A stretch of DNA of 64,000 bases from Henriciella barbarensis (GTDB lineage: Bacteria; Pseudomonadota; Alphaproteobacteria; Caulobacterales; Hyphomonadaceae): NCBI RefSeq assembly GCF_003576345.1, contig NZ_QWGB01000009.1, forward strand, positions 1 through 64,000. The letters run 5' to 3'. Below, piece by piece: positions 1 through 64,000 of this stretch (the first letter of the stretch is position 1; each line of letters begins with the position of its first letter). The notes under the pieces were generated by a model. It was given only the letters and a program-made list of their open reading frames with translations, was not told the origin of the DNA and searched no databases. The position numbers and the translations under genes are program-made.

Positions 1-62
1 GCGAGTGCGGCAATGGCGGCAAGCAGCCGGCCACCCGCAAGGCGGTGCATCAAATTGATCAT
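1..62 (-). CDS. Partial N-terminus, probable RND efflux pump inner-membrane protein
   Basis: Only the first 20 codons are in the window; the gene runs off the left edge. The ATG at 62 is preceded by a purine-rich stretch (GGAGACC on the coding strand). The visible peptide, MINLMHRLAGGRLLAAIAAL, is a short basic N-terminus leading into a hydrophobic helix. It lies 12 bases after a CzcB-like adaptor gene on the same strand, where CzcA/CusA-type pumps normally sit in CBA operons. The pump assignment rests on this position; the visible residues alone would fit any membrane protein. Confidence 0.5.
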   Translation of the reverse strand, partial: MINLMHRLAGGRLLAAIAAL

Positions 63-74
63 TTTGCGGGTCTC

Positions 75-1286
75 CTAGTGTGCGTGGCCGTCGCCGAAAG
101 CGTCTTTTTCAAGCTGCGCTTTCAGGGTGAAGGCGCCCTCGGCAACGAATGCTTCGTCGGCCTCGACCCCGGAAATGATCTCGGTGTAGCCCCTCGCGCT
201 GTTCCCTGTGCGGACCTCGCGCGGTTCGAACCCGTCATCGGTCGGGACGAAGACGGACATCCTGTCCTCGACGCTGACAATCGCATCGGAGGGAACGCGC
301 ACGACGGGGCGCCCCTCTCCCGTGTCGATCCGCGCCGTTACGAACTGACCGGGCTTCAGCCTGTGTTCGGCATTGTCGACAATGACGCGCGCTGTTGCTG
401 TCCGGGACGCCTCGTTAATGACAGGCAGAACATTTGAAATTGTCCCTTCGGCCAGGACGCGGCCATCCTCCTGCTGGAATGTCACGGTCTGGCCTTCGCT
501 GACCTTGCCGAGATCTTCCTTGTAGACCGCGATATCGGCCCACACGACGCTATCATCAATGATGACAAAGATGGGCGCGCCGCCAGCGGATACGGTTTCT
601 CCAAGCGAAACGCTTCGCTGGATCACTTCTCCGGCCAGGGGCGCCGTGACATAGGCTTGCGCAAGCGACCCGTCCGCAGCCTCATCCAGCATGTCCAGCG
701 TGCCATGACCGATGCCGATGGCATGCAGTCTGTTTTCGGCAGCTTCCCGGCCGGCATTGGCTGCGGCGAATGCCGCACGCGCCGACTGCAGATCGGCCTC
801 GGCGGTGATTTTCTGCTCCCAGAGATTTTCCTCACGCTCAAGCTCGGCTTGCGCGAGGCGCTCGGCGCTCAGGGCATTCAGATAATCGGCCTTTAGGCCG
901 GCAAGTTCACGACTGGTCAGCCGGGCAAGCGTGGCGCCGGCTTTCACGATGTCGCCTTCGCCTGCATAGAGCTGAGCAACGGTGCCCTCGACCTGTGGCG
1001 AGACCCTTGCGACACGGTCCGCATCGAAACGGATCTCGGCCGGCAGTTCCAGCTGGCCCGAAACCGCTCCTGTTTGGGCTGGCCCGGTCCGGATACCGGC
1101 AGCTTCCGCCTCCTCGGCGGTCAGCTCGACATGATCATTGCCGTCTTCTGCATGGCTCTCATGGTCGCCCTCGCCCTCCGGGGCCGTCTGGTCTGCAGGT
1201 GGTGAAGCGGGAGCGTCATTGCCACAGGCGCCAAGATATAGAAGCGCCGAAGAAAGCAGCGCCGCATAGAACAAATTCAGTTTCAT
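75..1286 (-). CDS. Efflux RND transporter periplasmic adaptor, CzcB-like lipoprotein
   Basis: 403 residues. A lipobox (LYLGAC, Cys21) predicts a lipoprotein anchored in the inner membrane and facing the periplasm. An acidic, His-containing stretch around residues 40-55 and a GDGHAH C-terminus could bind metal. The core has the usual adaptor order: barrel-sandwich half (about 95-120), alpha-helical hairpin (about 125-195), second barrel half ('TAPLAGEVIQRSVSLGETV') and membrane-proximal beta domain with 'RVPSDAIV'. Family role: it links a metal-exporting RND pump to an outer-membrane channel. Its start overlaps the stop of the upstream TolC-like gene by 4 bases, so the two are probably translationally coupled. 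Exact metal specificity cannot be read from the sequence; Zn/Cd/Co, Pb or Cu/Ag are possible. Confidence 0.88.
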   Translation of the reverse strand: MKLNLFYAALLSSALLYLGACGNDAPASPPADQTAPEGEGDHESHAEDGNDHVELTAEEAEAAGIRTGPAQTGAVSGQLELPAEIRFDADRVARVSPQVEGTVAQLYAGEGDIVKAGATLARLTSRELAGLKADYLNALSAERLAQAELEREENLWEQKITAEADLQSARAAFAAANAGREAAENRLHAIGIGHGTLDMLDEAADGSLAQAYVTAPLAGEVIQRSVSLGETVSAGGAPIFVIIDDSVVWADIAVYKEDLGKVSEGQTVTFQQEDGRVLAEGTISNVLPVINEASRTATARVIVDNAEHRLKPGQFVTARIDTGEGRPVVRVPSDAIVSVEDRMSVFVPTDDGFEPREVRTGNSARGYTEIISGVEADEAFVAEGAFTLKAQLEKDAFGDGHAH

Positions 1287-2578
1287 TGGATCTCTCCGTC
1301 GAAGGGCGCTGCGCCAATCAGCGCACGCAGCCGCAGGGTTTGTGTAAGGAGCGCCAGCCGGGCATCGATCACGGCGGCGCGGGTTTCAATTAGGCTGCGT
1401 CTTGCATCGAGCGTGGCGGTGAGATCGAACTTGCCAACCCGGTAGCCTTCGGCGGCTGAAGCGTAGGCATCTTCGGCGAAGGGCAGGGCCTCTTCCTCAA
1501 GACGCTGCAATCGGGATTCTGCGCCCCGGATTTGCGCGGCGCGGCTCGCCTGCTCGGCTCTCAGCCTCGCTTCGATGGCCCTGGCATTCAGTTCGGCCCC
1601 TTCGGTGCGGAATTTGGCTGCCCTTGTAGCATCCTGGTTACGGTCAAAGACCGGCAATGGCAGGCTTACCCCCACGAGGAATGCACTGTCTCCGGTGTCC
1701 TCAAAGCGCCGGATGCCAGTAGAGACGGTAATATCCGGCCAGGCGCCGGCCCGCGCGCGGTCTGTCGCTGCCACCTTGGCTTCCGCACCGGCTTGAGCCG
1801 CTTGCAATTTTGGATGTTTAGCACCGTCAGGATCCGGTTCCGTACCGTAGAGCGCCAAGTGTGAAGCCTCTGCTCTCGGCAGGATGAAATCTACCTTGGC
1901 GCTGCCCCAGACCGAGGCGAGCGCCAGTGCACGGGCTTCCGCCTCGCCTTGGGCCGCATCGGCGGTGGCCTGAAGGATCGCTGCTTCGGCTTTTGCACGG
2001 GACAGCTCGGGCGGGGCTGTGGCTCCTGCGTCGACGCGACGCTCAACAATATATGCAAACTCCTCGGCCAGTTTGGCCGATGCATCTGCCACTGCGGCCA
2101 TTTCGATTGCTGCCTGCAAGTCAAGAAAGAGTTCACCCGCAAGCCGCTGGACTTCCAATCGCTGGACGTTGCACTTTGCGCTTGCAAGCGCGGCCTCGGC
2201 CCTTGCAGCTCTCTCGGACAAGCGACGTTTGCCTCCGAGTTGGAAGGTCTGTTCCAGCGCCAGCGTCGTCTCATAGGCATTAAAGCCTTCGAGACCGCCG
2301 GTGCCCGCAAAGTTCTCGGTCTCCAGGGAAACCGCCGGGTTGAGCCGCCGCCCGGCCTGGTCGGCATCGGCCGAAGCGGCTCTCGCTTCCAAGGCGGCAA
2401 TCAGGATTTCGGGCGCGGTATTGCCGGCTCGCGCAACAGCCTGTTCCAGCGTGAGCGGAGGCGTCTGATCATACTCGATCGCCCGGAGCGGGGTAGCACT
2501 GCACCCCTCGGCATAGGCTGCGCCGACCATGGCAGGCAGGCCTATTGCGGCAACAGCGCCACATAGCAGAATTTTCAT
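1283..2578 (-). CDS. TolC-family outer membrane efflux protein, CzcC-like
   Basis: 431 residues with an N-terminal signal peptide (hydrophobic up to about AYA-EG, residue 24). Two long alpha-helical repeats rich in Ala, Glu and Arg are typical of the OEP/TolC fold, e.g. 'LTLEQAVARAGNTAPEILIA' near residue 43 and 'GVSLPLPVFDRNQDATRAA' near residue 290. It would form the outer-membrane exit duct of the tripartite metal efflux complex with the adaptor encoded next and the pump gene at the window edge. The 4-base overlap with the adaptor gene supports one operon, read from the MerR-type promoter near 3,060. Confidence 0.88.
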   Translation of the reverse strand: MKILLCGAVAAIGLPAMVGAAYAEGCSATPLRAIEYDQTPPLTLEQAVARAGNTAPEILIAALEARAASADADQAGRRLNPAVSLETENFAGTGGLEGFNAYETTLALEQTFQLGGKRRLSERAARAEAALASAKCNVQRLEVQRLAGELFLDLQAAIEMAAVADASAKLAEEFAYIVERRVDAGATAPPELSRAKAEAAILQATADAAQGEAEARALALASVWGSAKVDFILPRAEASHLALYGTEPDPDGAKHPKLQAAQAGAEAKVAATDRARAGAWPDITVSTGIRRFEDTGDSAFLVGVSLPLPVFDRNQDATRAAKFRTEGAELNARAIEARLRAEQASRAAQIRGAESRLQRLEEEALPFAEDAYASAAEGYRVGKFDLTATLDARRSLIETRAAVIDARLALLTQTLRLRALIGAAPFDGEIQ

Positions 2579-2649
2579 TTTGGATGGTTTCCTCGTCCAG
2601 ATTCAACGACAGTGCAGCCGGAGCAGCACAAAGTTTTGGTGTCGTCGGT

Positions 2650-3003
2650 CTAGGCGCGGGGAGGTCGGTATAGGCCATCCGGAACGAGGCTCGCGTGGAA
2701 TGCCAAGCCCGGACGAAGCCGCTTAGTCTGAATCTCAGGCTGAATGGCGGCGCCGAAATAGCTCCCGCCGATCATGTGGACATGACAGCTGCCGCAATGA
2801 TGGGCCTTATGTTTGTGTTCGTCATGCGAGGGCTCCTCGCGGGACCCGTCCTGCGAAAGCTCGGCGTCCGCGCACATCTCTGCGCTCTGATCGCCTGTAT
2901 GCATCGTATCCACCGCCGCACTCATGGGCGCAATCACGAAAGCGACCGTCATCAACATGACGATCAATGTTCGCAAGTGCTTTATCATCCGGGGCAGGTT
3001 CAT
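2650..3003 (-). CDS. Small secreted His/Cys-containing protein heading the metal-efflux operon
   Basis: 117 residues. It has a basic N-terminus and a hydrophobic segment (about residues 11-30), consistent with export. The middle is rich in acidic residues and His ('EEPSHDEHKHKAHHCGSCH'), with a CxxC pair. Such short proteins (DUF2946-like in general appearance) are often found ahead of czcCBA or copper-efflux genes, and a periplasmic metal-binding role is plausible but unproven. It is the first gene after the MerR-type promoter at 3,044-3,074 and is about 70 bases from the TolC-like gene on the same strand. A start at the internal Met (2,988) is also possible. Confidence 0.65.
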   Translation of the reverse strand: MNLPRMIKHLRTLIVMLMTVAFVIAPMSAAVDTMHTGDQSAEMCADAELSQDGSREEPSHDEHKHKAHHCGSCHVHMIGGSYFGAAIQPEIQTKRLRPGLAFHASLVPDGLYRPPRA

Positions 3004-3043
3004 ACTGTAAACTTAGATGCGAGTGAATTATTCCAAGCCCAAT

Positions 3044-3074
3044 GCCATAGCACCTCTAGTAACTAGAGGGTCAA
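3044..3074 (-). promoter_or_regulatory. MerR-type promoter/operator of the metal-efflux operon
   Basis: On the minus strand, TTGACC (3,069-3,074) and TATGGC (3,044-3,049) are separated by 19 bases, the long spacer typical of MerR-activated promoters. The spacer carries a perfect dyad, CCTCTAG-TTA-CTAGAGG (3,053-3,069), overlapping the -35 box. It resembles, from memory, the pbr operator of Cupriavidus (a CTATAGTAACTAGAGG-type core). It reads into the gene ending at 2,650 and then the TolC/adaptor genes. A GCCCC...GGGGC hairpin (3,075-3,092) lies just upstream, after the regulator's stop. Confidence 0.75.
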
Positions 3075-3115
3075 GCCCCGTTTTGAAGGGGCACTTTCGA
3101 CCTTTTGCCCGCATG

Positions 3116-3532
3116 CTATTCACGCGGGCATTGCTCATGATGGCCCAGCGCTGCGAGCACTGAACAGTTCGCGACCTTCCCGCCCTCGCAGGCGGTAATC
3201 ATGCGTTTTAGTTCGGCTTCAAGCGCTTCTAGCTGGGTAAGCCTGCGGCGGACCTCGCCCAGCTGGCGGCGGGCGATCTGGTCGACCAGATCGCAATCCC
3301 TGCCTGGGTCAACTTGCAATGAAATCAGTTCCCGGATCGCCGCGACGGGAAAGCCTAGGTCCCTGGCGTGCCGGATGAAGCCAAGACGCTCGACAGCCGC
3401 GTCGCCATACAGTCTTTGCCCGCTCGCGCTCCGCGCCGGCTCTTCAAGTAGGTCAATCGATTCATAGTAGCGTATCGTAGTGACCTTCACCCCGGTCGCC
3501 GCAGACAGTTTGCCGATCGTCATAGAGCTCAT
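3116..3532 (-). CDS. MerR-family heavy-metal regulator, PbrR/CadR-like
   Basis: 138 residues. An N-terminal MerR winged helix ('IGKLSAATGVKVTTIRYYES', about residues 6-25) is followed by a dimerisation coiled coil and a C-terminal metal-binding loop. Cys residues sit where CadR/PbrR/ZntR-type sensors place their ligands: one at the start of the coil ('GRDCDLV'), one in 'TACEGG' and one in 'ANCSVL', plus a further Cys near the C-terminus. Likely inducers are Pb, Cd or Zn; this is inferred from the family. It lies between the two operons that carry MerR-type dyads, 70-80 bases from each, and probably controls both and itself. A start three codons later (3,523) is equally possible. Confidence 0.88.
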   Translation of the reverse strand: MSSMTIGKLSAATGVKVTTIRYYESIDLLEEPARSASGQRLYGDAAVERLGFIRHARDLGFPVAAIRELISLQVDPGRDCDLVDQIARRQLGEVRRRLTQLEALEAELKRMITACEGGKVANCSVLAALGHHEQCPRE

Positions 3533-3545
3533 GCAGTGAAACCTC

Positions 3546-3576
3546 TTGCCTCTACAGTTGCTGTAGACTGTAGGGA
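3546..3576 (+). promoter_or_regulatory. MerR-type promoter/operator of the methyltransferase-CDF operon
   Basis: TTGCCT (3,546-3,551) and TAGGGA (3,571-3,576) are separated by 19 bases. The spacer contains the perfect dyad CTACAG-TTG-CTGTAG (3,552-3,566). This is the architecture of a MerR-activated promoter, here reading rightward into the gene at 3,616. It also lies in the leader region of the divergent merR gene, so the same site could repress that gene. Confidence 0.75.
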
Positions 3577-3615
3577 ATCCTTCCTGAGCCGTAAAGAGAT
3601 CAAGGGAGCACGAAA

Positions 3616-4194
3616 ATGGCTATCAAACCTCAGATACAGTTGCTTGGTACCGCCACGGGGGCGATCTTTTTCGCCGTATTCTTGTGGTCCGCTCTCTTCC
3701 CCACGCGACGGCTCTGGCCACCCCAATCCTATTCCGGTCTGACCGCAGCCATCGTTTGGCTGGGCGACCTTGTCATTCTCGGAGCGGCCCTCTGGCTCGG
3801 AATTTCAGGATGGAGCGACATTGGTCTGTCGGACTGGGTACGCTCCGGTCCGGGGCTCGCCGCCTTCATTCTCGGCAACCTCATAATCTGGCCGGCAATG
3901 ATCCGCTTCGGGTTCAGCCAGAATTTCGGCGCCAAGGGCGAGTTGATTAAGGACGGGCTGTATCGTTATTCGCGTCATCCTCAATATATGGCGATCATCA
4001 TATCGGCCATTGGCTGGGCGCTTCTCAGCGCTTCGAACAACGTCCTTCCGGTTCTAGGGGGCGTCGTCGCGGCCGTGATTGCAGCTCCCTTCGCAGAGGA
4101 GCCCTGGCTCCAGGAAACATATGGCGACCAATACACAGCCTATCGGCGGCGCACCCCGCGCTTCATCGGACTTCCAAAGGAGACAGTTTCATGA
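3616..4194 (+). CDS. Membrane methyltransferase, isoprenylcysteine carboxyl methyltransferase (ICMT)-like
   Basis: 192 residues with about five hydrophobic segments. The C-terminal part carries the ICMT/phospholipid-methyltransferase signature: 'GLYRYSRHPQYMAI' near residue 115 and 'EEPWLQETYGDQYTAYRRR' near residue 165. These form the SAM-binding region of integral-membrane methyltransferases. The natural substrate of bacterial family members is mostly unknown. It is the first gene after a MerR-type promoter, has a good ribosome site (GGGAG about 8 bases upstream) and overlaps the next gene by 4 bases (ATGA), so it belongs with the metal-transport gene that follows. Confidence 0.8.
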   Translation: MAIKPQIQLLGTATGAIFFAVFLWSALFPTRRLWPPQSYSGLTAAIVWLGDLVILGAALWLGISGWSDIGLSDWVRSGPGLAAFILGNLIIWPAMIRFGFSQNFGAKGELIKDGLYRYSRHPQYMAIIISAIGWALLSASNNVLPVLGGVVAAVIAAPFAEEPWLQETYGDQYTAYRRRTPRFIGLPKETVS

Positions 4195-4835
4195 GCGACT
4201 GCTGTGGACAGTCATCCTTTGACGGAACATCGATATCCTATCGGCGCGCGCTTCTTGCCGTCATCGCGATCAACGCCATCATGTTCATCGTCGAGCTCTC
4301 CGCAGGTTACCTCGCCCGTTCCCAGGCCCTCAAGGCGGACGCGCTGGACTTTGGCGGCGATGCGGCAACCTATGCGATCAGCCTTGCCGTAATCGGTATG
4401 AGCGCTTCGGTGCGGGCGAAGGCCTCTCTATTCAAGGCTGGGTCGCTGGCGCTGATCGCGTTGTTCATCTTGGGATCTACCATCGCCCGTGTCTTTTCAG
4501 ACGGGTCCCCGGAGACGATCACCATGAGCATTATCGGCGGTCTGGCTCTAGCGGCCAATTTGCTGAGCGTGCTGATTCTATTGCGCTGGCGCGACGGCGA
4601 CAGCAATGTCCGCTCCGTCTGGCTCTGCTCGCGCAATGATGCGATCGGCAATGTCGGTGTTATCGCCGCAGCCGGCACCGTCGCTTTGACCGGATCGCCG
4701 TGGCCGGACCTGATTGTGGCCGCCCTACTGGCAGGCCTCTTCCTGCGTTCCTCCTGGGCCATCACACTGCAGGCCGTCGGCGAGTTAAGGCAACAGAAAT
4801 CCGGCGCCGGATGTTCGTCGGCAAAAGCCTCATGA
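4191..4835 (+). CDS. Cation diffusion facilitator (CDF) family transporter, short form
   Basis: 214 residues, six predicted membrane segments, no long cytoplasmic C-terminal domain. The TM2 motif 'KADALDFGGDAATYAIS' gives the D-x3-D metal site. The TM5 equivalent 'LCSRNDAIGNVGV' keeps the Asp but has Cys where classical zinc CDFs have His. The N-terminus has a CC pair (MSDCCGQ) that may bind metal. Family role: proton-coupled export of divalent metal from the cytoplasm. The gene overlaps both neighbours by 4 bases, so the three genes are one translationally coupled unit under the MerR-type promoter at 3,546. Confidence 0.82.
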   Translation: MSDCCGQSSFDGTSISYRRALLAVIAINAIMFIVELSAGYLARSQALKADALDFGGDAATYAISLAVIGMSASVRAKASLFKAGSLALIALFILGSTIARVFSDGSPETITMSIIGGLALAANLLSVLILLRWRDGDSNVRSVWLCSRNDAIGNVGVIAAAGTVALTGSPWPDLIVAALLAGLFLRSSWAITLQAVGELRQQKSGAGCSSAKAS

Positions 4836-5287
4836 AGCTACGTATCCCTCCCTTGGTCCAGTTCCTGTTCTGCGCCGGTTTTGGCTGGTTGGCGGCCCGT
4901 CTTTCACCGGGTCTGGATTATGATCCGAGGCTTGCCAGTCACGCAATCGCGGCAGGTCTGGCCCTGGCTGGCGCAGCAATTCTTGCGGCCGCAGTTGTCG
5001 CCTTCCTGACAGCCCGCACGACGGTCAATCCGGTCAGGCCGACCAATGCCGAGCATCTGGTCACCACCGGACTCTATCGCGTCTCGAGAAACCCGATGTA
5101 TCTCGGTTTTGCCCTAGTCCTCACCAGCCTCGCTATCTGGACCGGGAATGGTGCAGCCTTGCTCGCTCCAGTTGTATTTGTCGCCGCAATGACGGTCCTG
5201 CAAATCGAACCGGAGGAAAAGGCTCTCAAGAAAAAGTTCGGCAGTGCTTATGACGTCTATTGCCGTCGAACGCGACGATGGCTGTAG
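4832..5287 (+). CDS. Second ICMT-like membrane methyltransferase
   Basis: 151 residues from the ATG at 4,832, which overlaps the stop of the CDF gene (ATGA); an in-frame start further upstream would lie inside that gene and is rejected. Hydrophobic helices are followed by the family signature 'GLYRVSRNPMYLGFALV' (about residue 84) and a C-terminal 'EEKALKKKFGSAYDVYCRR'. It is related to, but clearly different from, the methyltransferase at 3,616. Members of this family methylate lipid or prenyl-cysteine groups in eukaryotes; substrates in bacteria are open. Context places it in a metal response. Confidence 0.8.
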   Translation: MKLRIPPLVQFLFCAGFGWLAARLSPGLDYDPRLASHAIAAGLALAGAAILAAAVVAFLTARTTVNPVRPTNAEHLVTTGLYRVSRNPMYLGFALVLTSLAIWTGNGAALLAPVVFVAAMTVLQIEPEEKALKKKFGSAYDVYCRRTRRWL

Positions 5288-5288
5288 C

Positions 5289-5580
5289 CTATCGCATTGA
5301 TGGCAGACGGCAGTCTCCGGGATCTTCGAGGGTGTTCACGTTACTGGTGATGTCTAGCCTCGCGCCAGGAATGGTCTCCTTGCGGTCGCTCGTGAACAAT
5401 AGCGCCGTCAGCCCGAACATGTACCCCATGAGATTGAGCGTGAGAGCCGCGCCAGCGATCACAAAAGGAAATCCACCATAGTCGATGGCTGTCTCTATAT
5501 TCGGACTAACGACGGCGAGCAGGATCAGAAGGTACAGGATTCAGCCAACTCCAGCATAGGCTCAAACTTGGCGGGCACAA
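5289..5580 (-). pseudogene. Decayed C-terminal fragment of a membrane transporter, possibly bile acid:sodium symporter/ACR3-like
   Basis: Reading the minus strand from about 5,540 down to the TAG at 5,289 gives an open C-terminus with two hydrophobic helices ('ETAIDYGGFPFVIAGAALTL', then 'MGYMFGLTALLF') and a polar tail. The peptide just upstream, 'HFVPAKFEPMLELAE', is in a different frame, so a frameshift separates the two, and there is no start. The pattern recalls the C-terminal half of BASS-type carriers, but the match is from memory and weak. The fragment is convergent with the methyltransferase operon and suggests past loss of a larger gene here. Confidence 0.4.
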
Positions 5581-5581
5581 A

Positions 5582-5872
5582 ATGCTGGAAATCTGGTGCG
5601 CAAATCACGCAGTCCCGTTTGCGCTTGAACCGATCACGGAATTAAGCGCCAATCGAAGCATGGCTCGATTGAAATCACCTTCTGCACTCATGGCTGATGC
5701 GACCGCCGCGCTTGAAGATGCGCACGCAGCTGCGTCCAACGCCCAGTCGCCGAAAATAGACAACGAACAATTCAAGTCGCTCGCCGAGTGTGCGGTAGCT
5801 AAGTCATTTGAAGCTATTGGCTTGGCGGAGCAGGCCTTGGCCAACCATCAAAAGTCTTCAGAAAGCGGCTGA
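5582..5872 (+). CDS. Hypothetical small protein, doubtful
   Basis: An open frame of 96 residues with no recognised domain. The second half is Ala-rich and probably helical ('ADATAALEDAHAAASNAQS', 'AKSFEAIGLAEQALANHQ'). A later Met at 5,660 would give 70 residues. No convincing ribosome site is seen. It lies in the gap between the decayed transporter and the recombinase trio. It may be a real short accessory gene or chance; the coding-like Ala/Glu helices are the only support. Confidence 0.3.
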   Translation: MLEIWCANHAVPFALEPITELSANRSMARLKSPSALMADATAALEDAHAAASNAQSPKIDNEQFKSLAECAVAKSFEAIGLAEQALANHQKSSESG

Positions 5873-6014
5873 CTTTCGGCTGGACTTCGCGCCCCAACCG
5901 AGCGTGAGTGTAGGTGCGCCGAAAACGAATTTCGGCGCGCCCGCCCCCTTCAGATGGCCGGGCCTTCAGCCAGTGGGAGCGACCGATCGCTCCTCACAAA
6001 CTGAAGGAAAACCA

Positions 6015-6254
6015 ATGACTACAACGACCAAACCGAAAACCCAGACGAAGCCGCTTACAAAACGCGAGCAGCTTGTGAACCTGCTCAACAAGAAAGACGG
6101 TGTCACGGTCAATCAGATCTCCGAAGCCCTGGACTGGCTGCCGCATACAGTGCGCGCGGCACTCACCCGAGTGCGGGCAGAAGATGGAAAGCTGGAAAAG
6201 CTCCCGCCGGCGGACGGAGACCGTTACGCACGCTACCGTCTGGATAAAGCCTGA
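6015..6254 (+). CDS. DUF3489 domain protein (small HTH-like) of the recombinase trio
   Basis: 79 residues. A Lys/Thr-rich N-terminus leads into a short winged-helix-like domain: 'KREQLVNLLNKKDGVTVNQI' followed by 'ALDWLPHTVRAALTRVR'. That arrangement, including the W-x-PHTVR motif, is the DUF3489 signature. The ATG at 6,015 follows GAAGGAAAACCA. The gene shares one base with the DUF2924 gene (TGATG), and the recombinase follows, a gene order I know from alphaproteobacterial genomes. A role as accessory or regulatory DNA-binding factor for the recombinase is inference. Confidence 0.8.
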   Translation: MTTTTKPKTQTKPLTKREQLVNLLNKKDGVTVNQISEALDWLPHTVRAALTRVRAEDGKLEKLPPADGDRYARYRLDKA

Positions 6255-6676
6255 TGGTTGCCTCTCTGCCGACCAATTTGGAGACCCTGCGGGACATGCC
6301 CCGCGGGGAGCTCCTCGTCTTATGGGAGACCGTCAGTACGGAGGCGCCTCCCAATAGAACAAGCACGCCGTTTCTCGCTCGCCTCATTGCGTATGAGGCC
6401 CAGGCTCAGAAGCACGGCGATTTAGGCAAGCGCCTGCAATCCACACTCGAGCGGATCGCCGCGGGTGACCCGCCGCCAGAAGCTGCAAAGATCGCAACGC
6501 AAGGCACCCGGCTCGTGCGGAAGTGGAATGGCGTCCAGCACTCGGTCGACGTGACAGCTGATGGAGTGATCTATCGCGGCAAAACTTTTCGGTCGCTGAG
6601 TGCGGTAGCCCGAGAGATCACTGGCGCGCGCTGGTCCGGGCCTCGCTTCTTTGGCCTGCAGCGTAAGCAGACCTGA
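6254..6676 (+). CDS. DUF2924 domain protein of the recombinase trio
   Basis: 140 residues. The layout matches DUF2924: an N-terminal helical region containing 'PFLARLIAYEAQAQKHGDL', a basic middle 'GTRLVRKWNGVQHSVDV', then 'GVIYRGKTFRSLSAVAREIT' and 'RWSGPRFFGL'. The second half looks like a small nucleic-acid-binding fold. Function is unknown; it is almost always seen directly before a serine recombinase, here 2 bases away, which suggests a recombination-directionality or DNA-binding role (inference). Confidence 0.82.
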   Translation: MVASLPTNLETLRDMPRGELLVLWETVSTEAPPNRTSTPFLARLIAYEAQAQKHGDLGKRLQSTLERIAAGDPPPEAAKIATQGTRLVRKWNGVQHSVDVTADGVIYRGKTFRSLSAVAREITGARWSGPRFFGLQRKQT

Positions 6677-6678
6677 CC

Positions 6679-8346
6679 ATGGCCAAGACGACGATCCGCT
6701 GCGCGATCTACACTCGCAAATCCCATGAAGAGGGCCTCGAGCAGGGCTTCAACTCTCTCGACGCTCAATGGGAGGCCTGCAAGGCATATGTCGAAAGCCA
6801 GAAGCATGAAGGCTGGAAGCTTCTGACGACGCGATACGATGACGGCGGCATCTCAGGTGGACATATGGAGCGGCCGGGCCTGCAAACTCTTCTCGACGAT
6901 ATCGATGCCGGACGGATCGACATGGTGGTCGTCTACAAGATTGACCGGCTCACACGTTCGCTTGCCGACTTTGCGCGCCTGGTCGAGCGGTTCGATAAAT
7001 CAGACTGTTCCTTCGTCTCCGTCACGCAGGCGTTCAATACATCAACGAGCATGGGCCGGCTGACACTCAACGTCCTTCTGTCCTTTGCGCAATTTGAGCG
7101 TGAGGTCACTGCAGAGCGTATCCGAGATAAACTGGCCGCCTCAGCTAAACGAGGGCTCTGGATGGGTGGACTGGCCCCGCTTGGCTACGACCCGCATCCT
7201 GACCCCAACAAGCGGGAGCTGGTCCTGAACAAGGGTGAGGCCGAGACGGTAAGGCGGCTATTTGCGCTTTACGACGAACACCAATGCCTTGGCGCAGTTG
7301 CGCGCGAAGCCAGCCTTGAGGGGATCCGGTCGAAGGAGCGAACGTTCAAAAGTGGCAAATCACTCGGTGGATGTGTGATGTCCCGGGGCGCGATCCATTC
7401 TCTTCTAACCAATCCTGTCTATCGCGGCATGGTACGGCATAAGGAAAATGCCTATCCCTCAACTCATCCTGCGATCATTAATGAGATGCTCTGGTCGCGC
7501 GTGCAGGATCGGTTGAAGGAGAAGAGCGCACGACAACGCGGGCAGCGAGGTCAGAAGACCAACGAAGGATCGCCGCTGACGGGTCGGCTCTATGATGAAA
7601 CGGGTGAGCGCCTCACACCAACCTATGCCAACGCAAAAGGTCGCCGGTGGCGATACTATGTCTCTCGAAGCTTGCTCAACACCAAGAGTGAGGCATCCAG
7701 CGGATGGCGACTGCCCGCCGCCAAACTCGAAAAAGCCGTGACTGAGGCTCTGCGAAACTGGCTGCGGACGGCCCCTCAACATCTGCTCGCCAACCCAGAT
7801 GCAGAATCTTTCGGCAGGCTCTCAGCTGGACTGGCTGAGATTGAGCTTCTGGCATCTTCCGCCACGCCTGCCAGGAGTTTCCGGTTCTTGGAGCGTATTA
7901 AGGTGGGGGTAGGGGAGTTGAGGCTGACCTTAGATGACGAGGCGCTTGCTGATGCCATCAGCATCCCAGCGAGCGAATTTTCAGCGCCAGCTTTAGTTCA
8001 CGCAGAAGACTTTACATTGAAGAAGCGCGGCGTCGAGACCGTGCTCATTCTTGGCGCATCAGCGCCGCAGCGAGATACCACCCTCATCAATGCCATCGCC
8101 AGATCACATGTCTGGATGAAGACTTGGCGGGCAGGCACGTCGCTGGCCGATATCGCCTCAAGCATCGGCTGGACCCCATCGCCGCTGCGCCAGAGAATGA
8201 AGCTGGCTTTTCTTTCGCCGGCGATTGTCAAAGCGATCCTGGATGGACGGCAACCAGCCGATTTAAGTCTTGAGAAAATTCTGCGCTCAAACCTTCCGCT
8301 GGATTGGGATCGCCAAGCTGACAAGTTCGGCTTTGAGCTTCCCTGA
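6679..8346 (+). CDS. Large serine recombinase/site-specific integrase
   Basis: 555 residues. The N-terminal resolvase domain (about 5-150) has the nucleophile in 'IYTRKS' (Ser15), the conserved 'YKIDRLTRSLADF' and the E-helix 'LSFAQFEREVTAERIRDK'. A recombinase domain follows (about 165-300; 'APLGYDPHPD', 'LLTNPVYRGMVRHK'). The zinc-ribbon region ('LTGRLYDETGERLTP') lacks the usual Cys pairs. The C-terminal 200 residues are poorly conserved. It cuts and rejoins DNA through a Ser-phosphate link and probably moved the surrounding island. The stop codon directly abuts the target duplication of the IS66 element, so the gene itself is intact. Confidence 0.9.
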   Translation: MAKTTIRCAIYTRKSHEEGLEQGFNSLDAQWEACKAYVESQKHEGWKLLTTRYDDGGISGGHMERPGLQTLLDDIDAGRIDMVVVYKIDRLTRSLADFARLVERFDKSDCSFVSVTQAFNTSTSMGRLTLNVLLSFAQFEREVTAERIRDKLAASAKRGLWMGGLAPLGYDPHPDPNKRELVLNKGEAETVRRLFALYDEHQCLGAVAREASLEGIRSKERTFKSGKSLGGCVMSRGAIHSLLTNPVYRGMVRHKENAYPSTHPAIINEMLWSRVQDRLKEKSARQRGQRGQKTNEGSPLTGRLYDETGERLTPTYANAKGRRWRYYVSRSLLNTKSEASSGWRLPAAKLEKAVTEALRNWLRTAPQHLLANPDAESFGRLSAGLAEIELLASSATPARSFRFLERIKVGVGELRLTLDDEALADAISIPASEFSAPALVHAEDFTLKKRGVETVLILGASAPQRDTTLINAIARSHVWMKTWRAGTSLADIASSIGWTPSPLRQRMKLAFLSPAIVKAILDGRQPADLSLEKILRSNLPLDWDRQADKFGFELP

Positions 8347-8354
8347 TCCGCTCG
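8347..8354. repeat. Left target-site duplication of the IS66 element (TCCGCTCG)
   Basis: TCCGCTCG directly precedes the left end of the IS (GTAAGCGTCC...) and is repeated exactly at 10,962-10,969 after the right end. Eight bases is the normal IS66 duplication length. Confidence 0.85.
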
Positions 8355-8369
8355 GTAAGCGTCCAGTTC

Positions 8370-9914
8370 TTACACGTCCGCGCGTGAAGCCGCCCAGTTC
8401 CACGGTAGCAGATCGTCGATCCGGTTCATCGGATGGCCCTGACTGAGACGCTCGAGAACATCACTCAGATAAGCATGCGGCTCGACATCATTGAGCTTTG
8501 CGGTTGTCAGCAGAGACGCGATGACGGCCCATCTCTGTGCCCCGCCTTCCGAGCCGGCGAACAGGTGGTTCTTGCGTCCCAGCGCCACCGGACGGATAGC
8601 GCGCTCGACGGTGTTCGTGTCGAGTTCGATCCGACCATCGTCGAGGAACCGGCTGAGCTCATCCCAGCGGGCAAGCGCATAGCGGATCGCATCGCCCAGC
8701 CCGCTGCGCGGCGGGATACGCTGGAGTTCGGTTTCCAGCCAGGCTTTCATCGCGCGGACCAGCGGGCGGGATTTCCGGGCCCGCACGATCCGACGCTTGT
8801 TCGCGCTCTGCCCACGGATCGTGGCGTCGATAGCATAGAGCTCGGCGATCCGCTGCAACGCTTCGGCCGCGATCGGTGAGCCTGTGGCCTGGTGCACCTC
8901 GTAGAACTTGCGCCGCGCATGCGCCCAGCAGGCCGCCAGAGTAATATCCCCACCTGTGGTCAGCCGCTCGAACCCGGCATAGCCATCGACCTGCAACACA
9001 CCGCTGAAGTCTTTCAGATGGGTTTCCGGGCGTTCGGCGCGCCGGTCAGGGCTGTAGATATAGACAGCAGCCGGCGGACCGGGTCCATTCCACGGTCGAT
9101 CATCGCGGGCATAAACCCAGAGCCGACCTGTTCGGGTGCGCCCGCGGCCCGGATCGAGCACAGGCAGCGGCGTGTCATCGGCGAACAGCATGTTCGAGCT
9201 GAAGACATGGTTTGCGAGCCGCTCATGCAGGGCTTCCAGCCACCAGCTGGCCCCGCCCACCCAGTTGGCAAGCGTTGACCGGTTCAGCTTCACACCCTGG
9301 CGGGCAAAGATCTGTGACTGGCGGTAGAGCGGCAGGTGATCGCAGTACTTGCTGACGATGACATGCGCGAGCAGGCCTGGCGTAGCGAGCCCCTTCGCGA
9401 TCGGACGTTCCGGGGCTGATCCCTGGTGGATCTTCCCGCAGCCCCGGCAGCCATAGCGCGGGCGCTTGATCCGCAGGACACGCAGCTGCGCCGGAACATG
9501 GTCCAGCATCTCGCTGACCGTCTCGCCGATGAAGTGCAGCGCCCCGCCGCAGCATGGACAGGTGCTGGTCTCAGTGTCGACCGCCACATCCTCGCGCGGA
9601 AGATGGTCCGGCAGGCTGAACGCGCGCGTGCGGGCTGGACGATCGCCAGTCTCGACAAGTGTATCTGGCGATGCCGCTTCAAGCCGCGCCACATCACTGT
9701 CCAGATCCTCCAGGCCAAGCTGGAGCTGGCCGGGATCAAGTCCCTCGGCCCGGCGGCCGAACTGGCTGCGCTGAAGCGTCTTCACCATCTGGCGCAGCCG
9801 CTCGATTTCTGCTCGTGCTTCAGCGCGCTCGCTATGACGTGCCGCAGCCATGTCCCGGATCATGCGATGCAGCACATCCACGTCTTCAGGCAGGGCGGTG
9901 AGGTCAAGCTCCAT
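8370..9914 (-). CDS. tnpC: IS66 family transposase (TnpC)
   Basis: 514 residues, full length for the family. Order: N-terminal Leu-zipper-like helix (about 15-55), zinc-finger region with CPCCGG near residue 120 and 'YGCRGCGKIHQG', then the DDE catalytic domain ('LFADDTPLPVLDPG', 'LQVDGYAGF', 'CWAHARRKF', 'NTVERAIRPVALGRKNHLFA') and the IS66 C-terminal segment. The stop codon falls within the left terminal region of the element, as is common for this family. Confidence 0.93.
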   Translation of the reverse strand: MELDLTALPEDVDVLHRMIRDMAAARHSERAEARAEIERLRQMVKTLQRSQFGRRAEGLDPGQLQLGLEDLDSDVARLEAASPDTLVETGDRPARTRAFSLPDHLPREDVAVDTETSTCPCCGGALHFIGETVSEMLDHVPAQLRVLRIKRPRYGCRGCGKIHQGSAPERPIAKGLATPGLLAHVIVSKYCDHLPLYRQSQIFARQGVKLNRSTLANWVGGASWWLEALHERLANHVFSSNMLFADDTPLPVLDPGRGRTRTGRLWVYARDDRPWNGPGPPAAVYIYSPDRRAERPETHLKDFSGVLQVDGYAGFERLTTGGDITLAACWAHARRKFYEVHQATGSPIAAEALQRIAELYAIDATIRGQSANKRRIVRARKSRPLVRAMKAWLETELQRIPPRSGLGDAIRYALARWDELSRFLDDGRIELDTNTVERAIRPVALGRKNHLFAGSEGGAQRWAVIASLLTTAKLNDVEPHAYLSDVLERLSQGHPMNRIDDLLPWNWAASRADV

Positions 9915-9990
9915 ACCACGGAGTTTACGCTGGAATCAGCGCGTTCCGCACAGCTTTCTGCGGCCTGATTCAATCGGTCGCATCAGCCCC

Positions 9991-10344
9991 TCAACCTGCT
10001 CGGGCGGGACGCCATCGCTCGTCCGGGGATCGCCAGTCGATGCCATCGATCAGCATCGATAACTGGTCCGATGTCAGGACAATCGACTTGCCCGGCTCAT
10101 TCTCCGATGGCCAGAGGAAGGCGCCATGCTCGAGCCGCTTGGTGAACAGGCAGAGCCCGGTACCGTCCCAATAGACAATCTTGATCAGGTTCGCCTTGCG
10201 GCCGCGGAACACGAAGAGATGACCTGTGAACGGATCGCGCTTCAGAACCTCCTGAACCATCACCGACAAGCCATCGATCCCCTTGCGCATGTCGGTGTGG
10301 CCAACCGCCAGGTGAACGCGCACACCTTCTGGAAGCAAGGTCAT
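9991..10344 (-). CDS. tnpB: IS66 accessory protein TnpB
   Basis: 117 residues with the family hallmarks 'TDMRKGIDGLSVMVQ', 'HLFVFRGRKANLIKIVYWDG' and 'GLCLFTKRLEHGAFLWP'. Required for IS66 transposition in studied elements; biochemical role unclear. The start overlaps the tnpA stop by 4 bases (translational coupling), while 76 bases separate it from tnpC. Confidence 0.92.
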   Translation of the reverse strand: MTLLPEGVRVHLAVGHTDMRKGIDGLSVMVQEVLKRDPFTGHLFVFRGRKANLIKIVYWDGTGLCLFTKRLEHGAFLWPSENEPGKSIVLTSDQLSMLIDGIDWRSPDERWRPARAG

Positions 10345-10871
10345 GATGCCACCTCAACCGTGACAAAGCGCGGCGTTTCATCGGCGACAGCCAGCTCCTG
10401 CTTCCAGCGGAACAGAACACGCGGGGCAACGCCATAGCGACGAGCGACATCGGAGGTGACAGCGCCCGGTCGACATGCCGCCCTGACGATCGCGTTCTTG
10501 TCTGCGGCACTGAACTTGCGCCGACGCCCTTCCTGAACAGGCGGGAGGATCGGATCACCATTTGGAGTCGACCGAATATCGGCCGGACGGTCTGACTTAG
10601 GACTAAGCCTATGACTTAGCTTATGACTAAGGGTATGACTTAGCCTATGACTAAAGCTATGACTTAGGCCCCCGCGGCGATACAGAAGATGTACGGGTTC
10701 TGGCCGCGGCTCGCGTTTGAACTGGGCGCGCCAGTTCCCGAAACGCTTCAGCGGCAGGTCGTTCACTTCGCAATATTCGCGTTGATTCAAGTCACTGCGC
10801 TTCCACGCCTCGTGATGGGCCCACCAGAACGCTTCCAGCTCCGCACGTTTCTCAGGTGACAATCTCGGCAT
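10341..10871 (-). CDS. tnpA: IS66 accessory protein TnpA with an in-frame repeat insert
   Basis: 176 residues from the ATG at 10,871, which has GAGGAG six bases upstream. An N-terminal segment 'FWWAHHEAWKRSDLNQREYC' and a C-terminal helix-turn-helix ('AVTSDVARRYGVAPRVLFRW') are typical of IS66 OrfA proteins. Between them lies an unusual run of four-residue units (S-H-x-L/F), encoded by the 12-bp repeats at 10,594-10,672. This linker is not part of the normal domain structure and could vary in copy number without breaking the frame. Confidence 0.85.
   Translation of the reverse strand: MPRLSPEKRAELEAFWWAHHEAWKRSDLNQREYCEVNDLPLKRFGNWRAQFKREPRPEPVHLLYRRGGLSHSFSHRLSHTLSHKLSHRLSPKSDRPADIRSTPNGDPILPPVQEGRRRKFSAADKNAIVRAACRPGAVTSDVARRYGVAPRVLFRWKQELAVADETPRFVTVEVAS
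10594..10672. repeat. 12-bp tandem repeat (minisatellite) inside IS66 tnpA
   Basis: About six units alternating between GACTAAGNNTAT and GACTTAGNNTAT, e.g. GACTAAGCCTAT, GACTTAGCTTAT, GACTAAGGGTAT, GACTTAGCCTAT. Because the unit is 12 bp, changes in copy number keep the tnpA frame and add or remove Ser-His-x-Leu units. Confidence 0.85.
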
Positions 10872-10961
10872 CGGCATCTCCTCTCGACTTTTGAACACCA
10901 GCCGAAAGAGATCGAACGCCCCACACCGCGCACAAGCGTGTCACTATTGGACGCTTACTAC

Positions 10962-10969
10962 TCCGCTCG
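10962..10969. repeat. Right target-site duplication of the IS66 element (TCCGCTCG)
   Basis: Exact copy of the 8 bases at 8,347-8,354. Removing one copy and the IS rejoins the recombinase stop codon to the repeat array that starts about five bases later. Confidence 0.85.
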
Positions 10970-10973
10970 CGTA

Positions 10974-11148
10974 TTTTCCCTGTTATGGAAAGCAATTTTC
11001 CCTGTTATCGATCAAAAAATTCCCTGTTATTCCGCGCAGGGAATTCATCTATAAAGCGCTGTAAACACGTAGTTTTGTGGCGCTAAAAGTCGGCTTTTCC
11101 CTGCAAAAGTGAGCGATTTCCCTGTAAATCGGCGATAACAGGGAAAAT
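10974..11148. repeat. CCCTGTTAT repeat array downstream of the recombinase
   Basis: Three direct copies of a TTCCCTGTTAT core (within 10,974-10,986, 10,996-11,008 and 11,018-11,030), one exact inverted copy of ATTTTCCCTGTTAT (11,135-11,148) and partial copies: inverted AATTCCCTG (11,037-11,045), TTTTCCCTGC (near 11,095) and ATTTCCCTGTAAAT (near 11,116). The stretch 10,970-11,245 has no gene. Similar motifs, as I recall, follow other DUF2924-associated recombinase genes, so the array may be the attachment or control site of the element (inference). Confidence 0.7.
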
Positions 11149-11245
11149 GCCCAGTAAGAGATCTGTTGAAATTGCCGGGTAGAGACTTCGGCGGGAATAC
11201 CGCGGTTGTTCAGGGGTTTCGTGGAAAACAGAGACCAAAGGACAT

Positions 11246-11269
11246 GAAAAAGCCCGCCAGTGGCGGGCT
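11246..11269 (-). terminator. Rho-independent terminator of the tRNA-Ser transcript
   Basis: On the minus strand the sequence AGCCCGCCA-CTGGCGGGCT forms a GC-rich stem and is followed by TTTTT. It lies about 45 bases past the 3' end of the tRNA gene, on the same strand. Confidence 0.8.
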
Positions 11270-11312
11270 ATCTCGGAAGTTTGGAGATCTGGTCTTCAAA
11301 TCTAGGGGTGCG

Positions 11313-11402
11313 TGGCGGAGAGAGAGGGATTCGAACCCTCGGAGCCCTTGCGAGCTCACTAGTTTTCGAGACTAGCCTATTCAACCACTCTAGCACCTCT
11401 CC
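11313..11402 (-). tRNA. tRNA-Ser (anticodon CGA)
   Basis: 90 nt including an encoded CCA. The acceptor arm GGAGAGG pairs with the 3' segment before G-CCA. The anticodon stem CTAGT/ACTAG encloses loop CTCGAAA with anticodon CGA. A long variable arm (GAGCTCGCAAGGGCTC) and the T arm GGGTTCGAATCCC confirm a class II serine tRNA. Its 3' end faces the accessory region on the left, the usual orientation for an island integrated at a tRNA gene. Confidence 0.95.
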
Positions 11403-11566
11403 GTAGGGGCGGGGAGATAGCGTCACATCGGGGTGCATGCAAGCCCCCGGATTCATGCAGGACAGGGTTTGACATCAGATGGCCGATAGTGTTTATCCGC
11501 GCCTTCATGTCCGGCGCCGTGCGCGTGCGGACACTCAACTAATTCACCTTCCGGAAGGATGAGGCC

Positions 11567-12244
11567 ATGTTCGCGGTCATCAAGACTGGTGGCAAACAAT
11601 ACAAGGTTGCCGAAGGCGACCAGATTGTTGTCGAGAAACTCGCAGCCGATGCTGGCGCTGACGTTACGTTCGACGTGCTGATGCTGGGCGACGGCAAGTC
11701 CGTCACGCTTGGTGCGCCTGTCGTTGATGGCGCAAGTGTCGTCGGTGAAATTGCCGCCCAGCGTAAGGGCGACAAGAAGCTGATCATGAAAAAGCGTCAG
11801 CGTAACACCTATCGTCGCAAGAAAGGCCACCGCCAGCTCGAAAGCGTCGTCACGATCACCTCGATCCTGACCGACGGCAAGAAAGCCCCGGCGAAGAAGG
11901 CTGCCGCGCCGAAGAAGGAAGAAGCTCCGAAGGCAGAGGCCAAGGCGCCTGCTGCCAAGAAGGAAGCTGCTCCAAAGCCAGCGGCGAAAGCTGACAAGCC
12001 GAAGACCGACGATCGCGGCCGCCTTGAGCAGGCTGAGGGCAAGGCAGACGATCTAAAAAAGATCTCCGGTGTTGGCCCGGCCATGGAGAAGAAGCTCAAC
12101 GCTGCGGGCATCTTCCACTTCTGGCAGGTTGCCGAGCTGAATGCGACGCAGGCCCAGGAGCTCGACGATGAAGCCGGTCTCGGCGGTCGTATTGAGCGTG
12201 ACGAATGGGTCAAACAGGCCGATCAACTGGCGAAAGACGCCTAA
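11567..12244 (+). CDS. rplU: 50S ribosomal protein L21 with a C-terminal extension
   Basis: 225 residues, about twice the usual L21. Residues 1-103 are standard L21 ('[20 protein letters not shown]', 'YRRKKGHRQ'). A Lys/Ala/Pro-rich linker (about 104-160) is followed by a helix-hairpin-helix-like domain ('[20 protein letters not shown]', then '[20 protein letters not shown]'). Such extensions occur in some alphaproteobacterial L21 proteins; their job is unknown, but the HhH-like tail could contact RNA. It is followed 41 bases later by rpmA, the normal partner. Confidence 0.95.
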
Positions 12245-12285
12245 AGCCTCTTACAGGCTTTACTTAAGGATCAAGGAGCGCCCTC

Positions 12286-12555
12286 ATGGCACATAAGAAA
12301 TCAGGCGGCTCGTCACGTAACGGTCGCGATTCGAACCCGAAATACCTTGGCGTGAAGAAGTATGGCGGCCAGCACGTGGTCCCAGGTAACATCATCATCC
12401 GCCAGCGCGGCACCAAGACCTATGCAGGCAAGGGTGTCGGCATGGGCAAGGATCACACGCTCTTCGCGCTCGAAGAAGGCCGCGTCGAGTTCAAGCGTAC
12501 CCGTGGCGACCGTCAGTATGTGTCGGTTGTCCCAATGGCTGACGCTGCAGAATAA
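12286..12555 (+). CDS. rpmA: 50S ribosomal protein L27
   Basis: 89 residues with the classic start '[20 protein letters not shown]', 'LGVKKYGGQ' and '[20 protein letters not shown]'. Its N-terminal arm reaches toward the peptidyl-transferase centre in other bacteria. The AAGGAG-type ribosome site lies about 9 bases upstream. It forms a two-gene unit with rplU, closed by the terminator at 12,612-12,644. Confidence 0.97.
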
Positions 12556-12611
12556 GCGATCGGCTGCAGGCGGCCGGGGCGCTGCCTGACAATCGAACCG
12601 CACAAGATGTG

Positions 12612-12644
12612 AAGGGGAGACAGGTGGCTGTCTCCCCTTTTTCT
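12612..12644 (+). terminator. Rho-independent terminator after rpmA
   Basis: Perfect 12-bp stem AAGGGGAGACAG / CTGTCTCCCCTT with a GTGG loop, running into TTTTTCTT. Confidence 0.9.
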
Positions 12645-12680
12645 TGCGCGGTTGGCCGCGATCGCCGTGGAGAGTAACGG

Positions 12681-14261
<1,581 letters not shown>

Positions 14262-14262
<1 letters not shown>

Positions 14263-15377
14263 TGGGATCGCCGCTTGATAGGGCTCGCCGGATTGTCATA
14301 AAGACCGGCTCTGCGCTCATCGCCGCGAAGGGCGCGCCGCGTCGCAACTGGATTGACGGGCTGGCGGCGGACATCGCTGCTCTGCGGGCGGCAGGCAAGG
14401 ACGTCGTCTGGGTCTCCTCCGGCGCTGTCGCGCTCGGCCGTCCGCACCTTGGCAAGGGAAGCCAGAAGAAGCTTGAGGAAAAGCAGGCGGCTGCAGCGTT
14501 GGGCCAACCGCTGCTCATGTCGGCAATTGCGGATGCACTCGCCCCGCACGGCATCAAGGCCGCGCAGGCGCTTCTCACGTTGGAAGATACTGAGCGCCGC
14601 CGACGCTGGCTCAATGCGCGCGCGACGCTGGATACACTGCTGGCGGCCGGTGCTGTGCCGATCATCAATGAGAATGATACCGTTGCCACCGAAGAAATCC
14701 GCTATGGCGACAATGACCGGCTGGCCGCACGCGTCGCCCAGATGCTGAGTGCCGATGTGTTGGTGCTCCTGTCCGATATCGACGGGCTGTACACTGCGGA
14801 CCCGCGCAAGGACCCTGCAGCAACGCACATTGCCGAAGTGCTGGAGCTGACGGATGCGCATGACGCCATGGCTGGCAGCGCAAATGCCGGTGCGGGCGTT
14901 GGGACTGGTGGTATGGCGACGAAGCTTGCAGCCGCGAGAATTGCTTTCGGGGCAGGCTGCGCGACCGCTATCACACTCGGTGATCGACCGCGTCCCATCG
15001 AAGCGCTGCGCACTGGTGAACGGGCGACATGGATTACGCCGTCCGTCTCCCCGGACACGGCTCGCAAGGCCTGGCTCAAAGGGCATCTGACACCTGAGGG
15101 CGCGGTTCTGGTCGATAATGGGGCCATGGGCGCGCTGCTCAAAGGCTCCAGCCTGCTCGCGGTCGGGGTCACAGGCGTTGAGGGACGTTTTGAAAAAGGG
15201 GCGGCCGTCGCCATCAAAGGCCCGGACGGCGTCGTTATCGCGAAGGGCGTGACCGCTTACGATGCCGCCGATGTGCAGCGTCTCGCCGGCGCCCATAGCG
15301 ATGATATCGAAGTGCGGCTCGGTTATCGTGGGCGCCCGGCCATCATACACCGCGACGACCTCGTTCTGGGCAGCTGA
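14262..15377 (+). CDS. proB: Glutamate 5-kinase
   Basis: 371 residues. The amino-acid-kinase domain (1-255) has '[11 protein letters not shown]', '[13 protein letters not shown]', '[12 protein letters not shown]', '[13 protein letters not shown]' and '[17 protein letters not shown]'. A C-terminal PUA domain (about 280-371) includes 'GKGVTAY', as in full-length ProB. It phosphorylates L-glutamate in the first step of proline synthesis. Obg-proB adjacency is common in Alphaproteobacteria; proA is not in the window. Confidence 0.95.
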
Positions 15378-15422
15378 CCGCCGCGTGAACTTGACGAAGC
15401 GGGCCGGTCCTGACCAGTGTCG

Positions 15423-15442
15423 CCCTCAAACGTCTTTGAGGG
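15423..15442 (+). promoter_or_regulatory. Perfect hairpin overlapping the ribosome site of the DASS transporter
   Basis: CCCTCAAA-CGTC-TTTGAGGG is an 8-bp perfect stem with a 4-base loop. Its 3' arm ends in GGG, the beginning of the GGGAGG ribosome site for the next gene (15,440-15,445). No T run follows, so it is not a standard terminator; it could mask the ribosome site. Confidence 0.5.
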
Positions 15443-15451
15443 AGGACGCCC

Positions 15452-16888
15452 ATTAAACCCAAGCGTATTGGATTGTGGCTCGGACCGCTGCTTGCGGTCG
15501 GCATGGCGCTGGCTGGAACGCCGGAAGGTCTCGACTGGGCAGCGTGGGGCAGTGCCTGCCTGCTGGCCTGGATGGCTGTCTGGTGGATGACGGAGCCGAT
15601 CCCGATTCCGGCGACATCACTTCTGCCGCTTATCGTTCTGCCGCTTGTCGGCGCAGGCAATCCAACCGTCGTGGGCGGCGATTATTTCAACCATATCGTG
15701 GTCCTGCTGCTTGGCGGTTTCATCGTTGCCATGGGCATTGAGCGCTGGGATCTGCACAAGCGGATTGCGCTCAACGTTGTCGCAAATGTCGGGACAAAGC
15801 CCCGGACCCTCATCTTCGGCTTTATGGCAGCCACCGCGCTTCTCTCCATGTGGATTTCGAATACGGCGACGACGATCATGATGGTGCCGATTGCGCTTTC
15901 TGCAGCGGCCGCTCTGCCCGGCGACACCAGGCTGTTCAAGACGGCACTCCTGCTCGGCGTATGCTATGCGGCCTCGATTGGCGGGGTCGGCACACCAATT
16001 GGCACGCCGACAAACCTGATCGCGATGGACTGGCTGCAGAACAATACAGGCGCGGAAATCGGTTTCCCGCAATGGATGGCCTTTGGTGTGCCAGCCGCCT
16101 GCCTGCTGGTGCCGGCTGCATGGTGGTCGGTTACGCGTGAATTGCCCAAGCGGGGAAACGCCGAGAACATCTCGAACGAGATCAAGAGCCAGCTTGGTGC
16201 ACTTGGCAGGATTTCTACGCCCGAGGCGCGCGCTGCCGGTGTATTCGCCATAGTGGCAACGCTGTGGGTTCTACAGCTGCCTCTGCTTGCTCTGGCGGAA
16301 ACAGCCGGCCTTGATCTTCTCGTCTCTTACAAGGGCGCGCGAATGGACATGATCACGGCCATCTTTGGCGCCGTTCTGATGTTCATTGTGCCTGCGGGAA
16401 AGGAAGAGAAACGCCCGCTTCTCAATTGGGAAGAGGCCGAGAAGCTGCCTTGGGGCGTGCTGATCCTGTTCGGCGGGGGCATTGCGCTCGGCAAGGCGAT
16501 CTCGCGCACGGGGCTTTCTGAGTGGATCGGCAGTCAGCTCGAAGCCGTTTCGGTCCTGCCGCCCCTCTTGATCATCGTCGCCGTCGTGGCGCTGGTCATT
16601 TTCCTGACAGAGCTCACCTCAAACGTCGCGACGATGACAACGCTGGCGCCCATTCTCGGCTCACTTGCCCTCGCCATAGGTGCCGCACCCGAAAGCCTTC
16701 TCGCGCCTGCGGCTGTGGCGGCGTCCTGCGCCTTCATGTTGCCTGTGGCGACGGCGCCGAATGCAATCATTTACGCGACGGGTGAGGTGTCAGTGGCGCA
16801 GATGATGAAACGCGGTCTGCGGGTCAATCTGATCGGCGTGGTGGTGATCAGTGCGATCGGCTACTGGCTGGCGCCGATTTTCCTCTAG
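15452..16888 (+). CDS. DASS/SLC13-family anion (dicarboxylate or sulfate):sodium symporter
   Basis: 478 residues if started at ATT 15,452. The start rests on a good Shine-Dalgarno (GGGAGG, 6 bases upstream) and on the N-terminus 'IKPKRIGLWLGP', which resembles the family start; the only nearby conventional start is TTG at 15,473. About 12 hydrophobic segments are present. Family motifs are 'WWMTEPIPIPATSLLPL' near residue 40, 'MWISNTATTIMMVPIALS' near residue 130 (SNT motif) and 'ELTSNVATMTTLAP' near residue 392 (second SNxxT motif). It imports anions, probably dicarboxylates, with Na+. It follows proB in the same direction. Confidence 0.88.
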   Translation: MKPKRIGLWLGPLLAVGMALAGTPEGLDWAAWGSACLLAWMAVWWMTEPIPIPATSLLPLIVLPLVGAGNPTVVGGDYFNHIVVLLLGGFIVAMGIERWDLHKRIALNVVANVGTKPRTLIFGFMAATALLSMWISNTATTIMMVPIALSAAAALPGDTRLFKTALLLGVCYAASIGGVGTPIGTPTNLIAMDWLQNNTGAEIGFPQWMAFGVPAACLLVPAAWWSVTRELPKRGNAENISNEIKSQLGALGRISTPEARAAGVFAIVATLWVLQLPLLALAETAGLDLLVSYKGARMDMITAIFGAVLMFIVPAGKEEKRPLLNWEEAEKLPWGVLILFGGGIALGKAISRTGLSEWIGSQLEAVSVLPPLLIIVAVVALVIFLTELTSNVATMTTLAPILGSLALAIGAAPESLLAPAAVAASCAFMLPVATAPNAIIYATGEVSVAQMMKRGLRVNLIGVVVISAIGYWLAPIFL

Positions 16889-16897
16889 GCCCTGCGC

Positions 16898-17197
16898 CTA
16901 GTCGTCATCGTCATTCTCGCCGAAGCCGTCTTCGATCAGGGCGCAAACCGCGTCCACAGACGGGCCCGCTTCCGCCCCGCTCGCGCGGACCTCAACCTCG
17001 CTGCCCTGATGAGCGGCGAGCATGAGAAGGTCCATGATTGAGTGAGCGTTCGCGGTCTCTCCGTTGCGGACAACGAAGACCTGCGCCGGCAGGGTCATGG
17101 CAAGGCGGGCCAGTTTTGCCGATGCGCGGGCATGCAACCCTTTGCGGTTAACGATCTGGACCCGGCGGTCGACCAGGCTTTCTCCATCAGCGCTCAT
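16898..17197 (-). CDS. ptsH: HPr phosphocarrier protein (PtsH-type)
   Basis: 99 residues. The phospho-His lies in 'RKGLHARASAKLARL' and the regulatory Ser in 'AHSIMDLLMLAA'. The C-terminus is an acidic tail (ENDDDD). With the EIIA-Man gene just upstream (4-base overlap) it forms the incomplete, regulatory PTS common in Alphaproteobacteria, which senses metabolic state rather than importing sugar. The sugar-specific membrane component is not nearby. It converges on the DASS transporter gene. Confidence 0.92.
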   Translation of the reverse strand: MSADGESLVDRRVQIVNRKGLHARASAKLARLAMTLPAQVFVVRNGETANAHSIMDLLMLAAHQGSEVEVRASGAEAGPSVDAVCALIEDGFGENDDDD

Positions 17198-17598
17198 GCG
17201 GTCTTGTCCATGACTTCAGAGGCAATGCGGATGTAGGACTGGCCAGCATCTCGCGCGGCTTTTACGGCGTCGGCCAGCTTGGCCTCTGCCCGGACTTCGA
17301 CGAGCTTGATCAACATGGGCAGGTTCACCCCGGCGATCACATCGATCCGGGCATCCGGCATGACGGAGATCGCAAGGTTCGACGGCGTGCCGCCGAACAT
17401 GTCAGTCACAATGATGACGCCCTTGCCGGTATTGCAGGCCGCGACCGTCTCACGGATCTGTTCGCGCCGCGCGTCGATATCATCCTCAGCTTCGATCGAG
17501 ATTGAGCGAAAGTACTCCTGCTCCCCGACAACATGCTCGGTTGCTCTGACAAGCTCCCGCGCAAGCTTTCCGTGGCTGACGACAACAATTCCGATCAT
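17194..17598 (-). CDS. PTS EIIA component, mannose family
   Basis: 134 residues. The phosphorylated His is in 'IVVVSHGKLARELV' (His9); 'VTDMFGGTPSNLAISVM' and 'GVNLPMLIKLVEVR' are family signatures. It receives phosphate from HPr and in related bacteria modulates regulators. It overlaps ptsH by 4 bases and follows the ChvG-like kinase gene by 84 bases. In many relatives an HPr kinase gene (hprK) sits between the two; none fits here. Confidence 0.92.
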   Translation of the reverse strand: MIGIVVVSHGKLARELVRATEHVVGEQEYFRSISIEAEDDIDARREQIRETVAACNTGKGVIIVTDMFGGTPSNLAISVMPDARIDVIAGVNLPMLIKLVEVRAEAKLADAVKAARDAGQSYIRIASEVMDKTA

Positions 17599-17682
17599 CT
17601 GGCAGTCTAGTCCGTATTCCCACTGATTAACGAAGCTGACAGGGTTTGGCTGAACGTCAAGCTTTCGCTATGCGGTGCAACT

Positions 17683-19293
17683 TCAGCTTGCGGGCAGTTC
17701 GACCACAAAGCGTGCGCCGCCGCTTTCGCGGTTCTCGGCCCAGACCTGGCCGAGGTGTGTGGCTGCAATCTGCTGCACGATGGAGAGGCCAAGCCCGGAA
17801 TTGCGCCCGAATGCAGAGCCTTTGGGCCTGTCGGTGTAGAAGCGGTCGAAAATCTTCTCCAGCTTGTCATCTGGTAAGCCGGGGCCGGTGTCTTCCACCA
17901 CGATCCGTGCGGTTGTCTGCGGACCGATCCGGTCCTGTTCGACACGTACGGTTACGGTGCCATCCTGCGGGGAGAAAGACAGTGCATTGTCGATCAGGTT
18001 GCGGATCACCTGGCCGAGCGGGCCCTCACGCCCGCGCACGCGCAGTCCTGCGCCCATGGTAGCGTCTTCAAAGCTGACTGTCGGGCCAGTCTCATCAAGC
18101 TTCAGATGCTCGTAGGTCGAGACAATGTCCTGCACGAAGCGAGCGATGTTCAACGTCTCGGTCGGTACGCGGGTGATCTCTGCCTCGAGGCGCGATGCGT
18201 TGGAAATATCGGTGATCAGCCTGTCGAGCCGGCCAACATCATGGGCGATGACCTCGTGCAGCTTGGCCATTGCTTCTGGATTGTCCTTGACCCGTTCAGC
18301 GGTCTCCACAGCAGAGCGGATGGAGGTCAGTGGATTCTTGATCTCATGGGCCACATCGGCGGCGAACTGCTCGTTCGCACTGATCCGCTCGAACAGGGCG
18401 TCTGTCATCGACCCCATGGAGTTTGCAAGCGCGCCGATCTCGTCGCGCCTGCGGGCAATGCGCGGCAGATCCAGCCTCTGCGAGGAACCGGACCGCACAT
18501 CATCAGCAGCTGCAGACAGCCTGCGAAGGGGCCGGGCGATACCAATTGTCAGGAGGGTCGAGGTGATGAGAGCGACGAGCACCGCAACGCCGATAAAGGG
18601 TATGAGGGCAGCGCGCTCGGCGCGAATGATCTCGTCAATGTCGTTTGATTCCACTGTCAGCACGCCGACAACCGCAGAGACGTGCTGGACCGGAACGGAC
18701 ACGGAAATGATGCGCTGGCCGCGGTCATTGAAGCGCTGGCTTGCCGCTTCTGCGCCAGAGGCAGCGACAGCGAACTCGTCTTCGAAGGTCTGCGTGCGTA
18801 CAGCGTCGCCGCCGCGGTCGGGCACGATGGCGCCAAAGGTCGATACAGCCCACTCAGACAGGGATCGCCCCCACCGGGATAGGCGGCTCGGCTCCTGTAG
18901 CGGCGGGAGGGACGACACAACGACCCGGTCGGACAGGAAATAGCTGTCGCCGATCAGGCTGCCCTCCGACCCGTAAACCTTGCCGCGTATGGAAACCGGC
19001 AGCGAAAGGTCCGCCAGCGTCGCGCGGGCAAGATCTCCATCCATGACGGGCTGTGGCTGACCGAATGTGGCGCCTTCTGCCAGCAGGTTCGAGAAGACCT
19101 GTGCCTGGCCGACAAGGTCTTGCTTCTTCGCAACCACAAAGCTGGCGCGCATCTCATTGAGCACCATGGCGCCCAGAATGAGAATGGCGAGGCCGGCAAG
19201 GTTTGAAGCAAAGATGAGCCGCGCAATGCGCGAGGAGAGCGGGTTAGCGCCTTTCAGGTCAGGCAACCGCCATTTTCGCTTGGGCTCTTCCAT
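17683..19293 (-). CDS. chvG: ChvG-like sensor histidine kinase
   Basis: 536 residues from ATG 19,293 (AGGGA about 6 bases upstream; a TTG 21 bases earlier is less likely). Order: cytoplasmic N-terminus, TM1 (about 28-48), periplasmic sensor region (about 50-225), TM2 ('FIGVAVLVALITSTLLTIGI'), HAMP, H-box 'FAADVAHEIKNPLTSIRS' and an ATPase domain with N-box 'VIRNLIDNALSF' and G boxes 'DTGPGLP' and 'NSGLGLSIVQQI'. The family senses envelope or acid stress and phosphorylates ChvI. The ChvI-like regulator is nearby at 21,219 but separated by three genes. Confidence 0.88.
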   Translation of the reverse strand: MEEPKRKWRLPDLKGANPLSSRIARLIFASNLAGLAILILGAMVLNEMRASFVVAKKQDLVGQAQVFSNLLAEGATFGQPQPVMDGDLARATLADLSLPVSIRGKVYGSEGSLIGDSYFLSDRVVVSSLPPLQEPSRLSRWGRSLSEWAVSTFGAIVPDRGGDAVRTQTFEDEFAVAASGAEAASQRFNDRGQRIISVSVPVQHVSAVVGVLTVESNDIDEIIRAERAALIPFIGVAVLVALITSTLLTIGIARPLRRLSAAADDVRSGSSQRLDLPRIARRRDEIGALANSMGSMTDALFERISANEQFAADVAHEIKNPLTSIRSAVETAERVKDNPEAMAKLHEVIAHDVGRLDRLITDISNASRLEAEITRVPTETLNIARFVQDIVSTYEHLKLDETGPTVSFEDATMGAGLRVRGREGPLGQVIRNLIDNALSFSPQDGTVTVRVEQDRIGPQTTARIVVEDTGPGLPDDKLEKIFDRFYTDRPKGSAFGRNSGLGLSIVQQIAATHLGQVWAENRESGGARFVVELPAS

Positions 19294-19329
19294 GTGTTCC
19301 CTGCCGGGCCTCAATGATTGAACTGCTGA

Positions 19330-19794
19330 TCAGGCGTCAGCTTCGACTTTCAGTGATTTGATGGAGTCCGGGTCACGAACTGGCTCGCCGCGTTTCAGCT
19401 GGTCGATGTTTTCCATACCTTCGACGACCTTGCCCCATACCGTGTACTGGCGGTCCAGGAAGCTGGCTTCGTCGAACACAATGAAGAACTGCGAGTTGGC
19501 CGAATTTGGCTGGTTGGTGCGAGCCATGGAGCAGATGCCGCGCACGTGCGGCTCGTCATTGAACTCGGCCTTCAGGTCCGGCTTGTCAGAGCCGCCTGTA
19601 CCGGTGCCGTTCGGGCAACCGGCCTGCGCCATGAAGCCGTCGATCACGCGGTGAAACACGATGCCGTCATAGAAGCCTTCGCGTGCGAGCTCCTTGATGC
19701 GGGCCACGTGGTTAGGGGCAAGGTCCGGGCGAAGCTCGATCTTCACCGGACCCTTGGTCGTCTCCATCAGGAGCGTGTTTTCTGCGTCTGCCAT
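19330..19794 (-). CDS. Peptidyl-prolyl cis-trans isomerase, cyclophilin type
   Basis: 154 residues from ATG 19,794 (GGAGA upstream). The cyclophilin core is complete: 'FYDGIVFHRVIDGFMAQAGC', 'GICSMARTNQPNSANSQFFI' and 'FLDRQYTVWGKVVEGMENID'. No signal peptide, so cytoplasmic. It catalyses proline isomerisation during protein folding. It is 36 bases upstream of chvG on the same strand. Confidence 0.93.
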   Translation of the reverse strand: MADAENTLLMETTKGPVKIELRPDLAPNHVARIKELAREGFYDGIVFHRVIDGFMAQAGCPNGTGTGGSDKPDLKAEFNDEPHVRGICSMARTNQPNSANSQFFIVFDEASFLDRQYTVWGKVVEGMENIDQLKRGEPVRDPDSIKSLKVEADA

Positions 19795-19935
19795 GATGTC
19801 TCTCCATGTTTCATCTGGTTGCAGCTGGCATAAGCCTGACGGGGCCGCCGGGCAAACCCTCCATCGCATTCTCTTGCTCAGGTGTGCTCTGACATGTAGC
19901 CCTCGTGCAGACCCATCGAAACGCTAGGAGCCCCC

Positions 19936-20457
19936 ATGAGCCTGTCCCTCTACGAAGCCGTCGTTCTGCCAATGCAACAGACCGTTGGCTCGGTACAAGG
20001 CGTCCTCGAAAAGGGCGCGCAGCATTATGAAGCCCGCGGATTGAACCCGGACGATCTGCTTGGCGAGACGATCCATTCGGACATGTTTCCCCTCACCTTC
20101 CAGCTTCATTCAGTCATGCACCACTCGCTCGGTGCCCTGGAAAGCGTGCGCCGCGGCGAAGCCACCCCGCCGAACAAGCTCGAAAGCCTCGACTATGCCG
20201 GTTTTCAGGCCAAGCTCGCTGAGACCGCGCAGACACTGGCCGCAATGAAGGCCGATCAGGTCAATGACTGGTTGGGCAAGGACGTGGTCTTCAAGCTTGG
20301 AGAAATGTCGATGCCGTTCACCGCTGAAGGCTTTCTCTTCTCCTTCGCCAAGCCGAACCTCTATTTCCACGCAACGACGGCTTATGACATTCTGCGCATG
20401 AAAGCGGTGCCGATCGGCAAGCGCGACTATCTCGGCCGGATGCAGCTGAAGAGGTAA
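19936..20457 (+). CDS. DUF1993 family protein
   Basis: 173 residues, soluble and helical. Recognised by 'LYEAVVLPMQQTVGSVQGVL' at the N-terminus, 'MFPLTFQLHSVMHHS' (about residue 50) and 'PNLYFHATTAYDILRMKAVP' near residue 137, the DUF1993 pattern. The fold resembles DinB-like four-helix bundles. Function unknown. The ATG follows CTAGGAGCCCCC, a clear ribosome site. Confidence 0.85.
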   Translation: MSLSLYEAVVLPMQQTVGSVQGVLEKGAQHYEARGLNPDDLLGETIHSDMFPLTFQLHSVMHHSLGALESVRRGEATPPNKLESLDYAGFQAKLAETAQTLAAMKADQVNDWLGKDVVFKLGEMSMPFTAEGFLFSFAKPNLYFHATTAYDILRMKAVPIGKRDYLGRMQLKR

Positions 20458-20517
20458 GGGGCCTCAGCCAAGCAACGATACACGAGCCCGCTGCGCGCGC
20501 TGGGGGGAAAGGTCGCA

Positions 20518-21204
20518 ATGAAACATATAATTTTGATCTGCCTCACGGCCCTGATGGGCTGTGGCAACTCGAATGGACAGGAGAGCGCGCGCTTGGCTCC
20601 GGACGGATTTGTGAAAGTGGCCGATCATGTCCCCGGCCTGATCGAGGATATGCGATATCACACGGCTGGCAATTTCGTTGGTGCCCCGGTCGATGGTTAC
20701 GAGGCGCCGATCTGCTGGCTCACCCGCGAGGCAGCAGATTCACTGGTTGAGGTGCAGGCCCGGCTCGGCGAATTTGGGCTCGGCCTGAAGGTGTTCGATT
20801 GCTACCGCCCGGCCCGCGCTGTCGCGCATTTTGCGCGCTGGGCCCGGGATATCGAAGACCAGTCTACCAAGCCCGTCTATTATCCAAATGTCGAGAAAGC
20901 GGAGCTTTTCAGCCTCGGCTATATTGCCGAGAGATCAGGCCATTCGCGCGGAAGCACGATGGACCTCACACTGGTTGATATCGCGACAGGTGACGAAATC
21001 GATATGGGCTCACCCTTCGATCTGTTCGACCCGATATCGTGGCCGTCGGACCCGCGCCCGACCGCGCAGCAGCGTGCCAATCGGGCCTTCCTGCAGTCCA
21101 TCATGCAGGCGCACGGGTTCAAAGGTCTCAAGGAAGAGTGGTGGCATTTCACCCTCGTCGAGGAGCCTTATCCGGATACCTATTTTGACTTCGTGATCAG
21201 GTAA
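20518..21204 (+). CDS. D-alanyl-D-alanine dipeptidase, VanX/DdpX-like lipoprotein (M15D)
   Basis: 228 residues. A short lipobox signal ('CLTALMGCGNSNGQ') suggests a lipoprotein. Peptidase M15 landmarks are present: 'KVFDCYRPARAVAHF' (catalytic Arg region), 'SGHSRGSTMDLTLVD' (zinc His and Asp) and 'GLKEEWWHFTLVEE' (catalytic Glu and zinc His). It would hydrolyse D-Ala-D-Ala in the envelope, for dipeptide recycling rather than necessarily vancomycin resistance; vanHA partners are absent. Confidence 0.9.
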   Translation: MKHIILICLTALMGCGNSNGQESARLAPDGFVKVADHVPGLIEDMRYHTAGNFVGAPVDGYEAPICWLTREAADSLVEVQARLGEFGLGLKVFDCYRPARAVAHFARWARDIEDQSTKPVYYPNVEKAELFSLGYIAERSGHSRGSTMDLTLVDIATGDEIDMGSPFDLFDPISWPSDPRPTAQQRANRAFLQSIMQAHGFKGLKEEWWHFTLVEEPYPDTYFDFVIR

Positions 21205-21218
21205 CGGCCCGTTCGGGC

Positions 21219-21914
21219 TCAGCTTTCATTGTAGCGATAGCCGACGCCATAGAGGGTCTCGATCGCGTCGAATTCGCCGTCCACTTCGCGGAATTTCTTG
21301 CGCAGGCGCTTGATGTGGCTGTCAATGGTGCGATCGTCGACATAGATCTGGTCGTCATAGGCCGCGTCCATCAGCTGGTCGCGGCTTTTTACATAGCCAG
21401 GGCGCTGGGCCAGCGACTGCAGGATCAGGAATTCAGTGACGGTCAGGCGGACCGGATCGCCGTCCCATGAACAGGCATGACGGTTCGGATCAAGCGTCAG
21501 GCGGCCACGAATGATAGGCTTCTGGTCGCCGTCTTCAACCTGGCCTTCGGTCGTGCGAGAGCGACGCAGAACGGCTTTCACACGCTCTGACAGAAGGCGG
21601 TTGGAGCAGGGTTTACGGACAAAATCGTCGGCGCCGATATTGAAGCCAATGACCTCGTCGATCTCTTCATCCTTGGAGGTCAGGAAGATGACCGGCAGTT
21701 CGGAGTTCTGGCGCAGGCGCCGCAGAAGCTCCATGCCATCCATCTTGGGCATCTTCACATCGAGGATTGCAAGATCGGGCGGGGTCTCAGTCAAGCCAGA
21801 CAGGGCGGCGAGGCCGTCATGATAGGTTTTGACGTCGTAGCCCTCGGCTTCGAAGAACATTTTCAGCGAGGCGACAATGTTCTCGTCGTCGTCCACCAAT
21901 GCCAGCGTTGTCAT
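21219..21914 (-). CDS. chvI: ChvI-like OmpR-family response regulator
   Basis: 231 residues. A receiver domain (1-120) carries the acidic pocket 'LVDDDENIV', the phospho-Asp in '[13 protein letters not shown]' and the Lys in '[10 protein letters not shown]'. An OmpR winged helix follows (about 135-231; '[20 protein letters not shown]', '[19 protein letters not shown]'). It is the probable partner of the ChvG-like kinase at 17,683. In many relatives the two genes are adjacent; here three genes intervene. Confidence 0.9.
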
Positions 21915-22175
21915 CTTAGCCTCCTCTCAACCCATTGCGGCTATACAGTTTGCAAGGCCAAGGGTTTCTGCCCGGCGTTGAACCACGGTTCGCGCCTTCG
22001 AGGAAGCCCCCGGCCCGACACCAAGAGACCCCCGGCCTGTGGCGAGGCTTGGAAGGCTCTGGGGCAATTTGGGGGCATGTGGCGGCGAGGGCTGCCACAA
22101 TTCGGGACGGCATATCCTGAAAAGTGAGCACAGATCTTGCAACTCGCCTGACAGGCTAGTCTTGAGGGACCGGAA

Positions 22176-23222
22176 ATGACCAAGCACCGCATTGATTGGG
22201 TCGATTACGGCAAGGGTATCTGCATCATCCTCGTGGTGATGATGCATTCGACGCTGAATTATGGCGAGATGGTCGGCAGCACCGGCTGGATGCATGATGT
22301 TGTCGCTTTCGCCAAGCCGTTCAGAATGCCGGACTTTTTCCTGATCGCGGGTCTTTTCCTCTCGCGCTCCATCAATGGCCCGCTGGTCGACTATATTGAC
22401 CGGAAGGTCGTCCATTTTGCCTATTTCTACCTGCTCTGGCTGGGTCTTCAGACCGTTGCGTTCGAGGCTGATATGCTGCTCTCGGACCCTGCAGGCGTTG
22501 GTCTTATCTTTTTGAAACAACTCATCTTTCCGGCCTCCAGCCTCTGGTTCATTCACCAGCTTCTCTTCTTCTATGTGGTCACGCGTCTCATCGCCCGTGT
22601 ACCCGTGCTTGCCGTCTTCGCTGTGGCGGCGCTCGCCCATATCGCTTTCTATGCAGGCTGGATCGCGCCGTCCTGGTCGGTGACCGAACGGTTTGCCAAC
22701 TGGTATGTCTTCTTCTTTGCGGGCTATGCCTTCGCGCCGCTCATCTTCCGCGTAGCCGACGCCGTGCGGGGACATGGCATGGTGGCTGTTTCGGCCCTCG
22801 CTGTCTGGGCGATCTGGAATGCGCAGCTTGTCAGCGTCGGCCTTGGCGACGCGCCGGTGATCAGCCTTGTCCTTGGTTTTGCAGGCGCTTTTGCCATTGT
22901 CAGTGTCGCCGCGCTGCTTGCGCGCTTCGATATTGGCAATGCGATCCGCTATGCGGGCAAGCACTCCATCGTCATCTATCTGACCTTCTTCATTCCAATG
23001 AAGGTGGCCCAGAAGGGTCTGGCAATGACCGGGCTCATTCCGGATGTCGGCTGGGCGTCTCTGTCGATCCTGCTCTTCGCGCTGGCCGCTCCGCTCGTCT
23101 TCCACTTCGTGATCCGCAAGACACCGCTCGCTTTCCTTTATGAGCGCCCGGGCATGTTCCGGATCAACAATGCGAAGACGCCGCGCCCCGCAAAGGAAAC
23201 GATCGGCCCGGTGGAAGCCTGA
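22176..23222 (+). CDS. Acyltransferase 3 family membrane protein
   Basis: 348 residues with about ten hydrophobic segments. The start 'RIDWVDYGKGICIILVVMMH' and 'FRMPDFFLIAGLFLSRS' are typical of the acyltransferase_3/OpgC-like family, including the catalytic-His position early in TM1. It would acylate a sugar, glucan or lipid head group at the inner membrane; the substrate is unknown. The ribosome site GAGGGA is 7 bases upstream of the ATG. The 261 bases before it, up to chvI, hold no recognisable gene. Confidence 0.85.
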   Translation: MTKHRIDWVDYGKGICIILVVMMHSTLNYGEMVGSTGWMHDVVAFAKPFRMPDFFLIAGLFLSRSINGPLVDYIDRKVVHFAYFYLLWLGLQTVAFEADMLLSDPAGVGLIFLKQLIFPASSLWFIHQLLFFYVVTRLIARVPVLAVFAVAALAHIAFYAGWIAPSWSVTERFANWYVFFFAGYAFAPLIFRVADAVRGHGMVAVSALAVWAIWNAQLVSVGLGDAPVISLVLGFAGAFAIVSVAALLARFDIGNAIRYAGKHSIVIYLTFFIPMKVAQKGLAMTGLIPDVGWASLSILLFALAAPLVFHFVIRKTPLAFLYERPGMFRINNAKTPRPAKETIGPVEA

Positions 23223-23434
23223 GGACAAGCGCCGCGCCATACCGTCGGAAAGTGCTGCGCGCTTCCTGCAAGAACGATGGTGCACTGACGGTGTAGTGGC
23301 GGTGTTTCTAGAAGGTGTTTCGTAGCGCGGCCCGAGAGTTTCTGTGGATAGAGACAGTAACGCCTTGCCCTTGCGATAGCTGACGTCGGCGTCACCTTTG
23401 CTTCGCCAGAGACTTGCTATACCTCTCGCCCGGC

Positions 23435-24697
23435 ATGGCTGCTTCACCTCCCCCTTCGTCCGGGCAACGCCCAGAGACATCAGACCCGGCAGCCCCAGCT
23501 GAACGACGTCTTTCTTCGACAGAGCTTCTATTCCTGACGCTGGCCTCGGCAGTGGTGACGGCCAACGCCTATTACATTCACCCGATCATCTCAGAAGTCG
23601 CGCGCGGCTTTGAGGTGAGGGATGCGGTGATTGGCATTGTGCCGGGCGCCAACCAGCTCGCGCTGGCGCTGGGTGTGTTCCTGCTCCTGCCGCTGGGCGA
23701 CCGGATCTCGAACCGCAAGCTGGTGACAATCACGGTGGCCGGACAGTTCCTGTCGATCACGGGCATGGCGTTCGCGACCGATTTCAGGCTGTTCACGCTC
23801 GCCTCGACCATACTCGGCTTCTTCACGATCGCGCCATATCTGTTGCCCGCCTATGCCTCCAAACGCGTAGATCCAGCCCAGCTTGGGGCGGTGACGGCCA
23901 TGCTCACGACCGGTGTCATCGGCGGCATTCTCGTCGCGCGGGCCGGGGCTGGCATTGTGGCTGAGACGTTTGGCTGGCGCACTGTCTATTATATCGCGTC
24001 CAGCTTCATGCTGATCGTCTCGATCCTGATGCCCTTCATCATGGATGAACGCGAGGCAGGCAACGATGATGAGCCCAAGCAGAGCTATCTCAGCCTGCTC
24101 TTTTCCATGGTCGCACTTGTGAAGCGCTATCCGGAGATCATCATTTCCGGCGCCATGCAGGGGCTTGGCTTTGGCGTATTCCTGTCGGTCTGGATGGGCC
24201 TTGGCCTGCACCTGCCGGACATGGGCTATGGCGTAGACGTGGTCGGCTACCTCGCCGCCTTTGCAGGCTTCAACCTGTTCACCACGCCCGCGCTCGGGCG
24301 CTGGGCCGACCGGGTGGGGCCGTACAAGGCGCGTATCGTTGCGGCGGCCGTCAATTTCATCGCCGTCTGCCTGCTCTGGCCGCTTGGCTACAATCTCTGG
24401 CTGCTCATCATTCCGGTCGTGCTGATGACACTTCTGGGGCCGCTGGTCGATATCTGTAACCGGATGACATTCCTCTCTCTCGAGAAAAATATCCGCACCC
24501 GTCTCATGACCATTTATATTGTGATGATGTTCATTGGCGGCGGCATTTCGAGCTCGGCTGGCACAGCCGTCTATGACTATGCAGGCTGGTCCGGGAATGC
24601 GGTTCTCGCCGTCTGCATGTCGGGCGGCCTATTCACGCTGGCGATTATCGCGTGGCGGGTTTTCGGGCGGAAGATTGACGGCGCGCCTGCCAGGTGA
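23435..24697 (+). CDS. MFS transporter, drug/metabolite efflux type
   Basis: 420 residues from ATG 23,435; the TTG 21 bases upstream is a weaker choice. Twelve hydrophobic segments are present. 'LLPLGDRISNRKLVTITV' (about residue 82) is the MFS loop 2-3 motif, and 'GRWADRVGPYKARI' (about residue 288) is its echo in the second half. It resembles the YgaY/arabinose-efflux-like group. Substrate unknown. No regulator gene is attached. Confidence 0.87.
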   Translation: MAASPPPSSGQRPETSDPAAPAERRLSSTELLFLTLASAVVTANAYYIHPIISEVARGFEVRDAVIGIVPGANQLALALGVFLLLPLGDRISNRKLVTITVAGQFLSITGMAFATDFRLFTLASTILGFFTIAPYLLPAYASKRVDPAQLGAVTAMLTTGVIGGILVARAGAGIVAETFGWRTVYYIASSFMLIVSILMPFIMDEREAGNDDEPKQSYLSLLFSMVALVKRYPEIIISGAMQGLGFGVFLSVWMGLGLHLPDMGYGVDVVGYLAAFAGFNLFTTPALGRWADRVGPYKARIVAAAVNFIAVCLLWPLGYNLWLLIIPVVLMTLLGPLVDICNRMTFLSLEKNIRTRLMTIYIVMMFIGGGISSSAGTAVYDYAGWSGNAVLAVCMSGGLFTLAIIAWRVFGRKIDGAPAR

Positions 24698-24791
24698 GAA
24701 CCCCCTGAAGGGCGGACCTGCCAGTCCGGCGCGTATCTTGCTTTGGGAGTGGCAACGCGCCAGTGCGAAGGCGCTTTGACGAGGGATCACT

Positions 24792-25295
24792 ATGCGACAC
24801 GCCGCTTTCACTGCGATCATGTTCACCGCTGCCATTGCAGGGTGCCAGACCTTGCCGGAAGAGCTCGGGCCACAGGATTATAGCGTCATTGAAGCAGCCT
24901 CTGCCGACTGGGTTGCGGCCTATAATGCGAATGACTGGGAGCTGCTCGCCTCCTACTTCACCTCAGACGCCATCCTGATGCCGCCAAACGGACCTGCCGT
25001 GACAGGACGTGAGAACATTGCGGTCTGGGAAGCGGAAAACGAGACTGGCTACCGCATCGCGCTCGATATCGAGAATATCGGCGGCGGCGGCGACACCGCC
25101 TATGTGCGCGGGCGCTCCTGCGTCTTCGTTCCGCTGGGTGACGATGAATACGGCGTCGATGCAGGCAAGTTCCTCGAAGTACGCAAGCTTCAGGAAGACG
25201 GCGCCTGGCTGGTCGATGTCGACATCTTCAATTCCGACACGCCTGAAGAGGCTGGCCTGCAGGCCGTCTGCCCGTTTGCGGATGGGTGGGAGTAG
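24792..25295 (+). CDS. SnoaL/DUF4440-like (NTF2-fold) lipoprotein
   Basis: 167 residues. The lipobox in 'MFTAAIAGCQTLPEE' gives lipid-anchored Cys19. The body is an NTF2-like fold: 'VIEAASADWVAAYNANDWEL' followed by 'YFTSDAILMPPNGPAVTG', the DUF4440/SgcJ pattern. Such proteins may bind small ligands or act as enzymes; nothing specific can be said. A ribosome site (GAGGGA) is 6 bases upstream. Confidence 0.8.
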   Translation: MRHAAFTAIMFTAAIAGCQTLPEELGPQDYSVIEAASADWVAAYNANDWELLASYFTSDAILMPPNGPAVTGRENIAVWEAENETGYRIALDIENIGGGGDTAYVRGRSCVFVPLGDDEYGVDAGKFLEVRKLQEDGAWLVDVDIFNSDTPEEAGLQAVCPFADGWE

Positions 25296-25601
25296 GGCTG
25301 CCCAAGTTCGCTGGTTCGCGGGCGGCCGCGTCTATGCAAAAGATACCAGATAACTTTAAGGGCCGTTACGCCCGTTGGGCGTAAGCCCATCTGGGTGTCC
25401 AACTCCGGATGGGAAGCGGGCGCATGGGGTGTGACGGCAGAAGCTGGACCCCCAGACGGCTACGCCGTCGAGGATGACGCCTATAACGCTCCGCAAGTGC
25501 GGAGCCGTCGACTCAAGTGTCGAACTATCTTAAGTTTATAACTGTTTTCGCTCACTCTGCGATAGTATTAACTTTGCTGACTTTGGAAGGAGAATACAAA
25601 T
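25296..25601. other. Intergenic block with several hairpins, no gene
   Basis: 306 bases with no credible gene. Three strong inverted repeats occur in a row: TTACGCCC-GTT-GGGCGTAA (25,366-25,384), GACGGC-TAC-GCCGTC (about 25,455-25,469) and GCTCCGC-AAGT-GCGGAGC (about 25,488-25,505). The middle one lies in a TGGACCCCCAGACGGC...GAGGATGACG context that resembles dispersed REP-like elements. From about 25,510 the sequence becomes AT-richer and leads into the next gene. Confidence 0.55.
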
Positions 25602-26387
25602 TTGATTCCAGACGAAAAGATGGGTGAGTTCACTCTTCGCTTCAGAGAGTCCTTGGAGGGATTCTCCGGGCTGGCCTTTAATGCAAATCGCAGAAGCGAA
25701 GTGATGCACGCGTCATCCCTCGAAAAATTGAGAGCGAAACTTTCCAATTTCGTGGGACGTGTGCACCCTAACTACTTCGGTTGGGACGGTGCCTATCAAC
25801 GTTTTGTAGGGGTATTCCCGGGCGGGTTTCATTCTGACGACTACAAGAGTGCTGAACGTAATTATAAGGAAGACGCTCGAAAACTGCTTGAGGAAAGGCT
25901 CCCGCTTTCTTCCGTGCAATCAAATTCGGGGATGGGGGAGGCTGCGCTAGCAGTATTCAGGAAGACGAATTTGTTGTCACCTTTCGAGCAAACGAGAATT
26001 CAAGCTTTATTGAGAAGTCGGAGGGCGGACGACTTTGTTCGTGCGGCCGCAACTTTCACTCTTGGCGATCGTGCCAATGGGCTACGTTCAATGGAGCACG
26101 CGGCGCTAGAGTACGACGTCGCAAAATGGACGGCCATTTCATACCTTCCGTATCTTTGGGCGCCTACAGTACACATGTTCTTGAAACCGGAAGTCACAAG
26201 AGACTGCGCCGAGCGGGTAGGGCATGAATTCCAGTATAAGTACGAGCCGGCCCTAAATCCATCTGTATACGAATCGCTTATTGATTTGACCCATACCGCG
26301 AAAGCCGAACTGGAGGCGCGAGGTGCCCTTCCGTCAGACAACATTGATATCCAGAGTTTCATCTGGATAGCGGGCAAATATGAGTAG
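25602..26387 (+). CDS. Hypothetical protein of atypical composition
   Basis: 261 residues, not recognised. Start is TTG 25,602, supported by AAGGAG nine bases upstream; Met 25,620 is the alternative. The protein looks soluble, mixed alpha/beta, with aromatic-rich stretches ('NYFGWDGAYQRFVGVFPGGF', 'KWTAISYLPYLWAP') and a conserved-looking end ('NIDIQSFIWIAGKYE'). The gene is visibly poorer in GC than its neighbours, with AGA, ATA and TTA codons, and follows a hairpin-rich spacer, so recent acquisition is likely. Single genes of this type can belong to defence or mobile islands, but no such partner is present. Confidence 0.7.
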   Translation: MIPDEKMGEFTLRFRESLEGFSGLAFNANRRSEVMHASSLEKLRAKLSNFVGRVHPNYFGWDGAYQRFVGVFPGGFHSDDYKSAERNYKEDARKLLEERLPLSSVQSNSGMGEAALAVFRKTNLLSPFEQTRIQALLRSRRADDFVRAAATFTLGDRANGLRSMEHAALEYDVAKWTAISYLPYLWAPTVHMFLKPEVTRDCAERVGHEFQYKYEPALNPSVYESLIDLTHTAKAELEARGALPSDNIDIQSFIWIAGKYE

Positions 26388-26397
26388 AGCGATCACC

Positions 26398-28740
26398 CTA
26401 AACTCCCGTCACGAAGGTCGAGATGACCTTCTTCAGGCCAACATTCTTGAAGTTGACCTGTAGCTTGGTGCCGTCTGCGCTGAGGACCTGGCCGTAGCCG
26501 AATTTTTCGTGGTGGACGCGTTGGCCGATTTTGAAGCCGGATTTGCCGGAGCTGGTGGCGATAAGCTCGGCCTTGCCGTCGATGACGGGGCCGGTCTTTG
26601 AGCCTTTGCCGGCGTTTTCCTTGAGGCGGCGCCAGCCGGGGGAGGTGTAGTTGGACCGTTCGCCGAGATCCTCGATCGTGCCCTGGAAGCCCTGATCGGC
26701 GCCGGGCATGGTGGAATAGCCGGTCTCGCTGCTTGCCTCGACATTCTCGTGCGGGAGTTCATCGACAAAGCGCGATGGCAGGACGGACTGCCAGCGCCCG
26801 AAGATCATCCGGTTGGCGACAAAGCTGATGGAGCATTTTTCGCGCGCGCGGGTGATGCCAACATAGGCAAGGCGGCGTTCTTCCTCGAGACCTTTCATGC
26901 CGGACTCGTCCAGCGAGCGGCGGGAAGGAAAGACTTCCTCTTCCCAGCCGGGCAGGAAGACCATGGGCCATTCGAGCCCCTTGGCAGCGTGCAGGGTGAG
27001 GATCTGGACCTCGTTGCCTGAACTCTGACCGCCAACATCCATGACCAGCTGCACGTGTTCGAGGAAGCCTGCGAGGCTGTCGAACTGGCCGATGGCGTGG
27101 ATCAGTTCCTTGAGGTTGTCGAGCCGCGTTTGGGACTGCGGGGAGCGGTCCTTTTGCAGCATGTCGGTATAGCCGCTCTCGTCGAGGATGACTTGTGCGA
27201 GCTCGTGGTGCGCCATTCCGTTATTGAGACGGTCACGCCACAGATTCACCTGGTCCATGAAGGTGGTGAGGCCGCGCTTGGCGGGGCCTTTGACCTCATC
27301 GGTCTGCAGGATCATCGGGGTGAGCGTGAAGAGCGAACGGCCATCTTCGCGGGCGAGGCTCTGCAGCTTCTGGATCGTGGTTGCGCCGACACCGCGCTTT
27401 GGCTGGTTCACCACACGCTCAAAGGCGAGGTCGTCATCGGGACTGCGCACGAGGCGAAGATAGGCGAGGGCGTCGCGGATCTCGGCGCGCTCGAAGAAGC
27501 GCGGACCGCCGATCACGCGGTAGGGGATACCCAGCATGATGAGGCGTTCTTCGAAGAGGCGCATCTGCCATGAGGCACGGACGAGGATGGCGCAGTCTTC
27601 GTACTGGCCGCCCTTGTTGATGTAGCTTTCGATGTCATCGCAGATGAGGCGCGCTTCGGCTTCCCCGTCCCAGAGGCCGCGCACCTGGACTTTCTCGGCG
27701 TCCGGACTGGCCTGCTCACCGTCGCCGACAAAGAGCGTCTTGCCGAGGCGGCCCTTGTTGAAGTCAATGACGGAGGAGGCGGCGGCGAGGATGTGTTTGG
27801 TGGAGCGGTAGTTGCGCTCCAGCCGGATGACCTTGGCGCCCGGGAAGTCCTTTTCGAAGCGCAGGATATTGTCGACCTCTGCGCCGCGCCAGCCATAGAT
27901 CGACTGGTCGTCATCACCCACACAGCAGATATTGTTCGAGCCGCGCGCCAGCAGGCGAAGCCAGAGATACTGGGCGACGTTCGTATCCTGATACTCGTCC
28001 ACCAGGATGTATTTGAACCGCTGGTGATAGTCCGCCAGCAGGTCCGGATTTTCCTGGAAGATGGTGATGTTGTGGATCAGCAGGTCACCGAAATCGCAGG
28101 CGTTCAGGACCTTCAGGCGGTTCTGATACGTCTCATAAAGCTGGATCGCCTTGCCATCGGCGAATTGCCAGGCTTCGTCCTTGGGGACTTTCGATGGCGT
28201 CAGCGCGCGGTTCTTCCAGCCATCGATGAGGCTTGAGAGGTGGCGCGGCGTCCAGCGCTTGGTGTCGATATTTTCGGCCTCGATCACCTGCTTGCAGAGA
28301 CGGATGACGTCGTCTGTATCGAGGATGGTGAAGCTGGATTTGAGACCTGCAAGTTCGGCGTGGCGGCGCAAAATCTGCGCGCTGATCGAGTGAAACGTGC
28401 CGAGCCATCTGAGGCCTTCACCGGCATCGCCGATGAGGTGAAGCGCGCGTTCGCGCATTTCGCGCGCGGCCTTGTTGGTGAAGGTCACCGTCAGTGTCTG
28501 GCTGGGCCAGGCGAGCTTGGAGCCAATGATATGGGCAAGACGGGTCGTCAGGACACGCGTTTTGCCGGTGCCAGCACCTGCGAGAACCAGGAGCGGGCCT
28601 TCGGTCGTTTCGACCGCATCGCGCTGTTCGGGGTTCAGACCGTCGAGATAATTGGCATTCGTGTCCGGCACCGGCGCACGGGCGGCGGCCATTTCCGAGA
28701 TAGATGGGCGGCGATTCGGGCTGGAACTCATGGAGAACAT
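26398..28740 (-). CDS. UvrD/PcrA-type ATP-dependent DNA helicase
   Basis: 780 residues from ATG 28,740 (28,731 is also possible; neither has a clear ribosome site). SF1A motifs in order: Q motif 'GLNPEQRDAVETTEGPLLVL', Walker A 'AGAGTGKTRVL', 'LVDEYQDTN', 'VGDDDQSIYGWRGA', 'LERNYRS', 'LTLHAAKGLEWPMVFLPGWE' and 'EERRLAYVGITRAR'. The end ('RVHHEKFGYGQVLSADGTKL') is the PcrA/UvrD C-terminal Tudor-like domain that contacts RNA polymerase. It works in nucleotide-excision and mismatch repair and in clearing stalled complexes. An extension of the frame upstream of 28,740 looks non-coding. Confidence 0.93.
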   Translation of the reverse strand: MFSMSSSPNRRPSISEMAAARAPVPDTNANYLDGLNPEQRDAVETTEGPLLVLAGAGTGKTRVLTTRLAHIIGSKLAWPSQTLTVTFTNKAAREMRERALHLIGDAGEGLRWLGTFHSISAQILRRHAELAGLKSSFTILDTDDVIRLCKQVIEAENIDTKRWTPRHLSSLIDGWKNRALTPSKVPKDEAWQFADGKAIQLYETYQNRLKVLNACDFGDLLIHNITIFQENPDLLADYHQRFKYILVDEYQDTNVAQYLWLRLLARGSNNICCVGDDDQSIYGWRGAEVDNILRFEKDFPGAKVIRLERNYRSTKHILAAASSVIDFNKGRLGKTLFVGDGEQASPDAEKVQVRGLWDGEAEARLICDDIESYINKGGQYEDCAILVRASWQMRLFEERLIMLGIPYRVIGGPRFFERAEIRDALAYLRLVRSPDDDLAFERVVNQPKRGVGATTIQKLQSLAREDGRSLFTLTPMILQTDEVKGPAKRGLTTFMDQVNLWRDRLNNGMAHHELAQVILDESGYTDMLQKDRSPQSQTRLDNLKELIHAIGQFDSLAGFLEHVQLVMDVGGQSSGNEVQILTLHAAKGLEWPMVFLPGWEEEVFPSRRSLDESGMKGLEEERRLAYVGITRAREKCSISFVANRMIFGRWQSVLPSRFVDELPHENVEASSETGYSTMPGADQGFQGTIEDLGERSNYTSPGWRRLKENAGKGSKTGPVIDGKAELIATSSGKSGFKIGQRVHHEKFGYGQVLSADGTKLQVNFKNVGLKKVISTFVTGV

Positions 28741-28958
28741 ATAGCAGGGATTGGCCCTAATGGCAGGGGCCGACTGTGCCCTGTGCTGCCGCCGCAGAAG
28801 CTGCCCCAGCGGGGCGGGACTGAACCGCGCTGTGCTTCCTTGGCCCCGGCATGGCGACGGAAGTGCCATGGCCCGCTGGAACTGACTTAACGCCTCATGA
28901 ATTCCGGCACGGAAATTGCGGATGCCTTCTTCTTTGTGCTGACAGAATGGGGCAGGTC

Positions 28959-29573
28959 ATGGCGAAACCAGAACGGATCGTTTTCGAATATGGGTATGGG
29001 GCGCGGATTGCCTCTGCGTTCGTGGCCCTTCTGATGTGGGGGCTGGTGCTCGCGTCGCTGTCCGGTGCGATATACCTGCTCGTTCAGGGCAGTGCGCTGG
29101 CCGCGACCATTGCCTGCGCGATCGGTCTCATCCTTGCGCCGCTCGCCATCAATCACCAGCACGTCATGCGCCTCAAGCATCAGTGGCATCTTTCGCTTCG
29201 GCCTGGCCATGTCATGCTGGTGCTACCTGCCCACCGCGCCGCGCACCACAAGACGAAAAGCTTTGAGGGCGAGATCAGCTATCGCAGTATCAAGGGCATC
29301 TCCCGCCGCCGGGAGACCCATAGCGTGTTTGGCCTGAAGATGAGTGTCATGGCCTATTGGCTCGAGCTGCAGGACGGCCGGCTGATGCTGCTGGGCGAGG
29401 ACCGCAATCCGGGTGCCCACGAAAATGGCCGCAAGACGATTGTGGCGCGCGCGAGTGAAGCTGTCAGCCGGACATCCGGTCTGCCGCTGCGCCGTGCCGA
29501 ACCAGCACATACAGATCGGCGTTTCTTTGGCCTGATCGGCAGCGGCGCGCCTGCCTGGACGCAGGACGCCTAG
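28959..29573 (+). CDS. Hypothetical membrane protein
   Basis: 204 residues from ATG 28,959 (GGCAGGT just upstream). Two adjacent hydrophobic helices (about residues 14-34 and 41-62) are followed by a soluble part with an Arg/His-rich segment and a PH-like beta pattern ('HLSLRPGHVMLVLP', 'YRSIKGISRRRETHSVFGLK', 'MAYWLELQDGRLMLLGEDRN'). No family recognised. It is divergent from the helicase gene. Confidence 0.65.
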   Translation: MAKPERIVFEYGYGARIASAFVALLMWGLVLASLSGAIYLLVQGSALAATIACAIGLILAPLAINHQHVMRLKHQWHLSLRPGHVMLVLPAHRAAHHKTKSFEGEISYRSIKGISRRRETHSVFGLKMSVMAYWLELQDGRLMLLGEDRNPGAHENGRKTIVARASEAVSRTSGLPLRRAEPAHTDRRFFGLIGSGAPAWTQDA

Positions 29574-29574
29574 C

Positions 29575-30120
29575 TTAGCCAGCGCCTGGTTTGCGGAAGG
29601 CGATGGTCACTTCGCCAATCCGCAGACCGAAGCGGGTGACATAGGCCCTGTTCAGCAGCACCCCATCCTGTAGCAGGTACATCCAGTCGTCGAAGCCGAC
29701 ATTCCAGGTGCCGTCGCCAACCTTGAGATCGACCCGGTAGGTCCAGTTGAAGGCGTTGCCGACGGCCTGCCCCTGCGCCGTGTCCGGCACGTCATTCGCG
29801 GTGCCGCGATAGCGACCATTGGGCAGGATTTCGATGGTCCAGGTACGGGTGTCCTGCTCGCCATCGCTATAGTCGAATTCCTCGACAAGCGTCAGCGTGT
29901 CACCTTCTACCGTACCGGTAATGTCGACCTTGAACTGGCGTCTGATCTTGCCGAACCGGTCCTCGAAAATGCCATAGGCTGTTGTCTCGCCAAGAAAGTA
30001 GTCTTCCAGACGGAGCGTCTGCTCCGCACTCGAAAACTCTTCCAGGGAGTTCGAGACGCAGCCGCCGGCTGCGACACTGGCGGCAAGAAGGGCGGGGGCA
30101 AGGCGGGCTTTGAAGCGCAT
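29575..30120 (-). CDS. DUF3833 family lipoprotein
   Basis: 181 residues from Met at 30,120. A signal with lipobox ('AASVAAGGCVSNSLEEF') precedes a beta-rich lipocalin-like domain: 'DYFLGETTAYGIFEDRFGKI', 'GEQDTRTWTIEILPNGRYRG' and 'DDWMYLLQDGVLLNRAYVTR'. That is the DUF3833 pattern. Probably anchored in the outer membrane; function unknown. It converges with the gene ending at 29,573. Confidence 0.85.
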   Translation of the reverse strand: MRFKARLAPALLAASVAAGGCVSNSLEEFSSAEQTLRLEDYFLGETTAYGIFEDRFGKIRRQFKVDITGTVEGDTLTLVEEFDYSDGEQDTRTWTIEILPNGRYRGTANDVPDTAQGQAVGNAFNWTYRVDLKVGDGTWNVGFDDWMYLLQDGVLLNRAYVTRFGLRIGEVTIAFRKPGAG

Positions 30121-30267
30121 GGGTGTGGTCCTCTTTGACCCGTTTACGCAGATGCCTGACGGCCAGATCATCGCGCACAGCTCGCGCGTCCTGAACTTGA
30201 CAGATTCCCATAATGGGGTCTGATAACCTTAACGTGCATGCAGGCTGTGAGTGGGGGGGAGCACATC

Positions 30268-30819
30268 ATGGCGAAATCACAGGACGAAATACTCGCGGCT
30301 CATATCGCCGGCATGGAGTCCAAGACCGGTAAACCGCTCGCGCACTGGGTGAAAGTCGTTCAGTCGAGCGGACTGGAAAAGCATGGCGAACAGGTAAAGA
30401 TGCTGAAAGAGCAGCACGGCTTTGGACATGGGCACGCCAACATGGTCTGCCAGGCCGCGAAGGGCCGGTTTGATGCCGATGAGGGGGACATGCTGGCCGG
30501 ACAGTATGAGGGCAAGGAAAGCCTGCGGCCGATCTATGATGCGCTCGAAGCCTTTGCGAAGTCGCTGGGCGATGATGTCGAAATCTCGCCGAAGAAGACC
30601 TCGGTCGCATTTCGCCGGTCAAAGAACTTCGCGGTCGTGACCCCGGCGACCAAGTCGCGCGTGGATCTTGGCCTGAATTTGAAAGGCGAAGATGGCACGC
30701 TGCGGCTTATCGAAGAAAAGCCGGGCAGCATGTGCACGCACAAGATGAAGATCCAGATGGTCGAAGAGGTCGATGATGAGCTCAAGGCCTGGATGAAGGC
30801 GGCTTACGAGCGGGCCTAA
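30268..30819 (+). CDS. DUF4287 + DUF5655 domain protein
   Basis: 183 residues from ATG 30,268, which follows a strong GGGGGGAG ribosome site; a start 30 bases upstream lacks one. An N-terminal DUF4287 ('MESKTGKPLAHWVKVV', 'KEQHGFGHGHANMVCQAAKG') is followed by a DUF5655-like C-terminal domain ('PIYDALEAFAKSLGDDVEIS', 'KTSVAFRRSKNFAVVTPATK'). Both are widespread, cytoplasmic and of unknown function. Confidence 0.8.
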   Translation: MAKSQDEILAAHIAGMESKTGKPLAHWVKVVQSSGLEKHGEQVKMLKEQHGFGHGHANMVCQAAKGRFDADEGDMLAGQYEGKESLRPIYDALEAFAKSLGDDVEISPKKTSVAFRRSKNFAVVTPATKSRVDLGLNLKGEDGTLRLIEEKPGSMCTHKMKIQMVEEVDDELKAWMKAAYERA

Positions 30820-30840
30820 GGGCCGGGTGGGGCCCTGCGC

Positions 30841-31644
30841 CTACTCTCTAACCTTCGCCCGCGCGGCCTTGAAGTCGGGGGCGCGTTTTTCGGTGAAGGC
30901 GGCGACCGCTTCCTTGTGCTCTGGCAGGGTGTAGCAGACCTCAAGACTTTCATGCTCGCGCGCCTGTATGCGGGCCGTGTCGGTGTCGCAGCTATTGGCG
31001 CTGAGGAGTTGTTTGGTCATGCGCAGCATGGGCGATGGATTGGCGGCCATCTGGCCGGCGAGCGCCAGCGCATCGTCCAATAGGGTTTCAGGTTCTGACA
31101 GGCGGTCTGCGAGGCCGAGCTCGACGGCTTCTGCGCCGGAAACAGGCCGGGCAGTGAGCAGGAGGTCATGCGCCTTACCCCAACCGACGCGCTGGACGAG
31201 AAAGTGAGAACTCGCAAGCTCCGGAACGATGCCGACGCGCACGAAGACGAGGCCGAACTTCGAGAGGGTCGAGGCGACAATCATGTCGAAGGGCAGGATC
31301 TGGGTCACGCCAATGCCGAAGGCGGGGCCGTTGACCGCAGCGATGCAAGGCTTTGACGAGCGGATGAGGGAGATCCAATCGATACCGCCATCGCGCTTGT
31401 GGGCCTTGGTTTCGGACGCGTCGATATTGTTCTGGAAGTAGGACATGTCTGCACCCGCGCAGAAGCCGCGGCCCTCGCCGGTCATGACGATGGCACCAAT
31501 GTCTTCGTCTTCATTCGCCGCCGTGATCGCCTGACCCAATTCCCGGCTCATGTCCGGGGTCCAGGCGTTCAGTTTTTCCGGGCGGTTGAGCGTGATGAGG
31601 CAGACATTACCTCGCGTCTCAACCTTGATCTGCTCGTAGGACAT
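30841..31644 (-). CDS. Enoyl-CoA hydratase/isomerase family protein
   Basis: 267 residues, full-length crotonase fold. 'NVCLITLNRPEKLNAWTPDM' and the oxyanion-hole motif 'AIVMTGEGRGFCAGADMSYF' are near the N-terminus; 'PCIAAVNGPAFGIGVTQILP' carries the second oxyanion loop. The first catalytic Glu position of true hydratases reads Phe-Gly-Ile-Gly here, and 'GIVPELASSHFLVQRVGWGK' follows the pattern of acyl-CoA hydratase homologues. Likely role: beta-oxidation-type step on an unspecified acyl-CoA. Confidence 0.9.
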   Translation of the reverse strand: MSYEQIKVETRGNVCLITLNRPEKLNAWTPDMSRELGQAITAANEDEDIGAIVMTGEGRGFCAGADMSYFQNNIDASETKAHKRDGGIDWISLIRSSKPCIAAVNGPAFGIGVTQILPFDMIVASTLSKFGLVFVRVGIVPELASSHFLVQRVGWGKAHDLLLTARPVSGAEAVELGLADRLSEPETLLDDALALAGQMAANPSPMLRMTKQLLSANSCDTDTARIQAREHESLEVCYTLPEHKEAVAAFTEKRAPDFKAARAKVRE

Positions 31645-31806
31645 GGCTTTCTCCCTGATTTTTTGTCAGGGTGATCGGTCTGCCGCTGGGGTAGTCACGC
31701 GAATTTTTTAGGTCTGCGTGCTCGTTCGTTAAGGCGAGGAATGGAAAGGGTTCGGAACGGGGCCGGGAGACTGCGCGTTACTTGATCTGAACAAAAGGAA
31801 ACATTC

Positions 31807-31980
31807 ATGTCACTGGTCCAGATACTTCTATCCATCTTCTTGCCACCAATCGCGGTCTTCCTGAAAGCTGGCGTTGGTCTGCAGCTCATCATCAATATCG
31901 TGCTGTGCTTCTTCTTCTGGCTGCCTGCGGTTATCCACGCCCTGTGGATTAGCGCGAAGGGCGGGCCAGAACCGGTCTGA
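31807..31980 (+). CDS. YqaE/Pmp3-family small membrane protein
   Basis: 57 residues encoded by ATG 31,807 to TGA 31,980. Two hydrophobic helices with the family features: 'SIFLPPIAVFLKAGVG' followed by 'LIINIVLCFFFWLPAVIHAL'. Pmp3/YqaE proteins occur in membranes of bacteria, fungi and plants and are tied to salt or stress tolerance. It stands alone, with AAAGGAAA about 5 bases before the start and a strong terminator 25 bases after the stop. Confidence 0.88.
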   Translation: MSLVQILLSIFLPPIAVFLKAGVGLQLIINIVLCFFFWLPAVIHALWISAKGGPEPV

Positions 31981-32005
31981 TACCGGCAGGATATAACGCC
32001 ATAGA

Positions 32006-32040
32006 AAAAGGGCGGACCTTTCGCGAGGTCCGCCCTTTCT
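32006..32040. terminator. Bidirectional terminator between yqaE-like gene and OYE gene
   Basis: AAAGGGCGGACCT...AGGTCCGCCCTTT forms a perfect 13-bp stem with a TTCGCG loop, with A residues before and T residues after, so it can stop both converging transcripts. Confidence 0.88.
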
Positions 32041-32058
32041 GCATTGGAGACGATTGCT

Positions 32059-33171
32059 CTAGTAGAGCGTGGCCATTGCCTTGGCGTCATAATCGGCAAG
32101 CTCTTCCGTGCGGCCTTCCTTGACCTTGGTTGCCCATTCCGGGTCCTGGAGCAGGGCGCGGCCAACGGCGACGAGGTCGAACTCGCCTTTTTCCAGACGC
32201 TCGACCACGTCGGTGATGGGCCGGGTCTTCGATCCTTCGCCGCGCATTGCGCCGGTGAACTCCGATGAGAGGCCAACAGACCCGACCGTGATGGTTGGAA
32301 GGCCGGTCAGCTTCTTCGCCCAGCCTGCCGTGTTGAGGCCCTTCTCGCCGTCGACTTCCGGGAATTCTGCTTCCCAGAAGCGGCGCTGGCTGGCGTGCAG
32401 GATGTCGACGCCTGCATCGACGAAGACCTTGAGGAAGGCTTCGAACTCTTGCGGGGTCTCAGCGAGGCGTGCGGCGTAGTCCTGCTGCTTCCACTGCGAG
32501 AAGCGGAGGATGATTGGCATATCGGGGCCGACCGCCTTGCGGATTTCAGAGATGATCTCACCGGCAAAGCGCGCGCGCTCTGGCAGGCCGCCGCCATACT
32601 TGTCTTCGCGCCTGTTCATGACGTCCCAGAAGAACTGGTCGATCAGGTAGCCGTGTGCGCCGTGGATCTCGAGCGTATCGAAGCCAAGGTCTTTTGCGCT
32701 CTTTGCCGCATCGGCATAGGCCGCAACCATATCGGCAACTTCCTCGTCAGACGGCGCGTCGAAGAGCTGTTTGCCTTTGTGAGTGATGCCGGATGGGCTG
32801 TCGGACGGAGCGTCGGGGAAGTGACCGGTGCCGGTCTTGCGCAGGAGGCCCTGGTGCCAGATCTGAGGGCCCATCTTGCCGCCTTCGGCATGGACAGCCT
32901 CGATGACCTTCTGCCAGCCGGACAGGGCCGCATCGGTGTGGAAGAGGGGATAGTTCGGATTGTCAGATGCGCCCTTGCGGCGCACCAGCGTGCCTTCGGA
33001 AAGGATTAGGCCAACATCGGCAGCGGCGCGGCGAGCGTAATAGGCGGCAACATCATCGGTCGGTACGCCGTCCGGGCTGAAGCCGCGGGTCATCGGCGCC
33101 ATGACGATCCGGTTGTCGAGCTCCAGCGATTTCAGCTTGAAGGGTTCAAACAGGGCGGCGGCTGAGGACAT
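32059..33171 (-). CDS. Old yellow enzyme family NADH:flavin oxidoreductase
   Basis: 370 residues. An FMN-binding (beta/alpha)8 barrel: 'LDNRIVMAPMTRGFSPDGVP' at the N-terminus, 'GPQIWHQG' near residue 100, 'TLEIHGAHGYLIDQFFWDVM' with the His-x2-His pair, and 'LVAVGRALLQDPEWATKV' near the C-terminus for phosphate binding. It would reduce activated C=C bonds with NAD(P)H; the natural substrate is not known. Confidence 0.92.
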   Translation of the reverse strand: MSSAAALFEPFKLKSLELDNRIVMAPMTRGFSPDGVPTDDVAAYYARRAAADVGLILSEGTLVRRKGASDNPNYPLFHTDAALSGWQKVIEAVHAEGGKMGPQIWHQGLLRKTGTGHFPDAPSDSPSGITHKGKQLFDAPSDEEVADMVAAYADAAKSAKDLGFDTLEIHGAHGYLIDQFFWDVMNRREDKYGGGLPERARFAGEIISEIRKAVGPDMPIILRFSQWKQQDYAARLAETPQEFEAFLKVFVDAGVDILHASQRRFWEAEFPEVDGEKGLNTAGWAKKLTGLPTITVGSVGLSSEFTGAMRGEGSKTRPITDVVERLEKGEFDLVAVGRALLQDPEWATKVKEGRTEELADYDAKAMATLY

Positions 33172-33323
33172 GCGAATACTCCCATTGCAAAAGTCTGGTC
33201 TGGCAGATGGCGTATGAGGGAGGGAGGTTCAATGTTTTTCTTATTGAGAAAGTATTCAGGGTCAGTTCACTTGATGATTGCGAACACTGGTGCCACTCTC
33301 GACAGATAAATGGGGGACCGGAA

Positions 33324-34343
33324 ATGAAATTAGCATTCAGTCTGATAGCTGTCGCAGGACTAGCAGCATGTGCAACGCCGGGCATTGACTATTCAGCGCG
33401 GCTTGTCCCTGCGAACACTGAAGCGGTTGAAACCCGAACGGTCGATGTTGGCCGGTTTAATGGGCCTGCGGGAAACTGGTACGCGTCGGAGTTCGAGGCG
33501 ATGCTCTCCAACGCGACCTTTGACGGTATGCCCTGGTTCAGCATTGCCCGGTACAGTGATGGCTATGTGCCCGATGGGCAGCGTGCTGGCATCTATGAAG
33601 GCAATATCGATATTGAAGGCTATGAGGCCGAAGAATACTCAACCTCCCAGACCGAGTGTGTGGAATGGGATGGCCCGTTTGACTGTGAGCGCCGGGCCGA
33701 AGTCGAACAGATCTGCCTGCGCGAGACGGTGAATGTCTCGGTTACGCCGCGCCTCATCGAATATGGCACGGGTCGCATGATCTATCAGGACACCTTCTTT
33801 GGCAGCTCCACGGCTGAAAGCTGCGAGGATGTCTATATCGTCGGGCGGCGGGGACGCCGGGGATATGGCGGAGGCTGGACCTATGGCCTTTCTGCGGGGA
33901 TGCAGCCCCCGCCAGGCCTGGTGCGCGATGCACTGGCCAGCACGCTGAGCGACGTTCGCAATGAGATCGCACCGCGCAATGCGGTCATGAGAGCCGTTTT
34001 CGTCAAGGATGCAGTCGATCCGACTGTCGCGGCGGACCCGCGCTTTGAATCGGCCGTCGATGCAGGCAACCGGTCACCTGATGCATCCTGTGCGGTGTGG
34101 CAGGATCTGCACGCGCAATACCCGGCGGCGCCTGCGGTGACACACAACCTGGCGGCCTGCTATGAATCCGCGGCGAATTTCGATGAGGCACATGCGCTTT
34201 ACGCTGAAGCGGCCCAGCAGGCCCGCGCTTCGGGTATGACGGACACCGGCCAGTATCACGAATCTCTATCGCGCCTGTCGGCCTATCGTAATGGGCTGCA
34301 GGTCCTCGACCGGCTGATGGGCTACACGCCAGCCATAAACTAG
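33324..34343 (+). CDS. Hypothetical lipoprotein with TPR-like C-terminus
   Basis: 339 residues from ATG 33,324. The lipobox 'LIAVAGLAACATPG' predicts a lipoprotein. The middle has Cys pairs ('SQTECVEWDGPFDCERRAEV', 'EQICLRE') and a CsgG-like beta pattern ('LIEYGTGRMIYQDTFFGS'). The end has tetratricopeptide-type helices ('AVTHNLAACYESAANFDEAH', 'ALYAEAAQQAR'). Lipoproteins of this shape are found in alphaproteobacteria without known function. Confidence 0.75.
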   Translation: MKLAFSLIAVAGLAACATPGIDYSARLVPANTEAVETRTVDVGRFNGPAGNWYASEFEAMLSNATFDGMPWFSIARYSDGYVPDGQRAGIYEGNIDIEGYEAEEYSTSQTECVEWDGPFDCERRAEVEQICLRETVNVSVTPRLIEYGTGRMIYQDTFFGSSTAESCEDVYIVGRRGRRGYGGGWTYGLSAGMQPPPGLVRDALASTLSDVRNEIAPRNAVMRAVFVKDAVDPTVAADPRFESAVDAGNRSPDASCAVWQDLHAQYPAAPAVTHNLAACYESAANFDEAHALYAEAAQQARASGMTDTGQYHESLSRLSAYRNGLQVLDRLMGYTPAIN

Positions 34344-34359
34344 GTGGTGCAGGCGTCGT

Positions 34360-34446
34360 TCAGGCGGCGCCCATCAGGAAACCGATCATGGTCGCCAGCA
34401 GGAAGCTGACCGACACGACGCTGGCGGTATGCATAAAGCGGGACAT
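34360..34446 (-). CDS. Possible 28-residue membrane peptide
   Basis: ATG 34,446 to TGA 34,360, preceded by AAAGGAA about 9 bases upstream. The peptide has a basic start (MSRFMHT) and one hydrophobic helix ('SVVSVSFLLATMIGFLMGAA'). It is short and unmatched to a family I know, so it is a candidate only. Confidence 0.4.
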   Translation of the reverse strand: MSRFMHTASVVSVSFLLATMIGFLMGAA

Positions 34447-34503
34447 GGGCGTTCTATTCCTTTCTGGAAGTTAACCGTCCAGATTTGAACGCCGCTTTGC
34501 CCG

Positions 34504-34680
34504 CTACTGTTCCCGCTTTGCGCCGTCGAGATCTTTGCGGGCGCGGTCTGTCTCTGACTTCCCGGCGGATTTTTCCGCCTTGGTGCGACCGAACTTCACC
34601 CGGTTCTCTGCGGCCTTTTTCTCGGCGTCGGTGCGCTTTTTCTGTTTGCGTGCCTTGTTGAGATTGATCGGCGTGGTCAT
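34504..34680 (-). CDS. DUF4169 family small basic protein
   Basis: 58 residues from ATG 34,680, which overlaps the stop of the upstream GNAT gene by 4 bases. Sequence 'INLNKARKQKKRTDAEKKAA' and 'NRVKFGRTKAEKSA' is the DUF4169 signature: a short, highly charged helical protein common in Alphaproteobacteria, function unknown. The overlap with the GNAT gene suggests one transcript. Confidence 0.85.
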   Translation of the reverse strand: MTTPINLNKARKQKKRTDAEKKAAENRVKFGRTKAEKSAGKSETDRARKDLDGAKREQ

Positions 34681-35276
34681 GGGGCTCTGCCTCCATCTGA
34701 AAGACGCGCATCGAGCCGGTCGCGGACCTTCGGCCATTCTTCCGCGAGGATAGAAAAGACAACGGTATTGCGCAGGAAGCCGTCCGGCAGGATCCGGTTA
34801 TGCCGCAATATCCCCTCCTGTGTGGCGCCCAGCTTCAGCACGGCGCGGCGCGAGCGGGTATTGCGCTCATCGACATGGAAATAGACGCGGATGGCGCCTG
34901 CGTTAAAGGCATTTGCAAGGAGCAGGCGCTTGCAGGCCGGATTGACGATGCCGCCCTGGAACTCCGGGGCATAGATGGTCATGCCGACCTCGACATTGCG
35001 CCAGTCGGTATTTGGATTGAGGTAGGCCGTCATCCCGGCAAAGCGCCCATCCGGCATAAGGACCGCGAAGGGCCGCAACGTGCCCGCCTCGGTGCGTTGC
35101 CGGATGGTTTTCGTCCAGGGCGTGATCCAGTCGCCGGGTGGATTGTAGAACGGCCAGGTCGCGAGGCGCTCCCCCGACCGCTCTGCCATGTCGCGCAGCT
35201 GGCTGGCATGAACGCCCGGATCAAACGGCACGAGCCGAACGTAATCACTGGCGAACGGGGCGTCCGGCAGCCGCAT
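34677..35276 (-). CDS. GNAT-family N-acetyltransferase
   Basis: 199 residues from ATG 35,276, 4 bases after the stop of the upstream gene. RimJ/RimL-like order: 'YVRLVPFDPGVHASQLRDMA', 'EVGMTIYAPEFQGGIVNPAC' (motif A region) and 'RRAVLKLGATQEGILRHNRI'. 'LPDGFLRNTVVFSILAEEWP' at the end is typical of this acetyltransferase group. Substrate unknown. Confidence 0.87.
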   Translation of the reverse strand: MRLPDAPFASDYVRLVPFDPGVHASQLRDMAERSGERLATWPFYNPPGDWITPWTKTIRQRTEAGTLRPFAVLMPDGRFAGMTAYLNPNTDWRNVEVGMTIYAPEFQGGIVNPACKRLLLANAFNAGAIRVYFHVDERNTRSRRAVLKLGATQEGILRHNRILPDGFLRNTVVFSILAEEWPKVRDRLDARLSDGGRAP

Positions 35277-35280
35277 CGCG

Positions 35281-35577
35281 CTAGTCCTGGTGCTGGTCGC
35301 GCCACTGCTCCATCGCCAGCGAGATGGCAAAGGTCTCACGGTATTTCGGGCTCGAGGCCGGGCGCGGGGCACGGGCGGAGGTGAGCGCCATGATCTCGGC
35401 GAGCTTGTTATGTGCGGCGCCGGCCTGACCTGCGCCAATATAAGCGTGTAGCTCAACCAAGGCCGAAGAGAGCGGGTCATGCGCGCGGATCACGAAGTAG
35501 GGCTCGTCCTCACCAAGCTTGGACAGGACGTCAAATTCTGACGGGTTGGCTTTGGAGCCGACAGGGGCTTTGGACAT
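35281..35577 (-). CDS. Conserved-looking hypothetical protein
   Basis: 98 residues, soluble, mainly helical; 'EPYFVIRAHDPLSSALVELH' and 'HNKLAEIMAL' are the most structured parts. No family recognised. It is the first of a three-gene minus-strand unit (this gene, GNAT, DUF4169) with 4-base spacing, which is the main support that it is real. Confidence 0.7.
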   Translation of the reverse strand: MSKAPVGSKANPSEFDVLSKLGEDEPYFVIRAHDPLSSALVELHAYIGAGQAGAAHNKLAEIMALTSARAPRPASSPKYRETFAISLAMEQWRDQHQD

Positions 35578-35652
35578 GATCAGGCGCGCCTTTTTTGATT
35601 CGGATTGAGGTCCAATCGAGCATATCCCATCAAGCGGGGCACGCCCAAGATG

Positions 35653-36807
35653 TCAGGCTCGGGTCACCAGTTTCAGCTTTTTGAGCATCACGCCGATATT
35701 GTTGTGGGTCACAATCCCCTCAACGCGTTCGCCGCCTATGAGGCGTGTCCCCGCTTCCAGCAGGGAGTTGTCCAGCACCGCAAGCACCGAGGTATAGTTC
35801 TCATACCCGTCCACGATTTCGACCAGGCAGGCCCGCCGCGACAGCACCCGGCGCACGAACCCCTGGCACGGCTTTTCGCGGGCGCAGACGAGGTAGGCCG
35901 GTTCCCGGTCGTCATTGGCGGCGGTTTTCTTGTTAGACGTCATGAAGAGGACGTCGTCTCCGGTATCCGGGAAGCCTTCGCTGCACAGGCTGACCCTGTT
36001 GAAATAGAAGCGCTCACGCAGCTCACTGAGATTAGTTGAGTCGTTGGCGACCCGCTCATCGATGAAGCCGAACCGTTCATTTATGGCGTTCTGTACAGTG
36101 CCGATCTGCCAGGGGCGCTGTTTGCGGCCATCGCGTATCCCTTTGGCGAGGACGGTCGGCATCTCCTTGCGCGGCGGGCTGAGGAAGGAGCTGAACCTGT
36201 CACTGGTGGCTGGGGACACGGCCTCTTCGGCATCAACATCCAGCTGGGCATCGCTTTTATGTCTGACATTCAGGCGGCTACGTTTGCTGAGCGTCTTTTC
36301 CTGCAGCCGGACGATTTCGGTGCGGCGACGCTCTTCCCACTGGTCCCAGTTGGCGAAGGTGCGGGTCCAGAGCCATCGATGAAGGAGGGCGGCGAGGGCG
36401 ATGAGCGCGAAAATGATCGCGCCGGCGAGGGCCATATCCTCAAACGCTACGCCGAACAGGGCGATGTCATGAAGTGGCGCGTACGACCTTAGCCAGCCAA
36501 GCGCGCTGGCCAGGATTGAGAAGAGCGAGAAGACGGCGAACTTCTGGTCAAGAAGGGAAGCGTGAAGCTGCGGAGAGTCGTGAATTTTCCGCTTTTCGTC
36601 ATAGTCTGCCTTCAGGGCCGCAATCCGTGCGGGCCGGGTCCGCTCCTGCCAGCGCCTGACATAGATCGTGGCAATGAAGCCCGAAACGATGACGAGGATT
36701 GCACCGCCCAGATACGCGGCTGCTGCGGGATAGGTCTCAACCAGACGGGTGATCTGCCCGGCGAACGAGCTAGTCACATCCCACATCTGCTGCATGAAAT
36801 CGTTCAC
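35653..36807 (-). CDS. Membrane-anchored protein with cold-shock-like OB domain
   Basis: 384 residues. Three hydrophobic segments (about residues 31-51, 90-110 and 125-147) precede a basic linker and a C-terminal soluble half. There, 'IGTVQNAINERFGFIDERV', 'FYFNRVSL' and 'GDDVLFMTSNKKTAAND' follow the cold-shock-domain layout (K/R-G-x-V, GFI, FF-x-hS, GD-x-V-xF). A second, weaker OB-like segment may lie at the end ('CQGFVRRVLSRRACLVEI'). This suggests nucleic-acid binding at the inner membrane, but the domain call is from motif reading alone. Single gene, no obvious partners. Confidence 0.65.
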   Translation of the reverse strand: MNDFMQQMWDVTSSFAGQITRLVETYPAAAAYLGGAILVIVSGFIATIYVRRWQERTRPARIAALKADYDEKRKIHDSPQLHASLLDQKFAVFSLFSILASALGWLRSYAPLHDIALFGVAFEDMALAGAIIFALIALAALLHRWLWTRTFANWDQWEERRRTEIVRLQEKTLSKRSRLNVRHKSDAQLDVDAEEAVSPATSDRFSSFLSPPRKEMPTVLAKGIRDGRKQRPWQIGTVQNAINERFGFIDERVANDSTNLSELRERFYFNRVSLCSEGFPDTGDDVLFMTSNKKTAANDDREPAYLVCAREKPCQGFVRRVLSRRACLVEIVDGYENYTSVLAVLDNSLLEAGTRLIGGERVEGIVTHNNIGVMLKKLKLVTRA

Positions 36808-36938
36808 GCATGCCCCCCGCTAACCCCGGCGCGTGGCTACCTGCTTAAGGGCTAGGGGCGCGAAACCCAAAGTAAATTCAGGTCTGAGGGGAAAAGTCCC
36901 CCTCCTGTTCGCGCGGGGGGAAGTAAGTCGGATGCCGC

Positions 36939-38579
36939 CTAGTGGCCGCTGCCAAACGCGCCGGTGCGGACCGAATAATCTACGGCGACAGCATAGTCCG
37001 GGTCATCATCGCTATCGACCATGAGCTGGCCGGCCCGTTTCAGGAGCTTGTGGCAGTCACGTGAGAGGTGGCGCAGGCGCAGCGTCTTGCCGTGCGCTTC
37101 ATACTTGGCGGCAAGATCCTCAATAGCCTGAAGGGCCGACTGGTCTACGATCCGGGACCGCATGAAGTCGACGATAACGACTTCCGGATCGGTCTCTGGG
37201 TGGAACAGCTCTGCAAAGCCTTCGGTGGAGCCGAAGAAGAGCGGGCCTTCGATCTCATAGACATGGGCGCCGGGCGTGCGCACGCTATCGCGTTCGATGA
37301 TCCGGATGCGGCGCGCATTGTTCCACGCATAGGCGAGCGCAGAGACGATGACGCCAACGATGACGGCGGTGGCAAGATCATAGGCAACGGTGACGCCTGT
37401 CACCAGCACGATGACGAGCGCATCGGTCAGCGGAATTCGGGTCATGATGCGCAGGCTGTTCCACGCAAAGGTGCCGATAACGACCATGAACATGACGCCG
37501 ACAAGGGCGGCGAGGGGGATCTGCTCAATCAGGGCAGAGCCCACAAGGATAAAGGCGAGCAGGAAGAGCGCTGCCGAGAGGCCGGAGAGGCGCGTGCGGC
37601 CACCTGATTTCACATTTATCATCGACTGGCCGATCATGGCGCAGCCGCCCATGCCGCCGAAGAAGCCGGTGACGAGGTTTGCAGCGCCTTGGGCCACGCA
37701 CTCCTGGCTGGCGCCGCCGCGCTTATTGGTCATCTCGCCGACAAGGTTGAGCGTCAGCAGGCTTTCGATCAGGCCGATCGCTGCGAGGATCACCGCATAA
37801 GGGAGGATGATCTCGAACGTCTCCCAGGTCAGCGGGACCATCGGAATGTGGAAGCTTGGCAGCCCGCCTTCGACGGAGGCGAGGTCGCCGACGCGGGGTA
37901 CGTCGAGACCGAAAACAATCACGACCGCCGCGACAATTGCGATGCCTGCAAGCGGGGCAGGGATCGCCTTGGTGAGTTTTGGCAGGCCCCAGATGATTAC
38001 CATCGTGAGAGCCACCAGAAGCAGCATCAGGATCAGCGGCCAGCCGCTCAACCATTCGCCGCCGGACATGCCATGGCCGGAAACTTCAGCCGTGCCCGGC
38101 ACCTGGAACTGGGTTAGCTGGGCAAGGAAGATGACGATAGCGAGGCCATTCACGAAGCCAAGCATGACGGGATGAGGTACAAGCCGGATGAACTTGCCGA
38201 GCTTGAAGATGCCGGCCGCAAGCTGGAGAATACCCATGAGAACGACAGTCGCGAAAAGGTACTCAACGCCGTGCTGAGCTACGAGCGAGACCATGACGAC
38301 GGCGAGCGCGCCGGTCGCGCCGGAGATCATACCTGGACGTCCGCCAATGGCAGCCGTGATCAGGCCAACGATGAAGGCGGCATAGAGCCCCACCAGAGGA
38401 TCAACGCCGGCGACGAAAGCGAAGGCCACCGCTTCAGGTACCAGGGCAAGCGCCACTGTCAGACCAGCCAGAAGCTCAATCCTGATCCGGTTTGGCGTGA
38501 ACTTCGAAAGATTGGCTTGCGAAAGATTCTGTGCGCCGAGGCGATCTGCGAAAGCAGCGAATGGAGATTTGCTTGTCAC
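36939..38579 (-). CDS. SulP-family anion transporter with STAS domain
   Basis: 546 residues. A membrane domain of about 10-14 segments (1-420) has the SulP signature 'GLTVALALVPEAVAFAFVAG' and 'GLYAAFIVGLITAAIGGRPG'. A C-terminal STAS domain (about 440-546) includes 'VVIVDFMRSRIVDQSALQAI'. The family moves sulfate, bicarbonate or dicarboxylates with Na+ or H+; the substrate is not clear here. A palindrome about 55 bases upstream of the start may be an operator. Confidence 0.92.
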   Translation of the reverse strand: MTSKSPFAAFADRLGAQNLSQANLSKFTPNRIRIELLAGLTVALALVPEAVAFAFVAGVDPLVGLYAAFIVGLITAAIGGRPGMISGATGALAVVMVSLVAQHGVEYLFATVVLMGILQLAAGIFKLGKFIRLVPHPVMLGFVNGLAIVIFLAQLTQFQVPGTAEVSGHGMSGGEWLSGWPLILMLLLVALTMVIIWGLPKLTKAIPAPLAGIAIVAAVVIVFGLDVPRVGDLASVEGGLPSFHIPMVPLTWETFEIILPYAVILAAIGLIESLLTLNLVGEMTNKRGGASQECVAQGAANLVTGFFGGMGGCAMIGQSMINVKSGGRTRLSGLSAALFLLAFILVGSALIEQIPLAALVGVMFMVVIGTFAWNSLRIMTRIPLTDALVIVLVTGVTVAYDLATAVIVGVIVSALAYAWNNARRIRIIERDSVRTPGAHVYEIEGPLFFGSTEGFAELFHPETDPEVVIVDFMRSRIVDQSALQAIEDLAAKYEAHGKTLRLRHLSRDCHKLLKRAGQLMVDSDDDPDYAVAVDYSVRTGAFGSGH

Positions 38580-38633
38580 GGGCTTGCTCAGTCTGTTGGC
38601 GTTAAACGTCAGGCGCCCGTATGACGGGCTTTA

Positions 38634-38648
38634 TGTTGCGGTGCAACA
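38634..38648. promoter_or_regulatory. Palindrome TGTTGC-GGT-GCAACA upstream of the SulP gene
   Basis: A perfect 6-bp inverted repeat with a 3-base centre, located 55-70 bases upstream of the SulP start and 42 bases after the stop of the SDR gene. It may be an operator for an unidentified dimeric regulator; the TTGCGGTGCAA core recalls PhaR-type sites but this is only a resemblance. Confidence 0.35.
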
Positions 38649-38689
38649 CATAGGCCGCCATCGGAGCTGACTCTTATGCGGCGTTCTGC

Positions 38690-39499
38690 CTAGCTAGACG
38701 AGATGATGCCGCCGTCACACGGAATGGTGTGGCCAGAGATATAGGCGCCGGCGCGCGAAGACAGGAACATGGCGAGGCCTGCAATGTCCTGCGGGGTGCC
38801 GACGCGGCCGGACGGGTTTCCTTTGGCGACCGAGTCCCAGTCGACGCCTTCGGTCTTGCCGCCGAAACCGACACCGGTCGACAGCATCCAGGTCGGGAAG
38901 GGCCCCGGCGCGATGCCGTTGACGAGGATATGTTCACCCACATGCTGGGAGGCCATGAAGCGCGTCAGGTGGATGACGGCTGCCTTCGACGTGCCATAGG
39001 CATAGCCGCTGAAGGGCGAGGTATGCATGCCGTCGATCGACGCGATGTTGATGACGCGGGCCGGGTCATCCGCGCTGGCGGACTTGCGCAGCAGTGGCAT
39101 GAGCTTCTGGAACAGGAAGAAGATGCCCTTGACGTTGACGTCCATCACCTTGTCCCAGCCGCTTTCCGGGAATTCTTCCAGCGTGGCGCCCCAGGCGACG
39201 CCTGCATTGTTGATCAGGACGTCGACCTTGTCCTCACGCTTGGCGATTTCATCGGCGAGGTGCTGGATGCCCACCATCTGGCCGACGTCTGACGGGATGG
39301 CATAGATCTCACCGCCATACTGGTCTTTCAGGCGTTTGACCGTTTCTTCGCAGGCATCGGCCTTGCGCGAAGAGATGATGACCTTGGCGCCATTGGCGAG
39401 ATAGCCTGCCGCCAGCATCTCACCGATCCCGCGTGAGCCACCTGTGATGACGACCGTTTTGCCCTTTACCGAAAAGAGATTGCTGAAATCATTGCTCAT
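38690..39499 (-). CDS. Short-chain dehydrogenase/reductase (SDR)
   Basis: 269 residues, classical SDR. Cofactor motif 'VVITGGSRGIGEMLAAGY' near residue 15, 'INNAGVAWGATLEEF' near residue 95, catalytic Ser in 'RVINIASIDGMHTS' and Y-x3-K in 'YAYGTSKAAVIHL'. The Ser-Arg after the first strand ('IISSRKA') fits NADP(H). Substrate unknown; similar proteins act as 3-oxoacyl or sugar reductases. Confidence 0.92.
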   Translation of the reverse strand: MSNDFSNLFSVKGKTVVITGGSRGIGEMLAAGYLANGAKVIISSRKADACEETVKRLKDQYGGEIYAIPSDVGQMVGIQHLADEIAKREDKVDVLINNAGVAWGATLEEFPESGWDKVMDVNVKGIFFLFQKLMPLLRKSASADDPARVINIASIDGMHTSPFSGYAYGTSKAAVIHLTRFMASQHVGEHILVNGIAPGPFPTWMLSTGVGFGGKTEGVDWDSVAKGNPSGRVGTPQDIAGLAMFLSSRAGAYISGHTIPCDGGIISSS

Positions 39500-39570
39500 G
39501 GCGTGTCCTCCGCTTCGTTTGCTTCATGCGGTTTGGAGGAGGCATGCCGCGCTGGCAAGGGCAGTGGGCG

Positions 39571-39867
39571 TCAGTTGCCCGAGAAGAGCCGTGAAAGTGC
39601 TCGCTGGATTTCATAGTCATAAGACAGCAGCGACCCGACCTCATCCCTGAGGGCGGCTTTGCGTATGCTCGCCATCAAATGAACACCCAAAAGATAGGCC
39701 TTTCCGTCCAGCTCAACGCGAGGCGTAATGACGTCGATGGGTTCTGCTGCTTCGACGGGGTAAAGGGGCGCGGCAAGAACAAAGTTGCCAGTGTCGATCC
39801 CGGGGTATTGAAGAATCACGATGGGCGGGCGCCCATCGCCAACGTCGAAAACGGCAAGGTGCTGCAT
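39571..39867 (-). CDS. ccdB: CcdB-family toxin
   Basis: 98 residues, normal for CcdB. The pattern fits: 'LAVFDVGDGRPPIVILQYPG' at the start, 'AAPLYPVEAAEPIDVITPRV' in the middle, 'GKAYLLGVHLMASIRKAALR' and the C-terminal helix that ends in the gyrase-poisoning tail of F CcdB (Trp-Gly-Ile; here LFSGN, so different). CcdB traps DNA gyrase on DNA. It follows the antitoxin gene by 3 bases. Whether the altered tail keeps activity is open. Confidence 0.85.
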   Translation of the reverse strand: MQHLAVFDVGDGRPPIVILQYPGIDTGNFVLAAPLYPVEAAEPIDVITPRVELDGKAYLLGVHLMASIRKAALRDEVGSLLSYDYEIQRALSRLFSGN

Positions 39868-39870
39868 GTT

Positions 39871-40335
39871 TCAGAACGCTCTTAAGCCGTCCGACCAGAG
39901 GCCTTCGCGTTCGACAAGCTTATTCCAGCTCTCGATGGCTTCGCGGTTTTCCTCCGAGAAGCGCTTCATGCGCTCAGTTTTGACGGCGCGCTCGACAGCA
40001 TTGTGTGCGATTTCGACCACGTCCAAATCAAGCTGATCAACTTCCATTTGCGTTTCGCGCGACATTTTCACGGTAACGCGTATGTCTGCGCTCATCGTGG
40101 ATCGGTAGGGTGCCGCGCTCTCGGCAACCCCGCGCATTGATCTGTTGTCGAATTTGCCGAACATCTGCCCGACCTTTTCGACAGTTAACGCCCTTAGGCT
40201 GGCAGTTTCACCGTTTGCAAAGCGTGTAAGGGTAGACTCGGCGACGCCTGCTCGCCTCGCCACTTCCGAGAGTGTCAGCAACTCCCTCTCGCGGATTTTA
40301 TTGAGCCACGCTCGAACTTGGTTTGCATTCGTCAT
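39871..40335 (-). CDS. Antitoxin: XRE-type HTH fused to a CcdA-like tail
   Basis: 154 residues. The N-terminal third is a lambda-repressor-like HTH ('LLTLSEVARRAGVAESTLTR' then 'FANGETASLRALTVEKVGQM'). The C-terminal part is CcdA-like: a ribbon-helix-helix-like segment ('ADIRVTVKMSRETQMEVDQL') and the toxin-wrapping end 'ENREAIESWNKLVEREGLW'. Ordinary CcdA has about 70-80 residues and uses only the RHH for DNA binding; here an HTH is added. It precedes ccdB by 3 bases and its start codon lies in a 41-bp palindrome, consistent with tight autoregulation. Confidence 0.82.
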   Translation of the reverse strand: MTNANQVRAWLNKIRERELLTLSEVARRAGVAESTLTRFANGETASLRALTVEKVGQMFGKFDNRSMRGVAESAAPYRSTMSADIRVTVKMSRETQMEVDQLDLDVVEIAHNAVERAVKTERMKRFSEENREAIESWNKLVEREGLWSDGLRAF

Positions 40336-40373
40336 TTGCGAGATTATGCAACAATTGCATAATCTCGCAAATG
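40333..40373. promoter_or_regulatory. 41-bp palindromic operator over the antitoxin start codon
   Basis: Two perfect 19-bp arms, CATTTGCGAGATTATGCAA and its complement, separated by CAA. The first three bases of the left arm are the antitoxin start codon (minus strand). No room remains for a normal leader, so transcription either starts upstream in the fumC 3' region or gives an almost leaderless mRNA. It is the obvious binding site for the HTH-CcdA protein. Confidence 0.75.
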
Positions 40374-40384
40374 AAAATCTAGGG

Positions 40385-41794
40385 TCAGCCCGGCGAGATC
40401 ATCTTGGACGGGTCGACGATGGCGTCGAAATCGTCTTCCGGGATGCCGTCTTTGATGGCTTCTTCTTTTAGCGTGGTGCCGTTCTTGTGGGCGTTCTTGG
40501 CGATGGCCGCAGCGCGGTCATAGCCGTACTTTTCCTTGAGCGGGGTCACCAGCATCAGCGAGTTTTTCAGGCCGCGCTCGATATTGTCGAGGCGTGGCTC
40601 AATGCCGACGACGCAGTTCTCGGTGAAGGATACGGCTGCGTCTGCCAGAAGGCGAACCGACTGGAGGAAGTTGTAGGCCATCATCGGGTTGAAGACATTC
40701 AGCTCAAAATGGCCCTGGCTACCGGCAAAGCCGATGGCAGCATTGTTGCCGTGGATATGCGCGCAGACCTGCGTGATGGCCTCACACTGTGTCGGGTTCA
40801 CCTTGCCCGGCATGATGGAGCTGCCCGGCTCATTCTCTGGCAGGGCAAGCTCGCCAAGGCCGGAACGTGGACCCGAGCCGAGGAAGCGGATATCGTTCGC
40901 GATCTTGAAGCAGGACATAGCGACCGTGCTGATCGCCCCATGCGTGAAGACCATCGCGTCATGGGCCGCGAGTGCTTCGAACTTGTTCGGCGCGGTGCGG
41001 AAATTGAGGCCGGTGATCTGTGCGATCTTGTCGGCGACCATGGTGTCGAAGCCTTTCGGGGAGGCGAGACCTGTGCCGACAGCGGTGCCGCCCTGCGCCA
41101 GTTCCATCAGCTTTGGCAGCGTCATTTCGATACGCTCAATGCCATTGGCGAGTTGCTGGGCGTAGCCGGAGAATTCCTGACCGAGCGTGACAGGGGTCGC
41201 ATCCTGCGTATGGGTGCGGCCGATCTTGATGATATCTGCCCACGCCTTCGCCTTGTCGTTCAGCGCATTGTGAAGCTGCTGCAGCGCCGGGATGAGGCGG
41301 TGGGTGACTTCCTCGGCGCAGGCGATGTGCATGGCGGTTGGGAAGGTGTCGTTCGAGGACTGCGACATGTTGCAATGGTCGTTCGGGTGGACGGGAGACT
41401 TGGTGCCCATCTCGCCGCCAAGGATCTCGATTGCGCGGTTTGAGATCACTTCATTGGCATTCATGTTGGACTGGGTGCCCGAGCCGGTCTGCCAGACGAC
41501 GAGCGGAAAGTGCTCATCGAGCTTGCCTTCGATAACTTCGTCGGCGGCCTGAACGATGGCCTTGCCCAGTTTTTCATCCAGCTTGCCGAGCGCCATGTTC
41601 GTTTCGGCGGCGGCCTTTTTCACGATGCCGAGGGCGCGGACGATCGGGGCCGGCTGTTTTTCCCAACCGATCTTGAAGTTGCCGAGGCTGCGTTCTGCCT
41701 GCGCGCCCCAATATTTGTCGCCGGGAACCTCGACAGGTCCCATCGTGTCGCTTTCGGTACGTGGTTTCGGCTGCTTGTCGCCAAAGATGCCCAT
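40385..41794 (-). CDS. fumC: Class II fumarate hydratase
   Basis: 469 residues from ATG 41,794 (AGGAG 8 bases upstream; an upstream in-frame start lacks a site). Key motifs: '[20 protein letters not shown]', '[20 protein letters not shown]', '[17 protein letters not shown]' and the signature '[16 protein letters not shown]'. It hydrates fumarate to L-malate in the TCA cycle; iron-free and homotetrameric in the family. The toxin-antitoxin pair lies directly after its stop. Confidence 0.96.
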
Positions 41795-41961
41795 CGGGTC
41801 GGCTCCTGTTCGTGTGTCAGTTGAATAGTCGAGTCCCGGGCGCTTTAGCATGGCCGCCGAGAAGCGCAAAAGCGCGTTTGCGCCCGCGTGTCGCAGCGCC
41901 CGCACTTGTCGCCCGGCCTGCCGCCCTATCTATGAAGACATGAGACGCGGAGGGGTATCCG

Positions 41962-43008
41962 ATGGTTGAGACAGGCAAGGTACTTGAAGGCAAGCCGCCG
42001 CACGCGCCGGATGGGCACCCGAGTGTGACGCAGGGCAAGGTTGGCCTGTTGCTGGTCAATCTCGGTACGCCTGACGGCACGGACTACAAGTCGGTACGCC
42101 GCTATCTTTCAGAGTTCCTCTCCGACCCGCGGATCATCGAGGTAAGCCCACTGATCTGGCAGCCGATCCTGCAGGGACCGATCCTGACATTCCGGCCGAA
42201 GAAGTCCGGCGAGGCATACAAGAAGATCTGGACCGATGAGGGCTCTCCGCTTCTGGTCTATACGAAGCGTCAGGCCGAGATGTTGAATGCGCGCATCGGT
42301 AGTGAGCGATTGGTAGTCGATTTCGCGATGACCTATGGCAATCCCTCCATCGCCTCGAAGATCGAAGCACTGAAGGCGAAGGGCTGTGACCGGATCGCTG
42401 TCGTGGCGCTGTATCCGCAATATTCGGCGACGACGTCCGCCAGCGTCTACGACCGCAGCTTTGACGCGTTGAAGGACATGCGATGGCAACCAGCCGTCCG
42501 TACGGCTGCGCCATTCCATGACCACCCGGCTTACATCGAGGCGCTGGCCGCTTCTGTTTCCGAGCATATCGCGAGCCTCGACTTCGAGCCTGAACGCGTG
42601 CTGATGAGCTATCACGGCATCCCGAAGGCTTATTTCGAGAAGGGCGATCCGTATCATTGCCACTGTCACAAGACGACGCGGCTTGTCTCCGAAAAGCTTG
42701 GCTGGGCGGACGGATTTGCGATGACCACCTTTCAGAGCCGTTTCGGGCCGACCGAATGGTTGCAGCCCTATACCGACAAGACGCTGGAGGCACTGCCGGA
42801 GCAGGGCGTGAAGAAGGTGGTTGCTGTCTCGCCAGCCTTCATCTCCGACTGTCTTGAGACGCTGGAAGAGATCGCCATGGAGGGGCGCGACAGCTTTATG
42901 GAAGCAGGCGGGACGCATTTCTCGGTTGCGCCGTGCCTGAATGATTCCGATCGGGCGATTGACCTGCTCGAAACACTGGCCGCGCGCGAACTCGCGGGCT
43001 GGATCTAG
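41962..43008 (+). CDS. hemH: Ferrochelatase
   Basis: 348 residues. Recognised by 'GKVGLLLVNLGTPDGTDYKS', 'AMTYGNPSIASKIEALKAKG', 'VVALYPQYSATTSASVYD' and the active-site His in 'VLMSYHGIPKAYFEKGDPYH', followed by a CHC pair and 'TTFQSRFGPTEWLQPYT'. It inserts Fe2+ into protoporphyrin IX, the last step of heme synthesis. Followed by a terminator shared with the convergent TonB receptor gene. Confidence 0.96.
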   Translation: MVETGKVLEGKPPHAPDGHPSVTQGKVGLLLVNLGTPDGTDYKSVRRYLSEFLSDPRIIEVSPLIWQPILQGPILTFRPKKSGEAYKKIWTDEGSPLLVYTKRQAEMLNARIGSERLVVDFAMTYGNPSIASKIEALKAKGCDRIAVVALYPQYSATTSASVYDRSFDALKDMRWQPAVRTAAPFHDHPAYIEALAASVSEHIASLDFEPERVLMSYHGIPKAYFEKGDPYHCHCHKTTRLVSEKLGWADGFAMTTFQSRFGPTEWLQPYTDKTLEALPEQGVKKVVAVSPAFISDCLETLEEIAMEGRDSFMEAGGTHFSVAPCLNDSDRAIDLLETLAARELAGWI

Positions 43009-43020
43009 CGCGCAAAGGTA

Positions 43021-43050
43021 AAGGGCGCGCCTTTCGACGCGCCCTCTCTT
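43021..43050. terminator. Terminator between hemH and the TonB receptor gene
   Basis: AGGGCGCG-CCTTTCGA-CGCGCCCT stem followed by CTCTTA on the plus strand; it lies between two convergent genes and can serve both. Confidence 0.65.
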
Positions 43051-43069
43051 AGTCGTCCGAACCAGACGC

Positions 43070-45358
43070 CTAGAAAGACTTGCGGATGCGTGCGCCGTAG
43101 AAGGTTGGCGTGCCCGCAATGAAGGTCGGGATGCCGAAGCCGTCGCCGGTATTGCCTGCATCGATGATATAGTCTTCGCCGGTGAGGTTGTTGACGTAAG
43201 CTTCGATGCCAAAGCCGTTCTCAAGGTCGAGCTGGACGTTGAGGTTCACAAGGCCATAGGAGTCCTGGCTGATCAGGTCACGCTCGGTGTTGTCGAAGTA
43301 GACCTGCGACTGCCAAGTGTAGCTCGGCACGAGGCTGAGCGTGCCGAAGCCTGCATCCATCAGGAAGATACGGGCCGCGAGGCTGGCCTTGTGATCTGGC
43401 GACAGGCGCAGCTTGTTGCCGCCGAATGGGGCACCTGGCTCATCGTCGAAGCGGGCGTGGTTGTAGCCATAGCTTGCGATGATGTTGAGGGCGTCGGAGA
43501 GGTACCAGTTAGCCTGCGCCTCGAAACCTTCAGCCGTCGCGTCGCCGGCATTGATCGGTTCGATCAGGCCCTGTGCGTTGATCTGCGTCGACTGGAAGTT
43601 GTTGTACTCATAATAGAAGGCGGAGGCTTCGAGACTAAGATCGCCGCCGAGAAGCGAGCTTTTCGCGCCGACTTCATAGGCGTCGACGATCTCTGCGTCG
43701 AGGATGGCAAAGCCTGCGGCTGGTGCTGATGCCGACGCCGTGATGACTTTCGGGCGGCGGCCACGGGCATAGTTGGCGAAGAGGTTGACCGTATCGGTCA
43801 GTTCAAACTTCGCAGCTGCACGCCAGGTGAGGTCATCAAAGGTCTCACTGCGCGAGATGCGCCCGCCAGATGGCTGGACGAAGAGGCCGGCACCGGTCAC
43901 GGCGCTTGGCCCGTTCAGGAGTTCGACGAGCAGGCCGCTCTCCTTGTCTTCAGTTGTGTAGCGAAGGCCGCCGGTCAGCTGGAGGCGGTCCGTCACGTCG
44001 ACCGTGGCGTCAGCGAAGACCTCAAAGGCCTGCGTTTCGCCGTCATTGACGAAGCGCTCATTGTGGATCGGTTTCAGCGGGACCAGAACCGTGCCGCCTG
44101 ACTGCTGGAAGACCGTCAGGTTGATACCCGGCAGTGCATCGACCGGTGGCGCGAGCGGCGGGGTCAGGAAGCCGCCGAGCAGGGCCTGAACAGCCCGCTC
44201 ATCAAAGGTGAGCGGGACGTTCTGTTCGCCGGTCTCGTCGAAATAGCTCGCCCCGATGAAGCCGCGGATGCGACCGCCTGCGTCATAGTTGGTGCGGAAT
44301 TCCTGGCTGAATTGCTCACCCGAGGCGTCTTCACCGAAGATAAGGAGCTCAAGACCGAAACCGTCCGGATCGAACACTTCAAGGCTGTCGAACTCGCGGT
44401 AGCCAGTGATCGAGGAGAGCGAAATGCTGTCAGAAACCTGCCAGTCGCCGAGAAGCGTGACGCTGGTAACGTCGCGCTCAAGGCCGAGAGGTTTGCCGCC
44501 GAGGAAGTTGCCAAATGTGTTGAGGTTGGCTGGATCCCATGGTTCCGAAGAACCAGTCGGGCTGGGCAGGAAGGCCTTGGACTTGAAGCTCGTGCCAGAT
44601 GGGCTGTCTTCCTGATAGTTGGCGATGAGGTCGAAGCGCAGGTCTGCGCTGGGCGTGAAGGCGAGCGAAGCGCGCACAGCCGACATGTCCTGACTGTTGA
44701 AGTCTTCCTCGGCTGGATTGACGCTTTCGACATAGCCGTCGCGCTCACGCAGGCGGCCCGCGATGCGGAAGGCGAGGGTGTCTTCGATGATCGGGCCGGT
44801 GACGAAGCCGTCGAGATAGACCTCATCATAGTTGCCGATACCGGCAGTTGCCTGACCGGAGAATTCGAATTCCGGCTTGGCCTGGATGACGTTTACGCCG
44901 CCGATCAGGGCGCCGCGACCGAACAGGGTTGGTTGCGGGCCCTTGGCGACCTCGACGCGTTCAAGGTCGAAGAGTTCAACAACGGAGCCGCGCGAACGGG
45001 AGATCGAGACACCGTCCTGGAAGATAGCGATGCGTGGTTCGATGTTCGATTCGCCGCTATCGGAGGTGATGCCGCGGATGACGAAGCCTGGATTGTTCGG
45101 GCTCTGCTCCTGGACCTCAAAGCCGGGCACGAACCGGGCAACATCAGAGAACTCATCGAGGCCCAGATCATCAAGAAGTTCGCTGTCGACGGCCGAGACG
45201 GCCACCGGAACATCGCGCAAGTTTTCCGCGCGCTTCTGGACGGTAACCGTCACCGTCGTCTGGCGCAGCTCATCTTCGCCGGCGTCCTGCGCGAGGGCAG
45301 GGGCGGCAATCGTCGCGGCGAGGGCTAATGTCGTCGTTGAAAGAAGGAAGTTTTTCAT
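43070..45358 (-). CDS. TonB-dependent outer membrane receptor
   Basis: 762 residues from Met at 45,358 with a signal peptide ending at 'APALAQ'. The TonB box region 'TTVTVTVQKRAENLRDVPVA' and plug domain ('FVIRGITSD', 'VEVAKGPQPTLFGRGALIGG') are followed by a long beta-barrel; the last residues ('FYGARIRKSF') end in the aromatic typical of outer-membrane proteins. It belongs to the Caulobacterales/Sphingomonadales-type receptors; the ligand (siderophore, sugar or other) cannot be told. No ligand-specific genes are adjacent. Confidence 0.93.
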   Translation of the reverse strand: MKNFLLSTTTLALAATIAAPALAQDAGEDELRQTTVTVTVQKRAENLRDVPVAVSAVDSELLDDLGLDEFSDVARFVPGFEVQEQSPNNPGFVIRGITSDSGESNIEPRIAIFQDGVSISRSRGSVVELFDLERVEVAKGPQPTLFGRGALIGGVNVIQAKPEFEFSGQATAGIGNYDEVYLDGFVTGPIIEDTLAFRIAGRLRERDGYVESVNPAEEDFNSQDMSAVRASLAFTPSADLRFDLIANYQEDSPSGTSFKSKAFLPSPTGSSEPWDPANLNTFGNFLGGKPLGLERDVTSVTLLGDWQVSDSISLSSITGYREFDSLEVFDPDGFGLELLIFGEDASGEQFSQEFRTNYDAGGRIRGFIGASYFDETGEQNVPLTFDERAVQALLGGFLTPPLAPPVDALPGINLTVFQQSGGTVLVPLKPIHNERFVNDGETQAFEVFADATVDVTDRLQLTGGLRYTTEDKESGLLVELLNGPSAVTGAGLFVQPSGGRISRSETFDDLTWRAAAKFELTDTVNLFANYARGRRPKVITASASAPAAGFAILDAEIVDAYEVGAKSSLLGGDLSLEASAFYYEYNNFQSTQINAQGLIEPINAGDATAEGFEAQANWYLSDALNIIASYGYNHARFDDEPGAPFGGNKLRLSPDHKASLAARIFLMDAGFGTLSLVPSYTWQSQVYFDNTERDLISQDSYGLVNLNVQLDLENGFGIEAYVNNLTGEDYIIDAGNTGDGFGIPTFIAGTPTFYGARIRKSF

Positions 45359-45487
45359 GGGAGGCTCCGCTTGCAGTGTTCTGCTGGCGTGCCTCCTATG
45401 CGCGCATTGCAACAGTCGTGAGACGGTTTGACTGATACCGCCTCAAATATGGGCGATGTTGTTAATCGGTCACGTTCGCCGGTGCTC

Positions 45488-46270
45488 TCAACGCATGAGG
45501 GCGATGACCTTCTGCTCCGTGTCTGTTCTGCAAACTGTGCAGTTGCGACCCTCTTTCTTGGCTTCATACAAAGCGCGGTCTGCTTCGCTGAGCGCATGGC
45601 GGAGCGGCGTATTGGCGGTGAATGACGTGACACCGAAGCTGGCCGAAACAGACAGGCCGGGCGCAATGTTCTCAAAAGCAGCCACATCTATGATACGGCG
45701 AAGTCTTTCGGTGACTGCATAAGCCTGCTCCGAGGTAACGCCGGACAGGAGGATCGCGAACTCTTCGCCGCCCCAGCGGGCCAGCGCGTCGAGAGGGCGG
45801 CGTAAAACCCCGCCTGCCAGCCCGGCGACCGTTTTCAGAACTTCGTCGCCTGCTGCGTGGCCAAAATTGTCATTGATCGATTTGAACCAGTCGAGGTCAA
45901 ACAGAATGATTGCGGCGGTTTCGCCTGATCGCGCCATCCGCGCGCGTTCTTTTTCCGCAAGACGCTCAAAAGTTCGGCGGTTCATGATGCCGGTGAGGGC
46001 GTCGGTCGCGGCCAGTTCCTGAAGTTTTTCCTGATGCGCGGCGATTTCAACCTCGCGCAAATAGTGAATGATGCCAGCCGGAATGGCGATCGCGCACGAA
46101 ATGAAGAGCGCGGTCGCAATGAACAGGGCGCCATTGTGGTGCAGGCCGAATGCAACCGTGATCGACGCGCTGACGGTGGCAAGCGTAATGGCTGTGCCGC
46201 TGACCAGAATGGGAAGGCGGGTCGGTTTTTGTTGGACGAAGTCCGATATAAGAGAAGCAAATCTATGCAT
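45488..46270 (-). CDS. Diguanylate cyclase (GGDEF), membrane
   Basis: 260 residues from ATG 46,270. Two hydrophobic helices (about 21-42 and 47-68) are followed by a short coiled linker and a GGDEF domain: 'DALTGIMNRRTFERLAEKER', 'LFDLDWFKSINDNFGHAAGD' and the active-site loop 'RWGGEEFAILL' (GGEEF). An RxxD inhibitory site five residues before GGEEF ('RPLDALARWGGEEF') is present as 'R-P-L-D', eight residues away, so product inhibition is uncertain. It makes c-di-GMP; no EAL domain. Confidence 0.9.
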   Translation of the reverse strand: MHRFASLISDFVQQKPTRLPILVSGTAITLATVSASITVAFGLHHNGALFIATALFISCAIAIPAGIIHYLREVEIAAHQEKLQELAATDALTGIMNRRTFERLAEKERARMARSGETAAIILFDLDWFKSINDNFGHAAGDEVLKTVAGLAGGVLRRPLDALARWGGEEFAILLSGVTSEQAYAVTERLRRIIDVAAFENIAPGLSVSASFGVTSFTANTPLRHALSEADRALYEAKKEGRNCTVCRTDTEQKVIALMR

Positions 46271-46410
46271 GCGTGGCTTGTCGCATGACAAGGATGACGG
46301 TCTCTCTCTCAATCCTGTTTAATTTCATACATCACGTGCAAAACGAAAAACGGGCATAAGCGCGTTTCGGGTGGTGGCGCGTGATGCAGTGGCGCTCTAG
46401 GTGTCAGCGT

Positions 46411-46767
46411 ATGGACAACTGGATCAAGTCTGGAAAAGTGCGCGCGCGGATCACTGACGAAGGTGCGCTAGAGGTGCGTTGCTTTGGCCTCACGACGCAG
46501 GCGAAATACTACAAGCCTCTGCTGAGAGAGTTCTTTCGCAAGGACTTTACCCGCTTGCGTCCAGGCCATGGTGATTATGCGGTCCATATCGTGATGGAAT
46601 ATACAGGCGATCCGCCCTGGATGGATCTCGACAATCTGGCAAAAGCGTTGCTCGACAGTGTATCGGGCAACGCTTTCGCGGATGATCATCAGGTCGCACG
46701 CCTTCTGGTCGAGCGCCGGGTGGGGGATCGGGAAGGCATATATATGCGCGTCGAAGCGATGGATTGA
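46411..46767 (+). CDS. RusA-family Holliday-junction resolvase-like protein
   Basis: 118 residues from ATG 46,411 (AGGTG about 8 bases upstream); starts at 46,381 (GTG) or 46,384 are possible. The catalytic pattern of RusA is complete: 'WMDLDNLAKALLDSVSGNAF' with D-x-D-N-x2-K, then 'ADDHQVARLLVERR' with the downstream Asp. RusA resolves Holliday junctions and is usually phage-derived. Here it stands alone between a GGDEF gene and a SET gene; no other phage gene is seen. Confidence 0.8.
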   Translation: MDNWIKSGKVRARITDEGALEVRCFGLTTQAKYYKPLLREFFRKDFTRLRPGHGDYAVHIVMEYTGDPPWMDLDNLAKALLDSVSGNAFADDHQVARLLVERRVGDREGIYMRVEAMD

Positions 46768-46797
46768 GGGGCCGCGCATGGCGGTCCTTGATCGGTC

Positions 46798-47247
46798 CTA
46801 GTTCGCGGCGTTTGCCGTATCGACGGCCATCAGGAAGTCAGACGGTAGCTGACGGCCGAGCGGACTGATCGACGCCATCATGTTCGCAGCTGTCGTGTCG
46901 AACTCGCGATAGTCGCAGGTCAGCTCCACGCCTGCCGGGATGTCGAACAGCGCGTAGCCCGCATCAATCGAGGAGAAGTCGGTGTTTGGCTGCTCGCTAT
47001 GGTTCATATAGCGGCCCTCATCGCCGTCCAGAATACAGACCTGGCGGTCATATGGTGGGATATAGGTGTAGCGCTTCAGGAAGTCTGAAAGACGTTCATC
47101 AGCGTCGGTAAAGCTGTCGAGGGAAATCATCCGGTCGACGCGCGGGTCGAAGCGCCAGATTAGCTGACCGCGACTAATTGGCTCGCGGGAAAAAACACCC
47201 AGACCTTCAATGTCAGAGGCAGCAAGATAGCAGGGGACCAGCATCAT
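46798..47247 (-). CDS. SET-domain protein
   Basis: 149 residues from Met at 47,247 (AGGAG upstream). The SET fold is readable: 'CYLAASDIEGLGVFSREPIS' with 'GQLIWRFDP', then the SAM site 'GRYMNHSEQPNTDFSS' and the C-terminal 'GVELTCDYREFD' with the catalytic Tyr. SET proteins methylate lysine in eukaryotes; bacterial members of this short type have unknown targets. Convergent with the RusA-like gene. Confidence 0.85.
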   Translation of the reverse strand: MMLVPCYLAASDIEGLGVFSREPISRGQLIWRFDPRVDRMISLDSFTDADERLSDFLKRYTYIPPYDRQVCILDGDEGRYMNHSEQPNTDFSSIDAGYALFDIPAGVELTCDYREFDTTAANMMASISPLGRQLPSDFLMAVDTANAAN

Positions 47248-47398
47248 TGACTGGCAAGCTCCTGAAAGGCCGGGTCGCCGCCCGGGAACGGAATCAGGGT
47301 TTTGCCCGCGCTGGCGTCGCGCAATTGCTGTAAATGCCCGCTGCGGGGCAAATATCAAGTTAAATTATAGAGTGGTTTGAGCGCCGACAGAGAGGCGT

Positions 47399-47854
47399 TT
47401 AGAACCGCTTGAAGGGGCGGGGGGAAGCGGTTGCTGTCGCCGTCGCCACAAGCTTTCCGTCGGGGTCAAAACACCGGGCCTCGGAGAAGCAGACCGACTT
47501 ACCAAGCTTGAGGATTTTGGCCTCGACCTTCGCCCGACCAATAAAGAGGGGAGCCAGGTAGGAGACCTTCATTTCAAGCGTCGGCGCCGTCATCGTCACG
47601 TTCGAGGCGATAATGATGTTGGTCGAAATGGCTTCGTCCAGCATTGCCGCAATAAAGCCGCCCTGAATGGCGCCGGTTGGATTGGCGAAGCTTTCGTGCG
47701 CGACAAAGTTCACGACAACGCGCATCTCGTCCTGATGAACTTCAGCGAGGTCCATACCCAGCGTGTCAGAACAGGCGGGGCGCTTTTTCGAGTTGCGAAA
47801 GCGCGCAAGCATGTCGGCGTCGCTGAGGCGCGGCTTTTCAGTCTGGTCAGCCAA
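47399..47854 (-). CDS. PaaI-type hotdog thioesterase
   Basis: 151 residues with the hotdog-fold order: 'EVHQDEMRVVVNFVAHESFA', 'NPTGAIQGGFIAAMLDEAIS' (catalytic region G-x-I-x-G-G) and 'KVSYLAPLFIGRAKVEAKIL'. It would hydrolyse an acyl-CoA thioester. It starts 3 bases after the stop of the SspB-like gene, so the two are one operon. Confidence 0.88.
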   Translation of the reverse strand: MADQTEKPRLSDADMLARFRNSKKRPACSDTLGMDLAEVHQDEMRVVVNFVAHESFANPTGAIQGGFIAAMLDEAISTNIIIASNVTMTAPTLEMKVSYLAPLFIGRAKVEAKILKLGKSVCFSEARCFDPDGKLVATATATASPRPFKRF

Positions 47855-47857
47855 TAC

Positions 47858-48358
47858 TTATTTCCGGCGGAAGGCGTCGATGCTGACGACCGTTGAACCG
47901 CTACCGTCGCCCGACGCTTTCGCTGCAGGCTCTGGTTCTTCCTTTATTGCTTCAGCCGGTGTTTCGCTGGCCGGGCTGATGATCTCAGGTTCGCCCTTCG
48001 TCAATTCTTTCTCGAATGACAGGCCAAAGTTTACGGCCGGATCGACGAACCGGGTCATGGCTGCATATGGAATCGAGAGGTGCTGCGGCACGCCGCTGAA
48101 TTTCAGGATCAGTTCGAAATGGCTATCATGCACTTCGAGGTCCCAGAACTGATGCTGGATGACAATCGTCATTTCATCAGGGAAACGCTCAATCAGTTGG
48201 TCCGCCATCTTCACGCCAGGCGCTTTCGTGCGGAAGGTGATATAGAAGTGATGTTCACCCGGTGCCGCGCCGTTCTCTGCAGTCTGGCGAAGAGTTTGCC
48301 TCACAACGCCGCGCATTGCGGCCTGGGTCAGCGCTTCATAGCCGATATAGTCGGTCAT
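47858..48358 (-). CDS. sspB: SspB-like ClpXP adaptor
   Basis: 166 residues. The N-terminal domain (about 1-120) follows the alphaproteobacterial SspB fold: 'IGYEALTQAAMRGVVRQTLR', 'HHFYITFRTKAPGVKM', 'DEMTIVIQHQFWDLEV' and 'ILKFSGVPQHLSIPYAAMTR'. A Pro/Glu/Ala-rich linker follows, and the end 'STVVSIDAFRRK' is the ClpX-docking tail. SspB tethers ssrA-tagged proteins to ClpXP. The tmRNA gene that makes those tags is about 450 bases away. Confidence 0.9.
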   Translation of the reverse strand: MTDYIGYEALTQAAMRGVVRQTLRQTAENGAAPGEHHFYITFRTKAPGVKMADQLIERFPDEMTIVIQHQFWDLEVHDSHFELILKFSGVPQHLSIPYAAMTRFVDPAVNFGLSFEKELTKGEPEIISPASETPAEAIKEEPEPAAKASGDGSGSTVVSIDAFRRK

Positions 48359-48524
48359 CCAAAAATCCTCTCAAGGTTTCCGTTTGTACCGGTAACAACG
48401 GCCGGTTCAACATGCTTCATCCATGAGGCGAAGCGCCAAGCAGCGTTTCGCCCGTACTCTTGATGACGATTGCGTCACAAACGAGGCAGGGTCAGGCATG
48501 CCGAACCAGAGCCTTTCAACTGCG

Positions 48525-48725
48525 CTAGTTGCTTGGTTCGCCTTCTGTGGCAGGCGTTTCATCTTTCCGGCGCGTATTCGTGACAGCCGTTATCAGACCA
48601 AGCCCGCCGAGAATGACGGCACCGATAGCCACCCACTGACCGGGGACGCCGAGCGCAACTGCCGCCCAGATAAGCCCGCCAAGGAAGATGATGAAGCCGA
48701 TAGTATAGATCGCGAATGAGGACAT
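48525..48725 (-). CDS. Small two-helix membrane protein
   Basis: 66 residues: two adjacent hydrophobic helices ('IYTIGFIIFLGGLIWAAVAL' and 'WVAIGAVILGGLGLITAV') joined by a G-VPGQ turn, then a polar tail. It has no family I can name. It has a GGAGAG ribosome site upstream and lies between sspB and the tmRNA gene on the same strand. Confidence 0.7.
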   Translation of the reverse strand: MSSFAIYTIGFIIFLGGLIWAAVALGVPGQWVAIGAVILGGLGLITAVTNTRRKDETPATEGEPSN

Positions 48726-48799
48726 CTGTTCTCTCCTTTAGATGAGAGCCAAACGCGGCTTGGCGTGCTCGCGTTCCAAATGGGCGCCGGGATGCATTC

Positions 48800-49110
48800 T
48801 AAAGGGGGGGAGGTGGAGGCTTCTGTTGCCAGGCGCCTCCGGGCCCCGCCTAAGGCGCTGAAGCCCTAGGAGTTAAGTTCGGTAAACCGAGCGCAGACTA
48901 GGCTGCGAGCAGTTCGCCTTCAGCAAAGTTGTCATTTGCAACTATTGTTGAGTGAGCTTCTAACGGAGCTCATCCGGGCGAAGGCATCGTCTTTACACGT
49001 CCGTCGATCCTGTTTCGCCCCCAAAGCCGTCCCGCTGAAGGATGGGAATTGGTGGAGGCGCCGGGTACCGCCCCCGGGTCCGAACCGCTTATTGCACGCG
49101 CGTTTATCGC
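48800..49110 (-). ncRNA. ssrA: tmRNA (ssrA), two-piece, circularly permuted
   Basis: On the minus strand the acceptor piece comes first and ends in CGCCTCCACCA (CCA at 49,052-49,050). A 27-base intervening segment follows, then the coding piece begins GGGGGCGAAACAGGATCG at 49,022; GGGGGCG pairs with CGCCTCC to rebuild the acceptor stem. The tag frame (48,939-48,898) encodes ANDNFAEGELLAA and a TAG stop. The permuted order is typical of Alphaproteobacteria. The T-arm stem CCGGG/CCCGG has loop GGCGGTA. Outer ends of the transcript are approximate. tmRNA rescues stalled ribosomes and marks the product for ClpXP. Confidence 0.92.
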
Positions 49111-49167
49111 CATAGTCCCCGAGAGGACGAATTGAATATAGGCCGCGATCCGCGCCGATGAAAGGGG

Positions 49168-50430
49168 TCAGAGTGTGATCCGCAAATCGGAGATGGAGCT
49201 TGCGATAGACTGATAGGCATCCTGAAGCTGCTGGCCATTCTCTGGACGGAAGAAAAATTCCGATCCGCTGGAGCAGTACTGGAGCACCTCGCGGCCCGCT
49301 TCCGGGGCCTGAAAGGCGACCGAATAGATGCGTATGCCCGCAGCTTTGGCTTGATCGCAGAGCTGCTTTGCCTGCCAGGTGGAATTTCCATTGGAGCTGT
49401 CTCCAACCGTGTTGAAAGCCCCGTCCGTCATCAAGATGAGAGCCTTGGCGCTATCTGGTTCATCATAGGAGAGTGGCGCTGCGCTTTCAGGAAACACGGT
49501 GCTCCATGCAGGCGAAATCATGTACCAGCCCCAGGCGACGCCGAGATGGCCGGCCGTGTTCCCTTCAGCGCCCAGCGCCGTGATATAATCGTAGAGCGGC
49601 TGGCGCGAACTTGTCAGGGCGAGCGGCTCGGCATCGCCGCAATCATTCCGGCGATAGACGTCTGCTTTCACTATGTACTGGCCGGGGCCAGGGGCAGCGC
49701 CGGTAAACGCCTGACCCCCTTCGCGCTCAAACACGCAGGTCGAGTCGTAATGGTAAGTGTACCAGTGGCCATTGTGATAATAGTTGACGCTTTGCGAGCT
49801 AGAGCTGCCCGTTGCGGCCTCGAAATAATCGCCCGCATTGAAGGCCCCATTATAGGCGACCATGGAAATGCGAATGTCGTCTTCGTGGCCGGGTTTTGGT
49901 TCTTCGACCAGCAACGTATCTACAGCGTCGCGGGCGGCAATCTTGAGGTCGGCGATACGTTGGCCGTCCATGGAGCCGGATACGTCGAAAACGAAGGAGA
50001 CATCGACCTTGCCGATGCCGTAAGTGGTCGCTGTTTCGACGTCGAACTCAAACGTGTCGATATCCGCTATTTTCGCCAGAAAGGTTTCCATCGTGCAGCG
50101 GGTCGTCGCTTCCACGTCGGTTTCATCGATGACAACGACGGGGAGCGTGCAGGTCAACGGAAAGGGACCGTTTGAGATGAGCGCGCTGAAATAGGTGCGC
50201 ACGGTCTGCTGGACCTCGAGTTTGGTTGCGCCTTCCTGATAGGCGCGTGTCCCTGCGATAACGGCCGAATCGATGCTGCTCTGGGCTTTGGACTTGTTGG
50301 TGGTCAGCACCTGGAAGTCGACCGCGAAACCCGCGATCAGGGCAATCGGAAACAGCGACAGCGCGAACAGGATGGCCATCTGGCCATCACTGTTTCGCTG
50401 ATAAGCGCTATTTCGAAACATTCTGCCCAT
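49168..50430 (-). CDS. TadG/TadE-N-type protein with von Willebrand A domain (copy 1)
   Basis: 420 residues. One N-terminal membrane helix ('GQMAILFALSLFPIALIAGF') of the TadE/TadG pilus type is followed by a secreted part with a VWA fold: MIDAS 'FVFDVSGSMDGQRIADLK' (DxSxS) and 'LILMTDGAFN'. A Cys-containing loop region separates the VWA halves. Such proteins are linked to Flp/Tad pili or adhesion, but no tad assembly genes are in this window. It is the second of two tandem paralogues; both end in the near-identical 'YQSIASSISDLRI'. Confidence 0.87.
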   Translation of the reverse strand: MGRMFRNSAYQRNSDGQMAILFALSLFPIALIAGFAVDFQVLTTNKSKAQSSIDSAVIAGTRAYQEGATKLEVQQTVRTYFSALISNGPFPLTCTLPVVVIDETDVEATTRCTMETFLAKIADIDTFEFDVETATTYGIGKVDVSFVFDVSGSMDGQRIADLKIAARDAVDTLLVEEPKPGHEDDIRISMVAYNGAFNAGDYFEAATGSSSSQSVNYYHNGHWYTYHYDSTCVFEREGGQAFTGAAPGPGQYIVKADVYRRNDCGDAEPLALTSSRQPLYDYITALGAEGNTAGHLGVAWGWYMISPAWSTVFPESAAPLSYDEPDSAKALILMTDGAFNTVGDSSNGNSTWQAKQLCDQAKAAGIRIYSVAFQAPEAGREVLQYCSSGSEFFFRPENGQQLQDAYQSIASSISDLRITL

Positions 50431-50528
50431 GTCGCCAGTTCTGGATCATCAGGACTTTCGGCACGCTTCATTTCCGCCGTGAAATTGAAGCGCGCTGGGC
50501 AGGCCGTGATTAACCTAGAGCCCTGGAC

Positions 50529-51980
50529 CTAGTACTTGATGCGGAGGTCCGAGATCGATGTGGCGATCGACTGGTAGCTCGCGCTCAGTTCAGCACCATT
50601 GGACGCCTTGAACGCGTGCTCACCGCTTGATGCGCAGTAGTTCAGCACATCTTCGCCCGCGGGCGGCGCCTGGAACGCAATCGTGAAGATCACGACGTTC
50701 TCTTCCTTGATGCTGTCGCAAAGTGCGCGGGCCTGTTCGGTCGAGTTGCCCTGGCTGCCATAGAGGTGGGAGTTGAACTCACCGTCCGTCATGATGATCA
50801 TTGCTTTGGTTGTATCGGGCTCGTCATAAGACAGAGGCTCGGCGCTATTGTCGAAAACGTCCGACCATTCCGGTGAGATCAGATACCAACCCCAGGCGAT
50901 GCCCTGATGACCAGCCGTGCCGCCATTAGCATAGAGGCTCTGGATATAGAGCTGGATCTGGGTGGCATTGTCGCTGAGCTCGAACGGTTTGACGCTCAGA
51001 CAGTCATCGCCAACCACGTTCCAGGAATTGCGATAGGAGTCGTATTCGGCATACGCCGTCGACAGGTAGCCGGACGAGTTCGTGCCGTCTGTCGTGGCCC
51101 GGCGCTGACCGGCTGGCAGCGTATCGATGAGGTCGGGTGTAGAGCGCTGCGTTGGTTGATGCTCGTCGAACCGGAAATCGCCATCGCGCTCATAGACGCA
51201 TGTGGAGTTGACGGACTTCGTGGCTGTCAGTTCCCGCTCTACATCACGGCACTGGTTTATCCAGCTGAGGCAATAACGGCCGATCGCGAACCGGCAGACC
51301 CATTCACACTCTTCGGCCTGTCCCGTGTAACTCGCCGTGTATGTGCGGTTCTTGGTAAGGCCGGTGACTTCTTCAAAGTACTGGCCCGCATCGATCATGC
51401 CATTATAGGCGACCATCGCGATACGCACGTCGCCATCACTGGATGAGCCCGGAAGTGGGAGGAGCGTGGTCGCCGCATCAGCTGCAGCGAGCTTCAGCGA
51501 AGCCAGACGGCCGTGCGAATTCATCGATCCGGAGATGTCGAACACAAAGGCCACATCGAGCTTGCCGACGCCATAGGTCGCCGTCGATGTTACGTTGAAT
51601 TCAAGCTGCGAGCGGCCAACAATACCGCTCATGGCGGTGTCCTGAAAACACCGGACGTCGGCCCGAATTTCTTCGTCTGCCGGATAACTGATCACGACCG
51701 GCTCGCAATTCAGGCCCGCATTATTGGCGACAAGTGAGTCAAAATACGTCTCTGCATGCGTGCGCCCGTTTTCCTGCGAGTTGGACGACTGAAGCATCCG
51801 GGCCCCAGCTAGTACGGCTGAATCCAATGATTGTTGCACCCTGCTTTTCTTGCTGAAGGCGATCTGTGAATCGAGTGTCAGACCTACGACAGCGAGGATA
51901 GGGAGTATCGCGAATGCCCAGATCACCGCGACATTGCCGCGTTTGTTCGTGAACAGATTTCTCAGACGGGTCGTCAGCAT
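50529..51980 (-). CDS. TadG/TadE-N-type protein with von Willebrand A domain (copy 2)
   Basis: 483 residues. N-terminal helix 'GNVAVIWAFAILPILAVVGL', then VWA with MIDAS 'FVFDISGSMNSHGRLASLK' and 'IIMTDGEFNSHLYG'. It is longer than copy 1, with a Cys-rich insertion ('CEWVCRFAIGRYCLSWINQC'). The C-terminal stretch 'SYQSIATSISDLRIKY' matches copy 1. The pair most likely arose by duplication. Its role, perhaps surface adhesion or pilus-associated, is inferred from the family. Confidence 0.87.
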   Translation of the reverse strand: MLTTRLRNLFTNKRGNVAVIWAFAILPILAVVGLTLDSQIAFSKKSRVQQSLDSAVLAGARMLQSSNSQENGRTHAETYFDSLVANNAGLNCEPVVISYPADEEIRADVRCFQDTAMSGIVGRSQLEFNVTSTATYGVGKLDVAFVFDISGSMNSHGRLASLKLAAADAATTLLPLPGSSSDGDVRIAMVAYNGMIDAGQYFEEVTGLTKNRTYTASYTGQAEECEWVCRFAIGRYCLSWINQCRDVERELTATKSVNSTCVYERDGDFRFDEHQPTQRSTPDLIDTLPAGQRRATTDGTNSSGYLSTAYAEYDSYRNSWNVVGDDCLSVKPFELSDNATQIQLYIQSLYANGGTAGHQGIAWGWYLISPEWSDVFDNSAEPLSYDEPDTTKAMIIMTDGEFNSHLYGSQGNSTEQARALCDSIKEENVVIFTIAFQAPPAGEDVLNYCASSGEHAFKASNGAELSASYQSIATSISDLRIKY

Positions 51981-52194
51981 ATGCTCTCATCCAGGTCGAA
52001 GCGGGTCGATCAATAGACGGTTGTACTCTCGTGATCTTAGGATGCCGCTTCACCGATCCCGTTCTTTTAATGTGCACAGGTAAGCTTGCATTAAGATCTG
52101 AAAGCCGCCGCGCGCTGTGCGGCTGAAGCCTGCTCAGTCTGAAAAGTGCGCAGAGTCTCTGGACTCACGCTGGCGAGTCGTCATTGCTTACGGC

Positions 52195-52989
<795 letters not shown>

Positions 52990-52995
52990 CCGAAG

Positions 52996-53346
52996 CTAGT
53001 CCCCAGTCTGCTGCCACGCCGTCCATGTGTCGGCGGCATACATCAGTGAAGGCCCACCGCCCATATAGACGCTGACCCCGAGCATCTCGGAAACTTCCTC
53101 ATCGCTGGCGCCGAGCTTGCGGAGTGCCTGCGTGTGAAAGCCGATGCAGGCGTCACACTGCTTGGCCACGCCAATGGCGAGGGCAATCAGTTCCTTGGTC
53201 TTCTTGTCCAGCGCGCCGTCTGTCATGGCAGCTTTTGAAAGCCCGCCAAAAGCCTTCAGGACTTCGTCGCCATGATCACGAAGGCCGCCAATCCCGTCAT
53301 TCACAGAAGATGTGATCGCTTTGTAGTCCTTGGGTCCGCCTGCCAT
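52996..53346 (-). CDS. Carboxymuconolactone decarboxylase/AhpD-family protein
   Basis: 116 residues. The alkylhydroperoxidase motif is intact: 'KELIALAIGVAKQCDACIGF' with Cys-x2-Cys, followed by His and 'LGASDEEVSEMLGVSVYMGG'. Members act in thiol-peroxidase systems or related redox chemistry. It starts with a good ribosome site (AAGGAG) and ends 6 bases from the convergent thyA stop. Confidence 0.9.
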   Translation of the reverse strand: MAGGPKDYKAITSSVNDGIGGLRDHGDEVLKAFGGLSKAAMTDGALDKKTKELIALAIGVAKQCDACIGFHTQALRKLGASDEEVSEMLGVSVYMGGGPSLMYAADTWTAWQQTGD

Positions 53347-53432
53347 GTGCTTGCTCCTTGTTGCTGGACTTCCAGCTTACATCGGATCACGCATGGCAGA
53401 CGGCGATAAGGATAATTACTTGGGCGGCCCGT

Positions 53433-54218
53433 CTAGCGCGGCGCCATCCGGATAGACCCGTCGAGGCGGAAATTATGACCGTTGAGGTAGGTATTGCGGG
53501 CGATTTCCACCGCCAGCGAGCCAAACTCTTCGGGCTTGCCGAGGCGTTTGGGGAAAGGCACCGACGCGGCAAGGCTGTTCAGAACCTTCTCAGGCGCACC
53601 AAGCATCAGCGGGGTCGCGAAGATGCCCGGCATGATCGAGTTTACACGGATGCCGACATCCATCATGTCGCGCGCCATGGGAAGGACGAGCCCGTTCACG
53701 CCGGCCTTGCAAGACCCATAGATCACCTGACCGATTTGCGCGTCCTGCGCGGCGACGGATGCTGTCAGCGTAATCGAGCCACGCTCGCCGTCATCATTCA
53801 GAGGTTCAGAATTGGCCATGCCCTCTGCGGACATGGAGCCGATACGGTAGGATGAGACCAGGATACCTTGCGCGCCACGGTCGTACTGATCGGTAGGCGT
53901 GCGCTTATAGCTCATCGTTTCCTTGTCGAAGGAAAGCGTCTTGCCGCGGCCAGATGTCATGGCGCAGTGCACGGTGATGCGTTCCTGTCCATGCGCGTCG
54001 CGTGCCTTCGCAAAGCCGGCCTCGCAGGAAGCTTCGTCCAGAATGTTCACATTGCAGAAGACGCCGCCAATAGCTTTGGTGACTTCCTCGCCTTTCTCTT
54101 CCTGAATATCGAAAATGGCGACCTTCACGCCTTGCGCGGCCAGCGCTTCTGCAGTTGCGCGCCCCAGGCCAGATGCGCCGCCGGTCACGACAGCGGGTGT
54201 GTTGCTACCAAGTTTCAT
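53433..54218 (-). CDS. SDR-family oxidoreductase, HSD10-like, with unusual active-site motifs
   Basis: 261 residues. The cofactor site 'AVVTGGASGLGRATAEALAA' and 'VAIFDIQEEKGEEV' (acidic, NAD-type) are clear. The usual NNAG is replaced by 'VHCAMTSGRGKTL', and the catalytic Tyr-x3-Lys is 'VIYGSCKAGVNGL'. The C-terminal part ('NSIMPGIFATPLM', 'GHNFRLDGSIRMAPR') follows the 3-hydroxyacyl-CoA dehydrogenase type II branch. It probably oxidises a hydroxyacyl-CoA or steroid-like substrate; this is inferred. Confidence 0.88.
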   Translation of the reverse strand: MKLGSNTPAVVTGGASGLGRATAEALAAQGVKVAIFDIQEEKGEEVTKAIGGVFCNVNILDEASCEAGFAKARDAHGQERITVHCAMTSGRGKTLSFDKETMSYKRTPTDQYDRGAQGILVSSYRIGSMSAEGMANSEPLNDDGERGSITLTASVAAQDAQIGQVIYGSCKAGVNGLVLPMARDMMDVGIRVNSIMPGIFATPLMLGAPEKVLNSLAASVPFPKRLGKPEEFGSLAVEIARNTYLNGHNFRLDGSIRMAPR

Positions 54219-54293
54219 GAGGACCTCCCTTTGGTCTGACTGTTCTGGTCAAACCATAGCGAAGCAGGAGGCGGTGAAAACACTGTCGTGAGG

Positions 54294-55037
54294 TCAGGCG
54301 TTTGCCGGTTTGTTTTCGGGGGTGAAGCCGTCATCGTCATAAGGGTCTATCAGACCCTGCTTTTCGCGCTGTCGGATATAGTAGGAGATGACAGCAGCAC
54401 CTGACATCTTTCCGACGATAAAGACGACCCAGTTCGCGAGATGAAGCATGTTTCCCGGCTCATCGCCCAGCTGCATCTGGCGGGCAAGATCAGCGCCATA
54501 AAGAAAGATCGTCGTGTCGACGGGGGCCGCGACCGCGCTCGAAAGAAGGATGCGCGTCGACAGGCGGTATTTGGTGAGCGTGAATATGAGCCAGTCTGTG
54601 ATTTCCGAAATCGCGAAGGCGATACCAGACGCGAGTGCAATCACCGGCCAGGCATAGAAGAATGACCATGCGATCGCGAAGGCCATCACGATCAGGACTT
54701 TATGCCCCATTCGCCTTTGCACAAAGTCACGGAATACGAAGACCAGACCGGTGACAACGGTCAGCGGATGAAGCTCGATGCCGCGATCGAAGGCATCTGA
54801 AGGTGCCATCAGGGAAATGCTGTCGATGACGCCGAATGACCAGTTCAGGAAAGGGATGGTGGCGAAATAGACAAAGGCCCAGAAGCGCCCGTTTGCGAGC
54901 CAGATGATGACAGATGTCACAACGAGGCCGACAAAAACCGGAAATAGTAATGATGGTTGCTGATTGGTCAGCGCGGCAACGATACCGTTCCAGAAAGTCA
55001 TGATGAAAAACAGCAGTTCCTTAAGCAGGGCCAGCAT
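54294..55037 (-). CDS. VUT family (YhhQ-like) queuosine-precursor transporter
   Basis: 247 residues with about seven hydrophobic segments. The family pattern is clear: 'GLVFVFRDFVQRRMGHKVLI', 'ALASGIAFAISEITDWLIFT' and 'SSAVAAPVDTTIFLYG'. YhhQ imports 7-cyano-7-deazaguanine (preQ0) in E. coli. The C-terminal tail is acidic. No queuosine gene is next to it, so the substrate is assigned by family. Confidence 0.82.
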   Translation of the reverse strand: MLALLKELLFFIMTFWNGIVAALTNQQPSLLFPVFVGLVVTSVIIWLANGRFWAFVYFATIPFLNWSFGVIDSISLMAPSDAFDRGIELHPLTVVTGLVFVFRDFVQRRMGHKVLIVMAFAIAWSFFYAWPVIALASGIAFAISEITDWLIFTLTKYRLSTRILLSSAVAAPVDTTIFLYGADLARQMQLGDEPGNMLHLANWVVFIVGKMSGAAVISYYIRQREKQGLIDPYDDDGFTPENKPANA

Positions 55038-55120
55038 TGAAGGTTTAAGGAGTCCGCGTAATGACGGCCCGCCGGTACGCAGAGGCGTGGAAAGACCCGC
55101 CAGCTTTTGAGAGGTAATCT

Positions 55121-55672
55121 ATGCCCATCTCACAGAATGTGAAGCTTGCCCTTATCGTTGCGCGCGACCGCAATGGTGCCATAGGCAAGGATGGGACGCT
55201 CCCCTGGTCGCTTCCAGATGATCTTAAGCTCTTCAAGCAGATAACGCTTGGCAAGCCGATCATCATGGGGCGCAAGACGTGGGAAAGCCTGCCGCGCAAG
55301 CCGTTGCCTGGCCGCCAGAACATCGTGCTGACCCGGCACTGGAGCTACGCCGCATGCGGAGCTCGGGTCTATTCAAACATGAACGCGGCTATCGCAGCTG
55401 CACGAGCCATGGCGCAGAAGGCCGATATGGACGAGATCTTCGTGATTGGCGGCCAAAGCCTGTTCGAGCGGGCCATGCCGCTTGCCGACCGCCTCTACAT
55501 CACTGACGTCGATGCTGACGTTGATGGCGATGTCTTCTTTTCGAGCGGAGATTTCGACAGGTTCAAAGAAGTAAGCAGCGCGAGCTATCCGGCTGATGAC
55601 CGGAACGAATATGCCTTTACCCACCGCGTCTATGAGCGTGTAGCGGATGAAGTGCTCCGGCCGGGCGAATAG
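55121..55672 (+). CDS. folA: Dihydrofolate reductase
   Basis: 183 residues. DHFR landmarks: 'ALIVARDRNGAIGKDGTLPW', 'DLKLFKQITLGKPIIMGRKT', 'ESLPRKPLPGRQNIVLTR' and 'EIFVIGGQSLFERAMPLADR'. It reduces dihydrofolate with NADPH. It lies 2.1 kb from thyA on the same strand with three minus-strand genes between, so the thyA-folA pair has been interrupted relative to the common order. Confidence 0.95.
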   Translation: MPISQNVKLALIVARDRNGAIGKDGTLPWSLPDDLKLFKQITLGKPIIMGRKTWESLPRKPLPGRQNIVLTRHWSYAACGARVYSNMNAAIAAARAMAQKADMDEIFVIGGQSLFERAMPLADRLYITDVDADVDGDVFFSSGDFDRFKEVSSASYPADDRNEYAFTHRVYERVADEVLRPGE

Positions 55673-55775
55673 CCCGAAACGCTTCCAAATTCAGAACTTC
55701 CGCGACGAGTCATCTTGATGCGCCTTGCGCTGCGCGACACTGTCTTCCGCAAAGATAAAATGCGGGAGAAACATC

Positions 55776-56684
55776 ATGGACTATGAAGTGATTGCAGAGG
55801 GCCTTCGGTTCCCGGAAGGCCCGGTCGTCATGTCGGACGGCTCGGTTGTCGTCGTGGAGATCGAGAGTAAGCTGATCACGCGTTGTTGGCCGGATGGAAA
55901 GCGCGAGACCGTGGCAGAGCCGGGCGGTGGACCGAACGGTCTGGCCATTGGTCCTGACGGAAAGCTCTGGTGCACCAATAATGGCGGCTTCACCTACCAT
56001 GAACGCGACGGCCTGCTGATCCCCGGCCATTGCCCGCCGGACTATTCAGGCGGGAGGATTGAGCGCATTGATCTAGAGACCGGAAAGGTTGAGGTCGTTG
56101 CCGCCGAGTGCGGTGGGCGCCCGTTGAAAGGGCCAAATGATCTCGTCTTCGACAAGGCGGGTAATCTCTATTTCACCGATCTGGGAAAATCCTATCCGAC
56201 CCATCGCGACACGGGCGGCGTCTATTTCCTGGCGGCGGGGTCCGACAAGGTTCAGGAACTCGACTACAATCACATTTCGCCGAACGGCATCGGCCTCTCA
56301 CCCGACGAGAAAACGGTCTATTTTGCCGACACGATGACAGCACGCGTCTGGGCCTACGACCTGGAAGGCCCCGGCGTGGCGAAACAGGCTTCACCATTTG
56401 CGAAAGGTCGCGTCGTCGCGGGCATGCCAGACCTTCGCTACTTCGACAGCCTTGCAATTTCAGCAGCGGGCAATGTTTGCGTTGCGACCATCCTGCAGGG
56501 GGGCATCACAACGGTAGAGCCCGACGGCAATCACGCCCACACCGCCTTACCGGACCCGTTCGTCACCAATATCGCCTTTGGCGGCGAAGACATGAAGGAT
56601 GCCTACATTACGCTCTCGGGCACCGGGCAGCTCATCAAGTGCCGTTGGCCGGAGGCAGGGCTCAAGCTGAATTTCAACGCCTGA
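55776..56684 (+). CDS. SMP-30/gluconolactonase family protein
   Basis: 302 residues from ATG 55,776 (GGGAGAA upstream). A six-bladed beta-propeller pattern: metal-site Glu in 'AEGLRFPEGPVVMSDG', 'GGGPNGLAIGPDGKLWCTNN', 'GPNDLVFDKAGNLYFTDLG' and 'SPNGIGLSPDEKTVYFADT'. The family hydrolyses sugar lactones using a divalent metal. Substrate unknown; no sugar genes nearby. Confidence 0.9.
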   Translation: MDYEVIAEGLRFPEGPVVMSDGSVVVVEIESKLITRCWPDGKRETVAEPGGGPNGLAIGPDGKLWCTNNGGFTYHERDGLLIPGHCPPDYSGGRIERIDLETGKVEVVAAECGGRPLKGPNDLVFDKAGNLYFTDLGKSYPTHRDTGGVYFLAAGSDKVQELDYNHISPNGIGLSPDEKTVYFADTMTARVWAYDLEGPGVAKQASPFAKGRVVAGMPDLRYFDSLAISAAGNVCVATILQGGITTVEPDGNHAHTALPDPFVTNIAFGGEDMKDAYITLSGTGQLIKCRWPEAGLKLNFNA

Positions 56685-56687
56685 CGC

Positions 56688-57032
56688 TTATGGGTGCGGT
56701 TTCGGGAATCCGTGACGTTCAGAAAGCGCTGCGAGGATGTCATCGCGATCATTGATGAATGCGCGTCCCTGATGAGTGCCGGTCTGGTGTTGCGAGGAGG
56801 TGCCCTCTTCCAGCAACAGCATGGGAAGTGACTGGTTCTCCTCGCCGACCACAGCAACAACGTCCCTGCGTGGGCGAGGCCAGTCGACCCGGCGCACGTC
56901 CAGCTTTGCGGCGAGCTCCGGAAACGAAGCGAGCACACCTTCGACCATTGCACATGGCGGGCAGTAAAACGTCTCGCCCGGATAGGCCGGGTCTTCGCCC
57001 GGCGTGAGCAGGTACAGGATATCCTTCGGCAT
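56688..57032 (-). CDS. DUF3088 family thioredoxin-like protein
   Basis: 114 residues from ATG 57,032; a TTG at 57,041, overlapping the mrp stop, is also possible. 'DPAYPGETFYCPPCAMVEGV' holds a CxxC pair in thioredoxin position, and 'WPRPRRDVVAVVGEENQSLP' completes the DUF3088 pattern. Likely thiol-linked; function unknown. It follows mrp directly on the same strand. Confidence 0.85.
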   Translation of the reverse strand: MPKDILYLLTPGEDPAYPGETFYCPPCAMVEGVLASFPELAAKLDVRRVDWPRPRRDVVAVVGEENQSLPMLLLEEGTSSQHQTGTHQGRAFINDRDDILAALSERHGFPKPHP

Positions 57033-57037
57033 GTTGG

Positions 57038-58231
57038 TCAATCTTCGAAAATGATGCGGGGAGGGGCCTTGGTTTGCAGGCTATCCAGATTCAGCGCGAC
57101 CGATCTGGAAAGCTCATGAAACAGCTTTGCCGAAGGTCCGTCGCCGAGGGCGGCTGGTCTGCCCATATCGCCGCCTTCGCGAATTTCGTTGAGGATAGGC
57201 AATTCAGCCAGCAGCGGCAGGCCAAGGGCTTCGGCTATGGTTTTACCGCCGCCCTGACCCATAAGGTGGTGGCGGTTGCCGGCAGGGTCTTCGAACCAGC
57301 TCATTGTTTCCACGACGCCCAATACAGGCACGGCGGTCTTGGCGAACATGGCTGCGCCGCGGCGCACGTCTGCGAGTGCAACCTCCTGCGGCGTGGTTAC
57401 CAGGACCGCAGCTGTCACTGGCACTTTCTGCGCGATGGCAAGCTGGGCGTCGCCTGTGCCGGGCGGGGTATCAATGATGAGCAGGTCCAACGGATCTTCA
57501 GGTGTGCCCCAGGCCGCATCGTTCAGCATCTGGGTAATCGCCGACATTACAATCGGGCCGCGCCAGATCATCGGGGCGTCCGGGTCTGACAGGTAGCCGA
57601 TAGACAGTGACCGAATGCCATGAGCTTCGACGGGGATGAGTTTGCCGGCGGCATCCGTCTCAGGCGAAGCATCACCTGTGCCGAGCATGGTCGGCGCGCT
57701 GGGACCATAGATGTCTGCGTCGAGGAGGCCGGTCTTCAGGCCGAGCTTTGCGAAAGCAGCGGCAAGGTTTACCGCAACAGTGGACTTGCCCACACCACCC
57801 TTGGCGCTCGCCACGACGAGGATGCGTGAAATGCCGGGAATGCGATCGGTCGTCGGTTGGCCGGGCTGGCCCTGGGTGATCGCGTCGTCAGACAGGCGTG
57901 CCCCTTTGGAGACCCGGCGGTGCCCAGGCTTTGGCTCGCCGGTCGACGAAGCGGTATGCGTGTGCGCATTTGATTGCGGCGTACTGCCGGCGGCGCGTTC
58001 AGCCGTCAGCATGGCACGTACCTCGGTGACGCCCGCGACATTCATGACACGGGCTTCAGCCTCAATGCGGCGCGCCTCAGAGGCCTCAAGGTCTTCGGGG
58101 TCGCCATCAAGGATGAGCGTGACACGTTCGTTATCCTGCACGCGGACGCCCTGAAGCCAGTCCGGATTGCCAAGCGCAGCCCGAATTCGGTCTTCGAGAC
58201 TGCCAGATTGTCGCTGTTTACGCCGAAACAT
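57038..58231 (-). CDS. Mrp/ApbC-type iron-sulfur cluster carrier ATPase
   Basis: 397 residues from ATG 58,231. An N-terminal MIP18/DUF59-like domain (about 10-90) and a Pro/Gly linker precede the P-loop ATPase: deviant Walker A 'VASAKGGVGKSTVAVNLAAA', 'LLDADIYGPSAPTMLGT', 'DLLIIDTPPGTGDAQLAIAQ' and 'VTTPQEVALADVRRGAAMFA'. The C-terminal CxxC found in many Mrp proteins is not visible here ('VVETMSWFEDPAGNRHHLMG'), so cluster binding may differ. It is divergent from hflK. Confidence 0.9.
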   Translation of the reverse strand: MFRRKQRQSGSLEDRIRAALGNPDWLQGVRVQDNERVTLILDGDPEDLEASEARRIEAEARVMNVAGVTEVRAMLTAERAAGSTPQSNAHTHTASSTGEPKPGHRRVSKGARLSDDAITQGQPGQPTTDRIPGISRILVVASAKGGVGKSTVAVNLAAAFAKLGLKTGLLDADIYGPSAPTMLGTGDASPETDAAGKLIPVEAHGIRSLSIGYLSDPDAPMIWRGPIVMSAITQMLNDAAWGTPEDPLDLLIIDTPPGTGDAQLAIAQKVPVTAAVLVTTPQEVALADVRRGAAMFAKTAVPVLGVVETMSWFEDPAGNRHHLMGQGGGKTIAEALGLPLLAELPILNEIREGGDMGRPAALGDGPSAKLFHELSRSVALNLDSLQTKAPPRIIFED

Positions 58232-58321
58232 GCGGGCCACTCCTTGATGCACGCGGTCTGGGGTGCACATATTCGTTCAGTGCCTATATGGCCATAGACG
58301 GACAGTCGTGAAGGAGGGGCA

Positions 58322-59464
58322 ATGCCCTGGAATGATAATAAGGACGGAGAGGGTTCGTCCAAAGGCAGCAGCCCATGGGGATCCCAGGGCAAGAAGTCTG
58401 ATTCGCCCTGGTCCCGCCCGGGCGGTTCTGGCGGTGGCAACGGGTCTGGCGGCGGCGGTGGAAACAACCGTCCCGATCTTGAAGAACAGATGCGCCGCAT
58501 GCAGGAACGCTTTCGTCGTGGTCGCGGTGGAAGTGGCGGCGGCGGACGCGGCGGCGGTGGCCAGAACTTCGGTCCGTTCGGCTTCATCGTCCTCGGTTTC
58601 GTAGCGCTGCTCGCCTGGCTTTTCTCCGGCGTGGTCGTCGTTGACGAAGGTGAAACGGCAGCGGTGTTCCGCTTTGGTCAGTGGCAGAAGAATTTCGGCC
58701 CGGGCCTGCATGTTCACTTGCCGACGCCGATCGAAACGCATGAGATCATGCCGTCGCAGCAGCAACAGGTCACCCAGATCGGTGCCAATGAAGAAGAGCG
58801 CCTTATGCTGACGGGCGACGAGAACATCGTCGACGTTCAGTACCGCGTCTTTTGGTACTATGATCAGGAAGATCCTGAGAACTTCATTCTCAACGTCGAA
58901 GATGGCGAAGACCTGGTGAAGGCGGCTGCGGAAAGCGTCATGCGCGAAGTGGTCGGCAAGTCGAACCTCGACGATGTCATCACGACAGGCCGTAACGAAC
59001 TGCAGAACCAGGTTCGCGAACAGCTTCAGGCCCTTCTCCAGGATTATCGTGCGGGTGCGCAGATCCTGAACGTGGAGATACAGGAAGCACAGGCCCCGGC
59101 TGAGGTTCGTGCGGCGTTTATCGACGTGGTCAATGCCGGTCAGGATGCGGAGCGCGCCGTGCAGGTCGCCAACCGTTACGCCAACGACATCATCCCACGT
59201 GCACGTGGTGAGGCGCAGCAGATCCTTCAGGATGCAGAAGCTTACCGCGAACAGGTGATCGCCGACGCATCTGGTCAGGCCAATCGCTTCACGCAGATCC
59301 TGACGGAGTATCAGCGGGCGCCCCAGGTTACCCGTGAGCGCATGTATCTTGAAACGATGGAGCGTGTCCTCAATCGCAGCGACAAGCTCATCCTCGATAA
59401 TGACGCCGGCGCAGTACCTTACCTGCCGCTCGACAGCGTCAGTCGCAGAAACTCGGAGAACTAG
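58322..59464 (+). CDS. hflK: HflK, FtsH protease modulator subunit
   Basis: 380 residues. A long Gly/Pro-rich cytoplasmic N-terminus (1-85; many Gly runs), one TM helix ('FIVLGFVALLAWLFSGVVVV'), then the SPFH/band-7 domain ('AAVFRFGQWQKNFGPGLHVH') and coiled coil 'VANRYANDIIPRARGEAQQI'. With HflC it forms the cage around FtsH. It is separated from hflC by 3 bases. Confidence 0.95.
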   Translation: MPWNDNKDGEGSSKGSSPWGSQGKKSDSPWSRPGGSGGGNGSGGGGGNNRPDLEEQMRRMQERFRRGRGGSGGGGRGGGGQNFGPFGFIVLGFVALLAWLFSGVVVVDEGETAAVFRFGQWQKNFGPGLHVHLPTPIETHEIMPSQQQQVTQIGANEEERLMLTGDENIVDVQYRVFWYYDQEDPENFILNVEDGEDLVKAAAESVMREVVGKSNLDDVITTGRNELQNQVREQLQALLQDYRAGAQILNVEIQEAQAPAEVRAAFIDVVNAGQDAERAVQVANRYANDIIPRARGEAQQILQDAEAYREQVIADASGQANRFTQILTEYQRAPQVTRERMYLETMERVLNRSDKLILDNDAGAVPYLPLDSVSRRNSEN

Positions 59465-59467
59465 GTC

Positions 59468-60364
59468 ATGAAATCGATCGGTATTCTCGGGATCGTCGCA
59501 GCCGTTCTGGTCGCTATCGTCCTGTTCAACTCGTTCTTCATCGTCGATCAGCGTAAGCAGGCGCTTCTCCTGCAGGTTGGCCGCGCCGTTGAAGCCTATA
59601 ATGAGCCGGGTTCGGACGAGGCCGGCCTGAAGCTGAAGATCCCGCTACTGCAAAACGTAGTCATGTATGACCGCCGCAATCTCGGTCTTAACGTGCCGGG
59701 CATCGAGGCATACGCCTCGAACCAGGAGCAGCTGATTGTAGACGCGTTTGTTCGCTGGCAGATTTCCGACCCTCTTGCCTTCTATCAGCGTCTCAACAAT
59801 GAGCGCGATGCGCGCAGCCAGCTTCGCAACTTTACGGATGCGGCCATCCGTAACGCGCTCGCCTCACGCCTGCCGGAAGATATCATTTCGGGTCAACGCT
59901 CGGAACTGATGGACGAGATCCGCACCAACCTTGCAGGCAATATTGCAGGACGCGGTATCGAAATCATCGATGTTCGTATCCGCCGCGCCGACCTTCCGGA
60001 TGACGTGTCGGAGCGCGTGTTCCAGCGTATGGAAGCTACGCGTGAACAAGAGGCTGAGGAAATCCGTGCTGAGGGCGACGAGCGCGCACAGCTTGTTCGT
60101 GCGACGGCGGAACGCGAGCGTACGGTTCTGCTGGCTGAAGCCCGGCAGCAGTCGGAAGAAATTCGCGGTGAGGGCGACGCCCGCCGGAACGAAATCTATG
60201 CCGAAGCCTATGAGCAGGATGCGGAATTCTTCCGCTTCTATCGCTCGCTCATTGCCTGTGAAGAAGCCTTCACTGAAGGCACGCGTATTGTTGTCGGACC
60301 AAACCAGCTTGGACTTTGCAATGACTTCATCGACCAGGCCCGCCAAAGCGGTTCGCGCCGTTAA
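59468..60364 (+). CDS. hflC: HflC, FtsH protease modulator subunit
   Basis: 298 residues. N-terminal TM helix ('IGILGIVAAVLVAIVLFNSF'), SPFH domain ('DQRKQALLLQVGRAVEAYNE', 'RRNLGLNVPGIEAYASNQEQ'), and a long coiled coil ('REQEAEEIRAEGDERAQLVR'). Partner of HflK in regulating FtsH. Same operon as hflK; DUF2065 and the DegP-like protease follow. Confidence 0.95.
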   Translation: MKSIGILGIVAAVLVAIVLFNSFFIVDQRKQALLLQVGRAVEAYNEPGSDEAGLKLKIPLLQNVVMYDRRNLGLNVPGIEAYASNQEQLIVDAFVRWQISDPLAFYQRLNNERDARSQLRNFTDAAIRNALASRLPEDIISGQRSELMDEIRTNLAGNIAGRGIEIIDVRIRRADLPDDVSERVFQRMEATREQEAEEIRAEGDERAQLVRATAERERTVLLAEARQQSEEIRGEGDARRNEIYAEAYEQDAEFFRFYRSLIACEEAFTEGTRIVVGPNQLGLCNDFIDQARQSGSRR

Positions 60365-60403
60365 GTCGGTACGCCGCCACAATGCTACCAATCTGGACCT
60401 GCC

Positions 60404-60601
60404 ATGAGCTGGCAGGTCCTTATTGCTGCCGTCGGGTTATGGTTTGCCCTTGAGGGCATCCTCTATGCCGCCGCGCCCGAGACAATGCGCCGTATGGCGG
60501 CGTGGCTGGCCGCTTTGCCGCTCGACGCCGTGCGTAGTGGCGGCATCTGGTCAGCGATACTGGGACTGATCCTGTTCTATTGCGCCGTCCGGTTTGGTTG
60601 A
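60404..60601 (+). CDS. DUF2065 small membrane protein
   Basis: 65 residues with two hydrophobic helices ('VLIAAVGLWFALEGILYAAA', 'GIWSAILGLILFYCAVRF') and the DUF2065 pattern 'PETMRRMAAWLAALP'. Its usual position after hflC is kept (39 bases after). Function unknown, probably linked to HflKC/FtsH. Confidence 0.87.
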   Translation: MSWQVLIAAVGLWFALEGILYAAAPETMRRMAAWLAALPLDAVRSGGIWSAILGLILFYCAVRFG

Positions 60602-60673
60602 CGCGTTGCGTTCTGCCTGCGAACCGCCATAGTTCAAAATTAACAAGTATGCGTGTGTGATGGAGTACGGAGT

Positions 60674-62140
60674 ATGAGACGTTTTGCGATGTCGGCCCTG
60701 GCCGGGCTTGCTGGCGCTGCTTTGCTGGCCGCTCCGGCGGGCGCGCAGCGATCGCAGGGCGAAACTCGCGGCTCTCTCTCCGATACGACAAGTGTCATCA
60801 ATCAGCAGCGTGCGCCAGACTCTTTCTCTGAGCTTGCGCGTCGGCTCATGCCGTCAGTGGTCAATATCACGACAAGCCAGACCGTAGCACCGAATGGTAT
60901 GCCGGAATTTCCTGACGGTTCTCCGCTTGAGCGTTTCAACGAATTCTTTGGTCGCGACCCGGAGGGCTTCCGCCGTGAGGGATCGCTGGGGTCTGGCTTT
61001 GTCGTGTCCGCCGATGGCGTGATCATTACCAATAACCACGTCATCGAGAATGCAGACGAGATCAACGTGATCTTTTCGTCCGGCCGGACGCTCCAGGCCG
61101 AGCTGATCGGAACCGATGTCGAGACCGATATTGCCGTGCTGAAGGTCGAAAGCGAAACGCCGCTGCCCTTCGTCGAATTTGCCGATAGTGATGCCGCAGA
61201 GGTTGGCGACTGGGTTATGGCCATTGGTAACCCGTTTGGCTTCGGTGGCTCGGTGTCTGCGGGTATTATCTCGGCGCGCAATCGTGACATTCAGTCTGGT
61301 CGCTATGATGACTTCATTCAGACCGATGCGGCGATCAACCGGGGCAATTCGGGCGGCCCGCTTTTCAATCTGAACGGCGAAGTCGTGGGCGTGAATACGG
61401 CCATTATCTCGCCGACAGGTGGGTCGGTCGGTCTTGGTTTTTCCATTCCGGCAAACCTGGTCGAGCAGGTGTCGGCGCAGATCATCGAATACGGCAAGCC
61501 GCGCCGTGGCTGGTTTGGTGTAAACGTTCAAGGGATCGATGAAGGCCTTGCGGGCGCCTATGGCCTCGATAGCACCGATGGTGTCATCATCACCAATATC
61601 GACGGTGAAGGGCCAGCGGCGGGTGCCGATTTCGAAGTCGGCGATCTGCTTCTGACCTTTGACGGCAAGATGATCGAGAATGTTCGCGGGTTGACCCGCA
61701 TTGTTGCCGAAACCGAAATCGGGAAACGTGTGCGCGTGGACCTTATTCGCGACAGGAAACGCCGTACCGTGACATTCGAGGTCGGCGAGCTTGCCTCCAA
61801 CAATGAGTCCGAGACGCGCGAACCATTGCCGGATAATGCACTGGCACAAAATCCGCTTGGGGCCGAGCTCAAGAATGTCGATGACGATGCCCGTCGCCGT
61901 TATGGCATTGCGCGCAGCGTAGATGGGGTGCTCGTAAACTCCGTCGCCGCGAATGGTCCAAGTTTCGGAAAGTTGCGTAAAGGCGACGTCATCACGGAGA
62001 TGGGCTTCAAGCGCGTGGCGGATCTTGAAGATGCATATGATGCGCTTTCGCCGACGAATGCCCCACCGGGTGCACCGCTACTCCTGCGAGTGAGCCGTTC
62101 GGGGCAGAACATGTTCTTTACTATCGAAACCAAGCGGTAA
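60674..62140 (+). CDS. DegP/HtrA-type periplasmic serine protease
   Basis: 488 residues from ATG 60,674. Signal peptide ends at 'AAPAGAQ'. Trypsin-like domain with His in 'IITNNHVIENADEINVIF', Asp in 'TDVETDIAVLKVE' and Ser in 'INRGNSGGPLFNLNGEVVG'; then two PDZ domains (about 285-375 and 405-488). It degrades or refolds misfolded envelope proteins and is the last gene of the hflK-hflC-DUF2065 cluster, forming an envelope quality-control set. Confidence 0.94.
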   Translation: MRRFAMSALAGLAGAALLAAPAGAQRSQGETRGSLSDTTSVINQQRAPDSFSELARRLMPSVVNITTSQTVAPNGMPEFPDGSPLERFNEFFGRDPEGFRREGSLGSGFVVSADGVIITNNHVIENADEINVIFSSGRTLQAELIGTDVETDIAVLKVESETPLPFVEFADSDAAEVGDWVMAIGNPFGFGGSVSAGIISARNRDIQSGRYDDFIQTDAAINRGNSGGPLFNLNGEVVGVNTAIISPTGGSVGLGFSIPANLVEQVSAQIIEYGKPRRGWFGVNVQGIDEGLAGAYGLDSTDGVIITNIDGEGPAAGADFEVGDLLLTFDGKMIENVRGLTRIVAETEIGKRVRVDLIRDRKRRTVTFEVGELASNNESETREPLPDNALAQNPLGAELKNVDDDARRRYGIARSVDGVLVNSVAANGPSFGKLRKGDVITEMGFKRVADLEDAYDALSPTNAPPGAPLLLRVSRSGQNMFFTIETKR

Positions 62141-62241
62141 GAACGCGCAAGTCTGATCGGCAAGCCGTTGCTTTACGGCGTCCGCAAATCACAGTTCTAT
62201 GAATTGTGGGAGGGTGCCCGGTCGATCAGGAGCGTGAATGT

Positions 62242-62631
62242 ATGGCGATGAACGAAAGAGCAGCCCTCAATCTGTGGCGCCGTGCCCTGGCATCCTATGT
62301 GCGCACATCGGATGGCGACCTCACTGCGCGCCAGCAGGCGATCCTGATGACAGTGGCTCTTTCAGCCGGGCCCCATACAGTCCGGGGACTTGCGACAGAT
62401 CTTGATCTGGCAAAGCCTGCTGTCACGCGAGCTGTTGATGCGCTGGAGAAGCTTGGCTTTGTCCGCCGTCGCCGTGATGAGCATGACCTGCGCAGCGTCA
62501 TTATCGAGCGCACAGTTGAGGGCATGACCTGGCTACGAGAATTCGCCGAACTCATTATTGCTGCGGAGGCTGGCGAAGAGCGCAAGTCAATTGCGGACGC
62601 CAAACCACTGGACAAGAATGTCGCGGCCTGA
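62242..62631 (+). CDS. MarR-family transcriptional regulator
   Basis: 129 residues from ATG 62,242 (GGAGCG upstream). A winged helix: 'LTARQQAILMTVALSAGPHT', 'VRGLATDLDLAKPAVTRAVD' (recognition helix) and the wing 'FVRRRRDEHDLRSVI'. It probably controls its own region. The NlpC/P60 gene follows 13 bases after the stop. Confidence 0.88.
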   Translation: MAMNERAALNLWRRALASYVRTSDGDLTARQQAILMTVALSAGPHTVRGLATDLDLAKPAVTRAVDALEKLGFVRRRRDEHDLRSVIIERTVEGMTWLREFAELIIAAEAGEERKSIADAKPLDKNVAA

Positions 62632-62644
62632 TTGAGGTGGCGGC

Positions 62645-63496
62645 GTGCCTGATTTCTTCGATCAACGACTGACGCCGCCTCGTCGCGGGCAGGGCATGCG
62701 GATGCAGGTGTCTGCGGGCATTGCGGCGCTGCGAGATGCCCCGCGCCCAGACGCTGAAATGGTGACCCAGGCACTACACGGTGAGACCGTTACTCTATTT
62801 AGCGAAGCTGGCGAGTTTGGTCTGGTTCAGATGGAGCGTGATCGCTATGTCGGCTGGACGCTCATGGACGCGCTCTCTGCTCCGGTTTCAGAGCCCACCC
62901 ACTGGGTGAGCGCCCTGCGGACGTATGCTTATTCGCGACCGCACCTGAAATCTGCCCCTTATGGACTGATCTCCATGGGAAGCGCGGTTACTGTAACGGG
63001 CGAGGAGAACGGCTTTTTCCAGACAACCCGAGGCGGATGGCTGACATCGGGTCACGTGCAGCCGATCGATACCCGCTTTGATGATCCTGCCGATGTCGCG
63101 CTTCGTTTCCTGCATGCGCCATATCTCTGGGGTGGTTGCGAGAGCCTCGGTCTTGATTGTACCGGGCTGACGCGGGCGGCATTCCTTTCCTGCGGTGTCG
63201 TCCTGCCGCGGGACAGCGATATGCAATTTGCCTGGAGCGGTGAGGCCGTGGATGACTGGAATGCGCCGGGCGCGCTAAAGCGAAATGATCTGGTCTTCTG
63301 GAAAGGGCATGTCGGCATCATGCTGGATGATAAAATGCTGCTTCACGCGAATGGTCATCATATGGCCGTTGCGAAAGAGCCGCTGCTCATGGCGATTCCG
63401 CGCATTGCAAAAGAATACGGCGAGCCCATAGGGGCCCGCCGTATTGATATCTCGAAAGAAAGAGAGCGAACGCCAGGCTGGCTCGCGCCCCGGTAG
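62645..63496 (+). CDS. NlpC/P60-family cysteine hydrolase with SH3-like domains
   Basis: 283 residues, GTG start at 62,645. Two bacterial SH3-like domains (about 20-80 and 85-140) precede the NlpC/P60 domain with the nucleophile in 'LGLDCTGLTRAAFL', the His in 'KGHVGIMLDDKMLLHANGHH' and a third polar residue after it. It would cut peptidoglycan stem peptides (gamma-D-Glu to diamino acid). No signal peptide is seen, so it may act on cytoplasmic muropeptides in recycling. Confidence 0.9.
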   Translation: MPDFFDQRLTPPRRGQGMRMQVSAGIAALRDAPRPDAEMVTQALHGETVTLFSEAGEFGLVQMERDRYVGWTLMDALSAPVSEPTHWVSALRTYAYSRPHLKSAPYGLISMGSAVTVTGEENGFFQTTRGGWLTSGHVQPIDTRFDDPADVALRFLHAPYLWGGCESLGLDCTGLTRAAFLSCGVVLPRDSDMQFAWSGEAVDDWNAPGALKRNDLVFWKGHVGIMLDDKMLLHANGHHMAVAKEPLLMAIPRIAKEYGEPIGARRIDISKERERTPGWLAPR

Positions 63497-63506
63497 ATCA
63501 CAAAGC

Positions 63507-64000
63507 CTACTCTTCGGACTCGTTTTCTGCTTGGTCTTCAGCTTCCGGTGTCATTTCGACTTCGCTGACATTGCCTTCGGCTTCTGAGTCCTGGTCGTTT
63601 ACAACATCCTGGGTCTCGATCTCGCCGGTCGCCAGTGTCGGTGCGTCTTCAACGGTCTCAGCATCCAGTGTTGCGTCAACGGCGTCACCATCAGTCGCGT
63701 CACCCTCTGCGCCTTCTTCCTCCTCGGGAAGCGGCTCTGGGAACGCCGGTGCGTCCGGGGTGTACTGTGCGAGGTACGCAATCACGTCTGCACGCTCATC
63801 GTCACGGCGAAGGCCGGCGAAGGCCATGGAAGTGCCGCGAATATAGGAGGAAGGATTCTCGAGCCACTGGTCCATGCTTTCATAGGTCCAGCTTTCGCTC
63901 GACGTAGCCTGCATGGCTGAAGAGTAGCCAAAGCTTGGATCGTGAGCATGGCTGTCGCCGATAATGGCGTGGAGGTTCGGGCCGGTGCCATTGCTGCCGC
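63507..64000 (-). CDS. Cytochrome c family protein, C-terminal part, with an acidic tail
   Basis: The gene enters from the right edge; the start and the heme-binding CxxCH lie outside. The visible part has the class-I cytochrome c pattern: 'GPNLHAIIGDSHAHDPSFGY', 'WLENPSSYIRGTSMAFAGLR' with the axial Met, and 'ADVIAYLAQYT'. After the heme domain comes an unusual tail of about 60 residues, mostly Glu, Asp, Ala and Val, with no fold. Related proteins carry electrons in the periplasm. The acidic tail may set protein contacts (inference). Confidence 0.85.
   Translation of the reverse strand, partial: GSNGTGPNLHAIIGDSHAHDPSFGYSSAMQATSSESWTYESMDQWLENPSSYIRGTSMAFAGLRRDDERADVIAYLAQYTPDAPAFPEPLPEEEEGAEGDATDGDAVDATLDAETVEDAPTLATGEIETQDVVNDQDSEAEGNVSEVEMTPEAEDQAENESEE

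Follow-up and report, generated by a model that had tools for sequence, protein, structure and literature searches.

Why should a gene for a metal exporter be flanked by two genes for membrane methyltransferases? In the window (the whole stretch of DNA analyzed here, 64,000 nucleotides from Henriciella barbarensis), a gene for a short cation diffusion facilitator (CDF) lies between two such genes, MT1 and MT2, beside a divergent gene for a MerR-family regulator. The pairing of membrane methyltransferase and exporter genes is real and recurs across many marine bacteria, and is neither chance nor a quirk of one strain. Our preferred reading, to which we give a probability of roughly 0.35, is that MerR switches on the CDF together with MT1 and MT2, which would cap membrane head groups as part of a metal-induced membrane response.

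Organization of the locus and its promoter

The features of the locus are collected in Table 1. The original prediction described, at 3616-5287, three genes on one strand that overlap by four bases each under a MerR-type promoter, and it proved accurate in gene order, strands, boundaries and overlaps, and in the promoter as well. The mechanical open reading frame of the third gene opens at GTG 4700; we placed the start of MT2 at the downstream ATG because of the lengths of its relatives and the ATGA overlap. The window begins at the contig end, and the CzcC-CzcB-like pair (75-2578), on the opposite strand, is transcribed away from MT1-CDF-MT2 and reaches the contig start. The nearest named relatives of MT1 are found in Henriciella MAGs (92 and 90% MT1 identity).

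Table 1. Features of the MT1-CDF-MT2 locus and its surroundings in the window
Feature	Position	Strand	Basis or remark
CzcB-like	75-1286	-	Pfam/NCBIfam models
CzcC-like	1283-2578	-	Pfam/NCBIfam models
Small DUF2946 protein	2650-3003	-	Pfam/NCBIfam models
MerR-family regulator, probable metal sensor, 138 aa	3116-3532	-	Divergent from operon; Pfam MerR_1 and MerR-DNA-bind
MerR-type promoter, TTGCCT / 19-bp spacer / TAGGGA	3546-3576	+	CTACAG/CTGTAG dyad inside spacer
MT1, putative membrane methyltransferase, PEMT/ICMT superfamily, 192 aa	3616-4194	+	Pfam, alignment, AlphaFold model
MT1/CDF overlap, ATGA	4191-4194	+	
Short CDF, predicted exporter, 214 aa, no match to a cytoplasmic C-terminal domain	4191-4835	+	Pfam Cation_efflux; CC motif at N-terminus
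CDF/MT2 overlap, ATGA	4832-4835	+	
MT2, second putative membrane methyltransferase, PEMT/ICMT superfamily, 151 aa	4832-5287	+	ATG start at 4832

The promoter layout is common among relatives of the locus. Of 164 distinct regions upstream of MerR genes (loci L104-L182 and L185-L273), 102 have a spacer of 19 or 20 bp with a dyad of at least 6, and 6 have a 16-18-bp spacer; three mononucleotide shuffles of the 164 gave the long-spacer layout 1, 0 and 2 times.

The regulator and the exporter

Relatives of the window's MerR with solved structures are CadR, MerR, CueR and ZntR. Its metal-binding cysteines are retained in nearly every one of 146 MerRs scoring at least 165 bits (from the same loci and the window): C80, which we take to occupy the position of the first metal ligand in divalent-metal sensors, in 146, C115 in 138, C123 in 146 and C135 in 139. 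These cysteines and the long-spacer (19-20 bp) promoter place the regulator with the CadR/PbrR/ZntR kind. None of the curated single-metal MerR models that were compared reached its cut-off (Zn(II), 105.5 bits against 143; Cd/Pb, 102.2 against 151.45; Cu(I), 98.7 against 147.4; mercury, 93 against 150.85). The regulator probably senses a divalent metal of the Zn/Cd/Pb type.

The central protein matches Pfam Cation_efflux (54.6 bits, cut-off 26.6) and falls slightly under the cut-off of the CDF superfamily model TIGR01297 (75.3 against 82.35). By its family it would export metal out of the cytoplasm. The C-terminal cytoplasmic dimerization domain ZT_dimer was not found in it by Pfam and was found in the long CDF of locus L112. 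MmCDF3 of Maricaulis maris is likewise a CDF that lacks the cytoplasmic domain. The metal site pairs DxxxD of TM2 with CxxxD of TM5, and Cys146 of the latter replaces the His of long CDFs (the L112 protein has HxxxD at the corresponding TM5 site). All 143 CDF open reading frames scoring at least 260 bits (120 of them distinct) carry CSxND, 94 of the 143 carry CC in the N-terminal region, and cysteines lie near both ends of the window's CDF. A phmmer search with the CDF against PDB sequences returned nothing at E <= 0.1.

Family and possible substrate of MT1 and MT2

Both flanking proteins belong to the PEMT/ICMT superfamily: they pass the Pfam cut-offs for PEMT (25) and ICMT (24), with 52.8 and 31.5 bits for MT1 and 49.7 and 25.3 bits for MT2, pass DUF1295 as well, and retain the SAM-binding signature intact. 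We take the C-terminal SAM-binding signature of the superfamily to be R-[HN]-P, EE, Y/FG, Y, R; its residues in MT1 (R120, P122, E161, E162, G170, Y176) are unchanged in 40 of 40 alignment rows, and those in MT2 (R86, N87, Y90, E128, E129, Y143, R149) in 8 of 8. An N-terminal signature specific to MT1 (W24 S25, R32, W34 P35 P36) is likewise present in 40 of 40 rows; locus L118, which carries an in-frame stop, was left out of this MT1 alignment (A3). MT1 and MT2 are predicted to be active enzymes.

The label 'ICMT-like' in the original prediction holds at the level of the superfamily, which is all that the passing Pfam ICMT score conveys, and does not hold more narrowly: PEMT scores higher, and the curated ICMT model NF040696 gives 44.8 bits for MT1 and 50.3 for MT2 against a cut-off of 160, so neither is a curated ICMT. 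Two further identities were rejected by the same kind of comparison. Against methanethiol S-methyltransferase (MddA) the scores are 20.0 and 23.7 bits (cut-off 270), and against the Leptospira lipid A 1-phosphate O-methyltransferase (LmtA) they are 15.5 and 23.1 bits, with 54.6 for CzcN of pMOL30, all far under the cut-off of 325. The AlphaFold models (pLDDT 92.5 for MT1 and 83.3 for MT2) had zero Foldseek matches at E <= 0.001. Among the weak matches, steroid 5-alpha-reductase ranks first and Ma-ICMT third for MT1, and Ma-ICMT (4a2n) and eukaryotic ICMT (5v7p/5vg9) rank at the top for MT2; because the matches are weak and the first for MT1 is a steroid reductase, the folds cannot name the substrate.

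A membrane lipid substrate is our best guess and would agree with the model scores; the Leptospira lipid A phosphate methyltransferase exemplifies an enzyme able to cap a lipid phosphate. The two proteins might instead act in the manner of MddA, with a small hydrophobic compound or a thiol as substrate, and so sideline metal-binding or reactive thiols. MddA belongs to the same superfamily, marine roseobacters handle methylated sulfur, and many MT1 hosts are marine roseobacters. We nevertheless regard this reading as unlikely, because the MddA matches that speak for it are weak, lying far under the cut-off and below the PEMT and ICMT scores, and because removal of thiols would presumably cost the cell its metal buffers.

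Comparison with known systems

The original prediction held that lipid or prenyl methylation has no accepted place in metal resistance, which is too strong, given the published CzcN, NccN and merR-copA-ICMT clusters. CzcN and NccN are described as superfamily members in the czc and ncc determinants of Cupriavidus (PMC7563307). Like MT1 and MT2, CzcN is a membrane protein of the PEMT/ICMT superfamily that adjoins genes for divalent-metal efflux, and it matches Pfam PEMT and ICMT, with PEMT the best Pfam model for all three proteins. Homology is evident from the profiles, which CzcN (pMOL30) matches with 55 bits (5.9e-19) for MT1 and 51 bits (9.8e-18) for MT2, yet it remains below the 100-bit family line for either. 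The settings differ: CzcN, present in a single copy, accompanies an RND system and CzcRS, with a CDF gene further along, whereas the window has two methyltransferases with a MerR-CDF pair.

Two other published arrangements resemble the window, to judge from their descriptions. Clusters of merR, copA, cupredoxin, DUF2933 and isoprenylcysteine methyltransferase genes in Alteromonas and others, often on islands or plasmids (PMC8478169), likewise combine a MerR with an exporter of metal and a membrane methyltransferase of the ICMT family; they differ in having a copper P-type ATPase, one methyltransferase, and the cupredoxin and DUF2933 genes that are absent from the window's operon. In the Cellulomonas operon arsR-czcD-STE14-ompR (PMC8832061), a gene for a putative isoprenylcysteine methyltransferase comes after that for a CDF; this operon differs in its ArsR regulator and single methyltransferase. 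Among the open-access papers searched, we found none on a MerR-methyltransferase-CDF-methyltransferase unit. A membrane methyltransferase beside a metal exporter is thus known already, and the MerR-MT1-CDF-MT2 unit appears to be a new variant. The genome of the window itself holds a second copy of part of the system (L002, G000:C10:287573-288187), with a divergent MerR and a short CDF (70% identical); in contrast to the window, no methyltransferase was found within 1.5 kb on either side of it.

What is written about CzcN raises a second alternative, in which MT1 and MT2 tune metal sensing or exporter activity and are not themselves resistance enzymes. A czcN homolog is described as taking part in the control of the czc operon (PMC3056050), czcN is tabulated as '(regulation)' (PMC12029693), and NccN is listed in a Mesorhizobium study as influencing metal specificity (PMC5315480). 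Published statements are divided on this point, since CzcN function is called unknown in PMC9045368 and PMC12193353; czcN of C. metallidurans is described as barely expressed and without metal response (PMC9045368) and is listed elsewhere as up-regulated (PMC11647585; PMC7563307). The profile matches of CzcN favor a shared role of this kind. A regulatory function for MT1 and MT2 is nonetheless distinctly unlikely in our judgment, because MerR already serves as the regulator of such operons and because MT1 is also found with MerR where no exporter is close by.

Coupling of methyltransferase and exporter genes across genomes

A search of the genome collection with an alignment of MT1 found 302 relatives; we kept the 80 best, which represent 79 loci. 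A same-strand CDF gene lies within 1 kb of MT1 in 70 of these 79 loci (70 of 70 on the same strand), a fraction that describes the MT1 family and not an unbiased sample of methyltransferases, because the query alignment (A1) was built from nine seeds: the window's own, six others known to be neighbors of CDF genes and two that are not. With near-copies merged, 57 of 66 distinct MT1s from the 79 loci have a CDF, and a MerR gene lies within 3 kb of MT1 in 70 of the 79. A four-base overlap of CDF and MT1, scored wherever the sequence offers an in-frame start codon at the CDF stop, is possible in 54 of 67 pairs (47 ATGA, 4 GTGA and 3 TTGA).

Coupling was also assessed in genomes of the order, where 36 of 150 listed methyltransferase matches have a listed CDF match no more than 2.5 kb away, as against 0.24 expected by chance; cassettes with a truncated MT1 score as misses in this count, their CDF being too distant for the cut-off. 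Starting from the exporter, we considered 91 CDF loci (from 150 listed, taken top down with some skipped). A membrane methyltransferase lies within 300 bp in 33, always on the same strand (33 of 33), downstream of the CDF in 28, upstream in 3 and on both sides in 2, and MerR lies within 1.5 kb of the CDF in 83 of the 91. Chance adjacency of the genes is ruled out by the 36 of 150 against 0.24 expected, by the shared strand in all 33 of these loci and by the CDF beside MT1 in 70 of 79. The methyltransferases within 1 kb of a CDF fall into four clusters at 1e-18, with 95, 20, 7 and 1 sequences; in 6 of the 7 loci of the seven-sequence cluster a soluble class I SAM methyltransferase (identified by Pfam in one) lies between the membrane methyltransferase and the CDF. 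Gene labels at these loci come from profiles built in this analysis, with Pfam run on a few.

The coupling is not universal. In the other 58 of the 91 CDF loci the nearest 300 bp hold no methyltransferase, and at the class level just 1 of the 29 best CDF loci has one; the methyltransferase is therefore dispensable. Of 29 class-level relatives of MT2, just 1 has a CDF within the flanks covered, at most 1.5 kb on each side. In a phylum-wide search with the MT1 alignment at E <= 1e-25, 3 of 299 genomes had a match, the window's own among them, so MT1 in the strict sense is narrowly distributed. Among some marine Alphaproteobacteria, methyltransferase and CDF genes are commonly paired.

Changing partners of the methyltransferases

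The exact order MT1-CDF-MT2 is rare, being found in the window and in MAGs titled Henriciella: two besides the window have all three genes (L104 and L106, the latter being the same locus as L009), and a third has MT1-CDF on a contig that ends inside the CDF gene (L105, the same locus as L008). Put to the original prediction's condition of conservation beyond this strain, the exact order was seen no further than in these MAGs, whereas the pairing of CDF and methyltransferase is widely conserved. Other arrangements include MT2-CDF-MT1 on a conjugative Sulfitobacter plasmid (L096) and in a Rhizobiaceae MAG (L125) and a Flavimaricola MAG (L182); CDF-MT2-MT1 (L160, the same locus as L010); a transglutaminase-like gene followed by CDF-MT1 in roseobacters; and CDF-MT2 followed by a separate PEMT family (L026, L027, the near-copies L028-L030 and L033, L031, L032 and L198), the two groups being parted by branches that carry 4.0 and 2.7 changes per column and lie on either side of a midpoint root.

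The partner is not always a short CDF. MT1 accompanies a long CDF with ZT_dimer in L112, MerR and a ZntA-like ATPase in L157, and MerR, MT2 and a ZntA-like ATPase in L181 (with the methyltransferase genes in the order MT2-MT1), and it occurs with MerR and no labeled exporter in L133, L137 and L151. Both ATPases clear the cut-off of the general heavy-metal ATPase model; their best scores are with Zn/Cd/Pb models, under the cut-offs of these. We therefore rejected the idea that MT1 is a CDF-specific partner. On the MT1 tree, 12 changes of partner type are needed compared with a mean of 29.9 when labels are shuffled, so partner type is largely inherited; well-supported branches alone force at least three changes for the short-CDF label. 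The link that the original prediction supposed for this one operon, between genes for membrane methyltransferases and for metal export beneath a MerR of the metal-sensing type, extends across many genera and several kinds of exporter. Four loci in Robiginitomaculum have MT1 and neither MerR nor CDF.

Within the genus, MT1 is a cassette that some loci have and others lack. Two loci of the same genus (L185 and L186, CDF 98% identical) match the window at 2600-3573 and 4171-6000 and lack 3574-4170, so that the MT1 cassette sits between the common promoter and the ribosome-binding site of the CDF gene, and the CDF leader of those two loci corresponds to the final codons of MT1; L187 and L189 likewise lack MT1. 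Such presence and absence at one site among near-identical relatives is what one would see if the methyltransferases were passengers of mobile metal-resistance cassettes, with little effect on tolerance. A truncated MT1 missing its SAM-binding half also persists in 12 similar cassettes (L013-L024), and MT1 relatives occur on 75 plasmid records. We consider the passenger reading quite improbable, because hitchhiking would not be expected to combine several methyltransferase families with several exporters, nor to yield the uniform strand and the frequent possible four-base overlaps described above.

The variety of partners bears also on a role in protein modification, in which MT1 and MT2 would methylate a carboxyl group or cysteine of the exporter or of another membrane protein. 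A C-terminal cysteine is the target of ICMT proper, there are cysteines close to the two termini of the CDF, and the gene overlaps mean that translation may be coupled. Against this, MT1 accompanies unrelated exporters (two kinds of CDF and P-type ATPases) or none, and the curated ICMT cut-off is missed, which makes the proposal highly doubtful. Finally, SAM donates CH3+ and can methylate As, Se and Te, and conceivably also Pb(II) or Sn(II). Methylation of the metal itself to a volatile or extrudable form, offered in the original prediction, is extremely unlikely even though the Cys in the CDF metal site would suit a soft metal, because Zn2+, Cd2+ and Hg2+ are to our knowledge unable to accept CH3+ from SAM and the ATPase partners score nearest to Zn/Cd/Pb models.

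A proposed metal-induced membrane response

In the preferred reading, a membrane response switched on by MerR, metal-bound MerR would open the promoter and give rise to one mRNA for CDF, MT1 and MT2. The CDF, lacking a cytoplasmic domain, would pump metal from the cytoplasm, and MT1 and MT2 would provide a separate, SAM-dependent response in the membrane. Because MT1 has varied partners, or MerR alone, we read it as a membrane enzyme in its own right and not as a subunit or modifier of the exporter. Its occurrence with ZntA-like ATPases or with MerR alone means that it need not act on the surroundings of the CDF; changed lipids around the transporter, as the original prediction suggested, are possible. 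The two enzymes most likely methylate a membrane-embedded substrate, our best guess being the phosphate or amine of lipid head groups, and an envelope methylated in this way would bind less of the metal arriving at its outer side. Among the matches listed for metals binding amine head groups, the literature offered nothing usable.

Should a lipid prove to be the substrate, a membrane-remodeling arm would join export, sequestration and reduction in metal resistance. More broadly, remodeling of head groups might be a general bacterial, perhaps also archaeal, arm of metal defense, in which intramembrane methyltransferases, including CzcN, NccN and the copA-linked ICMTs, cap metal-binding groups of lipids beside exporters of soft divalent metals; we put this generalization forward tentatively and hold it to be rather doubtful. 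The superfamily of CzcN emerges as one whose members have been recruited time and again, in tight coupling, beside metal exporters of very different kinds, and the long-standing question of CzcN becomes testable in a small operon, for which the near-identical loci with and without MT1 are a natural comparison pair.

Genomic surroundings of the operon

The window operon borders mobile DNA, as indicated by the genes found 3' of its second membrane methyltransferase gene (MT2), which encode DUF3489 and DUF2924 proteins and a serine recombinase and are followed by an IS66 element. On the other side, the window start is also the contig start and lies immediately past the CzcB-like gene, and the sequence beyond it, where any CzcA would fall, is outside the contig. 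The same genome carries a second, plain MerR-CDF pair (L002), with a CDF 70% identical to that of the operon; we found no methyltransferase gene within 1.5 kb of this pair.

Coordinates of features in the window and in related loci
Feature	Location	Remark
CzcB-like gene, CzcC-like gene, DUF2946 protein	window 75-3003	strand opposite to operon
DUF3489, DUF2924, serine recombinase, then IS66 element	window 5808-8346 and 8370-10344	3' of MT2
Plain MerR-CDF pair (L002)	G000:C10:287573-288187	window's genome
Transglutaminase-core protein	L136:3596-4363	256 aa
Transglutaminase-core protein	L112:3300-4067	256 aa

Variant cassettes and distant relatives

Among the loci fetched for comparison, L013-L024 hold similar cassettes, spread over several genera, in which the first membrane methyltransferase (MT1) is cut down, lacks the SAM-binding half and sits ahead of a distant CDF (32%). 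MerR was seen in 11 of these 12 cassettes (81-82% identity to the window MerR), and a Pfam search with the truncated MT1 of L015 gave no matches.

At six loci (L246, L247, L254, L255, L261 and L263) a gene for a soluble class I SAM methyltransferase, assigned by Pfam on L247 alone, lies between the membrane methyltransferase and CDF genes, giving each metal operon a second methyltransferase unrelated to the membrane one.

Distant MT1-like methyltransferases (33-41% identity) occur on haloarchaeal plasmids (L277, L278 and L281). In two of the three neighborhoods examined (L277 and L278) the gene adjoins a winged-helix regulator gene and genes with iron-transporter annotations, with a multicopper oxidase, a metal transporter and plastocyanin also annotated in L278; metal genes are absent from the L281 neighborhood. 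The Robiginitomaculum MT1 branch (L123, L143, L153 and L174) has neither MerR nor CDF, and its neighboring gene is parE-like, as judged by eye; might the same family be employed outside metal operons?

Roseobacter forms of the operon, L136 and L112 among them, encode a transglutaminase-core protein, which is also present by annotation on five plasmids (L098, L099, L102, L279 and L280), and on the first three of these L,D-transpeptidase genes lie nearby.
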